Assembly: GCA_016937725.1 (NCBI GenBank)
Contig: JAFGVZ010000123.1
Location: 1 to 42,310, forward strand
Direction of reading: 5' to 3'
Origin: Paracoccaceae bacterium
Lineage (GTDB): Bacteria > Pseudomonadota > Alphaproteobacteria > Rhodobacterales > Rhodobacteraceae
DNA length: 42,310 nucleotides
A program made the position numbers and the translations under genes. Shown in pieces: positions 1-42,310 of this stretch; position 1 is the first letter of the stretch; every line of letters begins with the position of its first letter. The notes under the pieces were generated by a model. The model ran no database searches, was not told the DNA's origin, and saw only the letters and a program-made list of their open reading frames with translations.

Positions 1-1338
1 GCCAAGGATGAACCCGATCAAGAGCGGTGCCAGCGGGTAATCGGCAAAGCGCAGAATTGTGGCTATCACGCCGAATCCAACCAAGATCAACAATTCGGTA
101 GAATTGTTTTGCCCCAGATAGCTGCCCATCAGCGTGAAGAACAGGATGAACGGGATCAGGAAGGTGCGCGGGATGGTCAGGATTTTTGCAATGTAGGGGA
201 TCAGCGGCAGGTTCAGGATCAGCAGAACGAGATTGCCAAGATACATGGAAATGATGACCGCCCAGAACACTTCGGGCGTGTCGGTCATCAGCCGTGGCCC
301 CGGCGTGACATTCAGCGCCAAAAGCGCGCCCAGCAGAATGGCCGTGGTCCCGGACCCCGGAATACCCAAGGTCAGCAGCGGCACGAACGACCCGGTGCAA
401 GCCGCGTTATTGGCGGTTTCCGGGGCGGCGAGCCCCTTGATCGACCCTTTGCCGAATTCGGCCTGCTCTTCCTTGGTGGCGATGTTGCGCTCTACCGCGT
501 AGCCCAGAAAGCTGGCGATGGTCGCGCCCGCGCCGGGCAGCACCCCGATGAAAAAGCCCTGAATGGATTGCCGGCCGATCACGGGGGCGATGGATTTTGC
601 TTCGGCGCGGGTGATGCGCAGATTGTCGATCTTGCCGCTATCGCCAGTCGCTGCGCGCGAAGGGTTCATGACCAGGAACAACGCTTCGGGCAGGGCGAAC
701 ATGGCCATGGCCAGCGTGATGAACGAAAAGCCTGATTGCAAGTCCATCATGCCAAACGTGAAGCGCGGCATGTTGGACAATGCGCCTTCGCCCACGGTGC
801 CAAGGATAAGTCCCAGAATGGTCATCATCAGCGCCTTGGCCACCTGGCCCGTGCCTGCAAAGGCCGCGATGGCCGATAGGCCAACGACCATCAGCGCGAA
901 ATATTCCGCCGAATGGAACAGAAGGGCCACGGATGACAGCGCGGGCGCGAAGATCATCAGCAATACAGCGCCGATGGTGCCGCCCGCGAAACTGGCAATG
1001 GCGGCAATGGTCAGCGCCTTGCCCGCTTGGCCCTTGCGCGCCATAGGGTAGCCATCGAAAGCAGAGGCGACGGTCCCCGCCACCCCCGGCGCATTGAGCA
1101 AGATAGAACTGGTGGAGCCGCCAAAAATCGCGCCGTAATAGACGCCCGACAGCAGGATCAGCGCCGCCGTCGGGTCGCCTATGCCAATGGCAACCGGGAT
1201 CATGATGGCGATGATCGACATTGGCCCCAGACCCGGCAACATGCCGATCAGGGTGCCGATCAGGCAGCCCAAGACCACCATCATCAGGTTGAACGGGGAA
1301 ATCGCGGCGGTCAGGCCAATCAGCAAACCTTCAAGCAT
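1..1338 (-). CDS. tctA: Tripartite tricarboxylate transporter permease TctA (3' part runs off the window start)
   Basis: Reverse-strand reading from the CAT at 1336-1338 gives MLEGLLIGLTAAISPFNLMMVVLGCLIGTLIGMLPGLGPMSIIAIMIPVA...GVYYGAIFGGSTSSILLNAPG, typical TctA; open to the left edge; next to tctB and tctC. Confidence 0.95.
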   Translation of the reverse strand, partial: MLEGLLIGLTAAISPFNLMMVVLGCLIGTLIGMLPGLGPMSIIAIMIPVAIGIGDPTAALILLSGVYYGAIFGGSTSSILLNAPGVAGTVASAFDGYPMARKGQAGKALTIAAIASFAGGTIGAVLLMIFAPALSSVALLFHSAEYFALMVVGLSAIAAFAGTGQVAKALMMTILGLILGTVGEGALSNMPRFTFGMMDLQSGFSFITLAMAMFALPEALFLVMNPSRAATGDSGKIDNLRITRAEAKSIAPVIGRQSIQGFFIGVLPGAGATIASFLGYAVERNIATKEEQAEFGKGSIKGLAAPETANNAACTGSFVPLLTLGIPGSGTTAILLGALLALNVTPGPRLMTDTPEVFWAVIISMYLGNLVLLILNLPLIPYIAKILTIPRTFLIPFILFFTLMGSYLGQNNSTELLILVGFGVIATILRFADYPLAPLLIGFILG

Positions 1339-1350
1339 GGCAGCGTCCCC

Positions 1351-1839
1351 TTACATGAACATGGCAGGCCAAGGGCGCAGGAATATCCCCAACACCTCTT
1401 GCACCAGATACCAGATGGAGCCCACGGCAATGCCCGCGACCGGCAGCAGGATGTGAAAGCGCCGCTCGCCCAGAAGGACCGACCCAAGCACCAGAAAGCC
1501 AATGGTGGACCCGACAAAGCCCAAAGGCCGCAATGTCAGGGCGTAAACGACCATCAGCACCAGAAGGGCGATGGCCTGCCCGATATGGTAATCGCCCAAA
1601 CGCGTCAGGTCGATTGCGCCGTCCTTGGCGGGCTTGTCCGCCGCCGCCTTCGGGGTGAACAGCACGATCAGGCCCACGATCAGGCCCAAAATGGTCAGGA
1701 TCTTGGGGAAGGTCGATGGCCAGATCGGGTTGCGCCGCAAAATCGGCGGAAGCGTATCGTCCATGGTGAAGAATGCCGCGTAGCCATACACGCAGACAAG
1801 CGCGATGAAGCCAAGCGCGATCCAACGATCAAGCGCCAT
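1351..1839 (-). CDS. tctB: Tripartite tricarboxylate transporter small membrane subunit TctB
   Basis: 162-aa small four-TM protein between tctA and tctC. Confidence 0.88.
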   Translation of the reverse strand: MALDRWIALGFIALVCVYGYAAFFTMDDTLPPILRRNPIWPSTFPKILTILGLIVGLIVLFTPKAAADKPAKDGAIDLTRLGDYHIGQAIALLVLMVVYALTLRPLGFVGSTIGFLVLGSVLLGERRFHILLPVAGIAVGSIWYLVQEVLGIFLRPWPAMFM

Positions 1840-1917
1840 CGGGTGATCCCCCTTTTTGATGTTCGGAAACGGGTGCGGCTGGCCCGGTATGGGGCCAGCC
1901 GCGCATGGGCTAAACGA

Positions 1918-2904
1918 TTAGAGGAAGCCCAATTCGCGCATCAGGTCGCCCAGCTGCTTTTCCTGCGCTTCCAGAAAAGACACGAACTCGGCGCCGGGGC
2001 GGTAGATGTTCACAAGGCCCATCCGCGCGCGGACGGTTTCCCATTCGGGGGTTTCCATCATCTTGGCCAGCATGTCCTGATAGGCGGTCAGTTGCTCTTC
2101 CGGCAGGCCGGGGGCGGCGAAAAAACCGCGCCAGTTGACGAATTGCGCGTCGATGCCCTGCTCGGCAAAGGTTGGGGCTACGTCATAGGCGGGCACGCGC
2201 TCTGGCGCTGTCACGCCAAGAATGCGCACTTCGCCCTGATCGGCCAGCGCGATGGCTTCGGAAAACCCGGTCGAGAGCGCGTCGATCTCGCCCGACAGAA
2301 GGCCCGCCATGGCCTCGCCGCCGGCGTCATAGCCGATATAGTTGAAAGCGGTCGGGTCTTCGCCCGCGCCCTGCATCACGATGGCCGCCACCAGATGGTC
2401 CATGCCGCCGGGAACCGACCCGCCGCCGATGGCGAAATCCATTGGCGCTTCGCGGTAGCTGGCCAGCGCGTCTTCCATGGTCTGTAGCGGGCTGTCGGCG
2501 GACACGACAAGCGCCGCATAATCGCCAACGGTGCCAGCCACCATGGTCAGGTCACGGAAGCTTTGCGCAATTTCGCCGGTCAGTGCGCGGATCACGATGG
2601 GGGTCGAATTGACCATCAGCGTGCCGTGGCTGGAGGCCGCGTTCTCGATCAGGTTCGCAATGGCCACGCCACCGCCGCCGCCTGACATGTTTTCATAGGT
2701 TGCCGTGCCAACCAGCCCGGAAGCGACAAGCGCTTCGCCGGTGCCACGCGCCGTGCCGTCCCAGCCGCCACCTGCCCCGCCGGGGACAAGGAAATGCACA
2801 GACTCCATTATTTTATGGCCGCCCGCATGTGCGGTTCCGGCCAGCGCCACGGTTGCGGTTGCCGCTGCGATGACCGCGCGACGGGTCCACCCAAAGGTTG
2901 TCAT
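1918..2904 (-). CDS. tctC: Tripartite tricarboxylate transporter substrate-binding protein TctC
   Basis: Likely start at internal Met (MTTFGWTRRAVIAAATATVALAGTAHAGG..., signal peptide); Bug/TctC-like body (FLVPGGAGGGWDGTARGTGEAL). Confidence 0.9.
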   Translation of the reverse strand: MTTFGWTRRAVIAAATATVALAGTAHAGGHKIMESVHFLVPGGAGGGWDGTARGTGEALVASGLVGTATYENMSGGGGGVAIANLIENAASSHGTLMVNSTPIVIRALTGEIAQSFRDLTMVAGTVGDYAALVVSADSPLQTMEDALASYREAPMDFAIGGGSVPGGMDHLVAAIVMQGAGEDPTAFNYIGYDAGGEAMAGLLSGEIDALSTGFSEAIALADQGEVRILGVTAPERVPAYDVAPTFAEQGIDAQFVNWRGFFAAPGLPEEQLTAYQDMLAKMMETPEWETVRARMGLVNIYRPGAEFVSFLEAQEKQLGDLMRELGFL

Positions 2905-2969
2905 TGGTCTCTCTCTCCCGTTTGACAGGCGGTCCTCCACCGCCCATGGTCTATTGCAAACCACAGCAA

Positions 2970-2987
2970 CCTGACAGAAGCCTGACA
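2970..2987. promoter_or_regulatory. Perfect 7-bp direct repeat (CCTGACA-N4-CCTGACA), candidate TctD operator
   Basis: Seen directly in the tctC/tctD divergent intergenic region; 11-bp period fits OmpR/PhoB-family DNA binding. Confidence 0.45.
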
Positions 2988-3024
2988 CCGCTCACGGGTG
3001 TGTTATCGAAACAGAGAGGGACGG

Positions 3025-3690
3025 ATGCGCTACCTGTTGGTCGAGGATAACGCGGAACTGGCCGATGCCGTTGTCAAACGGCTGGCGCTGGATGGCCATG
3101 CCATAGACCATGCCGCGACCTTGGCGGAAGCCGAAGATTGCTTGGCCACGGCGCGCTACGACCTGATCTTGCTGGACGTCATGTTGCCAGATGGCGACGG
3201 GCGCGATTTTCTGGCCCGCAGCCGCGCGCATCTGGAAACGCCGGTCATCGTGCTGACCGCGCGGGCGCAGGTTTCGGACCGGGTGGGCGCGCTGGATCAG
3301 GGCGCGGATGATTACATTACCAAACCCTTTGACTTTTCCGAATTAGAGGCGCGCTGCCGTGCCATGCTGCGCCGCCGGGGTGGGTCTGCGCGCAACCAGA
3401 TCAGCTTGGGCGCGGCCCTGTTTGACCCTTTGGCGGGCACCTTGCACCATGACGGCGTGACGGTCGACCTGCGCAACCGAGAAATACGGCTGCTGGAAGT
3501 GTTCGCGCGTCATCCCGGTCAGATATTGTCGAAAGCGCAGGTCATGGACCACCTGTTTTCCTACGATGCCGAGGTGACGGAAAACGCGATAGAGGTCTAT
3601 GTCGGACGCCTGCGCCGCCGCATTGACGGGATGGGCCTGCGCATTGAAACCGTGCGCGGCCTTGGCTACCGCATGGAGCATGACGCGTGA
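3025..3690 (+). CDS. tctD: OmpR-family response regulator, TctD-like
   Basis: MRYLLVEDNAELADAVVKRLALDGH... receiver plus winged helix (SKAQVMDHLFSYDAEVTENAIEVYVGRLRRRI); divergent from tctCBA. Confidence 0.9.
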   Translation: MRYLLVEDNAELADAVVKRLALDGHAIDHAATLAEAEDCLATARYDLILLDVMLPDGDGRDFLARSRAHLETPVIVLTARAQVSDRVGALDQGADDYITKPFDFSELEARCRAMLRRRGGSARNQISLGAALFDPLAGTLHHDGVTVDLRNREIRLLEVFARHPGQILSKAQVMDHLFSYDAEVTENAIEVYVGRLRRRIDGMGLRIETVRGLGYRMEHDA

Positions 3691-5057
3691 TGAACCGCAC
3701 GCTTTCTATCGGGCGGCGTCTGACAGTTCTGCTGGCCGGTGTCGCCGCGGCGTTGTCCTTGCTCAGTTGGGGGATGGTCACAAGCTTGGCCACACAAGCC
3801 GCTGTGCGCACGCAAGACAATGTTCTGGCGGCCTCGACCACCACCATTGCCGAAACCTTGCGCAGCGAACAGGGAGAGGTGCGTCTGGAATTGCCCTACG
3901 CCGCCTTTGCCATGCTGGGGGCCATCAGCGAGGACCGGGTATTCTACCGCGTCGATGCGGGCGGCACGATGCTGACGGGCTATGCCGACTTGCCAGTCCC
4001 GCCCGATGTAACAGCGGGACAGGTGGTGTTTGACACCGGCCTCTTTCTGGGTGCCACGATCCGGATCGCGTCTGTCACACGGCCAGTGCTTGTCGGAACG
4101 GAACGGGTCGCCGTCACTGTTACGGTCGCGCAAACCCGTGACGGGGTAAAGGCGGTGACGTCTGAAATCTCGTGGCAGGCTGGGGCTTTGTCGGTGGCGT
4201 TCTTCTTCGTGGCCGTGGCGCTGTCGGCCTTTGCTGTGCGCATGTCGCTGCGTCCCCTGAACGTGGTTGCGGATGCCGTGGCGCGGCTTGGGCCGTCCGA
4301 TTTGCGCCCGCTTCTGCGCCCGGCCCCGGCCGATCTGGCCCCGCTGCTGGATGCGCTGAACCGTCTGATGGAACGTTTGCGCCTGTCCATCCGGCGCTCG
4401 GAAGATTTTATCGCCGAAGCCGCCCACCGCGTGCGCACGCCCTTGGCCACCGTGCGCACGCAAGCTGAAATTGCCCTGCGCACCGTCACGTCGGATGCAG
4501 AGAAAGAGCGCTTGCGCCGGATCATCCGCGCGGTCGATGAAAGCGCGCGCTCTGCCGGACAGTTGCTAGACCACGCAACCGTGGCCTACCGGGTCGAGGA
4601 TTTGGCCCGCGACCGGCTGGACCTGTCCGACATCGCCGCGCAATCCGCCGCCGGGCTAGAGCCGACCGCCGCCATGCGCGACATTCATCTGAAGTTGGAC
4701 TTTGCTTGCGCACCAATCTTGGGCGACGCGGTTCTGCTGGAAACCGCCATTCGCAATGTGCTGGACAACGCCATCAAATATTCGCCCGAAGACACGACCG
4801 TCAGCTTGCGCATTCGCCGCTCTGCCCATGAATGGGTTTTGGACATTCTGGACCAAGGGCCGGGCTTGGGCGAGGGGCCAACAGAGCCGTTGACCGAGCG
4901 CTTTCGTCGCGGCACCAACACCGCCGGCGTGGTCGGGTCTGGGCTGGGGTTGACCATCGCGTCGGAAGTGCTGCGCGCCCATGGCGGGCGGCTGGACTTG
5001 AAGAATGCCGCAACCGGGAGGGGGGCATGCGTCTCGCTAATCTTTCCTTTGGCCTGA
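3687..5057 (+). CDS. tctE: Sensor histidine kinase, TctE-like
   Basis: HAMP/HisKA (EAAHRVRTPLATVRTQAEIALR) and HATPase motifs (DNAIKYSPED, GSGLGLTIA); start overlaps tctD stop. Confidence 0.9.
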   Translation: MMNRTLSIGRRLTVLLAGVAAALSLLSWGMVTSLATQAAVRTQDNVLAASTTTIAETLRSEQGEVRLELPYAAFAMLGAISEDRVFYRVDAGGTMLTGYADLPVPPDVTAGQVVFDTGLFLGATIRIASVTRPVLVGTERVAVTVTVAQTRDGVKAVTSEISWQAGALSVAFFFVAVALSAFAVRMSLRPLNVVADAVARLGPSDLRPLLRPAPADLAPLLDALNRLMERLRLSIRRSEDFIAEAAHRVRTPLATVRTQAEIALRTVTSDAEKERLRRIIRAVDESARSAGQLLDHATVAYRVEDLARDRLDLSDIAAQSAAGLEPTAAMRDIHLKLDFACAPILGDAVLLETAIRNVLDNAIKYSPEDTTVSLRIRRSAHEWVLDILDQGPGLGEGPTEPLTERFRRGTNTAGVVGSGLGLTIASEVLRAHGGRLDLKNAATGRGACVSLIFPLA

Positions 5058-6091
5058 TCCTTGGGCTGGGCATGTTGCTGGCACCGTTAATTGTGCCATC
5101 GCTCGCCGCACAAGAGGTCGAAGACCATCAGTTCTTTCCGGGCGACAGCGCGCGTGTTCTGCGGGTGCTGTCGACCACCGATCTGGCAGTGTTCGCGCCG
5201 TATATTCGTGCCTTTCAGGCAGAGCGCCCGGACATTGGCGTGGATTACACAGTCATGTCGTCAAGTATGCTCCATCAGGCCATTCGTGGCGGGATGCGGG
5301 CCGATCTGGTGATCTCTTCCGCGATGGACCTGCAATTTCAACTGGTCAATGACGGCTTCGCGCGCCCCTACAGGTCCGAGCAAACCGATGCGCTGCCCGA
5401 CTGGGCGCGTTGGCGCGATCTTATCTTTGCCTTTACAACCGAACCGGCTGTGGTGGTCGTCAATAGCGCCCGGTTCCACGGGATGGAATTGCCAACAACC
5501 CGGCAGGATTTGATTGCCATCCTGCGCGACAATCCCGACCGTTTTGCCGGTGCGCTTGGCACTTATGACGTGCGCGACAGTGGCTTGGGCTACCTGTTTG
5601 CCACGCAGGAAGACCGTTCGACAGATGTCTTTTGGCGGTTGAACGAAGTGTTTGGGCGGCTGGGCACGCAGCTTTACTGCTGCTCGTCACAGATGATTTC
5701 AGATGTGGCAACGGGGCGGCTGGCCTTGGCTTATAACGTGCTTGGCAGTTACGCCGCCGAGGAACTGGCGCGCGGGTCTGGCGGACGCGTGCAAGTGCTG
5801 CGCATGCAGGATTTCAGCAATGTCATGTTGCGCACTCTGTTCATTGCCCAAACCGCCGAGGAGCGAGAGGCCGCAGGCGCCATGGTAGACATGCTCAGCC
5901 GTCTGGCATTGCGCGATGCGCCGGGCATGTGGCCATTGCCGCCCCTGAACCCGGCGGTTGAAGGCCCGTCCATGGGGTTTGGGCCAATCCGGCTGGGACC
6001 TGCCTTGCTGGCCTATCTGGACCCGCTCAACCGGCGGGCATTTCTGACCGAATGGGAAAACGCGGTGGTCCAGCAATCGCAAGCGCGTTAG
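5027..6091 (+). CDS. Periplasmic extracellular solute-binding protein (iron/AfuA-type PBP fold) encoded with tctDE
   Basis: Signal peptide MRLANLSFGLILGLGMLLAPLIVPSLAAQE; PBP type 2-like body (DYTVMSSSMLHQAIRGGMRADLVISSAMDLQFQLVNDGFA); start overlaps the end of tctE; no linked permease or ATPase. Confidence 0.8.
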   Translation: MRLANLSFGLILGLGMLLAPLIVPSLAAQEVEDHQFFPGDSARVLRVLSTTDLAVFAPYIRAFQAERPDIGVDYTVMSSSMLHQAIRGGMRADLVISSAMDLQFQLVNDGFARPYRSEQTDALPDWARWRDLIFAFTTEPAVVVVNSARFHGMELPTTRQDLIAILRDNPDRFAGALGTYDVRDSGLGYLFATQEDRSTDVFWRLNEVFGRLGTQLYCCSSQMISDVATGRLALAYNVLGSYAAEELARGSGGRVQVLRMQDFSNVMLRTLFIAQTAEEREAAGAMVDMLSRLALRDAPGMWPLPPLNPAVEGPSMGFGPIRLGPALLAYLDPLNRRAFLTEWENAVVQQSQAR

Positions 6092-6110
6092 GCGAAACAT
6101 CTGCACCCGG

Positions 6111-6806
6111 TCAGATAGAAACTTCCGCCAGCAGCTTTTCGCGCGTGACCTGCGCCGCCGGGGCAGACAGCCGCACCTCGCCCCGGTTGATGGCGACAAA
6201 GTCATCCGCCAGATCATAGGCGAAATCGAAGAATTGCTCGACCAGCACGATGGCAATCTCGCCTTCTGTGCGGAGCAATTTGATGACCTCTCCGATCTGC
6301 TTGATGATGTTGGGCTGAATGCCCTCGGTCGGTTCATCCAGCAGCAGGACGCGGGGTTGCGCGATCAGCGCGCGGGCGATGGCCAATTGCTGTTGCTGCC
6401 CGCCCGACAGATCACCCCCGCGCCGCGCGCTCATCTGTTTCAGCACCGGGAACAACTCGTAGATACGAGGTGGAATATGATGTTGGTCCTTGGGCAGGCA
6501 GGCAAAGCCGGTTTGCAGGTTCTCCGTCACGGTCAATAGTGGGAAAATTTCGCGCCCTTGCGGGACATAGGCGATGCCCGCTTTCGCGGCTTGCGCGGCG
6601 TTCAGATGGCTCAAAGGTGCGCCATCCAGCGTGATCGTGCCGCCCGAATAGGGGTGGCGGCCCGCGATGGCCTTGAGCAGACTGGTCTTGCCCACGCCAT
6701 TCGTGCCCATCACCGCCGTGACCGCCCCCGGCCGCGCCACAAGGTCGATGCCATAGAGGATTTGCGACGCTCCGTAATGCAATGTCAGGTTTTCGACTTT
6801 CAGCAT
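6111..6806 (-). CDS. urtE: Urea ABC transporter ATP-binding subunit UrtE
   Basis: LivF-like ATPase (GTNGVGKTSLLKAI, LSGGQQQQLAIARAL, LLLDEPTEGIQPNI), last gene of urt operon. Confidence 0.93.
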   Translation of the reverse strand: MLKVENLTLHYGASQILYGIDLVARPGAVTAVMGTNGVGKTSLLKAIAGRHPYSGGTITLDGAPLSHLNAAQAAKAGIAYVPQGREIFPLLTVTENLQTGFACLPKDQHHIPPRIYELFPVLKQMSARRGGDLSGGQQQQLAIARALIAQPRVLLLDEPTEGIQPNIIKQIGEVIKLLRTEGEIAIVLVEQFFDFAYDLADDFVAINRGEVRLSAPAAQVTREKLLAEVSI

Positions 6807-6809
6807 CGC

Positions 6810-7550
6810 TCACCGCCCCAGATAGACATCAATCACCTGTTGGTTTTGCGTCACGTGGTCCAAGCTACCCTCGGCCAGAACCGATCCTTCATGCAGCACC
6901 GTGACCTTGCAATTCAGCCGCCGGATGAATTCCATGTCATGTTCGATCACTACAACTGCGCGGGTTTGGGCCGCGCGGGTCAGCAACTCGGTCGTGTGTT
7001 CCCGCTCTGCGGGCGTCATGCCGGCGGCGGGTTCATCGACCAACAGCAGGCGCGGGTCTTGGGCCAGAAGCATCCCGATCTCCAGCCATTGCTTTTGGCC
7101 ATGGCTCAGGTCCCCCGCGCGACGGGGCAGGTGGTCGGAAAGCCCGATTTCCTCGGCAAGTTCCGCAATCCGCGCCCGCGCGTGGCGGTTGGTTTTGTAA
7201 AGCAGCACGTCGAACGGTCCGCGCTTGTTGCGCAAAGCCATGGCAAGGTTTTCGCGCACGGTCTGGTCTTCGAACACCGTCGGTTTCTGGAACTTGCGGC
7301 CAATGCCCGCGCGGGCGATGGCCGATTCAGACATGCCCAGCAGGTTTTGCGATGCCTCACCCCATAGAACGCGCCCTTCGTCCGGCTTGGTCTTGCCGGT
7401 CACGATATCCATGAAGGTGGTTTTGCCCGCGCCATTGGGGCCGATGACCGCGCGCAATTCCGGCTCGCCAATCGAAATGGACAGGTTGTTGATGGCGCGA
7501 AACCCGTCGAATGTCACCGACACGCCAGAGACTTCCAGAAGCGCGCTCAT
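6810..7550 (-). CDS. urtD: Urea ABC transporter ATP-binding protein UrtD
   Basis: LivG-like ATPase (GPNGAGKTTFMDIVTGKTKPDEGRV, LLVDEPAAGMTPAE). Confidence 0.93.
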   Translation of the reverse strand: MSALLEVSGVSVTFDGFRAINNLSISIGEPELRAVIGPNGAGKTTFMDIVTGKTKPDEGRVLWGEASQNLLGMSESAIARAGIGRKFQKPTVFEDQTVRENLAMALRNKRGPFDVLLYKTNRHARARIAELAEEIGLSDHLPRRAGDLSHGQKQWLEIGMLLAQDPRLLLVDEPAAGMTPAEREHTTELLTRAAQTRAVVVIEHDMEFIRRLNCKVTVLHEGSVLAEGSLDHVTQNQQVIDVYLGR

Positions 7551-8731
7551 GGTTTCCTCACCAGATAGTCAAACAACCCGCCAATGCCCTTGGGGAAGAA
7601 CAGCGTGACTGCCACGAACCCAAGGCCCAGCAGCACCAGCCACCAATCGGTCCAGACGATGCGGTAGAAGCCAAGGTCGATATTCGGCGCGCCGCCGCCG
7701 GTGAACCAACTGGACAGCAAGCTGACCGTGGCCGCGCCGATGACCGCGCCATAAAGCCGCCCACGCCCGCCAATGGCGACCCAGACGGCAAGGTAGATGG
7801 AGGTGATCGGCGCGATTTCTGCGGGGTTGATGATGCCTGCTTGCGGATAATAGAGCGCGCCGGCAATGCCCGACACGATGGCGGTCGCGGTGAACACAAC
7901 CAGCTTGTAGCTTTCGACATGGTAGCCCAGAAACCGCACGCGATTTTCATTGTCGCGGATCGCGCGCACGACAGAACCGAACTTGCCCGACACAAGCCAC
8001 GCGAAGAGCAGGTAGCCTAATCCAAGCGCGAGGGCAGAGGCCCAGAAGAACCACAGCGCAATGGTCGATTGCGGCAGATGCAACAGGCCCGGAATGTTCT
8101 GCAAACCCGACAGCCCGTTATTGCCGCGCAGGCCGGTGTCGTTCTGGAACAGATATAGCGACAGCGCTAGCGTCATGGCTTGTGTCAGGATCGAAAGGTA
8201 AACGCCCGTTACGCGGCTGCGGAAAGCGAGCCAGCCGAAAACAAGCGCCAACAGGCCCGGCACCAGCACAATCAGCAATAATTGCAGCGTCAGGCTATGC
8301 GCGAAGCCCCAGATGAAGGGCAGTTCCGTGCTGCCCACCACGCTGAAAATCTGACTGGCGATTGCGTCTCGCACCTCGCCCTCGGTCGCCGGGATCGGGG
8401 CATTGGCCAGCGATGTGCGCACGATCCCTTCGGTCCGGGCATACATCAGCCACATGCCGATACCGTAGCCGCCTAGCCCGAAAAACGCGAAATGCCCAAG
8501 GCTCAGGATCCCGCAATAGCCCCAGACCACGTCCATCGCGACCGCAATCAGGCATAGGCAGAGCGTCATCCCCAACACCTTGAGGAACGAGGTCGAGATG
8601 ACGCCCGCGCCGAAGCCTTCGGCCAGCGCCGTGACGATCAGGGTGAAGACGGTGAGCAAGCCCAGAAAGCGCAAGACGGAGGGGTTTTCGCTGAGAAAGC
8701 CCTTTTTCGGGGCGAGGGTTGTTTTTGCCAT
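7547..8731 (-). CDS. urtC: Urea ABC transporter permease UrtC
   Basis: LivM-like permease; likely start at MAKTTLAPKKGF...; overlaps urtD start by 4 nt. Confidence 0.93.
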   Translation of the reverse strand: MAKTTLAPKKGFLSENPSVLRFLGLLTVFTLIVTALAEGFGAGVISTSFLKVLGMTLCLCLIAVAMDVVWGYCGILSLGHFAFFGLGGYGIGMWLMYARTEGIVRTSLANAPIPATEGEVRDAIASQIFSVVGSTELPFIWGFAHSLTLQLLLIVLVPGLLALVFGWLAFRSRVTGVYLSILTQAMTLALSLYLFQNDTGLRGNNGLSGLQNIPGLLHLPQSTIALWFFWASALALGLGYLLFAWLVSGKFGSVVRAIRDNENRVRFLGYHVESYKLVVFTATAIVSGIAGALYYPQAGIINPAEIAPITSIYLAVWVAIGGRGRLYGAVIGAATVSLLSSWFTGGGAPNIDLGFYRIVWTDWWLVLLGLGFVAVTLFFPKGIGGLFDYLVRKP

Positions 8732-8735
8732 GGCG

Positions 8736-10700
8736 TCAATCCCCCGCCGCGCGGCCCCTGAGGGCGACAATGCCCTTGGGCCGGAACTGGATGAACAGGA
8801 TCACGAACAACACCATGTAGGTTTGCGCGGCGAGCGTGTTCGAGGGGTTGAACCACTCGATCCCCTTTTGCAGGAACCCGATGAGCGATGCGCCCGCAAG
8901 CGTGCCCCAGACATTGCCCACACCGCCCACAACCACGGTCATAAAGCTTTGGACAATGTAGTTCGCGCCCATTTCAGATGTGACCTGCGCGTATAGCCCG
9001 ATCGCCACGCCCGCGATGCCCGCAATCCCCGACCCAAGCCCAAAGGTCAGCATGTTGATCCGGTCGGGGTTGATGCCCATGCTGGCCGCCATGCCGGGGT
9101 TTTGGGTGACCGCGCGCACTTCCAGCCCCAGCCGGGTGCGCTTCAGGATATACAGAAGCAGGGCCAGAAAGATCAGCGCCAGCACGAAGATCGCCACGCG
9201 AATGGTGCTGATGCCCACGATGTCGTTGATCTGCAACGCTCCGCCCAGCCAATCTGGCGCAGTCAGCGGGCGCGCCTGCGTGCCGAAGATGTTCTTGGCA
9301 AGTTGTTGCAGCGCAATGGAAATGCCGAAGGTCGCCAGCAGGGTTTCCAGCGGGCGCTTGTATAAATGCCGGATCACGCTGCGCTCCATCGCCACGCCCG
9401 CGCCGAAGGTGACAAGAAACGCCAAGGGCAAAGCGACCAACAGGCTGATCGTATAATCGGGGATGAACAATTGCACGACATAGCCGGTATAGGCGCCCAT
9501 CATGATGAACTCGCCATGCGCCATGTTGATCACACCCATCACGCCAAAGGTGATGGCTAGGCCAATCGCGGCGAGGAAAAAGATCGATGCCAGCGACAAG
9601 CCGTCCAGCACAAGATCGGCGACCTGATAGGCGGCGATGGCTTGCTGTGTGCTGTCGAGGGCCGCTTGCGCGGCGGCGGTGATTTCTGCGTCGTCAAGCG
9701 TGTAGCGGTCGAAGAACACATGCGCGGCGACGGCTTGCGCCGCCTCATCCGGGGCGGCGCGGGGCGGAACAGTTCCTGCGGCTTCCAGCGCCTCATAGGC
9801 TTCAATGCGGGCGGCGGGGTCACTCAGGCGACCAACGGGCACACCGCCCACGCGCCCATCGACGATATTTTCCGCCAGAACCTCGCGCAGCATGGCGGGG
9901 GTCTGGGCAGGCTCTGCCAGCGCTGCACTGACCAGCAGCTCGTAAGCGGCGGCTTCGGTCAGGTCGGTGCCCACGTTCAGCACCCGCGCAATATTCGCGC
10001 CCTCGGGCAGGGCAAGGGCAACTTCCGTCACCGTGGCGGTCAGCCGGTTCAGCACCCCGCGCGCTTCAATGCTGGTGTCGCCACCAAGCGCCGCGATGGC
10101 GCTCAGTTGCACGGCCCGATCCTGTGCGAATTGGGCTTGAAGCAACAACAGAAGGCGCTCTTTGCGGGTTTTCAAACTGGCATCGGTTTCACGCTCGACA
10201 CTCTCGGCCAAAGGCGCGATCTGGCTGGCATCTGGGCTGCGGCTGATCGCATCTAGCGCGGCCATGCGGCGTTCGCGTTCGGGCGCGTTCAATTCCAGCG
10301 GCACAAGGGCTGCTGCAATCACGCGCTGCACGCCTGAATTGGTGCGGATTTGCGTCACGTCGCGGCTGGAGACTTCGGCCACGGCCTCTCCGCTATCGAT
10401 ATCGACAAGCCGGACAAGCGCACCTGCATCCTCGGCGTAGAAAAACAGTCCATCTTCGGGGCGCTGCACGACCTCGCGGGCGCTGTAGCGGCGCAGGAAT
10501 TCACCGATATTCGGATGGTCCTGTTCGATCAGCGTAATGACAACGCTTTCGATGGTCCGGCGCGACGGGCTGGCAAGGTCATCGGCAAAAGCCTGCAACG
10601 CGGGTTGCAGCGCGTCTTGTGCACGGGCGGGGCCGGGCAGGGCGACAATCGCCAGCGCCACGAGCGCCAACGCGCGGAACATCAGGGTGCGAAACGGCAT
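8736..10700 (-). CDS. urtB: Urea ABC transporter permease UrtB with long N-terminal periplasmic extension
   Basis: C-terminal LivH-like permease (LASIFFLAAIGLAITFGVMGVINMAHGEFIMMGAYTGYVVQ) preceded by a signal peptide and about 360 aa of soluble sequence. Confidence 0.93.
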   Translation of the reverse strand: MPFRTLMFRALALVALAIVALPGPARAQDALQPALQAFADDLASPSRRTIESVVITLIEQDHPNIGEFLRRYSAREVVQRPEDGLFFYAEDAGALVRLVDIDSGEAVAEVSSRDVTQIRTNSGVQRVIAAALVPLELNAPERERRMAALDAISRSPDASQIAPLAESVERETDASLKTRKERLLLLLQAQFAQDRAVQLSAIAALGGDTSIEARGVLNRLTATVTEVALALPEGANIARVLNVGTDLTEAAAYELLVSAALAEPAQTPAMLREVLAENIVDGRVGGVPVGRLSDPAARIEAYEALEAAGTVPPRAAPDEAAQAVAAHVFFDRYTLDDAEITAAAQAALDSTQQAIAAYQVADLVLDGLSLASIFFLAAIGLAITFGVMGVINMAHGEFIMMGAYTGYVVQLFIPDYTISLLVALPLAFLVTFGAGVAMERSVIRHLYKRPLETLLATFGISIALQQLAKNIFGTQARPLTAPDWLGGALQINDIVGISTIRVAIFVLALIFLALLLYILKRTRLGLEVRAVTQNPGMAASMGINPDRINMLTFGLGSGIAGIAGVAIGLYAQVTSEMGANYIVQSFMTVVVGGVGNVWGTLAGASLIGFLQKGIEWFNPSNTLAAQTYMVLFVILFIQFRPKGIVALRGRAAGD

Positions 10701-10730
10701 TTCGGGTCCAGTATCATGCAGGACAATACC

Positions 10731-10755
10731 GGGCGCGCGCCTTAGACGCGCGCCC
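10731..10755 (-). other. Perfect 9-bp-stem hairpin between urtA and urtB
   Basis: GGGCGCGCG-CCTTAGA (plus flanking C)-CGCGCGCCC inverted repeat in the 63-nt urtA-urtB gap. Confidence 0.7.
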
Positions 10756-10763
10756 GTCGCGTT

Positions 10764-12050
10764 TTAGTAGTTCGAAGTCAACTGCACGCAGGTCGAGGTT
10801 GCGGTGTTATACATCCCGCAGCCCAGTTCCTGCCAATCGCTCGTCAGCACAGAGCTTTCCGGCAAGAAATCGGTCCATGCATCGCCCGGCACTTCCTCGG
10901 TCTGGCTGATGATGTCGAATTGACCATCAGCACGGATTTCGCCGATCAGGACAGGCTTCGACAGGTGATGGTTGGTGCCCATGACGGCGGTGCCGCCGGT
11001 CAGGTTCGGGAATTCCTGGCCCCACATGGCTTCGCGCACAGCGTCGACATCGGTGGTGCCTGCCGCGGTCACCGCGTTCACCCACATGTTGAAGCCAATG
11101 TAATGTGCCTCCATCGGGTCGTTCGTCACGCGGTTTTCACCTGCAAAGGCTTTCCATGCGGCGACGAATTCGGCGTTGATCTCTGTATCCGCGGACATGA
11201 AGTAGTTCCATGCGGCCAGGTGGCCTGCCAATGGGCCGGTATCCAGACCCGACAATTCCTCTTCACCAACCGAGAAAGCCACCACCGGGATGTCATCCGC
11301 GCTGACGCCCTGTGCGCCCAGTTCGGTGTAAAAGCCGACATTTGCGTCGCCGTTGATGGTCGAGATCACGCCAACCTGCTTGCCGCCTGCGCCAAGCGCG
11401 ACCACGTCGGACACGATGGTCGACCAGTCGGAATGGCCAAAGGGTGTGTAATTCACGAAAATATCTTCAGCAGCGATCCCCTTGGACAGCAAGTAGGCTT
11501 CCAGAATGGCATTCGTCGTGCGCGGATACACATAGTCGGTGCCCAGAAGCGCGAAGCTTTCGACGCCCAGTTCCTCAAGGAAGTAATCCACAGCCGGAAT
11601 CGCCTGCTGGTTCGGCGCGGCGCCAGTGTAGAACACGTTGCGCGAGGATTCCTCGCCTTCATATTGCACCGGGTAGAACATAAGACCGTTCAGCTCTTCC
11701 AGCACCGGCAGGGCGGATTTGCGGCTGACAGAGGTCCATGCGCCAAAGATCACGTCTACCTCGTCGACCGTCAGAAGCTGGCGGGTCAGTTCGGCAAAAA
11801 GCGGCCAGTCAGAAGCAGGGTCGACCACGACAGCCTCGATCTGGCAGCCCAGCAGGCCGCCGGCGGCGTTTTGCTGCTCGATCAGCATCAGCATCACGTC
11901 GCGCAGGGTGGTCTCGGAAATGGCCATGCTGCCCGACAACGAGTGCAGAACGCCAACCTTGATCGGCTCTGCGCAATCCTGTGCCAGAAGTGGTGTCGCA
12001 ACCAAAGCGGTGCTGGCAGCAAGGGCGGAAAGAAGTGTTTTGGGTGTCAT
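10764..12050 (-). CDS. urtA: Urea ABC transporter substrate-binding protein UrtA
   Basis: CAEPIKVGVLHSLSGSMAISETTLRDVMLMLIEQQNAAGGLLG..., AWTSVSRKSALPVLEELNGLMFYPVQYEGEESSRNVFYTGAAPNQQ, the UrtA/AmiC-type urea/amide-binding family. Confidence 0.95.
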   Translation of the reverse strand: MTPKTLLSALAASTALVATPLLAQDCAEPIKVGVLHSLSGSMAISETTLRDVMLMLIEQQNAAGGLLGCQIEAVVVDPASDWPLFAELTRQLLTVDEVDVIFGAWTSVSRKSALPVLEELNGLMFYPVQYEGEESSRNVFYTGAAPNQQAIPAVDYFLEELGVESFALLGTDYVYPRTTNAILEAYLLSKGIAAEDIFVNYTPFGHSDWSTIVSDVVALGAGGKQVGVISTINGDANVGFYTELGAQGVSADDIPVVAFSVGEEELSGLDTGPLAGHLAAWNYFMSADTEINAEFVAAWKAFAGENRVTNDPMEAHYIGFNMWVNAVTAAGTTDVDAVREAMWGQEFPNLTGGTAVMGTNHHLSKPVLIGEIRADGQFDIISQTEEVPGDAWTDFLPESSVLTSDWQELGCGMYNTATSTCVQLTSNY

Positions 12051-12061
12051 AGTGTTACGGC

Positions 12062-12175
12062 GCTCCTAATGTCTGAGCTGCGCAGCGATTGCCGTTCCGG
12101 GTCGCACCGGACACTTCATGCTGGGCCACAGCTTTGTGGTTTCTCCGCCCTGCGCGACCCCGGCACGCCGGAATC
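12062..12175 (-). ncRNA. Candidate structured 5' leader (cis-regulatory RNA) of the urt operon
   Basis: Nested complementarity: 12091-12094/12161-12164 (GCCG/CGGC), 12099-12105/12154-12160 (GGGTCGC/GCGACCC), inner hairpin 12126-12130/12135-12139 (CCACA/TGTGG); second hairpin 12062-12065/12075-12078 (GCTC/GAGC) overlaps the urtA SD AGGAG (minus strand, 12063-12067). Confidence 0.5.
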
Positions 12176-12487
12176 TGGTTCGCAAAGCGGTGTTTTTTGC
12201 CCCAAGTGAGCGTTTTGAACAGAGACCACGCTTGCCCCATCTGCCAATGGCGCACCGAAGACGGTTAACGTGTTGGGGTGCGGATTGAGCGATCCTGCGG
12301 AAAAAATAGCGCTTCGAGTCTATTTATTTTGCACTTGCAGAAAAACGGCGGTGGCGCCGCGGGGATTGTTTCGGCCAGAGCAACGCGCGCACGACGTTTA
12401 CCGCCTTAGGAGGCGATTGGGGTAACGTGGTGCACGTCAGTTGGGCAATTATGAGATTGAGCGTGTCAGCCGCGCCGAAACACGGCC

Positions 12488-13174
12488 CTAGCCAAACCAG
12501 CCGCGATAGTCGCTGACCAGCAGATGCGTAGGCGCGGTATCTTCCTCGATACGCGCAAAACGGCCAATCGGGTCGCGGAAGATATTGTCAGTTTCATCGT
12601 CATTCACGGTAGAAACTTCGCCGATCAGCACATCCCCACCTTCGCCCCAGAAGGCGTGCCAATCGCCCGGACGCAAGGTGACGCTGTCGCCCGGGTCCAG
12701 CCGCAGTTTCTCTCCCGGAATATAATCGTGGCGAATGCCGTCCAGCCAGACCGTGCCGCCCCGGTCTTCGGCAAAGGCTCCGTTATCGTCAGAGCCGTAA
12801 AGCTCGACCACCAGCGTTGCGCCGCCGCGATTGATGATGTCTTCGGCCTTCAGCACATGGGTGTGCATGGGCGAAAGCTGATCCTGCCGCGAGATCAGCA
12901 GTTTCTCGGCATAGCACATGCCGCCACCCTTTTGCAGGTCGGACAAAAGCCCGTTGCGCAGCGTGAACAGGAACAGGCCCATCCGGTCGAAATCGCCAGC
13001 CCCATAGTCGGTAATGTCCCAACCACAGCGCGCGTCGATCAGGTGGCGCGCGTCATCCACGCGGGCTTTGAATTCATCCGGGCTCCAGTAAGCGAAGGCG
13101 GGAAGCGCAAATCCATGGCGGCGGATCATGTCATCTGCCGCGGCCATGATGTCATTGATGCGGGAGCGTTTCAT
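12488..13174 (-). CDS. D-lyxose ketol-isomerase family protein (cupin)
   Basis: MKRSRINDIMAAADDMIRRHGFALPAFAYWSPDEFKA...CYAEKLLISRQDQLSPMHTHVLKAEDIINRGGATLVVEL...GDSVTLRPGDWHAFWGEGGDVLIGEVSTVNDDETDN. Confidence 0.85.
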   Translation of the reverse strand: MKRSRINDIMAAADDMIRRHGFALPAFAYWSPDEFKARVDDARHLIDARCGWDITDYGAGDFDRMGLFLFTLRNGLLSDLQKGGGMCYAEKLLISRQDQLSPMHTHVLKAEDIINRGGATLVVELYGSDDNGAFAEDRGGTVWLDGIRHDYIPGEKLRLDPGDSVTLRPGDWHAFWGEGGDVLIGEVSTVNDDETDNIFRDPIGRFARIEEDTAPTHLLVSDYRGWFG

Positions 13175-13300
13175 CTGACCTTGTTTGCCATCTGCGGCTT
13201 GTTCCTAATCGCTGTGGCCCAAACAAAGTATCCGCAATGGCTTGGACCAGATGTAGCAGTGATAGGGTGTGTCGCTGCTGCAATCAATATCTTGCGCGGC

Positions 13301-13987
13301 TTAATCGGCGCTCTCCAGAGGAGGGGCAGCCACAAGCTTGCCTTTGCGGCTATCCGGGTAGACCAGCCCTGCCGAGATAATCAGCTTCGCCGCATCCTCG
13401 ATCGACATATCCAACTCGATCACGTCGCGGCGGGAAACAAACAGCAAAAAACCAGATGTGGGGTTCGGTGTGGTGGGCAGAAAGACAGAAATCATCTCTT
13501 CCCCGTCCGCGCCCAATCGATCACCAATCTCGCCCCGTGTGGTGGTCGAGATGAAAGCCGTGGCCCAGATGCCCTTGCGCGGGTATTCGACAAGGCAAGC
13601 GCGGTCGAAGGTCGGGGCAGAGCGCGCCAGAATCGTATCGGCGATCTGTTTCACAGCGTTGTAGATGGACCGGACAACCGGCATCGCCTCGACAATGCGT
13701 TCGCCCCAATTGACCAGAGTGCGCCCGATGAAACCCTTGGTGAAATATCCCATCACCACGGTGAAGATCAGGAAAATCGCCACGCCTACACCCGGCACGT
13801 CCCAGCCAGTCAGCACCACCGGGTGGAAACGGGCCGGTATCAGCGGCATGACGATGCCATCAATCCATGTGACCACGTTCCAGACCAACCAGACCGTCAG
13901 CACACCCGGCGCGATGACCGCCAGCCCGGCCAGAAAATTCGACCGGATGGACCCGAGAAGCCCGCGCTTATGCTGATCGGTTGACAT
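13301..13987 (-). CDS. DUF502 family membrane protein
   Basis: LAGLAVIAPGVLTVWLVWNVVTWIDG...GVGVAIFLIFTVVMGYFTKGFIGRTLVNWGERIVEAMPVVRSIYNAVKQI...PTTPNPTSGFLLFV. Confidence 0.88.
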   Translation of the reverse strand: MSTDQHKRGLLGSIRSNFLAGLAVIAPGVLTVWLVWNVVTWIDGIVMPLIPARFHPVVLTGWDVPGVGVAIFLIFTVVMGYFTKGFIGRTLVNWGERIVEAMPVVRSIYNAVKQIADTILARSAPTFDRACLVEYPRKGIWATAFISTTTRGEIGDRLGADGEEMISVFLPTTPNPTSGFLLFVSRRDVIELDMSIEDAAKLIISAGLVYPDSRKGKLVAAPPLESAD

Positions 13988-14005
13988 GATCCGTCCTGTC
14001 TAGTG

Positions 14006-14932
14006 TCAGCCGTCGATATGGGGGGCGGGGCGCAAGGATGCAAGCGCGCAAGCGATCTCAGCGCCAAGACGCGCGTTGTTGCGCACCAGCGCGATATTGG
14101 CCGTCAGAGAGGCGCCCGCGCTCAATTCGAAAATGCGTGCAAGCAGGCGGGGTGTCACTTCTTTCGCCGCTGCGCCCGCGCAATCCTCCAGCGCCTGTGC
14201 GATCCAGCCGTCGATCACCGCGCGCGGAATTTCGTCGGGTTCGGGGATCGGGTTGGCGACCAATTGCCCCCCGGGCAAGTCCAGTTCTCCGCGCATCAGG
14301 TGCGCGCGCGCAATCTGGCCGACATCATCCATTCGCAGCGGTGCGGGCAGGCCGCTTATGCGCGACCAGAAGGCCGGGAAGTCGTCCTGCCCGTGGGCGA
14401 TGACGGGCACCCCAAGTGTTTCAAGCACTTCCAGCGTTTTGGGCAAGTCCAGAATGGCCTTCGCACCGGCTGCAACCACGGTGACCGGGCTTTGCGCCAG
14501 TTCCTGCAAATCGGCCGATATGTCGAAAGAGCTTTCAGCCCCGCGATGCACGCCGCCAATGCCCCCCGTGGCAAAGACCGCAATACCCGCGCGCGTGGCA
14601 CAGATCATGGTGGCAGCGACGGTTGTCGCCCCCGTAGCCCCCATAGCCAACGCTACCGCCAAATCGGCGCGGGACAGTTTCATCGCATCTTTGGCTTGGG
14701 CAAGCGTTTCCAATTCCGCCGGTTCTAGTCCGATGTGGATCGCGCCCCCCAGCACAGCAATCGTCGCAGGTGTGGCCCCGGCGGCACGAATATCGGCTTC
14801 CACCTGCTGCGCCATCGCAAGGTTCTGCGGATAGGGCATTCCATGGGTGATGATGGTCGATTCCAGCGCGACAATCGGCGCACCTGCTTCGCGTGCGGTC
14901 GCCACTTCAGATGAATAACGCATTGCAAGCAT
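14006..14932 (-). CDS. psuG: Pseudouridine-5'-phosphate glycosidase PsuG
   Basis: APIVALESTIITHGMPYPQNLAMAQQVEADIRAAGATPATIAVLGGAIHIGL...FATGGIGGVHRGAESSFDISADLQELAQSPVTVVAAGAKAILDLPKTLEVLETLGVPV. Confidence 0.95.
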   Translation of the reverse strand: MLAMRYSSEVATAREAGAPIVALESTIITHGMPYPQNLAMAQQVEADIRAAGATPATIAVLGGAIHIGLEPAELETLAQAKDAMKLSRADLAVALAMGATGATTVAATMICATRAGIAVFATGGIGGVHRGAESSFDISADLQELAQSPVTVVAAGAKAILDLPKTLEVLETLGVPVIAHGQDDFPAFWSRISGLPAPLRMDDVGQIARAHLMRGELDLPGGQLVANPIPEPDEIPRAVIDGWIAQALEDCAGAAAKEVTPRLLARIFELSAGASLTANIALVRNNARLGAEIACALASLRPAPHIDG

Positions 14933-14942
14933 CAGAAATCCT

Positions 14943-15836
14943 TCAGTGTTCCGGTCCGCCAGCAACATAGCTCGCGGCCGTGCGTAAAGCGTGTGACAGG
15001 GCGGCATCACGGGATAGCCCACGCGCCTCTGCGGCCATGTGGGCGGCCATGAAAGTATCCCCCGCGCCGGTGATGCGCACAGCCTGCACCTGCGGGGGCA
15101 CGAGCGTCAGCAAGCCATCGGCGCTGGCATCGGTCGTGTCGCGCGCGCCATCCGTAACCAGCACCCGTTGCGCCCCCCGCGCCAGAAGTCCGCGCGCGGC
15201 CTCTGCCGAGGCGGCAAACTCCGTGCCGCAAAGAAGCCCTGCTTCTTCAAGATTGACATAAAACACCGTGCCGGGGCGCGCGATCAGGGGCAGCAAGCGC
15301 TCTCCCTTGCCCGGAGAGGCGGGCGCGACCCTTAAATCAGCCGCCCGAAAAGTTGGGGCGCTGGCGATTTCTGCCAAAAGCGACACGGTCAGATTGCCGT
15401 CGAGGGCAACCATCCCCGTCCAAGGCGCCGTGTCACTGCCCAAGCGCCCATCGCGCAAGGGGGCCAGAATCTTGCTGCCCGCAATTTCCAGCGAATGCAC
15501 ATCCGCAATCGCGGCAATCAAGCCGCCCGCACCTTCGATCGCCATATAGGTATCGGTGGGCAAGTCAGGGGCGCGGTAAACATAGGTGCAGCCGACCCCC
15601 CCCGCCGTCATCTCGGCAATCAGTGCATCACCCGCCGCATCTTGGCCAATCGCGGACAAGACCTGAGGGTTGGCCCCCGCCCGCACCAGCGCCATGGCAA
15701 TATTCAGCGCCACACCGCCCGGAATGCGCGTGATCCGGCCCGCCACGTCCGACCCCACGCGCATGGGGGCAGGGGTGCGCCCGATGATGTCCCACAGGGC
15801 GGCGCCGATGCAGAGAATGTCGGTTCGTGTGCTCAT
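14943..15836 (-). CDS. psuK: PfkB-family carbohydrate kinase, probable pseudouridine kinase PsuK
   Basis: MSTRTDILCIGAALWDIIGRT..., PfkB signature (VRITGAGDTFMAAHMAAE); directly upstream of psuG on the same strand. Confidence 0.85.
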   Translation of the reverse strand: MSTRTDILCIGAALWDIIGRTPAPMRVGSDVAGRITRIPGGVALNIAMALVRAGANPQVLSAIGQDAAGDALIAEMTAGGVGCTYVYRAPDLPTDTYMAIEGAGGLIAAIADVHSLEIAGSKILAPLRDGRLGSDTAPWTGMVALDGNLTVSLLAEIASAPTFRAADLRVAPASPGKGERLLPLIARPGTVFYVNLEEAGLLCGTEFAASAEAARGLLARGAQRVLVTDGARDTTDASADGLLTLVPPQVQAVRITGAGDTFMAAHMAAEARGLSRDAALSHALRTAASYVAGGPEH

Positions 15837-15853
15837 GCCGCAGGTGATGAGCG

Positions 15854-15889
15854 AAACCCGCCAGATTGGCAAGATGCCTCTCTGGCGGG
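15854..15889 (-). terminator. Strong hairpin plus TTT between the DUF1127 gene and psuK
   Basis: Inverted repeat CCCGCCAGA (15857-15865)/TCTGGCGGG (15881-15889) with inner GGCA/TGCC pairing; on the minus strand the stem is followed by TTT. Confidence 0.55.
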
Positions 15890-15931
15890 GTGGTCGAAAG
15901 CGAAGGCGGGAATGCCCCGCGCAAAAACGGG

Positions 15932-16144
15932 TCAGGCGTAGTAGCGCCCACCAAACACGTCTCGAACGGCGTCTGATCGCGTCAAGCCCTGTGCGGCCAA
16001 GTCTGCGTCCGAAGTTGCGCTCAATTTTTCCAGCCGCCGATACGTTGGTGAAACCTGTGCGAGTCGTTCCAGAATTGCAACAAAACGGTCCGCCAACGAC
16101 TCGGATGCGGTATTTGCGATGATATCAGTTGTCACACTAGCCAT
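15932..16144 (-). CDS. DUF1127 domain small protein
   Basis: 70 aa, LADRFVAILERLAQVSPTYRRLEKLSATSDADLAAQGLTRSDAVRDVFGGRYYA. Confidence 0.7.
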   Translation of the reverse strand: MASVTTDIIANTASESLADRFVAILERLAQVSPTYRRLEKLSATSDADLAAQGLTRSDAVRDVFGGRYYA

Positions 16145-16344
16145 GGTTATTCCTTTCCCAGAGACATGAAGCCTCCCTTAACATCGAGATAGGTCAGGCA
16201 AGCTGTCCTTGCTACGGCCAAAGTGGAATGCCCGCTCTGCACTTGGTGCAACCCTATGTTGGAAAGGCTTTCTTAACCTCTTTTCGCCATTGTTGGTGGC
16301 ACGACAGGTCACAAAGTTCTCGCTTTGTGCTCAATGATCGTGTA

Positions 16345-16359
16345 GAACAAGGTGTGAAC
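16345..16359 (+). promoter_or_regulatory. LexA (SOS) box upstream of recA, GAAC-N7-GAAC
   Basis: Exact alphaproteobacterial SOS motif GAAC-AAGGTGT-GAAC, 49 bp before the recA ATG at 16409. Confidence 0.85.
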
Positions 16360-16408
16360 AAACGTGCGATTGCCGCAACCGGCGCGCTGTGAAATAAGGG
16401 GCAAAACA

Positions 16409-17476
16409 ATGGCTGTAGCGGACTTGCTGAACATGACCGATAAAAAGACGGCGGAAAAACAAAAAGCGCTCGATTCAGCGCTGGCGCAGATCGAGCGCCA
16501 GTTCGGCAAGGGCTCTATCATGCGCCTTGGGGGCGACAATGTCCTTAAGGATATAGAGTCGACCTCGACCGGCTCGCTTGGGCTTGACATTGCTCTGGGC
16601 ATCGGCGGCTTGCCAAAGGGCCGGATTATCGAAATTTACGGGCCGGAATCCTCGGGGAAAACAACGCTCACGCTGCATGTGGTCGCGGAAGAGCAGAAAA
16701 AGGGCGGTGTCTGCGCCTTCGTGGATGCCGAACATGCGCTCGACCCGCAATATGCCCGCAAACTGGGTGTCGATCTGGACGAATTGCTGATCTCGCAGCC
16801 CGATACGGGCGAACAAGCGCTGGAAATTGTCGATACCCTTGTGCGCTCTGGCGCAGTGTCTTTGGTTGTGGTCGATTCGGTTGCGGCGCTGACCCCGAAA
16901 TCCGAGCTTGAGGGCGATATGGGCGACAGCTCTGTCGGTGTCCATGCGCGTTTGATGAGTCAGGCCATGCGCAAGCTGACGGGATCGATCAGCCGCTCGA
17001 ACTGCATGGTGATCTTCATCAACCAGATTCGTATGAAGATCGGCGTCATGTTCGGCAGCCCCGAAACCACCACGGGCGGCAACGCGCTGAAATTTTATTC
17101 CTCTGTGCGTCTGGATATCCGCCGCATCGGGTCGATCAAGGACCGTGACGAAGTTGTGGGCAACCAGACCCGCGTCAAGGTCGTCAAGAACAAGGTCGCG
17201 CCGCCCTTCAAGCAGGTGGAATTCGACATCATGTATGGTGAAGGCATCTCGAAAACGGGCGAGTTGCTGGATCTTGGCGTGAAGGCCGGCGTGGTCGAAA
17301 AATCTGGCGCATGGTATTCCTATGGCGATGAACGTATCGGGCAGGGGCGCGAGAACGCTAAAACTTTCCTGCGCGAGAACCCCCAGCGCGCGCATGAGAT
17401 TGAGGACAAGATCCGCGCTGCGCATGGTCTGGATTTCGCTATGTCCGAAAGCGATCCTGACCTGACAGAGGACTAA
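16409..17476 (+). CDS. recA: Recombinase RecA
   Basis: [40 protein letters not shown]..., full RecA signature. Confidence 0.99.
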
Positions 17477-17495
17477 GGTCTGCGTCACAGGATTT

Positions 17496-17525
17496 CGGCG
17501 CGGGGTGTGGACAGCCCCCGCGCCG
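17496..17525 (+). terminator. Perfect 10-bp GC-rich hairpin between recA and alaS (possible recA terminator; no T-tract)
   Basis: CGGCGCGGGG (17496-17505)/CCCCGCGCCG (17516-17525). Confidence 0.45.
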
Positions 17526-17576
17526 AGGGCTAAACCGTGCCATCAAGATAGCACGCGCAAGCGCCCGGAGTGTGAC

Positions 17577-20234
17577 ATGCCCAGCCTGAACGATATCCGC
17601 TCGACATTTCTAGACTTTTTCGCCCGCAACGGGCATCAAGTCGTGGACAGCTCGCCCCTAGTGCCGCGCAATGACCCGACATTGATGTTTACCAATTCGG
17701 GCATGGTTCAATTCAAGAACCTGTTCACCGGGCTGGAACACCGCGACTATAACCGTGCGACAACCTCGCAGAAATGCGTGCGGGCGGGTGGCAAACATAA
17801 CGACCTTGATAATGTCGGCTATACCGCCCGCCACCACACGTTTTTCGAGATGCTGGGCAATTTCAGCTTTGGCGATTACTTCAAGTCTGATGCAATCCCC
17901 TTTGCATGGGAGTTGCTGACCAAGGATTTCGACATTCCGAAAGACCGTTTGTTGGTCACGGTTTACCATACGGATGACGAAGCCGCGGATATCTGGAAGA
18001 AGGTCGCCGGTCTGTCTGATGACCGCATCATCCGCATCCCGACCGATGACAATTTCTGGCGTATGGGTCCGACCGGTCCCTGCGGCCCCTGCACCGAAAT
18101 TTTCTTCGACCATGGCCCTGAAATCTGGGGCGGTCCTCCGGGTAGTCCAGAAGAGGATGGGGACCGGTTCATCGAAATCTGGAACCTCGTTTTCATGCAG
18201 AATGAACAGCATGAAGACGGGCGCCTGACCGAATTGCCCCGCCAATCCATCGATACCGGCATGGGGCTGGAGCGCATTGGCGCGCTTTTGCAAGGCAAGC
18301 ACGATAATTACGACACAGACCTGATGCGCGCGCTGATCGAGGCTTCGGCCCATGCCACCTCTTCCGACCCAGACGGCCCCGGCAAAACGCATCACCGCGT
18401 GATTGCCGACCATCTACGCGCCACGTCTTTCCTGATTGCGGATGGGGTTCTGCCTTCGAATGATGGGCGCGGTTATGTGCTGCGCCGCATCATGCGCCGT
18501 GCCATGCGCCACGCGCATATGTTGGGCGCGCAAGATCCGGTCATGCACCGTCTGGTGCCCGCACTGGTCACGCAGATGGGTGGTCATTTCGGTGAATTGC
18601 GTGAGGCGCAGGCGCTGATTACCGAAACGCTTCGGGCCGAGGAAACCCGCTTCCGGCAAACGCTGGACCGGGGCCTGAAACTGCTTGATGCCGAAATGGC
18701 CGACCTCTCGGAGGATGCGGACCTTCCCGGTGCCACTGCCTTCAAGCTTTACGACACGTTCGGCTTCCCGCTGGACCTGACGCAAGACGCGCTGCGCGAG
18801 CGCGGCCGCAAGGTCGATGTGGACGGGTTCGACGCTGCCATGGCCGAGCAAAAGGCCCGCGCGCGCGCCGCTTGGTCCGGATCGGGCGAAGCGGCGGATG
18901 CCACAATCTGGTTCGATATTGCAGACCGCATGGGCGCAACGGAATTTCTGGGCTACAAGTCTGAAACTGCTGAAGGACAGATCCTCGCGCTGGTGGTCGA
19001 AGGCGCCGAATGCCCCCGCGCCGATGGACAGGTCCAGATCATCACCAACCAGACGCCGTTCTACGCCGAATCTGGCGGTCAGGTGGGCGATACGGGCTTT
19101 ATCCGCACCGCCACCGGTGTGGCCCGCGTGACCGATACACGCAAGGCCGCCGGCCTGCACATTCACATGGCAGAGCTTACAGAGGGCTATATCGCATCCG
19201 GCCAGCCCGCCAAGCTGGAAGTGGAGCATTCCCGCCGCAGCGCCATTCGCGCCAACCATTCCGCCACCCACCTGTTGCACGAAGCTTTGCGCCGCGCGCT
19301 GGGGGATCATGTCGCGCAGCGCGGCTCGCTCAACGCGCCCGACCGGTTGCGTTTCGATTTCAGCCATGGCGCGGCGCTGTCACTTGACCAGATTGCGCAG
19401 GTCGAGGCCGAGGTGAATGCTTTCATCCGCCAGAACGGTGTGGTCAAAACCCGGATCATGACGCCCGATGATGCCCGCGCACTGGGGGCGCAGGCGCTCT
19501 TTGGCGAGAAATACGGCGACGAAGTGCGCGTGGTGTCCATGGGGACGCTGCACGGGTCCGGGAAAGGGGCCGCTCGCGACACTTATTCGCTGGAACTCTG
19601 CGGTGGCACCCATGTAGCACGCACGGGCGACATTGGCGCGTTCGTGGTGTTGGGCGACAGCGCCAGTTCTGCCGGTGTCCGCCGGGTCGAAGCGCTGAGC
19701 GGTCAGGCCGCGCTCGATTATCTGCGCGCGCAGGATCAGCGTCTGGCCGATGTGGCTCTGGCCCTCAAAACCCCTGCCGCTGATGCGCCCGCGCGCGTGC
19801 GCGCCCTGATGGACGAACGCCGCGCGTTGCAAAACGAGGTTGCGCAACTGAAGCGTCAGCTTGCCATGGGCGGTGGCGCCGCTGAAGATGCTCCACAAGA
19901 GGTAGGTGGCATCAAGCTGATTGCGCGCGTTATGGAAGGCGTCAGCGGGAAGGACTTGCCCGCGCTAATTGATGCTATGAAAGATAAACTTGGCAGCGGT
20001 GTCGTAGTGCTGGTGGCCGATACCGGCGCAAAGCCTGCGGTTGCGGCAGGCGTCACGGCGGATCTGACCGACCGCATCTCGGCGGTGGACCTTGTGCGCG
20101 CGGCCGTTGCCGAATTGGGCGGCAAGGGGGGCGGCGGGCGTCCGGACATGGCCCAAGGTGGCGGGGCCGACATTGCCGGGGCCGAGGCCGCGCTGAAAGC
20201 CGCCACCAACCTACTTGCAGGAGTATCCGCATGA
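17577..20234 (+). CDS. alaS: Alanine--tRNA ligase
   Basis: [52 protein letters not shown]...; [12 protein letters not shown]. Confidence 0.99.
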
Positions 20235-20518
20235 CCGCGCTCTGGATTGCCCATGTCACTGTTACCGACCCGGACGCTTACGGCCAATATGCCAGCCGCG
20301 CGACCAAGGCGATTGCCGATCATGGCGGTGTGTTTCTTGCGCGCGCGGGCCGCGCTGTCCAGCTTGAAGGGCAAGGGCATCCGCGCAACGTGGTCGCGCG
20401 CTTCCCGTCGGTCGAAGCTGCGGTGACTTGTTACAACTCGCCCGCCTACCAAGAGGCGCTGAGCTACGCCAAGAATGCCGCCACGCGTGAATTGGTCGTG
20501 GTGGAAGAAATCGACTGA
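20231..20518 (+). CDS. DUF1330 domain-containing protein
   Basis: 95 aa, [45 protein letters not shown]...; ATG overlaps alaS stop. Confidence 0.88.
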
Positions 20519-20571
20519 TCCTTCATCCTTGCAAAGATATCCTCGGGGGGCAGGGGGCAGACAGCCCCCGC
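20519..20571 (+). terminator. Hairpin (GGGGGC-AGACA-GCCCCC) in the alaS-DUF1330/truA convergent intergenic region
   Basis: Inverted repeat in TCCTTCATCCTTGCAAAGATATCCTCGGGGGGCAGGGGGCAGACAGCCCCCGC. Confidence 0.5.
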
Positions 20572-20584
20572 AAAAAGCTGGCCG

Positions 20585-21352
20585 CTATGCGAACGGGTCG
20601 TTTGGATAGCCCACCCCGGTCAGGCACAGGCCATCTGGCGGGCTGACCGGGCCACATGCCGTGCGCGCGCGTGCTGCAAGGGCGGTTTTCACATCTTCAG
20701 GTGTCCACGCGCCCGCGCCCACACGCTCCAGCGTGCCGACAATGCTGCGCACTTGGTTGTGCAGGAAGGACCGCGCGCGCAGGTGGAAGCGGTATTCTAC
20801 CCCGCCGGGCAGGTCCATGGCTTCAATTTCGAGCGCATCCAGCGTTTTGATGGGCGAGGGCGCCTGACATTGGCTGGCGCGGAAGGTGGTAAAGTCATGC
20901 TGGCCCAGCAAATGCGCAGCACCTGCCTGCATGGCGTGCAGGTCCAGCGCGTGGCGGATATGCCAGACAAAGCCTGCATCCAGCGCGGGCGGCGCGCGGC
21001 GCGACAGCATCCGAAACGTATAGCGCCGCTCGCTGGCAGAGAAGCGCGCGTGAAATTCGTCCGAAACCTTTGCGCAGGCGAGGATGGCCACGGGCAGGGG
21101 TTTCAGATGGTGGTTCAGCGCTTCCATCAGGCGGAAGGGGTTCCAGTCGCGCGCCATCTCGCAATGGGCCACTTGGCCTAGGGCATGCACGCCCGTATCG
21201 GTCCGGCCAGCAGCGGCGATTGTGGGCACATCCGGCTCCAGCCGGGCAAGCGCGGCTTCTATCGCACCTTGCACAGAGGGCAGGCTGCGTTGGCGTTGCC
21301 ACCCGCAGAACGGGCAGCCATCATATTCGATTTTCAAGGCATAGCGTGGCAT
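20585..21352 (-). CDS. truA: tRNA pseudouridine(38-40) synthase TruA
   Basis: [35 protein letters not shown]...[17 protein letters not shown]. Confidence 0.97.
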
Positions 21353-21387
21353 GGCGCGGGATTAGCGCCAAGAGCTTGGCAATGCAA

Positions 21388-22233
21388 TTACCCTTCCGCC
21401 TCTAGAATGGCGCGCAGGCCGCTGCGATAATCGGGGTAAAGCGGTTGCCAATCCAGTGCGCGTTTAATGCGGGCATTCTGCACGCGTTTGCTTTCCGAAT
21501 AGAAACTTCGGGCCATGGGGGACAAGTCGGCCTCGGCGAAGGCTATTTCCGGTGGCGGCTCAATACCCAACAGTTCTGCCGCGTAAACGATCACGTCTTG
21601 TGGCGGGGCGGGGGTGTCATCGCAGAGGTTGTAAATTGCGTGCGCTTGCGAAGACTGCATGGCAGCCAGAAGGGCCCCGCCAATATCGTCGCGGTGAATA
21701 CGGGAAAACACTTGGCCGCGCTTGATAATGCGTTGGGCATTGCCCGCGCGCAGCCGATCAAACGGGCCACGACCGGGGCCATAGATGCCCGCCAGCCTTA
21801 AAATATGTAGCCGGGTCGGGGTGGCAGCTTGCCATGCGGCCTCTGCCGCGACGCGGGCGCGCCCGCGGGCCGTGCTAGGGGTCAGCGCCGTGTCTTCATC
21901 CACCCAACCGCCGCCATGATCGCCGTAAATGCCGGTGGTCGAAAGGTAGCCCACCCAATCCAGATGCGTGGCCGCCTCGATTTCCGCGCCATGTGCGGCC
22001 AGAACCGGGTCGCCCTGTTCGCCCGGTGCGATGGAACTCAGCAGATGCGTCGCGCGGTCCAGTGGCAGCTTGGTTCCGGGCCAGATGAGCGGCTCAATCC
22101 CCGCGCGTGCCAATTCTGCCGCGCGGTCTGGGTTGCGGGTGGTGCCAATGATGGTCCAGCCCATCGGCAGCAGAAGGTCGGCCAAGGCCTGCGCGCTATA
22201 GCCATGCCCAAGAGAGAGAAGTGTTTTTGCCAT
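21388..22233 (-). CDS. SDR/NAD-dependent epimerase-like protein (YeeZ-type)
   Basis: MAKTLLSLGHGYSAQALADLLLPMGWTIIGTTRNPDRAAEL...YLSTTGIYGDHGGGWVDE. Confidence 0.82.
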   Translation of the reverse strand: MAKTLLSLGHGYSAQALADLLLPMGWTIIGTTRNPDRAAELARAGIEPLIWPGTKLPLDRATHLLSSIAPGEQGDPVLAAHGAEIEAATHLDWVGYLSTTGIYGDHGGGWVDEDTALTPSTARGRARVAAEAAWQAATPTRLHILRLAGIYGPGRGPFDRLRAGNAQRIIKRGQVFSRIHRDDIGGALLAAMQSSQAHAIYNLCDDTPAPPQDVIVYAAELLGIEPPPEIAFAEADLSPMARSFYSESKRVQNARIKRALDWQPLYPDYRSGLRAILEAEG

Positions 22234-22348
22234 GACCAACATATCGGGTTTGCGCGGGCACAAGGCAAGCCCGCTTTGAGGCATGTCAAGGACAGGTTTC
22301 GGGCCGTCGGCTAAGATGTCGTGTTCGCAACCAGACAGGAATGTGCCC

Positions 22349-23332
22349 ATGGAAGATGTCGCCGCCCCCGCCAGCCAAGACCCGACAGAGGCTGTTCCAG
22401 TCCCAGAGGCCATGCCCGATGCCGCAGCCGACCTTGCCGAACCTGCCCGCCTGCAAACCGCGCCTGCCAAATACGCGTGGATGCCGGACCCCGATACGCT
22501 GACACATGAGCAGATCAGGCAGTTCTTCGAATCCGACCGCTATCCATATCGCTACAAGATGGCCCGTGCGCCCTATGAGGCCGAGAAGGCGCGGCTTCAG
22601 GCAGAGCTTTTGAAGGTGCAGAAATGGGCGATCGAAACAGGCGAGCGGTTCGTCTTTCTGTTCGAGGGGCGTGACGCGGCGGGCAAGGGCGGCACGATCA
22701 AGCGCTTCAACGAGCATCTGAATCCGCGCTTTGCCCGCGTGGTGGCGCTGAACAAACCGTCCGAAAGTGAATTGGGCCAATGGTATTTCCAACGCTATGT
22801 CGAACATCTGCCGACCTCGGGCGAAATGGTGTTCTATGATCGGTCTTGGTATAACCGAGCGGGGGTGGAGCGCGTCATGGGCTTTTGCACACCGACCGAA
22901 TATCTGGAATTCATGCGTCAGGCGCCGGAATTCGAGCGTATGCTGGTGCGGTCCGGCATTCGGCTGTTCAAGTTCTGGTTTTCTGTCACGCCCGAAGAAC
23001 AGCGCCGCCGCTTTCTGGCGCGCGAAACCGACCCGCTGAAACGCTGGAAGCTGTCGCCCATCGACAAGGCAAGCCTTGGCAAATGGGATGAATATACCCA
23101 AGCCAAGGAAGCAATGTTCTTCTACACCGACACGGCTGATGCGCCTTGGACGGTCGTCAAATCAAAGGACAAGAAGCGCGCACGGCTGGAATGCATGAAA
23201 CATGTGCTCTCCACGCTTGACTACCCCGACAAAGACCCGGAGATCGCGCGCATCCCAGACCCGCTGATCGTGGGGCGCGCGCGCCACATGGTGCTGTCAG
23301 GCGCAGAGCTGGGGCATGTGATGGGTGGCTAG
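22349..23332 (+). CDS. ppk2: Polyphosphate kinase 2
   Basis: RFVFLFEGRDAAGKGGTIKRFNEHLNPRFARVVALNKPSESELGQWYFQRYVEHLPTSGEMVFYDRSWYNRAGVERVMGFC, canonical PPK2. Confidence 0.95.
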   Translation: MEDVAAPASQDPTEAVPVPEAMPDAAADLAEPARLQTAPAKYAWMPDPDTLTHEQIRQFFESDRYPYRYKMARAPYEAEKARLQAELLKVQKWAIETGERFVFLFEGRDAAGKGGTIKRFNEHLNPRFARVVALNKPSESELGQWYFQRYVEHLPTSGEMVFYDRSWYNRAGVERVMGFCTPTEYLEFMRQAPEFERMLVRSGIRLFKFWFSVTPEEQRRRFLARETDPLKRWKLSPIDKASLGKWDEYTQAKEAMFFYTDTADAPWTVVKSKDKKRARLECMKHVLSTLDYPDKDPEIARIPDPLIVGRARHMVLSGAELGHVMGG

Positions 23333-23964
23333 ACCTGCCGGATGATCGCGTGCTGGGCATAGGTGGCAAACAGGTCCGTGGCCTCTAGCTGCATGCCGCG
23401 CGCTTCAGCTTTCGCCTGAAGCCTGTGTGTAAGGTCATGGCGCGGGGTGACATGAAACCGCGCCAGCCACGCATTCAACCCGTCGCGGGCAAGGCGTGGC
23501 AAGCCGCTTTGGCGGCCGAAATCCACTACATGCAGGCTGCCACCGGGGGCCAGATTGTCGAGCGCGCAGTCTATGGCGCGGGTCCAGTCGGGGATCATGG
23601 ACAGGCTGTAGGACAGAACGATCCGGTCAAAGCCCGTAACGCCGAAAAGTGCCGTCCCGTCGAATGCGCAGGCATCGCCATGGGCCAGCATAGCGCGGTC
23701 GCCCAGCTTGGCGCGGGCGCTGTGCAGCATCTGGGTCGAGATATCCATCCCATACAACCGCGCATCCGGGTAGCGCCGCCCGATATGGTCCAGATTGCGC
23801 CCGGTGCCGCAAGCTATTTCCAGAACGCGGCCCGCTTCGGGCTGGTCCAGATTGGCGATCAGATGGTCGCGCCCCAGCAGGAACCACGCGCGGGTCGCGT
23901 CATAAATTCGCCGCTGGTGGCGGTAGGTGCGGTCCATCAGGTCGGCGTGGCTGGTTTCCGCCAT
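23329..23964 (-). CDS. btaB: Class I SAM-dependent methyltransferase, probable betaine-lipid N-methyltransferase BtaB
   Basis: RVLEIACGTGRNLDHIGRRYPDARLYGMDIS...; directly downstream of btaA. Confidence 0.82.
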   Translation of the reverse strand: MAETSHADLMDRTYRHQRRIYDATRAWFLLGRDHLIANLDQPEAGRVLEIACGTGRNLDHIGRRYPDARLYGMDISTQMLHSARAKLGDRAMLAHGDACAFDGTALFGVTGFDRIVLSYSLSMIPDWTRAIDCALDNLAPGGSLHVVDFGRQSGLPRLARDGLNAWLARFHVTPRHDLTHRLQAKAEARGMQLEATDLFATYAQHAIIRQV

Positions 23965-23968
23965 GGGA

Positions 23969-25165
23969 TCAGCCCTTGAAACGGTAAAGATGCACACCGC
24001 CATAAATCGCAGAGCGATCCCGCGCAAAAGCACGCGCAGAGGCGTTGATATCATAATGCCACTGCGCCAACAGGCGCAAGGGCACGCGGCCCGGCAAAAT
24101 GTCATCTGTGCCGCCGGTGCGGAACAAAACGCGGGCCCCGGGGCGGGCGGTGCGGCTGATCTCATCCCAAAGGGCGGTCAGTTGCGCGTCGATCATCCAG
24201 TCTTGCGCATCCAGCAGGACATAGGCGTCCAGAGTGCCTGCGTCGCGCGTGGCAAGATGGTCGGTCAAGGACAGATTCAATGGGACAACACGGTCCACGC
24301 GCGCGGCGATCTTGCCGAAATGGCGCGGCTCCAGATAGGGCGGAACACTGGCGCCGGGCGCATCCTGATAGCCCCGGTTGACAGCTTGCCACAGGAAGTA
24401 ATTGTCGCGCGCAGGAAAATCACAGACCAAGCGGCGCACCCGTTCGCGCAGCACGTCGATCACCGCGCCATCATTAGCCAGCTTGTCATATTGCGCGGGC
24501 GGTATCCCCAAACCAAACAGCGATGCGCGCTGGCGGGCTAACACCTGCACCAGCTTCTTATCGAACAAGGGCGCGATCTTCGTGTCATAGAAGGCGCGCT
24601 GCGCGGCCATATCGGGGGCGTCCAGCAAGGGCTGGAAATCCACCCGCGCCAGTTTTGCAACCACATGAACCGCGCCGATGAAGCGACCCAACAGGCCTTG
24701 GCGGTAAAAGCCGCGCGCGAAATAGGCTTTGCGCCCGGTCCAATAGGCGCGCGTTTTCGGGTCCAGATGGGGCAAAAGCCGCGCGATCAGCGCAGGGTTG
24801 CCGGGGCGGTCGGCCCGAACGAACAGGTCGTGAAATTCAGTCTCTGACAGGTGCTGTGCGGCTGCAATTTTCAGATGCAACAGCGCGATATGCGCAGGCG
24901 ACAGGTCGACCGCCGTGATGCTGGCCGGATCGGCTGTCAGGTAGGACATGACATTGCACCCGCCAGACGCAATGCAGATCATGTCCGCGCCTGCGTGCAG
25001 GTCCATGGCTTCTAGGTCTGCGACCGGGTCTTCCCAGATCTGGGCGTATACCAGCCCCTCGAACAGCCGCGCGAACAAACGTTCATTCAGGCCAGTCACG
25101 CTATGGGCCGGTTTCTGAAGGACGGCCGTATCCAGTTGGCGCGCTACGGTGCTGGCATCGGTCAT
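23969..25165 (-). CDS. btaA: DUF3419 family: S-adenosylmethionine:diacylglycerol 3-amino-3-carboxypropyl transferase BtaA
   Basis: LFEGLVYAQIWEDPVADLEAMDLHAGADMICIASGGCNVMSYLTADPASITAVDLSPAHIALLHLKIAA. Confidence 0.9.
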   Translation of the reverse strand: MTDASTVARQLDTAVLQKPAHSVTGLNERLFARLFEGLVYAQIWEDPVADLEAMDLHAGADMICIASGGCNVMSYLTADPASITAVDLSPAHIALLHLKIAAAQHLSETEFHDLFVRADRPGNPALIARLLPHLDPKTRAYWTGRKAYFARGFYRQGLLGRFIGAVHVVAKLARVDFQPLLDAPDMAAQRAFYDTKIAPLFDKKLVQVLARQRASLFGLGIPPAQYDKLANDGAVIDVLRERVRRLVCDFPARDNYFLWQAVNRGYQDAPGASVPPYLEPRHFGKIAARVDRVVPLNLSLTDHLATRDAGTLDAYVLLDAQDWMIDAQLTALWDEISRTARPGARVLFRTGGTDDILPGRVPLRLLAQWHYDINASARAFARDRSAIYGGVHLYRFKG

Positions 25166-25971
25166 GTGGTCACTTCTTTCGGGTCTGCGCCCTGAAGGCC
25201 CTGGGTTTGTGCGATCAATGCCTTGCGTCCGCCAAGGCGGCGCAGCACGCCATCGCCGGAATCATCCAGCGCGGTCATGCTGTCGATCCAGTCGCCGCAA
25301 TTGGCATAGGTCAGGCCGAAATGGTCGTGCAGCGCGGCAATGTGAAAATGCCCGCAGATAACGCCATCAAGGCCCTCGTCGCGGGCCATTTGCACCATAC
25401 GGCGCTCATGCGATCGGCCCCGGTAGCGCAGCACATTCAGCCCGCAAATTGCCATATCGACCGCGCCACGGGTATATGTTTCGTCACGCTGGCGGCGCAG
25501 CAGGCGCTCGGCACGGCGCAGCGCATGGTCGATCACGCTGCCAAGGCGGGTCATCAGGTGGAGGCGGATCAGGCGGCTGTCGGCCTCGTCGCCGTGAATG
25601 ACAAGATAACGCTTGCCATTCACCGCCTCATGCACATGGCGCGTGACATGGGTGGCAGGCAGGCGGGCATGCTCTGGAATGGCTGCCGGGTCCGGGTCAT
25701 GATTGCCGCGCACATAGATGATCTTGGCCCCCATCCGAACACGAGCGCGCAAATGGTCGATGACCGCTTGGTCCTCGGGCGTCCAATTCGGCAGCATCGG
25801 GTGCCACAGGTCCAGAAAGTCGCCGACAAGAACATAGGTTTGCGCGGGGTTCCGGATCAGGAAATGCAGCGCCAGCCCAGCTTGCGATGACAATGCCCCC
25901 AAATGTAAATCCGACAAGAACAAGGTGCGCCCACGGGGCAGGCGGCAATCATCAGCACGGTCTGAGGGCAT
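25162..25971 (-). CDS. plcP: Calcineurin-like metallophosphoesterase, probable phospholipase C PlcP (annotated in many genomes as UDP-2,3-diacylglucosamine diphosphatase-like)
   Basis: RTLFLSDLHLGALSSQ...LVGDFLDLW...IIYVRGNHDPD...HGDEAD...CGHFHIAALHD...YANCGDWIDSMTAL; ATGA overlap with btaA. Confidence 0.72.
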   Translation of the reverse strand: MPSDRADDCRLPRGRTLFLSDLHLGALSSQAGLALHFLIRNPAQTYVLVGDFLDLWHPMLPNWTPEDQAVIDHLRARVRMGAKIIYVRGNHDPDPAAIPEHARLPATHVTRHVHEAVNGKRYLVIHGDEADSRLIRLHLMTRLGSVIDHALRRAERLLRRQRDETYTRGAVDMAICGLNVLRYRGRSHERRMVQMARDEGLDGVICGHFHIAALHDHFGLTYANCGDWIDSMTALDDSGDGVLRRLGGRKALIAQTQGLQGADPKEVTT

Positions 25972-26016
25972 GTTCCCATCCGGTCAACCAAGTTTGGCGC
26001 AACATGCCCCGCCTGC

Positions 26017-26034
26017 GCGACAGGGATGTGACGG
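26017..26034 (-). promoter_or_regulatory. Candidate Pho box upstream of plcP-btaAB
   Basis: Minus strand CCGTCAC-ATCC-CTGTCGC; resembles CTGTCAT-N4-CTGTCAT (5/7 in each half), 46-63 nt upstream of the plcP ATG. Confidence 0.4.
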
Positions 26035-26140
26035 GAACGTATCAGTTTTGTTGCAATCCGGGATTGGGCGCAGTTCTTTGGGCTTGTTGGCAGTAATAAT
26101 ATAACATAAAATGTCGTGGATCGCCCATGATTGAGGCCCC

Positions 26141-26458
26141 ATGACCCGTAGCAACACTGGAATGACAACCCTGCGCAGGCGCACCCGCTGCCGTAATCCG
26201 ATGCAGGATTATGACAGCCTGCCGCCGGAATTGCGCGCTTGGTTGGCGCAGGCCGCGCTGCCGTGGCGACCAGTGTCGGTGCAAAAGGTTTTTGCGCGCG
26301 CGATGGCCCGCACGGGCGATAAGGCCCGCGCCTTGGCGCAACTGGATGCGGCAGAGCGGCGCTTGGTTGCACGCGATGCCGCCGCGATCTGGGGCGAGAG
26401 GCACCCGGCGGCCAACACGCCCGAAATGGAGATTGCCGACAAGGCAGGGCGCGGCTAA
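26141..26458 (+). CDS. Small conserved protein, DUF6525-like
   Basis: LRRRTRCRNPMQDYDSLPPELRAWLAQAALPWRPVSVQKVFARAM; family assignment from memory. Confidence 0.6.
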   Translation: MTRSNTGMTTLRRRTRCRNPMQDYDSLPPELRAWLAQAALPWRPVSVQKVFARAMARTGDKARALAQLDAAERRLVARDAAAIWGERHPAANTPEMEIADKAGRG

Positions 26459-26468
26459 CCTGCGCGCT

Positions 26469-26657
26469 ATGAGCAAGGTCGTCAATCTGCGCACAATCCG
26501 CAAACAATCTGCCCGCGATGCCAAGCGCCGCGCGGGTGATGAGAATGCCGCGCGTCATGGGCGCAGCCGTGCCGAGCGTGTTGCCGAGCAAGCCGCCGCC
26601 GACAAGGCCCGCGCGCATCTGGATTCGCATCAGCGCGAGCATGACCCAAAGCCATGA
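26469..26657 (+). CDS. DUF4169-like small basic protein
   Basis: MSKVVNLRTIRKQSARDAKRRAGDENAARHGRSRAERVAEQAAADKARAHLDSHQREHDPKP (62 aa). Confidence 0.72.
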   Translation: MSKVVNLRTIRKQSARDAKRRAGDENAARHGRSRAERVAEQAAADKARAHLDSHQREHDPKP

Positions 26658-26878
26658 CCGCACGGCCGGTCAAGCATTCCCTGACCTTGCGCGGGCATCG
26701 CACTTCTGTCTCGTTAGAGGCTGAATTTTGGCGCGAATTCCGGGCAATTGCGCTGCGCGACGGGGTCGCGCTGAACGAGCTTGCCGCGCGCATCGACGCC
26801 GCGCGCGGGGATATTGGGCTGGCCTCTGCCATTCGTGTCTATGTGCTGCAAGACGCGTTGGCGCGTGCAAAAGCCTGA
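26654..26878 (+). CDS. Ribbon-helix-helix domain protein (RHH_4-like)
   Basis: MTARPVKHSLTLRGHRTSVSLEAEFWREFRAIALRDGVALNELAARIDAAR...; ATGA overlap with the preceding ORF. Confidence 0.8.
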   Translation: MTARPVKHSLTLRGHRTSVSLEAEFWREFRAIALRDGVALNELAARIDAARGDIGLASAIRVYVLQDALARAKA

Positions 26879-26881
26879 AGC

Positions 26882-28051
26882 TTATTCGGCACCGACGGCT
26901 TTTGCGTATTGACGCTCTATCGCCTCATCCTGCGATTTGGGGCCGGGCAGGGGAAACTCCTCTTCCGGCAACCCTTCGCGCGACAGCAGCACCGCGACGG
27001 GGCGTGCAGCGGGGATATGCGAGCAGACGATCATCACCGCAACCATGAAGGGCACCGCCAGAAACATGCCGGGCACGCCCCAGACCGCGCCCCAGAAGGC
27101 GAGCGAGATGATAATGCCAAAGGATGACAGGCGAAGCGTCTTTCCCATCAGCATCGGGTCGATCACGTTGCCCAGCAAGAACTGGATCATGCCCGCGATG
27201 ACGAAAATCAGGATCGCGGTCGAAGGATCCGCCACTTGAATATAGGCGACCAGCGTGACGATCAGCGTGGCGATGATGGAGCCGACCGAGGGGATGAAGT
27301 TCAGCACGAAGGTCAAAAGCGCCATGGCCAGCGCGAATTGCAGGTTGAACACGCTCAGCAGCACGAAGATCAGGGCGCCGGTGACAGCCGAAATCAGCGT
27401 TTTGACCAAGAGATAGCGGTTCACCCGACGAATGATCGACCCGATAATCGCGCTGACGCGTGTGGCTTGCGCGCGGTCACCCATCAGGTTTTCCAACTTG
27501 GTGCCAAACCAGACACGTTCGGCGAACAGAAAGCCCACGAACAGGATGATCAGCACCACTTGGCTAAGCAGCGACCCCGCTTGACCCGCCGCCGAGCGCA
27601 GATAGCCCGAAATCTCGATCGAGCGGACGGTGGCCAGAACCGAGGCTTCAACATCTTCCCCCATCCACCCGAACATGCGCGCGATGGCGCGTTGTGCGTC
27701 TTCTGTATAAGCCAGCGTTGTGGTCAGAACCGTGTTGATCTGGGAAATGACCAAGCCCACCAATGTCAGCAAGCCCGACGCGATCAGCACCACCGCCAGC
27801 ACGGAGGCCACCCAGTTTGTCACCCGAAAATTACCGATCTTCATGCTCTGGATCGAATTGATCGCGTCAGAGGTGAGCGAGAACAGGATGATCGCAATGG
27901 CGAGCGAGATCAGGATGAACTTGGCCTGAACCAGCAAAAACAGCACCACCGCGAAGGCGATGATCCCCATCAGCCATGTTTGAAGCCGGAACTTCTCGCC
28001 AAAGCTTAGGCGCGCGGACAGGGGCGTGATGGTTTTTGAGTTTTCCGACAT
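26882..28051 (-). CDS. AI-2E family transporter (PF01594-type membrane protein)
   Basis: MSENSKTITPLSARLSFGEKFRLQTWLMGIIAFAVVLFLLVQAKFILI...FVLNFIPSVGSIIATL...LLGNVIDPMLMGKTLRLSSFGIIISLAFWGAVWGVPGMFLAVPFM. Confidence 0.92.
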   Translation of the reverse strand: MSENSKTITPLSARLSFGEKFRLQTWLMGIIAFAVVLFLLVQAKFILISLAIAIILFSLTSDAINSIQSMKIGNFRVTNWVASVLAVVLIASGLLTLVGLVISQINTVLTTTLAYTEDAQRAIARMFGWMGEDVEASVLATVRSIEISGYLRSAAGQAGSLLSQVVLIILFVGFLFAERVWFGTKLENLMGDRAQATRVSAIIGSIIRRVNRYLLVKTLISAVTGALIFVLLSVFNLQFALAMALLTFVLNFIPSVGSIIATLIVTLVAYIQVADPSTAILIFVIAGMIQFLLGNVIDPMLMGKTLRLSSFGIIISLAFWGAVWGVPGMFLAVPFMVAVMIVCSHIPAARPVAVLLSREGLPEEEFPLPGPKSQDEAIERQYAKAVGAE

Positions 28052-28141
28052 GTTCCGAAGGCTACGCTGCGACAAAGCGAAGTATGCGGGCGAAACCGGC
28101 CCTCGGCAAGCCACGATCCAGACAAAGCGATCGCGCGCGCA

Positions 28142-29035
28142 TCAGCGTTGCCCCGCGCGCAAAATATAGGCCGCGATCGCGTCCAATTCGGTCTTGTCCA
28201 ACTGCCCCAAATTGGCGATCACCTTGGCCATCGACCCGCCTGCCACATCGAATGAGGGCGTGAAGCCGGTTTCCAGGTAGGCGCTGATGTCGAATGCCGT
28301 CCAGGTGAAGTCGTCGCCCGCAATGGGCGGAATACGCCCGCTGCCCGACGGGTTGGGCGCGCCTTGCAACCATTGGGCGGTATCCATTCCGCCCAGAACG
28401 TCGCGCGGCGTGTGGCATTCGGCGCAATGCGCCAAGGCTTCGGCCAGGTAGCGGCCTTGGGTTTCTTGCGTGGTCATCTCGCCGGTCACGACAAAGTCGC
28501 GGTCCATATACAGCGCCTTCCAGACGCCAAGGCTGCGGCGGATATTGAAGGGAAAGCCCAGATCATGTGCGCGCGAGGGCGTGGCATCGGCGGGCAAGGT
28601 CATCATGTAAGCATACAAGTCCGCGATGTCTTGCGGGTCGGCCTTGGCGTAAGAGGTGTAGGGAAAGGCAGGGTAATAATGCTGCCCTTGGGGCGAAACT
28701 CCGCGCATGACCGCATTCATGAACTCTGCTTGGGTCCAGCCGCCAATGCCGTGGTCCGGGTCCGGGCTGATATTGGGTGCGTAGAAGGTGCCGAACTGGG
28801 TTTCGAACACTGCGCCGCCGCGCAAGACCTTGGGGTCTGCACCATCTTCGCTGCCCATGTGGCAAGAGGCGCATCCGCCCGCCAGAAATATGCGCTCACC
28901 GGACTGAGCATCGCCCGTCAGGCGCTCGGACACGGTCGCGGGCAGACCCATGGGCTGCGTGATATACCATCCCAGCGCGACCCCGGCGACCCCGGCGACG
29001 CCAAGGCCCAGCACCAGATACCCCAAGCGTTTCAT
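28142..29035 (-). CDS. Membrane-anchored diheme c-type cytochrome
   Basis: N-terminal TM/signal; two CXXCH motifs (CASCH, CAECH). Confidence 0.88.
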   Translation of the reverse strand: MKRLGYLVLGLGVAGVAGVALGWYITQPMGLPATVSERLTGDAQSGERIFLAGGCASCHMGSEDGADPKVLRGGAVFETQFGTFYAPNISPDPDHGIGGWTQAEFMNAVMRGVSPQGQHYYPAFPYTSYAKADPQDIADLYAYMMTLPADATPSRAHDLGFPFNIRRSLGVWKALYMDRDFVVTGEMTTQETQGRYLAEALAHCAECHTPRDVLGGMDTAQWLQGAPNPSGSGRIPPIAGDDFTWTAFDISAYLETGFTPSFDVAGGSMAKVIANLGQLDKTELDAIAAYILRAGQR

Positions 29036-29055
29036 GCGACTGCCCTTTCAGCGGT

Positions 29056-29090
29056 AAAACGGGCCGCCCCAGCCTTGCTGTAGCGGCCCG
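29056..29090 (-). terminator. Intrinsic terminator downstream of the cytochrome c' gene
   Basis: CGGGCCGC/GCGGCCCG 8-bp stem with inner CAGC/GCTG, followed on the minus strand by TTTT. Confidence 0.75.
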
Positions 29091-29115
29091 CCTTGTCTAT
29101 CCAGAAAACCGAAAC

Positions 29116-29571
29116 TCAGCTTTCTTCGCGGTAAGCCTCGTGGCAGGCGCCGCAGCTTGCACCCACAGCCCCAACAGCCGGGCGCAGCGCGTCCAGCCCG
29201 TTGCCCGCTGCCGCTTGCAGCGCAACCGAGGCTTCTTGCAGGGCCACGAATTTGGCGGTGAAATCGTCCAGGTTTTCCCAGATCTCCGCCTTGGCGCGGG
29301 TTTCCATGATCGAGGACGAATCGGTCCCCTCGGGCCACAGACGCGACTGGTCATGGCGGGTCAGGTGGAACAGGTTGTCGGCGGCGGTTTGTGCCATGGC
29401 GGCGTCGTAGTCCATCCGGCCCTGGGCCATCCCGCCCAGAACGGCAATGTTGTGGCCATATAGCTTGAACTGCCCCTGACGCGCGGCCACTGTGGGGTTG
29501 TCTTGGGCCAGTGCCGGGGCGGCCAACGCCACCACAAGCGCCGCAGACCCGATGATCTTGGAAAATGCCAT
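29116..29571 (-). CDS. Cytochrome c' / c556-type (C-terminal CGACH heme motif)
   Basis: MAFSKIIGSAALVVALAAPALAQDNPTVAARQGQFKLYGHNIAVLGGMAQG...GASCGACHEAYREES. Confidence 0.88.
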   Translation of the reverse strand: MAFSKIIGSAALVVALAAPALAQDNPTVAARQGQFKLYGHNIAVLGGMAQGRMDYDAAMAQTAADNLFHLTRHDQSRLWPEGTDSSSIMETRAKAEIWENLDDFTAKFVALQEASVALQAAAGNGLDALRPAVGAVGASCGACHEAYREES

Positions 29572-29658
29572 GTCGAAACTCCTCGCAATTGGGCTTAGGT
29601 CTAAAAGCCTAGCCTGCCTTCGTGACGTTTCAAACACACGCAAGCGTGATTGTGCGAT

Positions 29659-30195
29659 TTAGGAAAACCGAACCTTGCCAATATAAGGCAGGTTACGGTT
29701 TCGCTGCGCATAATCAATGCCGTAACCCACGACAAATTCATCTGGTATCTCGAACCCCGTCCAGCGCGCGCGAATGTCCACTTCGCGGCGCGAGGGTTTG
29801 TCCAGCAGCGCGCAGACCTCCAGCCGGGCCGGATTGCGCGCCAGCAGCATCTGTAACACGTGGTGCAGCGTAAAGCCGGTATCGACAATGTCTTCCACGA
29901 CCAGCACGTCGCGCCCTTCGATCTTGCCCGACAGGTCTTTCAGAATGCGCACCTCGCGCGAGGATTGGGTGCTGTTGCCGTAGCTCGACGCTTCCAGAAA
30001 ATCGACCTCCACAGGAAGGTCAATTTCGCGCACCAGATCGGCGATGAAAATGAACGACCCGCGCAACAGCCCCACCACAACCAGCTTTTCCGTGGCGGCG
30101 AATTCGCGCGTAATTTCTTCGGCCAGTTCCTCGACCCGCGCGGCAATTTGCTTGGCGCTGATCATCTGGTCAATCTCGTAGGGTTTTTGCGACAT
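29659..30195 (-). CDS. hpt: Hypoxanthine phosphoribosyltransferase
   Basis: [75 protein letters not shown]. Confidence 0.95.
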
Positions 30196-30263
30196 CTCGG
30201 CCCCTTGATTTTTCGAACCAAGTCTAAGACATGTCCTGCCCAGACAAAAGGCCCGATCCACGC

Positions 30264-30710
30264 ATGCCCAAGCATACCGAACATCGCCACATGCCCTACA
30301 CGGCCCAACAGATCTATGATCTGGTCGCAGATGTGGCACGCTACCCGGAATTTCTGCCCTGGACCGCCGCGGCGCGCATCCGCTCGCGCGAACCTATTGT
30401 AGGCGGCGAAGAGATGCTGGCCGATCTGGTCATCTCCTTCAAGGTGTTCCGCGAACGTTTCGGCAGCCGGGTGCGACTGTTCCCCGACGATGGCGTGATC
30501 GACACCGCTTATCTGGACGGACCTTTCAAGCACATGGTGTCGCGCTGGACGGTGACGGACGCAGAGGATGGCGGCTGCATTGTCGATTTCCACGTCGATT
30601 TCGAATTCCGCAACCCGATGCTGCAAAAGATCATCGGGGTGGTATTCGACCAAGCCATGCGCCGCGTGGTGGGCGCATTCGAAGCTAGGGCCAAGGCGCT
30701 TTACGGCTAG
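30264..30710 (+). CDS. Coq10/RatA-like START-domain (coenzyme Q-binding) protein
   Basis: [39 protein letters not shown]...[13 protein letters not shown]...[20 protein letters not shown]. Confidence 0.9.
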
Positions 30711-31174
30711 GCCCGCAGCCGCGCCAGAACCATCGCCAGCGCGTGCTCGACCGTGGCCGCACGCACAGCGTCGCGCCCGATAGCGCCGAACTCGACCGTT
30801 TGCGTGACCACGTCTTGCGCATCGGCCAACCCAAAGCAGACGCGCCCCTCGGGCTTGTGCTCTGACCCGCCGGGGCCGGCAATGCCCGTGACCGCGATCG
30901 CTAAACCTGCTTGCGACTGCGCCAAAGCGCCCGCCGCCATCTCGGCGGCGACGGCCTCCGACACCGCGCCATGCGCGTCGAGCGTGGCTTGGCGCACCCC
31001 CAGCATGTCGCGCTTGGCGGCGTTGGAATAGGTCACGAAGCCCCGGTCCACCACGTCGGACGATCCCGGAACGGCGGTTAGCGCCGCCATGATCAGCCCG
31101 CCCGTGCAGCTTTCCGCCGCCGCCAGCATCACGCCGCGCGCGCGTGCCGCGTCCAATACAGCCGCCGCGTTCAT
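30707..31174 (-). CDS. pncC: CinA C-terminal family nicotinamide-nucleotide amidase
   Basis: MLAAAESCTGGLIMAALTAVPGSSDVVDRGFVTYSNAAKRDMLGV...GIAGPGG. Confidence 0.92.
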   Translation of the reverse strand: MNAAAVLDAARARGVMLAAAESCTGGLIMAALTAVPGSSDVVDRGFVTYSNAAKRDMLGVRQATLDAHGAVSEAVAAEMAAGALAQSQAGLAIAVTGIAGPGGSEHKPEGRVCFGLADAQDVVTQTVEFGAIGRDAVRAATVEHALAMVLARLRA

Positions 31175-31668
31175 GCGCCCATCATCCCGTGGCTGACCAC
31201 GGCGGCCACGGCCACGACCAGAGTGGCCAAAGCGCCCGCGATCACATCGTCCAGCATAACGCCCAAGGGTGTGTGCATCCGGTCCGCCAACCCCACCGGG
31301 CCGGGCTTCCAGATGTCGAACGCGCGAAAGGCCAGAAATGCAGCCAGCCAACCGGGCCAAAGCGCTGTCACCGGCACGCCTTGCATCATCGCGCCCAAAG
31401 ACACGGGCCAAAGTGCGATCCACATGCCCACGACTTCGTCGATGACAATCTCGGACGGGTCGGCATCGGGTGTCTCACGCGTCTCGGCAATGGTGGCCCA
31501 CCAGCCAAGGGCGAAGGCCACGAATGTCGCCGCCAACAGCAACCAAAATCCGCCCAGAACATGCAAGGCCCAAGCCACCGGCAGGGCGGCAAGCGAGCCC
31601 CAGGTGCCGGGGGCAGGGCGCAGGAAGCCCACGCCGCCAAATGTGGCGATCATGCTTGTCATGCGCAT
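31171..31668 (-). CDS. pgpA: Phosphatidylglycerophosphatase A
   Basis: MIATFGGVGFLRPAPGTWGSLAALPVAW...DPSEIVIDEVVGMWIAL...AFRAFDIWKPGPVGLADR. Confidence 0.92.
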   Translation of the reverse strand: MRMTSMIATFGGVGFLRPAPGTWGSLAALPVAWALHVLGGFWLLLAATFVAFALGWWATIAETRETPDADPSEIVIDEVVGMWIALWPVSLGAMMQGVPVTALWPGWLAAFLAFRAFDIWKPGPVGLADRMHTPLGVMLDDVIAGALATLVVAVAAVVSHGMMGA

Positions 31669-31714
31669 GTGTGAACCCTCTTCATCTTGCTAAAAATACT
31701 CAAAAACTCACCTC

Positions 31715-32866
31715 TCAGCCCGCGATCAGGCAGGCCGTGGCGAGTGCCGCGATGCCTTCTTCCCGACCGGTGAAACCCAGTCGTTCAGACGTGGTGGCCT
31801 TCACGCTCACGCGCCCAATTTCGACCCCCATGATCCGCGCAAGCTCTGCCTGCATCGCGCCTGCATGAGGGCCGATCTTGGGATATTCGCAGACCAGCGT
31901 CACATCACAATTTCCAAGCGCGTATCCGCGCGCGCGCGCCATCTCAATGGCATGGCGCAAGAAGATATGGCTGGCCGCGCCCTTCCATTGCGGGTCCGAG
32001 GGCGGGAAATGGCGGCCTATATCACCCTCGGCCAGCGCGCCATAGATCGCGTCGGTCAAGGCATGCATGCCCACATCGGCATCGGAATGGCCTTGCAAAC
32101 CGCGCCCATGCGGCACCTTCACCCCGCACAGCCAGCACCCATCGCCGTGGCCAAAGCGGTGCACGTCATAGCCGTTGCCAAGGCGAATATCGGTCATTGC
32201 AGGTTTCCTTGCGTGCAAAAGCGACTCTGCCCGGTCGAAATCGGGCGGGTAGGTCAGCTTGAAATTATCGTCATCCCCGGCGACCAGCGCCACGGGCAAG
32301 CCGCTGGCGCGTGCGATCTCGACATCGTCAGGCGCATCGCCCGGCCACGCCCGGTACGCGGCCAGAAGCGGCGCGAAATGAAACCCTTGCGGGGTTTGGG
32401 CGCGGTATAGCCCGTCGCGCGAGACGGGCTCGCCCACATGGCCCGCAGTCCCGCGCCACAATGCATCGACCACGGCAAGGGCAGGGGCGGCAGCGGGGCT
32501 GTCATCCAGCGCCGCCAGCACATCGGCGATAATCCGTGCCGACACAAAAGGTCGCGCCCCGTCATGGATCAGCACACGGGCGGGTGGATCGCTTGCCAGC
32601 ACATCGAGCGCGGCACGCACCGATGCGGTGCGCGTGGCCCCGCCGCCCACAAGGGTTACTCCGCTTAGGTCTAGACTGCGTGCGCGGTCCATATCGTCCG
32701 GGTGTAAAACCAGCACCAGACGCGACACTCCGCCTGCACGCAAGGCGTCCAGCGTCCAGGCCAGAACCGGACGACCGGCCAGCTTGCGCCACTGCTTCGG
32801 CAAGCCTTGGCCCGCGCGGGTGCCGCGCCCGGCGGCAACAATAATGGCGGCTGTGGTTTTGGTCAT
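31715..32866 (-). CDS. ispDF: Bifunctional IspD/IspF (2-C-methyl-D-erythritol 4-phosphate cytidylyltransferase / 2,4-cyclodiphosphate synthase)
   Basis: [35 protein letters not shown]... followed by [47 protein letters not shown]. Confidence 0.96.
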
Positions 32867-33060
32867 CACTCTGGCCTTGTTCTGCGCCATCTATATGCAC
32901 GGGGCGCGGCGTGCTGACAATGCGCGCGAACCTCCGCCGGAGTTGCACATTAAATAGGCGCATGATGAAATATTCGCCAAGCCATGGGTGGTTCGGTTTG
33001 CCTTGAGAGGCCCATCTGGGTATCTGATACAACTATGACACGCACCCTTTGCTGCCGCAT

Positions 33061-34047
33061 ATGACCCAAATATCAGCTTTAGCGGATCACAAAACCTGCC
33101 CAGTGATTCTTGCGCCAATGGCCGGAATCACCGATCTGCCGTTTCGGCGCGTTGTGGCCGAATTTGGCGCGACCTTGGTCGTGTCCGAAATGGTGGCAAG
33201 CGAAGACATGGTGCGCGCGCGCCCCTCGGCCCGCGCCAAGGCAGAGCTTGATCTGTCCGATGGCAAAACCGCTGTGCAGCTTGCCGGGCGCGATGCGTGG
33301 TGGATGGCGGAAGCCGCACGCATGTTGGCCGATCAAGGCGCGAAGATGATCGACATCAATATGGGGTGCCCGGCGAAAAAAGTTGTCGGCGGTTTGTCCG
33401 GCTCTGCGCTGATGCGCGATCTCGATCATGCGCTGTCGTTGATAGAGGCGGTTGTGGGTGCGGTAGATGTGCCGGTCACCCTGAAAACCCGTCTGGGTTG
33501 GGATGATGCCTGCCTGAACGCGCCGGACCTTGCGCGGCGTGCGGTCAATGCGGGCGTGCAGATGGTCACGATCCACGGGCGCACGCGCTGCCAGTTTTAC
33601 AAAGGCCAAGCCGATTGGGCGGCAATCTCCGCGGTCGTGCAGGCGGCGGATGTGCCGGTCATAGCCAATGGCGACATCACATCCCCACGCGCCGCGCGTC
33701 AGGCTTTGGTGCAATCGGGCGCGGCGGGCGTGATGGTGGGGCGTGGCGCACAGGGCCGCCCGTGGCTTTTGGCGCAGATCGCGGCCAATCTGGCCGGACA
33801 GCCTGAACCCTTGGCACCGCAAGGCTCTGCCCTGGTCGCGTTAGTCGGCGCGCATTACGAGGCGATATTGGCTTTCTACGGGCGTGACTTGGGCCTGCGC
33901 GTGGCGCGCAAACATCTGGGCTGGTATGCCGATGCCGCAGGCGGCTGCGCGGACGCGCGCCGCGCGGTGCTGACAGCCAAGACGCCTGCGGCTGTTCTGG
34001 CCCTGCTTCCGGACCTTCTTACCCCTGTGCAAGAGGCTGCTGCATGA
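33061..34047 (+). CDS. dusB: tRNA dihydrouridine synthase DusB (NifR3 family)
   Basis: VILAPMAGITDLPFRRVVAEFGATLVVSEMVAS...MIDINMGCPAKKVVGGLSGSALM. Confidence 0.96.
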   Translation: MTQISALADHKTCPVILAPMAGITDLPFRRVVAEFGATLVVSEMVASEDMVRARPSARAKAELDLSDGKTAVQLAGRDAWWMAEAARMLADQGAKMIDINMGCPAKKVVGGLSGSALMRDLDHALSLIEAVVGAVDVPVTLKTRLGWDDACLNAPDLARRAVNAGVQMVTIHGRTRCQFYKGQADWAAISAVVQAADVPVIANGDITSPRAARQALVQSGAAGVMVGRGAQGRPWLLAQIAANLAGQPEPLAPQGSALVALVGAHYEAILAFYGRDLGLRVARKHLGWYADAAGGCADARRAVLTAKTPAAVLALLPDLLTPVQEAAA

Positions 34048-35150
34048 CGCCGCCGGCCACTGGGTCTATTTGGGCGGCGTTGCCTGCTCCGGCCTTCATG
34101 GTCGGGCATGTCGATGAGATGGAATGCGTGGCCGATTGCAACCCGGCGGCAGAGCAATTTCTCAGCCTGTCGCGCCGCGCGGTGCTGGGGCGTCCCCTTG
34201 CGCGGCTGATGCAGGTCGATGCCGAAATCGACCGTGCATTGGAACGCTGCCGCGAAAACCGGGCGGCGGTATTCATCAATGATGCCGCCGTCATCATTGG
34301 CACGCGCAAGCCCGTGATCTGCTCGATCCAGCTTGCGCCAATGGTGGACCGCCCCGAACTGGTGCTGATGCTGGTCACCCCGCGCGAGATTGCGGGTAAG
34401 CTGGGCCAAGCGGATGGCATTCGCCATGCCGCGCGCTCTGCCATAGGCATGTCGCAAATGCTGGCGCATGAAATCAAGAACCCGCTGGCCGGGATCACAG
34501 GAGCGGCGCAGCTTCTCTCTATGGGGCTGGAACCGCGCGACCGCGAATTGACCGACCTGATCGTGGCTGAAACCCAACGCATCGTGAACCTGCTGGACCA
34601 GGTCGAGCAATTCGGCAACCAACGCCCGCCCTTGTGCCGCGCGATCAATATTCACGACATTCTGGAACGCGCGCGCCGCTCTGCCGAGGTCGGGTTCGCG
34701 GCGCATATGCGGATCAAAGATGCCTATGACCCGTCCTTGCCACCGGTCTGGGCGGACGGGGATCAATTGTTGCAGGTCTTCCTGAACCTTCTGAAGAACG
34801 CCGGACAAGCACAGCCCAATGGCGGCAATATCCATATTCGCACCTTCTTCGAGCATTCGCTGCGCGTGCGGGCTGCCGACGGGTCCGATGTCGCGCTGCC
34901 CATTCATGTCGAGATTGTCGACGATGGCCCCGGCCTGCCGCCAGAAATTGCCGCCGAGGTCTTCGACCCCTTCGTATCCGGGCGCGAGAATGGCACTGGC
35001 CTCGGTCTGGCGCTGGTGTCGAAGATTATCTCTGCGCATGACGGCTGGGTGTCTGTGGACAGTCGGCCCGGTCGAACGGTGTTTCGTGTTTCCTTGCCGC
35101 GTGCCCCCGAAACCAAGGGCCGCGACACCCAACAAGAGGAGCTTTCCTGA
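34044..35150 (+). CDS. ntrB: Nitrogen regulation sensor histidine kinase NtrB (GlnL)
   Basis: [24 protein letters not shown]-like N-terminus; operon dusB-ntrB-ntrC. Confidence 0.95.
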
Positions 35151-36544
35151 TGGATGGCACGGTTCTGGTTGCTGATGACGATCGCACCATCCGCACGGTG
35201 CTGACCCAAGCTTTGACGCGGGCAGGCTGCAAGGTGCATGCCACGTCCAGCCTGACCACGTTGATGCGCTGGGTCGAAGAGGGGCGCGGTGATCTGGTCA
35301 TTACCGATGTGATGATGCCCGATGGCAACGGGATAGAGATGATCCCCAAGATCAGCCAAGAACGGCCCGATTTGCCGGTGATCGTCATTTCGGCGCAGAA
35401 CACCATCATGACCGCCATTCAGGCCAACGAGGTGGACGCGCATGATTACCTGCCCAAACCGTTCGACCTGCCCGACCTGCTGAAACGCGCGGGCACGGCC
35501 ATGAAGAACCGCAAGCTTGTGGCGGCCTCGGCACAGGCGGGTGCTGCGCCCAAACCCGCGCCGCGCGGTGATATGTCCAGCATGGAAGGTTTGCCGCTGG
35601 TCGGGCGCACGCCAGTGATGCAGGACTTGTATCGCCTGATCGCGCGGGTGATGAATTCAGCCATGCCAGTGCTGATCACAGGCGAATCCGGCACTGGAAA
35701 ATCGCTGATTGCGCGCACGCTGCACGACTTGTCCGACCGTCGCGGCCAGCCTTTCATATCTGCTACGGCGGAAGATTTCCGCAGCCCGGATGCTGCTCAG
35801 GCATTGATCTCGCGTGTGCGTTCGGGGTCTTTGCTGCTGGATGAACTGGCGTCTTATGACGCGGATGCGCAATTGCGCGTCGCGCGCTTGCTGGATGGGT
35901 TGCCAGATGATGGCCCGCGCATCATGGCCACAGCCCAGACCAATCTGGCGCAATCCATGGGCGAAGGTAGCCTGCGCGAAGACCTGTATTACAGGTTGAG
36001 CGGTGTCACCTTGGCGGTGCCCGCGCTGCGCGAGCGCATAGACGATCTGGACCCGTTGGCGCGACATTTCCTGTCGCAAGCCGCCGATGATGGCGCGACC
36101 TCGCGCGTGCTTTCACCCGAGGCGCTTGACCTTGTGCGCGGCTATTCGTGGCCGGGAAATGTGCGCCAGTTGCAAAACACGCTGCGCAGGCTGACCTTGA
36201 CCGGGCAGGACCCGATCATCGCCCGCGCAGAGATGGAAATTGCGCTGAAAAGCCAGCCCTCTGCCATGGCGATGGGCGAAGATATGGGGGGCGATTCGCT
36301 GTCGGAATCGACTGCGCGGCATCTGCGCCGCTATTTCGACCTGCATGGGCAAGACCTGCCACAACCGGGGCTATATGCGCGCATCCTGCGCGAGATTGAA
36401 GTGCCCCTGATCGAGATTGCGCTGGATGCCACAGCCGGCAATCAGGCCCGCTGCGCAGAGCTTCTGGGCATAAACCGCAACACACTGCGCAAGAAAATTA
36501 CCGAACTTGATATCGAGGTCTCTCGTCGTCGCAAACTGGCCTGA
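35150..36544 (+). CDS. ntrC: Nitrogen regulation response regulator NtrC (GAFTGA-less, Rhodobacter type)
   Basis: Receiver ([18 protein letters not shown]), AAA+ ([17 protein letters not shown]), Fis-type HTH at C-terminus ([24 protein letters not shown]); no GAFTGA segment. Confidence 0.95.
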
Positions 36545-36565
36545 TTTTGCCATTTTGATGTAGAT

Positions 36566-38905
36566 TTGCCACATTCACTGTGGCACATTACACACATAAG
36601 GGCGCTTGAACGTCCGATACGCGGTAACAGCAATGGGGACGGCTTGGGCCAAACGGCACTCTCTGCGGGTCTGCTGACCCAATTTTTCGGCGCGCGCGGG
36701 CGGCGCGGCGCGGCGGTCGGGACCGTGGCCTTGGTTCTTGCTGGCCCCCTGCTTGTGTTGCTGACGCTTTTGGCGCTGGGGCCGCTAGATGGCGTGTTCA
36801 ACACATCTGGCCTTGCCCTGATCCTTCTGGCTGACCTTGTCTACATGTTGTTGGTCGCGGGGTTGGTCGCGGTGCGGGTGGCGCGGCTTGTGGCGGCGCG
36901 GCGCAAAGATTCTGCCGGCTCGCGCCTGCATTTGCGCCTGACCACGCTTTTTGCCGCTATCGCCATGGTGCCTACGGTCACGGTTGCGGTTTTTGCCGTG
37001 ATCACGCTGAATGTGGGGTTGGAAGGGTGGTTTTCGGACCGGGTGCAGCGCGTGGTCGGCAACTCGCTTGCTGCCGCCGAAGCCTACCAGTTCGAACAAG
37101 AACGCGACCTGCGCGCCGATGCGCAGGATCTGGCCGCCTATCTGGACACGGCGCGCCGGGTATTTCCCATGCTGGACGAAGGCGAATTGCGCAACCTTCT
37201 GTCAGAGGCGCAGGCGCGTGTGCAGCGCGGTCTGCGTGTGGCGTTCGTGATTGATGGCGCAGGCGACATCCGCGCGCGCGGCGAACGGTCTTATCGGTTT
37301 AATTTCGTGCCGCCTACCGCAGACGAGCTGACGCGTGCGCAAGAGGGCATTGTCCTGATCCGTGACTGGCCGCGCAACGAATTTCGCGCGATTGTGCCCC
37401 TGAACGATTTTTTCGACCGTTACCTCTACGTCTCGCGCGTGGTGGATGGGCAGATATTGGCGCTCTTGGACGAAACCCGCGAAACCGTGGCGTTTTATCA
37501 GCAGTTGGAGCAAGATCGCGGGCGCATTCTGTTCCAGTTCGGCGCGCTTTACCTTGGCTTCGCGCTGATCCTGATCTTGGCCGCCGTATGGCTGGGCTTG
37601 AACTTTGCAGAACGTCTTGCACGCCCCGTGGGCCGGTTGGCCGAAGCTGCCGAGCAGGTTGGCGCGGGCGATCTGGACGTGCAGGTGAAGGTCATGCGCG
37701 AGGATGACGAAATCGCGCTTCTGGGCCGGGTGTTCAACCAGATGACGCGGCAGCTTAAAGGCCAGCGCGAACGCCTGCTGGAAAACAACCGCCAGATAGA
37801 TGCGCGGCGACGATTGTTCGATTCGGTGCTCAGTTCCGTCACCGCAGGCGTGATCGGGCTGGATGCCGACGGGCGCCTTGCCTTCATCAACCGGGCTGCC
37901 GAAACCATGTTGGAACTGGACGCGGATGCCCGCGATGATCGCAGCTTGGAAGAGATTGCGCCCGAATTTGTGCCGCTGATGGCGCGGGTGCGCGACCTGC
38001 CACCCGGTCAGGGCCGCGTGCAGGAAGAATTGCGCTTGGTGCGCTCTGGTCGGTTGGAAACGGTGCTCGTGCGCTTTGCCGAGCGGCGGCGCAGCGATGG
38101 GCGGCTGGAAGGCTTTGTGATTGCCTTCGATGACGTTTCCGAATTGGTCAGCGCGCAGCGCATGGCGGCATGGGGCGATGTGGCGCGCCGCATTGCGCAT
38201 GAAATCAAGAACCCGCTGACCCCCATCCAGCTATCTGCCGAGCGCATCGCGCGCAAATTTGGCCGCAAGCTGGACGGCGAGGATGCCGATAGCCTTGCGC
38301 AACTCACCTCGGTCATCGTGCGCCAAACCAATGACTTACGACGTATTGTGGATGAATTTTCGCGTTTTGCCCGCATGCCCGAACCCGACCGGCGCGCGCA
38401 TGACCTATGTGCCATTCTGCGCGATTGCACCTTGTTGCAGGAAAGCGGGCAGCCCGATATTGCCTTCACGCTGTCGCTGCCCGCAGAGCCTGTGGTGGTG
38501 CAGGTGGATGACACGATGATGGCGCAGGCCTTCACCAACCTTATCAAGAATGCAGGCGAGGCGATTGCCAGCCGCCACGCCGAAGACGCGGGCAGCCCGC
38601 CGGGTGAAATCCGCGTCAAGTTCGAGGCGGGCGATGATTTGTTGCGCGTCACGATCACCGATAACGGGATTGGCCTGCCGCAGGACCGCAACCGCCTGTT
38701 CGAGCCTTACGTGACCACGCGCGCCGAGGGGACCGGGCTGGGTCTGTCGATCGTGCGCAAGATCATCGAAGAGCATGGCGGCACCTTGCGGCTGGCCGAT
38801 GCGCTTGGCCCGGATGGCAGCCCGCAGCGCGGGGCCATGGCCGATATTCGTCTGCCGCGCTTGGCGGCAGGGATTGTTTCAGACGACCAACAGGAAGATG
38901 GTTAG
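36566..38905 (+). CDS. ntrY: Membrane sensor histidine kinase NtrY
   Basis: Multi-TM N-terminus, HAMP, PAS, HEIKNPLTPIQLSAERIARKFGRKL; upstream of ntrX. Exact start uncertain. Confidence 0.95.
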   Translation: MPHSLWHITHIRALERPIRGNSNGDGLGQTALSAGLLTQFFGARGRRGAAVGTVALVLAGPLLVLLTLLALGPLDGVFNTSGLALILLADLVYMLLVAGLVAVRVARLVAARRKDSAGSRLHLRLTTLFAAIAMVPTVTVAVFAVITLNVGLEGWFSDRVQRVVGNSLAAAEAYQFEQERDLRADAQDLAAYLDTARRVFPMLDEGELRNLLSEAQARVQRGLRVAFVIDGAGDIRARGERSYRFNFVPPTADELTRAQEGIVLIRDWPRNEFRAIVPLNDFFDRYLYVSRVVDGQILALLDETRETVAFYQQLEQDRGRILFQFGALYLGFALILILAAVWLGLNFAERLARPVGRLAEAAEQVGAGDLDVQVKVMREDDEIALLGRVFNQMTRQLKGQRERLLENNRQIDARRRLFDSVLSSVTAGVIGLDADGRLAFINRAAETMLELDADARDDRSLEEIAPEFVPLMARVRDLPPGQGRVQEELRLVRSGRLETVLVRFAERRRSDGRLEGFVIAFDDVSELVSAQRMAAWGDVARRIAHEIKNPLTPIQLSAERIARKFGRKLDGEDADSLAQLTSVIVRQTNDLRRIVDEFSRFARMPEPDRRAHDLCAILRDCTLLQESGQPDIAFTLSLPAEPVVVQVDDTMMAQAFTNLIKNAGEAIASRHAEDAGSPPGEIRVKFEAGDDLLRVTITDNGIGLPQDRNRLFEPYVTTRAEGTGLGLSIVRKIIEEHGGTLRLADALGPDGSPQRGAMADIRLPRLAAGIVSDDQQEDG

Positions 38906-38910
38906 GGATT

Positions 38911-40287
38911 ATGGGTGACATCCTCATTGTAGATGACGAGCGTGACATTCGCGAACTGATCTCGGAAATCTTGCAAGATGAAGGGTTTACGACCCGTCTT
39001 GCGGCAAATTCCGATCAGGCGATGGCGCAGGTCAATGCCGATCCGCCCGCGCTGATGATCTTGGACATCTGGCTGAAGGACAGCAAGATGGACGGCATCG
39101 ACATTCTGATGTCGGTCAAGCGGTCAAACCCCGATATCCCGATTGTCATCATCTCTGGCCACGGCAATGTGGAAATCGCGGTCGCGGCCATCAAGCAAGG
39201 TGCCTATGATTTCATCGAGAAACCCTTCAATATTGACAAGTTGATGGTGGTGATCGGGCGCGCGATGGAAGCCTCTCGCTTGCGCCGCGAAAATCAGGAT
39301 CTGCGCCGCCGCGAGGTTGGTTCGTCACAGCTATTGGGTGAATCAGCGGCTTACCGGGCGCTGTGCAGCCAGTTGGAGAAGGTCACCGGCTCGAATGCGC
39401 GGCTGATGTTTACCGGTCCGTCCGGGTCGGGCAAGGAAGCGGCGGCGCGGTTTGTGCATGAAAACTCTGACCGCGCCTCGGCACCGTTCGTGACTGTGAC
39501 CTCTGCCGCAGTCGAACCCGACCGCATGGAAGAGGTCTTGTTTGGGCGCGAATCCGGCGAACGCGGCGTCGAGCAAGGTTTGCTGGAGCAAGCGCATGGC
39601 GGGGTGATCTTTTTTGATGAAGTGGCCGATATGCCGCTTGGCACCCAGTCGAAACTTCTCCGCGTGCTGGTCGAGCAACAATTCATCCGCACAGGCGGCA
39701 CCGACAAGGTGCGGGTCGATCTGCGGGTTATGTCGGCCACCACCCAAGACCTGACCGCGCGGGTGCGCGAAGGCTTGTTCCGTCAAGAATTGTTCGACCG
39801 GCTGAACGTGGTCCCGATCCGCGTGCCGGGGCTGGAAGAACGGCGCGAGGATATTCCGCTTCTGGCCGAGCATTTTATCGACATGCTGCACGCGACCCAA
39901 GGTCTGCCGCGCCGTGTGCTGGACGACTCCGCCAAGGCGCATCTGCAAACCCTGTCTTGGCCCGGCAACATCCGCCAATTGCGCAACATGATCGAGCGCG
40001 CGCTGATCTTGGGCGATGCGGGCCGCCCGATTGAATTGGTCGACCTGCAAAGCGATAGCGGCCCGGAGGATGCTGATCGCAGCGTGTTGCTTTCGGGATC
40101 TTTGACCACTTTGCCGCTGCGCGAGGCGCGCGAGTTGTTCGAGCGTGAGTATCTGCTGGCGCAGATCAACCGCTTTGGTGGCAATATCAGCCGCACCGCC
40201 AGTTTTGTCGGGATGGAGCGTTCGGCGCTGCACCGGAAGCTGAAATCGTTGGGTGTGAACACCGCGCGCTTGTCTACCAAAGGCTAG
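38911..40287 (+). CDS. ntrX: NtrX response regulator (GAFTGA degenerate)
   Basis: MGDILIVDDERDIRELISEILQDEGFTTRLAANSDQAM...LMILDIWLKDSKMDGIDIL; AAA+ and Fis-type HTH. Confidence 0.96.
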   Translation: MGDILIVDDERDIRELISEILQDEGFTTRLAANSDQAMAQVNADPPALMILDIWLKDSKMDGIDILMSVKRSNPDIPIVIISGHGNVEIAVAAIKQGAYDFIEKPFNIDKLMVVIGRAMEASRLRRENQDLRRREVGSSQLLGESAAYRALCSQLEKVTGSNARLMFTGPSGSGKEAAARFVHENSDRASAPFVTVTSAAVEPDRMEEVLFGRESGERGVEQGLLEQAHGGVIFFDEVADMPLGTQSKLLRVLVEQQFIRTGGTDKVRVDLRVMSATTQDLTARVREGLFRQELFDRLNVVPIRVPGLEERREDIPLLAEHFIDMLHATQGLPRRVLDDSAKAHLQTLSWPGNIRQLRNMIERALILGDAGRPIELVDLQSDSGPEDADRSVLLSGSLTTLPLREARELFEREYLLAQINRFGGNISRTASFVGMERSALHRKLKSLGVNTARLSTKG

Positions 40288-40356
40288 GGCCTTGCAAGCC
40301 CGCGCGGCGGCTGGCACATCAGGGGCGTCGATAGTCGCAATTCGGGGGCGCGGGCC

Positions 40357-41733
40357 ATGAAGATCATCGTGTGTGGCGCAGGGCAGGTGGGCTGGCAGAT
40401 TGCCCGTCACCTGTCGGGCGAGCGCAATGACGTGACCATCGTCGACAACAACCCCGTGCTGGTGCGGCGCGCGACCGATACGCTGGATGTGCAAGGCGTG
40501 ACAGGCTTTGCCAGTTACCCCGCCATTCTTGAACAGGCAGGCGCGCGCGACGCCGATATGGTCATCGCTGCCACCTATTCGGACGAGGTGAACATGGTCA
40601 CTTGCCAAGTCGCGCATAGCGTCTTTGGCGTGACCAAGAAGATTGCCCGCCTGCGCGCGCAAACCTATCTGGACGCTCGCTATTCCGACCTGTTTCGGCG
40701 GGAACACCTGCCCATTGACGTCATCATCAGCCCCGAGCGTGAAGTGTCGCTGGCCGCGATGAAGCGGGTGGCTTACCCCGCCGCGTTCGAGGTGCATGAA
40801 TTCTTCGGTGGCAAGGCGCTGCTGCTTGGCTTGGTGCTGGACGACAAATGCGCCGTGCTCAATACCCCCTTGCGGCAATTGTCAGAATTGTTCCCGACCT
40901 TGCGGGTCATGGTGGGCGGTGTGCGCCGCGGAGGGCGGTTGTTCGCGCCCGAACCCGAAGATCAGCTTTTCGCAGGCGACGCGGTCTATTTGCTGCTAGA
41001 TGCGGCTGATGTTGCCCGCGTGTTCGAAGTGTTTGGCAAACATGCCCCCAAGCAAGAGCGCGTTTTGATCATTGGCGGTGGCAATGTCGGCCTGTCGGTG
41101 GCGACCATGCTGGAGAGCCAGCCGGAGCGCGTGCGCGTCAAGGTGATCGAGCGCGACCGCGCGCGCGCCGAACTGGCCGCCGATGCGCTGGAGCGTTCTA
41201 TCGTGCTGCATGGCGACGCGATGGATGCCGACCTTTTGGCAGAGGCGCGCATTTCCAAAACCGACGCGGTGCTGGTGCTGACCGATGATGACAAGACGAA
41301 CCTGCTGGCGGCCGTGCGGGCCAAAACCTTGGGTGCGAAGATGGCGATCTCGCTGGTCAACGACCCCGGCATGGTGGGGCTGGCCGATGCAATGGGGGTC
41401 GATGCCTATATCAACCCGCGTGCGCTGACCGTCAGTTCCATCTTGCGTCATATCCGGCACGGGCGGGTGCGGTCAGTCTATATGCTGGGCGACCGCGAGG
41501 CCGAGGTGATCGAAGCACAGGTCTTGGGCACCTCGCAACTGGCCAATCGTGCGGTGCGCGACATCGCCTTTCCCGAAGGCGCATTGCTGATCGGGGTGCT
41601 GCGCAAGGGGGTTATCATGAAACCTTCCAGCAGCATGGTCTTGCAAGAAGGCGACCTGATCGTGATCTTCGCGCTGACCGAAGACGTGCCCAAGGTAGAT
41701 GAATTGTTGCAGGTCGCGGTCGAGTTCTTCTGA
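40357..41733 (+). CDS. trkA: Trk system potassium transporter TrkA
   Basis: MKIIVCGAGQVGWQIARHLSGERNDVTIVDNNPVLVRRATDTLDVQGVTGFASYPAIL; duplicated RCK domains. Confidence 0.97.
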   Translation: MKIIVCGAGQVGWQIARHLSGERNDVTIVDNNPVLVRRATDTLDVQGVTGFASYPAILEQAGARDADMVIAATYSDEVNMVTCQVAHSVFGVTKKIARLRAQTYLDARYSDLFRREHLPIDVIISPEREVSLAAMKRVAYPAAFEVHEFFGGKALLLGLVLDDKCAVLNTPLRQLSELFPTLRVMVGGVRRGGRLFAPEPEDQLFAGDAVYLLLDAADVARVFEVFGKHAPKQERVLIIGGGNVGLSVATMLESQPERVRVKVIERDRARAELAADALERSIVLHGDAMDADLLAEARISKTDAVLVLTDDDKTNLLAAVRAKTLGAKMAISLVNDPGMVGLADAMGVDAYINPRALTVSSILRHIRHGRVRSVYMLGDREAEVIEAQVLGTSQLANRAVRDIAFPEGALLIGVLRKGVIMKPSSSMVLQEGDLIVIFALTEDVPKVDELLQVAVEFF

Positions 41734-41762
41734 TCTGGCGCGCTGGCCAAAAAGGGGCGGCA

Positions 41763-42310
41763 ATGAAAGGCACGGCACGCGGAACACTGGTCATGGTGGC
41801 CCTGATGGGCCTGACAGCGGCGGCTATGGTGGTGCCAGCGGCGTTGGGCTTTACCTTGCGCGAACATAGTGTAGCGCGCGCTTTTCTGTATTCGGCCAGC
41901 TTGCTTGCAGCCTTGGCCGGGCTGACCTATCTTGCCGTGCGGCGCGCGCCCGGCGGGGTGGGGCCCTTTTCGCACCCGTTTTACGTTTTGTCGGCCTCTT
42001 ACCTGTTCGTGCCTTTGTTCATGGCGCTGCCGGTGACAGAAGCCGCGCCCGGCGGCTTGCCGCTGTTCGATGCATGGGTCGAGATGGTCTCGGCCTTTAC
42101 CACCACGGGCATAACCGCGCTTGGCGACGACATTCCGCGCAGCCTGTTGTTCTGGCGCGCTATGGCGGGCTGGATGGGCGGCTTGTTCGTGCTGGTCTAT
42201 GCGGGCGCATTGCTCGCCCCGATGAATATGGGCGGCTTTGACATTGTCACCGCCCGTGCCACGACCCAGAACACTTTGCCCGAATGGTCGCGCAAAATGC
42301 GGGCCACCCA
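41763..42310 (+). CDS. trkH: Trk potassium uptake membrane subunit TrkH (truncated at window end)
   Basis: MKGTARGTLVMVALMGLTAAAMVVPAALGFTL...DAWVEMVSAFTTTGITALGDDIPRSLLFWRAMAGWMGGLFVLV. Confidence 0.92.
   Translation, partial: MKGTARGTLVMVALMGLTAAAMVVPAALGFTLREHSVARAFLYSASLLAALAGLTYLAVRRAPGGVGPFSHPFYVLSASYLFVPLFMALPVTEAAPGGLPLFDAWVEMVSAFTTTGITALGDDIPRSLLFWRAMAGWMGGLFVLVYAGALLAPMNMGGFDIVTARATTQNTLPEWSRKMRAT

Follow-up and report, generated by a model that had tools for sequence, protein, structure and literature searches.

We identified a structured leader RNA element that is found almost exclusively upstream of urtA, in about a hundred Rhodobacteraceae genera, and we regard it as virtually certain that these elements constitute a genuine RNA family. 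The urtA leader in the window, i.e., the whole stretch of 42,310 nucleotides that was analyzed, is, judged by its sequence, a diverged and possibly decayed ortholog of this element. Our overall best explanation, in which we have moderate confidence, is that this leader is a diverged ortholog of an urtA-specific leader RNA family of the Rhodobacteraceae that tunes urtA translation through two of its helices, P2 and P4. An earlier note had proposed a structured, cis-acting leader RNA upstream of urtA, and the conserved, covarying element that we observe in relatives bears this proposal out.

Genomic setting

The window is contig C230 of an assembly of 247 contigs, with the genome 85% complete. 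It carries urtABCDE on the minus strand (12050 to 6111), with each of the five products scoring above its NCBIfam cut-off (Table 1). The gene upstream of urtA (12488-13174) is D-lyxose isomerase-like, with a profile score below the family cut-off, and is separated from urtA by an intergenic gap of 437 bp; a match to the urease alpha subunit is located on another contig of the genome (C32). Two further features of the window were observed. UrtB (8736-10700, minus strand) has an N-terminal extension of approximately 360 residues ahead of the permease domain, with the profile matching only at 363-650, and positions 173-300 of the plus strand match Rfam RF02646 (Cis8_sRNA of Ruegeria) well above the gathering score.

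Table 1. Positions, in the window, of the urt genes and of the parts of the urtA leader
Feature	Position	Strand	Basis
TTGGCA, promoter-like -35 element	12242-12247	-	shared, at equal distance from P0, by the window and the four relatives nearest to it
P0 hairpin GCUC-ACUUG-GGGC	12199-12211	-	100% of cells paired in five relatives
P1 5' strand CCGCUUUGCG	12181-12190	-	pairs with 12145-12154; double-sided changes in relatives; probability 0.99 in the longer leader
Apical hairpin GAUUCCGG-CGUG-CCGGGGUC	12156-12175	-	minimum-energy fold; stands where the family has the core AUCCUGGCAGAU
P1 3' strand CGCAGGGCGG	12145-12154	-	as for the P1 5' strand; part of this strand is reused by the alternative fold of the earlier note
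Outer helix of the earlier note, GCCG/CGGC plus GGGUCGC/GCGACCC	12091-12164	-	possible alternative fold; not conserved
P2 hairpin CCACA-AAGC-UGUGG	12126-12139	-	pairing and position conserved; inner hairpin of the earlier note
P4 5' strand candidate GCUGUG	12127-12132	-	P4 supported family-wide; own P4 of the window unremarkable, rank 0.45
P4 3' strand candidate CGCAGC	12077-12082	-	inside the palindrome of the earlier note
Weak SD hairpin GCUC...GGAGC	12062-12078	-	probability 0.51; weak family support for SD pairing
urtA Shine-Dalgarno (SD) AGGAG	12063-12067	-	sequence; conserved in relatives
urtA, urea ABC transporter substrate-binding protein	10764-12050	-	TIGR03407 above curated cut-off
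urtB, urtC, urtD, urtE	6111-10700	-	TIGR03409, TIGR03408, TIGR03411, TIGR03410 above cut-offs

Distribution of the element upstream of urtA

Aligning the regions upstream of urtA in the genus of the window, we observe a strongly conserved element in 23 of 29 leaders, in which GCUGA..UCAG is followed by AUGCAUGUCCGACGG[..GAUCCUGGCAGAUGCUG..]CYGCCGGACAUGC, by GCAACA, and then by CUGCUGC. Applied to 397 genera of the family, a covariance model built from these 23 leaders, with the window excluded (R1), gave 16 clear matches, of which 15 are located directly upstream of urtA and the 16th upstream of an apparent urtA remnant. When 84,980 species genomes were scanned blind with a sequence pattern, 49 matches were returned, with 44 of these in the Rhodobacteraceae or in records named only Rhodobacterales or Alphaproteobacteria; urtA lies directly downstream in 43 of the 44, and the one other locus ends before the gene. 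The remaining five matches, which have no urtA nearby (two in Massilia and one each in a member of the Planctomycetota, Akkermansia, and a member of the Opitutaceae), are by our estimate about the number expected by chance for such a pattern. A class-wide scan of 385 genomes gave a single match, in a member of the same family.

Wider models extended this distribution. A second covariance model (R2), run on the 397 genera at E values up to 0.01, gave 54 matches in 52 genera; the strongest were loci already checked, and the next two sets were located upstream of urtA in 12 of 12 and 17 of 24 cases. A third model (R3), built from 71 members, gave matches in 109 genera, and 40 further matches of this model, with E values from 6e-7 to 3e-3, are directly upstream of urtA in 32 cases. 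When 116 urtA loci from 180 genera were surveyed, 40 had an adjacent R3 match. Among 60 remaining leaders, about 30 contain a divergent element, this being a judgement by eye and not a computed number; examples are GGUGUGNGACGACC..AAUUGGACCUC..GGCCGCCACACGNNUGCAAC..GUUGC and CGUGCGAUGG..CCACCGCACNCCGCAA..UUGCG, and many of these leaders do score with R3 when searched singly. Some Rhodobacteraceae urtA leaders show no element. The presence of the element upstream of urtA in this family is therefore common, not exceptional.

Several individual loci were recorded in the course of these surveys. Within the genus of the window, the urtA leaders L035, L044, L045, L057, and L059 contain no recognizable element, i.e., there have been several losses within this genus. 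Locus L073 (G124:C1:97905-97987) has kept the element upstream of a seemingly broken urtA start, which is followed by a gene encoding a GntR-type regulator. Locus L189 (G102:C1:3121942-3122011) contains an element-like sequence with GGGUGCAACACGAAGCUGC and has no urtA downstream, a gene encoding a TetR-type regulator being located approximately 400 bp further on.

Structure and covariation of the family

Read 5' to 3', members of the family carry a hairpin (P0), then a long stem (P1) whose apical core is conserved (canonically AUCCUGGCAGAU), and then a second hairpin, P2 (GCAAC/GYUGC); a long-range helix, P4, reuses the 3' strand of P2 and stops immediately 5' of the SD. The P0 hairpin, which directly precedes P1, is free in sequence and is present family-wide, with a mean folding z of -1.16, compared to -0.32 for control stretches. 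Double-sided changes occur at all 12 pairs of P1 among 65 distinct sequences, and in alignments that were fitted to a model, and that are thus biased towards its structure, P1 scores 0.380 for covariation with 65 sequences, compared to 0.152 (sd 0.008) for shuffles and no more than 0.086 with the helix slid, and 0.316 compared to 0.159 with 93 sequences. Since such alignments lean to their own structure, we added an alignment-free arm-swap test, in which the duplex energy of the two arms of a leader is compared to that of arms swapped between leaders; for P1, this gave a z of -1.71 (se 0.14) in 37 divergent leaders. P2 likewise varies in a paired manner, with the arm types GCAAC/GCUGC (50), GCAAC/GUUGC (23), ACAAC/GCUGU (5), and ACAGC/GCUGU (3), and its middle A.C pair turns to A-U or G-C in other lineages. 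The loop of P2 has a variable length of about 3 to 9 nt, and that of P1 is longer. The structure of the element is under strong selection.

The arm-swap test also covered pairing closer to urtA. For P4, own arms compared to swapped arms gave a z of -1.09 (se 0.08) across 117 leaders, versus +0.19 (se 0.07) for a control stretch; examples of P4 are UUGCAGGGA/UCCCUGCAA-GGAG in L278, GCGGGCGC/GCGCCCGC in L265, GCAGAGAA/UUCUCUGC in L266, and GCCGCCC/GGGCGGC in L291. The excess of P4 pairing starts at the GC that also closes P2, so that the two helices compete for no fewer than two nucleotides, the competition resting on two to four shared nucleotides. Such sharing fits what the two states of a switch would show; a shortened P2 could coexist with P4. 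P4 itself leaves the SD uncovered. The earlier note had described a closed domain followed by a hairpin (GCUC/GAGC) that sequesters the SD, and of this description the order of a closed domain and then pairing near the SD holds. The SD-masking hairpin does not hold as a family feature and was rejected: it is an even matter in the window (Table 1), the family gives weak support to pairing between the SD and the 30 nt ahead of it (z -0.15, se 0.07), and the helix near the SD that does covary is P4, located just 5' of the SD.

Two other pairings gave little. Pairing of the P1 5' strand with downstream sequence (an anti-P1 helix) was weak (z -0.29, se 0.13), and the test of a pseudoknot between the loop GGCA and the P2 3' strand was uninformative because both strands are nearly invariant. 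In addition, A.C mismatches recur at fixed places in P1 and P2 (alignments A4 and A7) and become A-U, G-C, or C-G in other lineages, a pattern that would fit an A.C wobble being tolerated or even exploited. Upstream of P0, leaders L046 and L139, with others of the genus, contain palindromes of the NtrC-site type such as TGCCCAATAATTGGGCA, and just upstream of P0 the same leaders have a promoter-like TTG-N17-CAATAA; these two features suggest that the same promoter may be under nitrogen control.

The leader in the window

The sequence elements listed in the earlier note are all present on the minus strand, i.e., GCCGGGGTCGC at 12164-12154 and GCGACCCGGAACGGC at 12105-12091, CCACA-AAGC-TGTGG at 12139-12126, the palindrome GCTGCGCAGC at 12086-12077, and GCTC...GAGC at 12078-12062 with AGGAG at 12067-12063. 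The inner hairpin of that note, CCACA-AAGC-UGUGG, is real and is confirmed by its conservation as P2. The boundaries were placed differently: the conserved element begins near 12211, approximately 35 nt upstream of the earlier 5' limit. We chose a start approximately 35 nt further 5' because of this conservation and of the promoter-like TTGGCA, which would place the transcript start of urtA in the window near 12213, i.e., near P0.

The choice of start determines the fold. When 12062-12175 is folded alone, the fold described in the earlier note is the minimum-energy structure, with an energy within chance (z -1.21), and the folding energy of 12047-12180 compared to shuffles is also within chance (z -0.45). 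Folded from about 12216, the best structure consists of P1 (12190-12181 with 12154-12145), an extended apical hairpin, and the CCACA/UGUGG hairpin, with P1 at a probability of 0.99 and the GGGUCGC/GCGACCC helix at 0.004; the longer leader is only 2.8 kcal/mol worse when forced to hold the latter. This longer fold is no more stable than shuffles (z -0.19), with the element alone (12120-12214) at z -1.57. Folding energy alone thus decides nothing for the window leader, and support comes from relatives.

The window leader aligns with those of the relatives L033 (z 4.3) and L036 (z 3.5), and contains P0, P1, and P2 in the order that defines the family upstream of urtA. For P0, P1, and P2 together, 84% of cells are paired across the window and the four relatives nearest to it, with eight double-sided changes. 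A DNA similarity search of the window leader against 199 genomes of the family gave only short GC-rich matches, and the copy is scored by none of the three covariance models. The conserved apical core and the GCAAC of P2 are absent from the window, which has AUUCCGGCGUGCC and CCACA instead, AUUCCGGCGUGCCGGGGUC standing in place of the family core. A window P4 is possible (GCUGUG/CGCAGC, rank 0.45). Since the core is lost, sensing may be altered or lost in the window copy and is doubtful in the source organism, and we put the chance that this copy still works at about even.

Alternative explanations

That the window leader is a decaying relic without sensing function, with urtA controlled at the promoter only, we consider close to an even prospect. 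The loss of the conserved core, the lack of any model score, and the unremarkable P4 would all be expected of a relic, and the losses in the five leaders of the genus named above look independent; against this, P0, P1, and P2 are kept with compensatory changes and P1 has a near-certain pairing probability, neither of which decay would favor. A protein-binding leader, in which an RNA-binding protein that recognizes P2 and the loop of P1 would act on urtA translation or on mRNA stability with no metabolite bound to the RNA, is in our estimate rather unlikely: the single target operon, the compact pair of hairpins, and the conserved loop suit a protein site equally with an aptamer, but no dedicated regulator gene was recognized beside the operon in the window and the sharing between P2 and P4 fits a switch, although neither is a strong point.

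The fold of the earlier note, an outer helix around a hairpin followed by an SD hairpin, is the minimum-energy structure of the isolated stretch, and its small energy cost in the longer leader means that it could be an alternative state. Its outer helix is, however, unconserved even in the nearest relatives (across the window and these four relatives, 46% of its cells are paired, and 38.7% of those in the 7-bp part), and GGGUCGC/GCGACCC reuses the P1 3' strand and is excluded by the conserved P1; we therefore regard this fold as very improbable as the functional structure of the window leader. The covariation check on homologous urtA leaders, in short, fails the outer helix and upholds the leader as a whole. 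It is still less probable that the conserved stretch is a short upstream open reading frame, i.e., a leader peptide with ILAD in the middle acting as a translation attenuator. Of 63 elements, 51 do have an in-frame start of some kind and a frame that stays open across the core, but the distance from P1 to P2 is spread evenly over the three frames (34, 29, and 30 of 93), start codons are not conserved, and conservation spans all codon positions and follows pairing; the frame spread and the unconserved start codon rule this explanation out. Least probable of all is that the P1 inverted repeat acts as DNA, as an operator for a transcription factor with no RNA structure. Upstream of nitrogen operons, inverted repeats frequently serve as operators, but here the arm sequences vary freely with pairing kept, the A.C mismatches recur, the loop motif occurs on the sense strand in every case, and P4 ties the element to the SD. 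We rejected this explanation, which leaves the sense-strand-only loop, the recurring mismatches, and P4 unexplained.

Proposed function and significance

The family has one of the features generally expected of a riboswitch, a conserved, aptamer-like domain with covarying helices upstream of a metabolism gene. We class it as a putative cis-regulatory leader RNA and an orphan riboswitch candidate, which may be a new kind of RNA sensor. In the function that we propose, the transcript would begin with P0, followed by an aptamer-like domain consisting of P1, the conserved apical core, and P2. This domain would sense a signal of urea or nitrogen supply, with a small molecule somewhat likelier than a protein. 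The 3' strand of P2 would then re-pair, as P4, with the segment ending just 5' of the urtA SD, and the exchange between P2 and P4 would tune the initiation of urtA translation. The transcript start, the switching, and the ligand are predicted parts of this model, in which the P2 state could turn translation either up or down. We judge control of urtA translation through the P2/P4 exchange to be slightly favored, that the ligand is a small molecule to fall a little short of an even chance, and that the family is a new riboswitch class with urea or a compound of the urea pathway as its ligand to be decidedly unlikely.

Urea is a nitrogen source that is widely used in the sea. If the last of these proposals were true, the element would be the first natural RNA to sense urea, and in Rhodobacteraceae of the sea and of soda lakes it would tune the high-affinity urea transporter. 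As a strong orphan riboswitch candidate, it comes with a short list of candidate ligands, namely urea, ammonium, glutamine, guanidine, allophanate, and nickel. If bound by a protein instead, it would still be a post-transcriptional layer of nitrogen control in the Rhodobacteraceae. In either case, this is a covarying leader RNA tied to one operon in an ecologically important marine family, and it is absent from Rfam 15.

Comparison with known regulatory RNAs

The earlier note had assigned the leader to no known class, and Rfam 15 indeed has no matching family: no match at gathering level was found over the leader in the window, and the element in 27 relatives gave no match at E values up to 1 to guanidine, glutamine, cobalamin, SAM/SAH, or any other family. 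A urea riboswitch is mentioned nowhere in the full text of the 5.39 million open-access papers searched, and the literature searched contains no urtA leader RNA, an earlier listing under another name being possible. The best reading is that the urtA leader RNA is a new, apparently undescribed family of cis-regulatory leader RNA.

Several known systems invite comparison. RNA control by nitrogen status is exerted by the glutamine riboswitches (glnA and downstream-peptide), which precede several nitrogen genes, whereas the urtA element precedes urtA only and has no Rfam match. The target RNAs of ANTAR proteins consist of two adjacent hairpins with six-base loops of a fixed pattern; we rejected this class for the urtA element, whose P2 loop is of variable length (about 3 to 9 nt) and whose P1 loop is both longer and different. 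Guanidine riboswitches (guanidine-I to -IV) are leader RNAs near genes for urea carboxylase and nitrogen-metabolism transporters (PMC7266159); they precede many kinds of genes, unlike the urtA element, which is found upstream of urtA only, and none scores in our Rfam scans. The HRC-8-4 and uORFC-8-2 motifs are restricted to the Rhodobacterales and were likewise found by comparative genomics, located at cco operons and cysS (PMC8632094) and not, as the urtA element is, at urtA. The SAM/SAH riboswitch of the Rhodobacterales (RF01727) is a small, order-restricted leader RNA tied to metK (PMC2864571). The urtA element differs from it in having no sequence match, another gene, and another structure, and resembles it in being a small leader RNA that is associated with one gene and has a restricted range.
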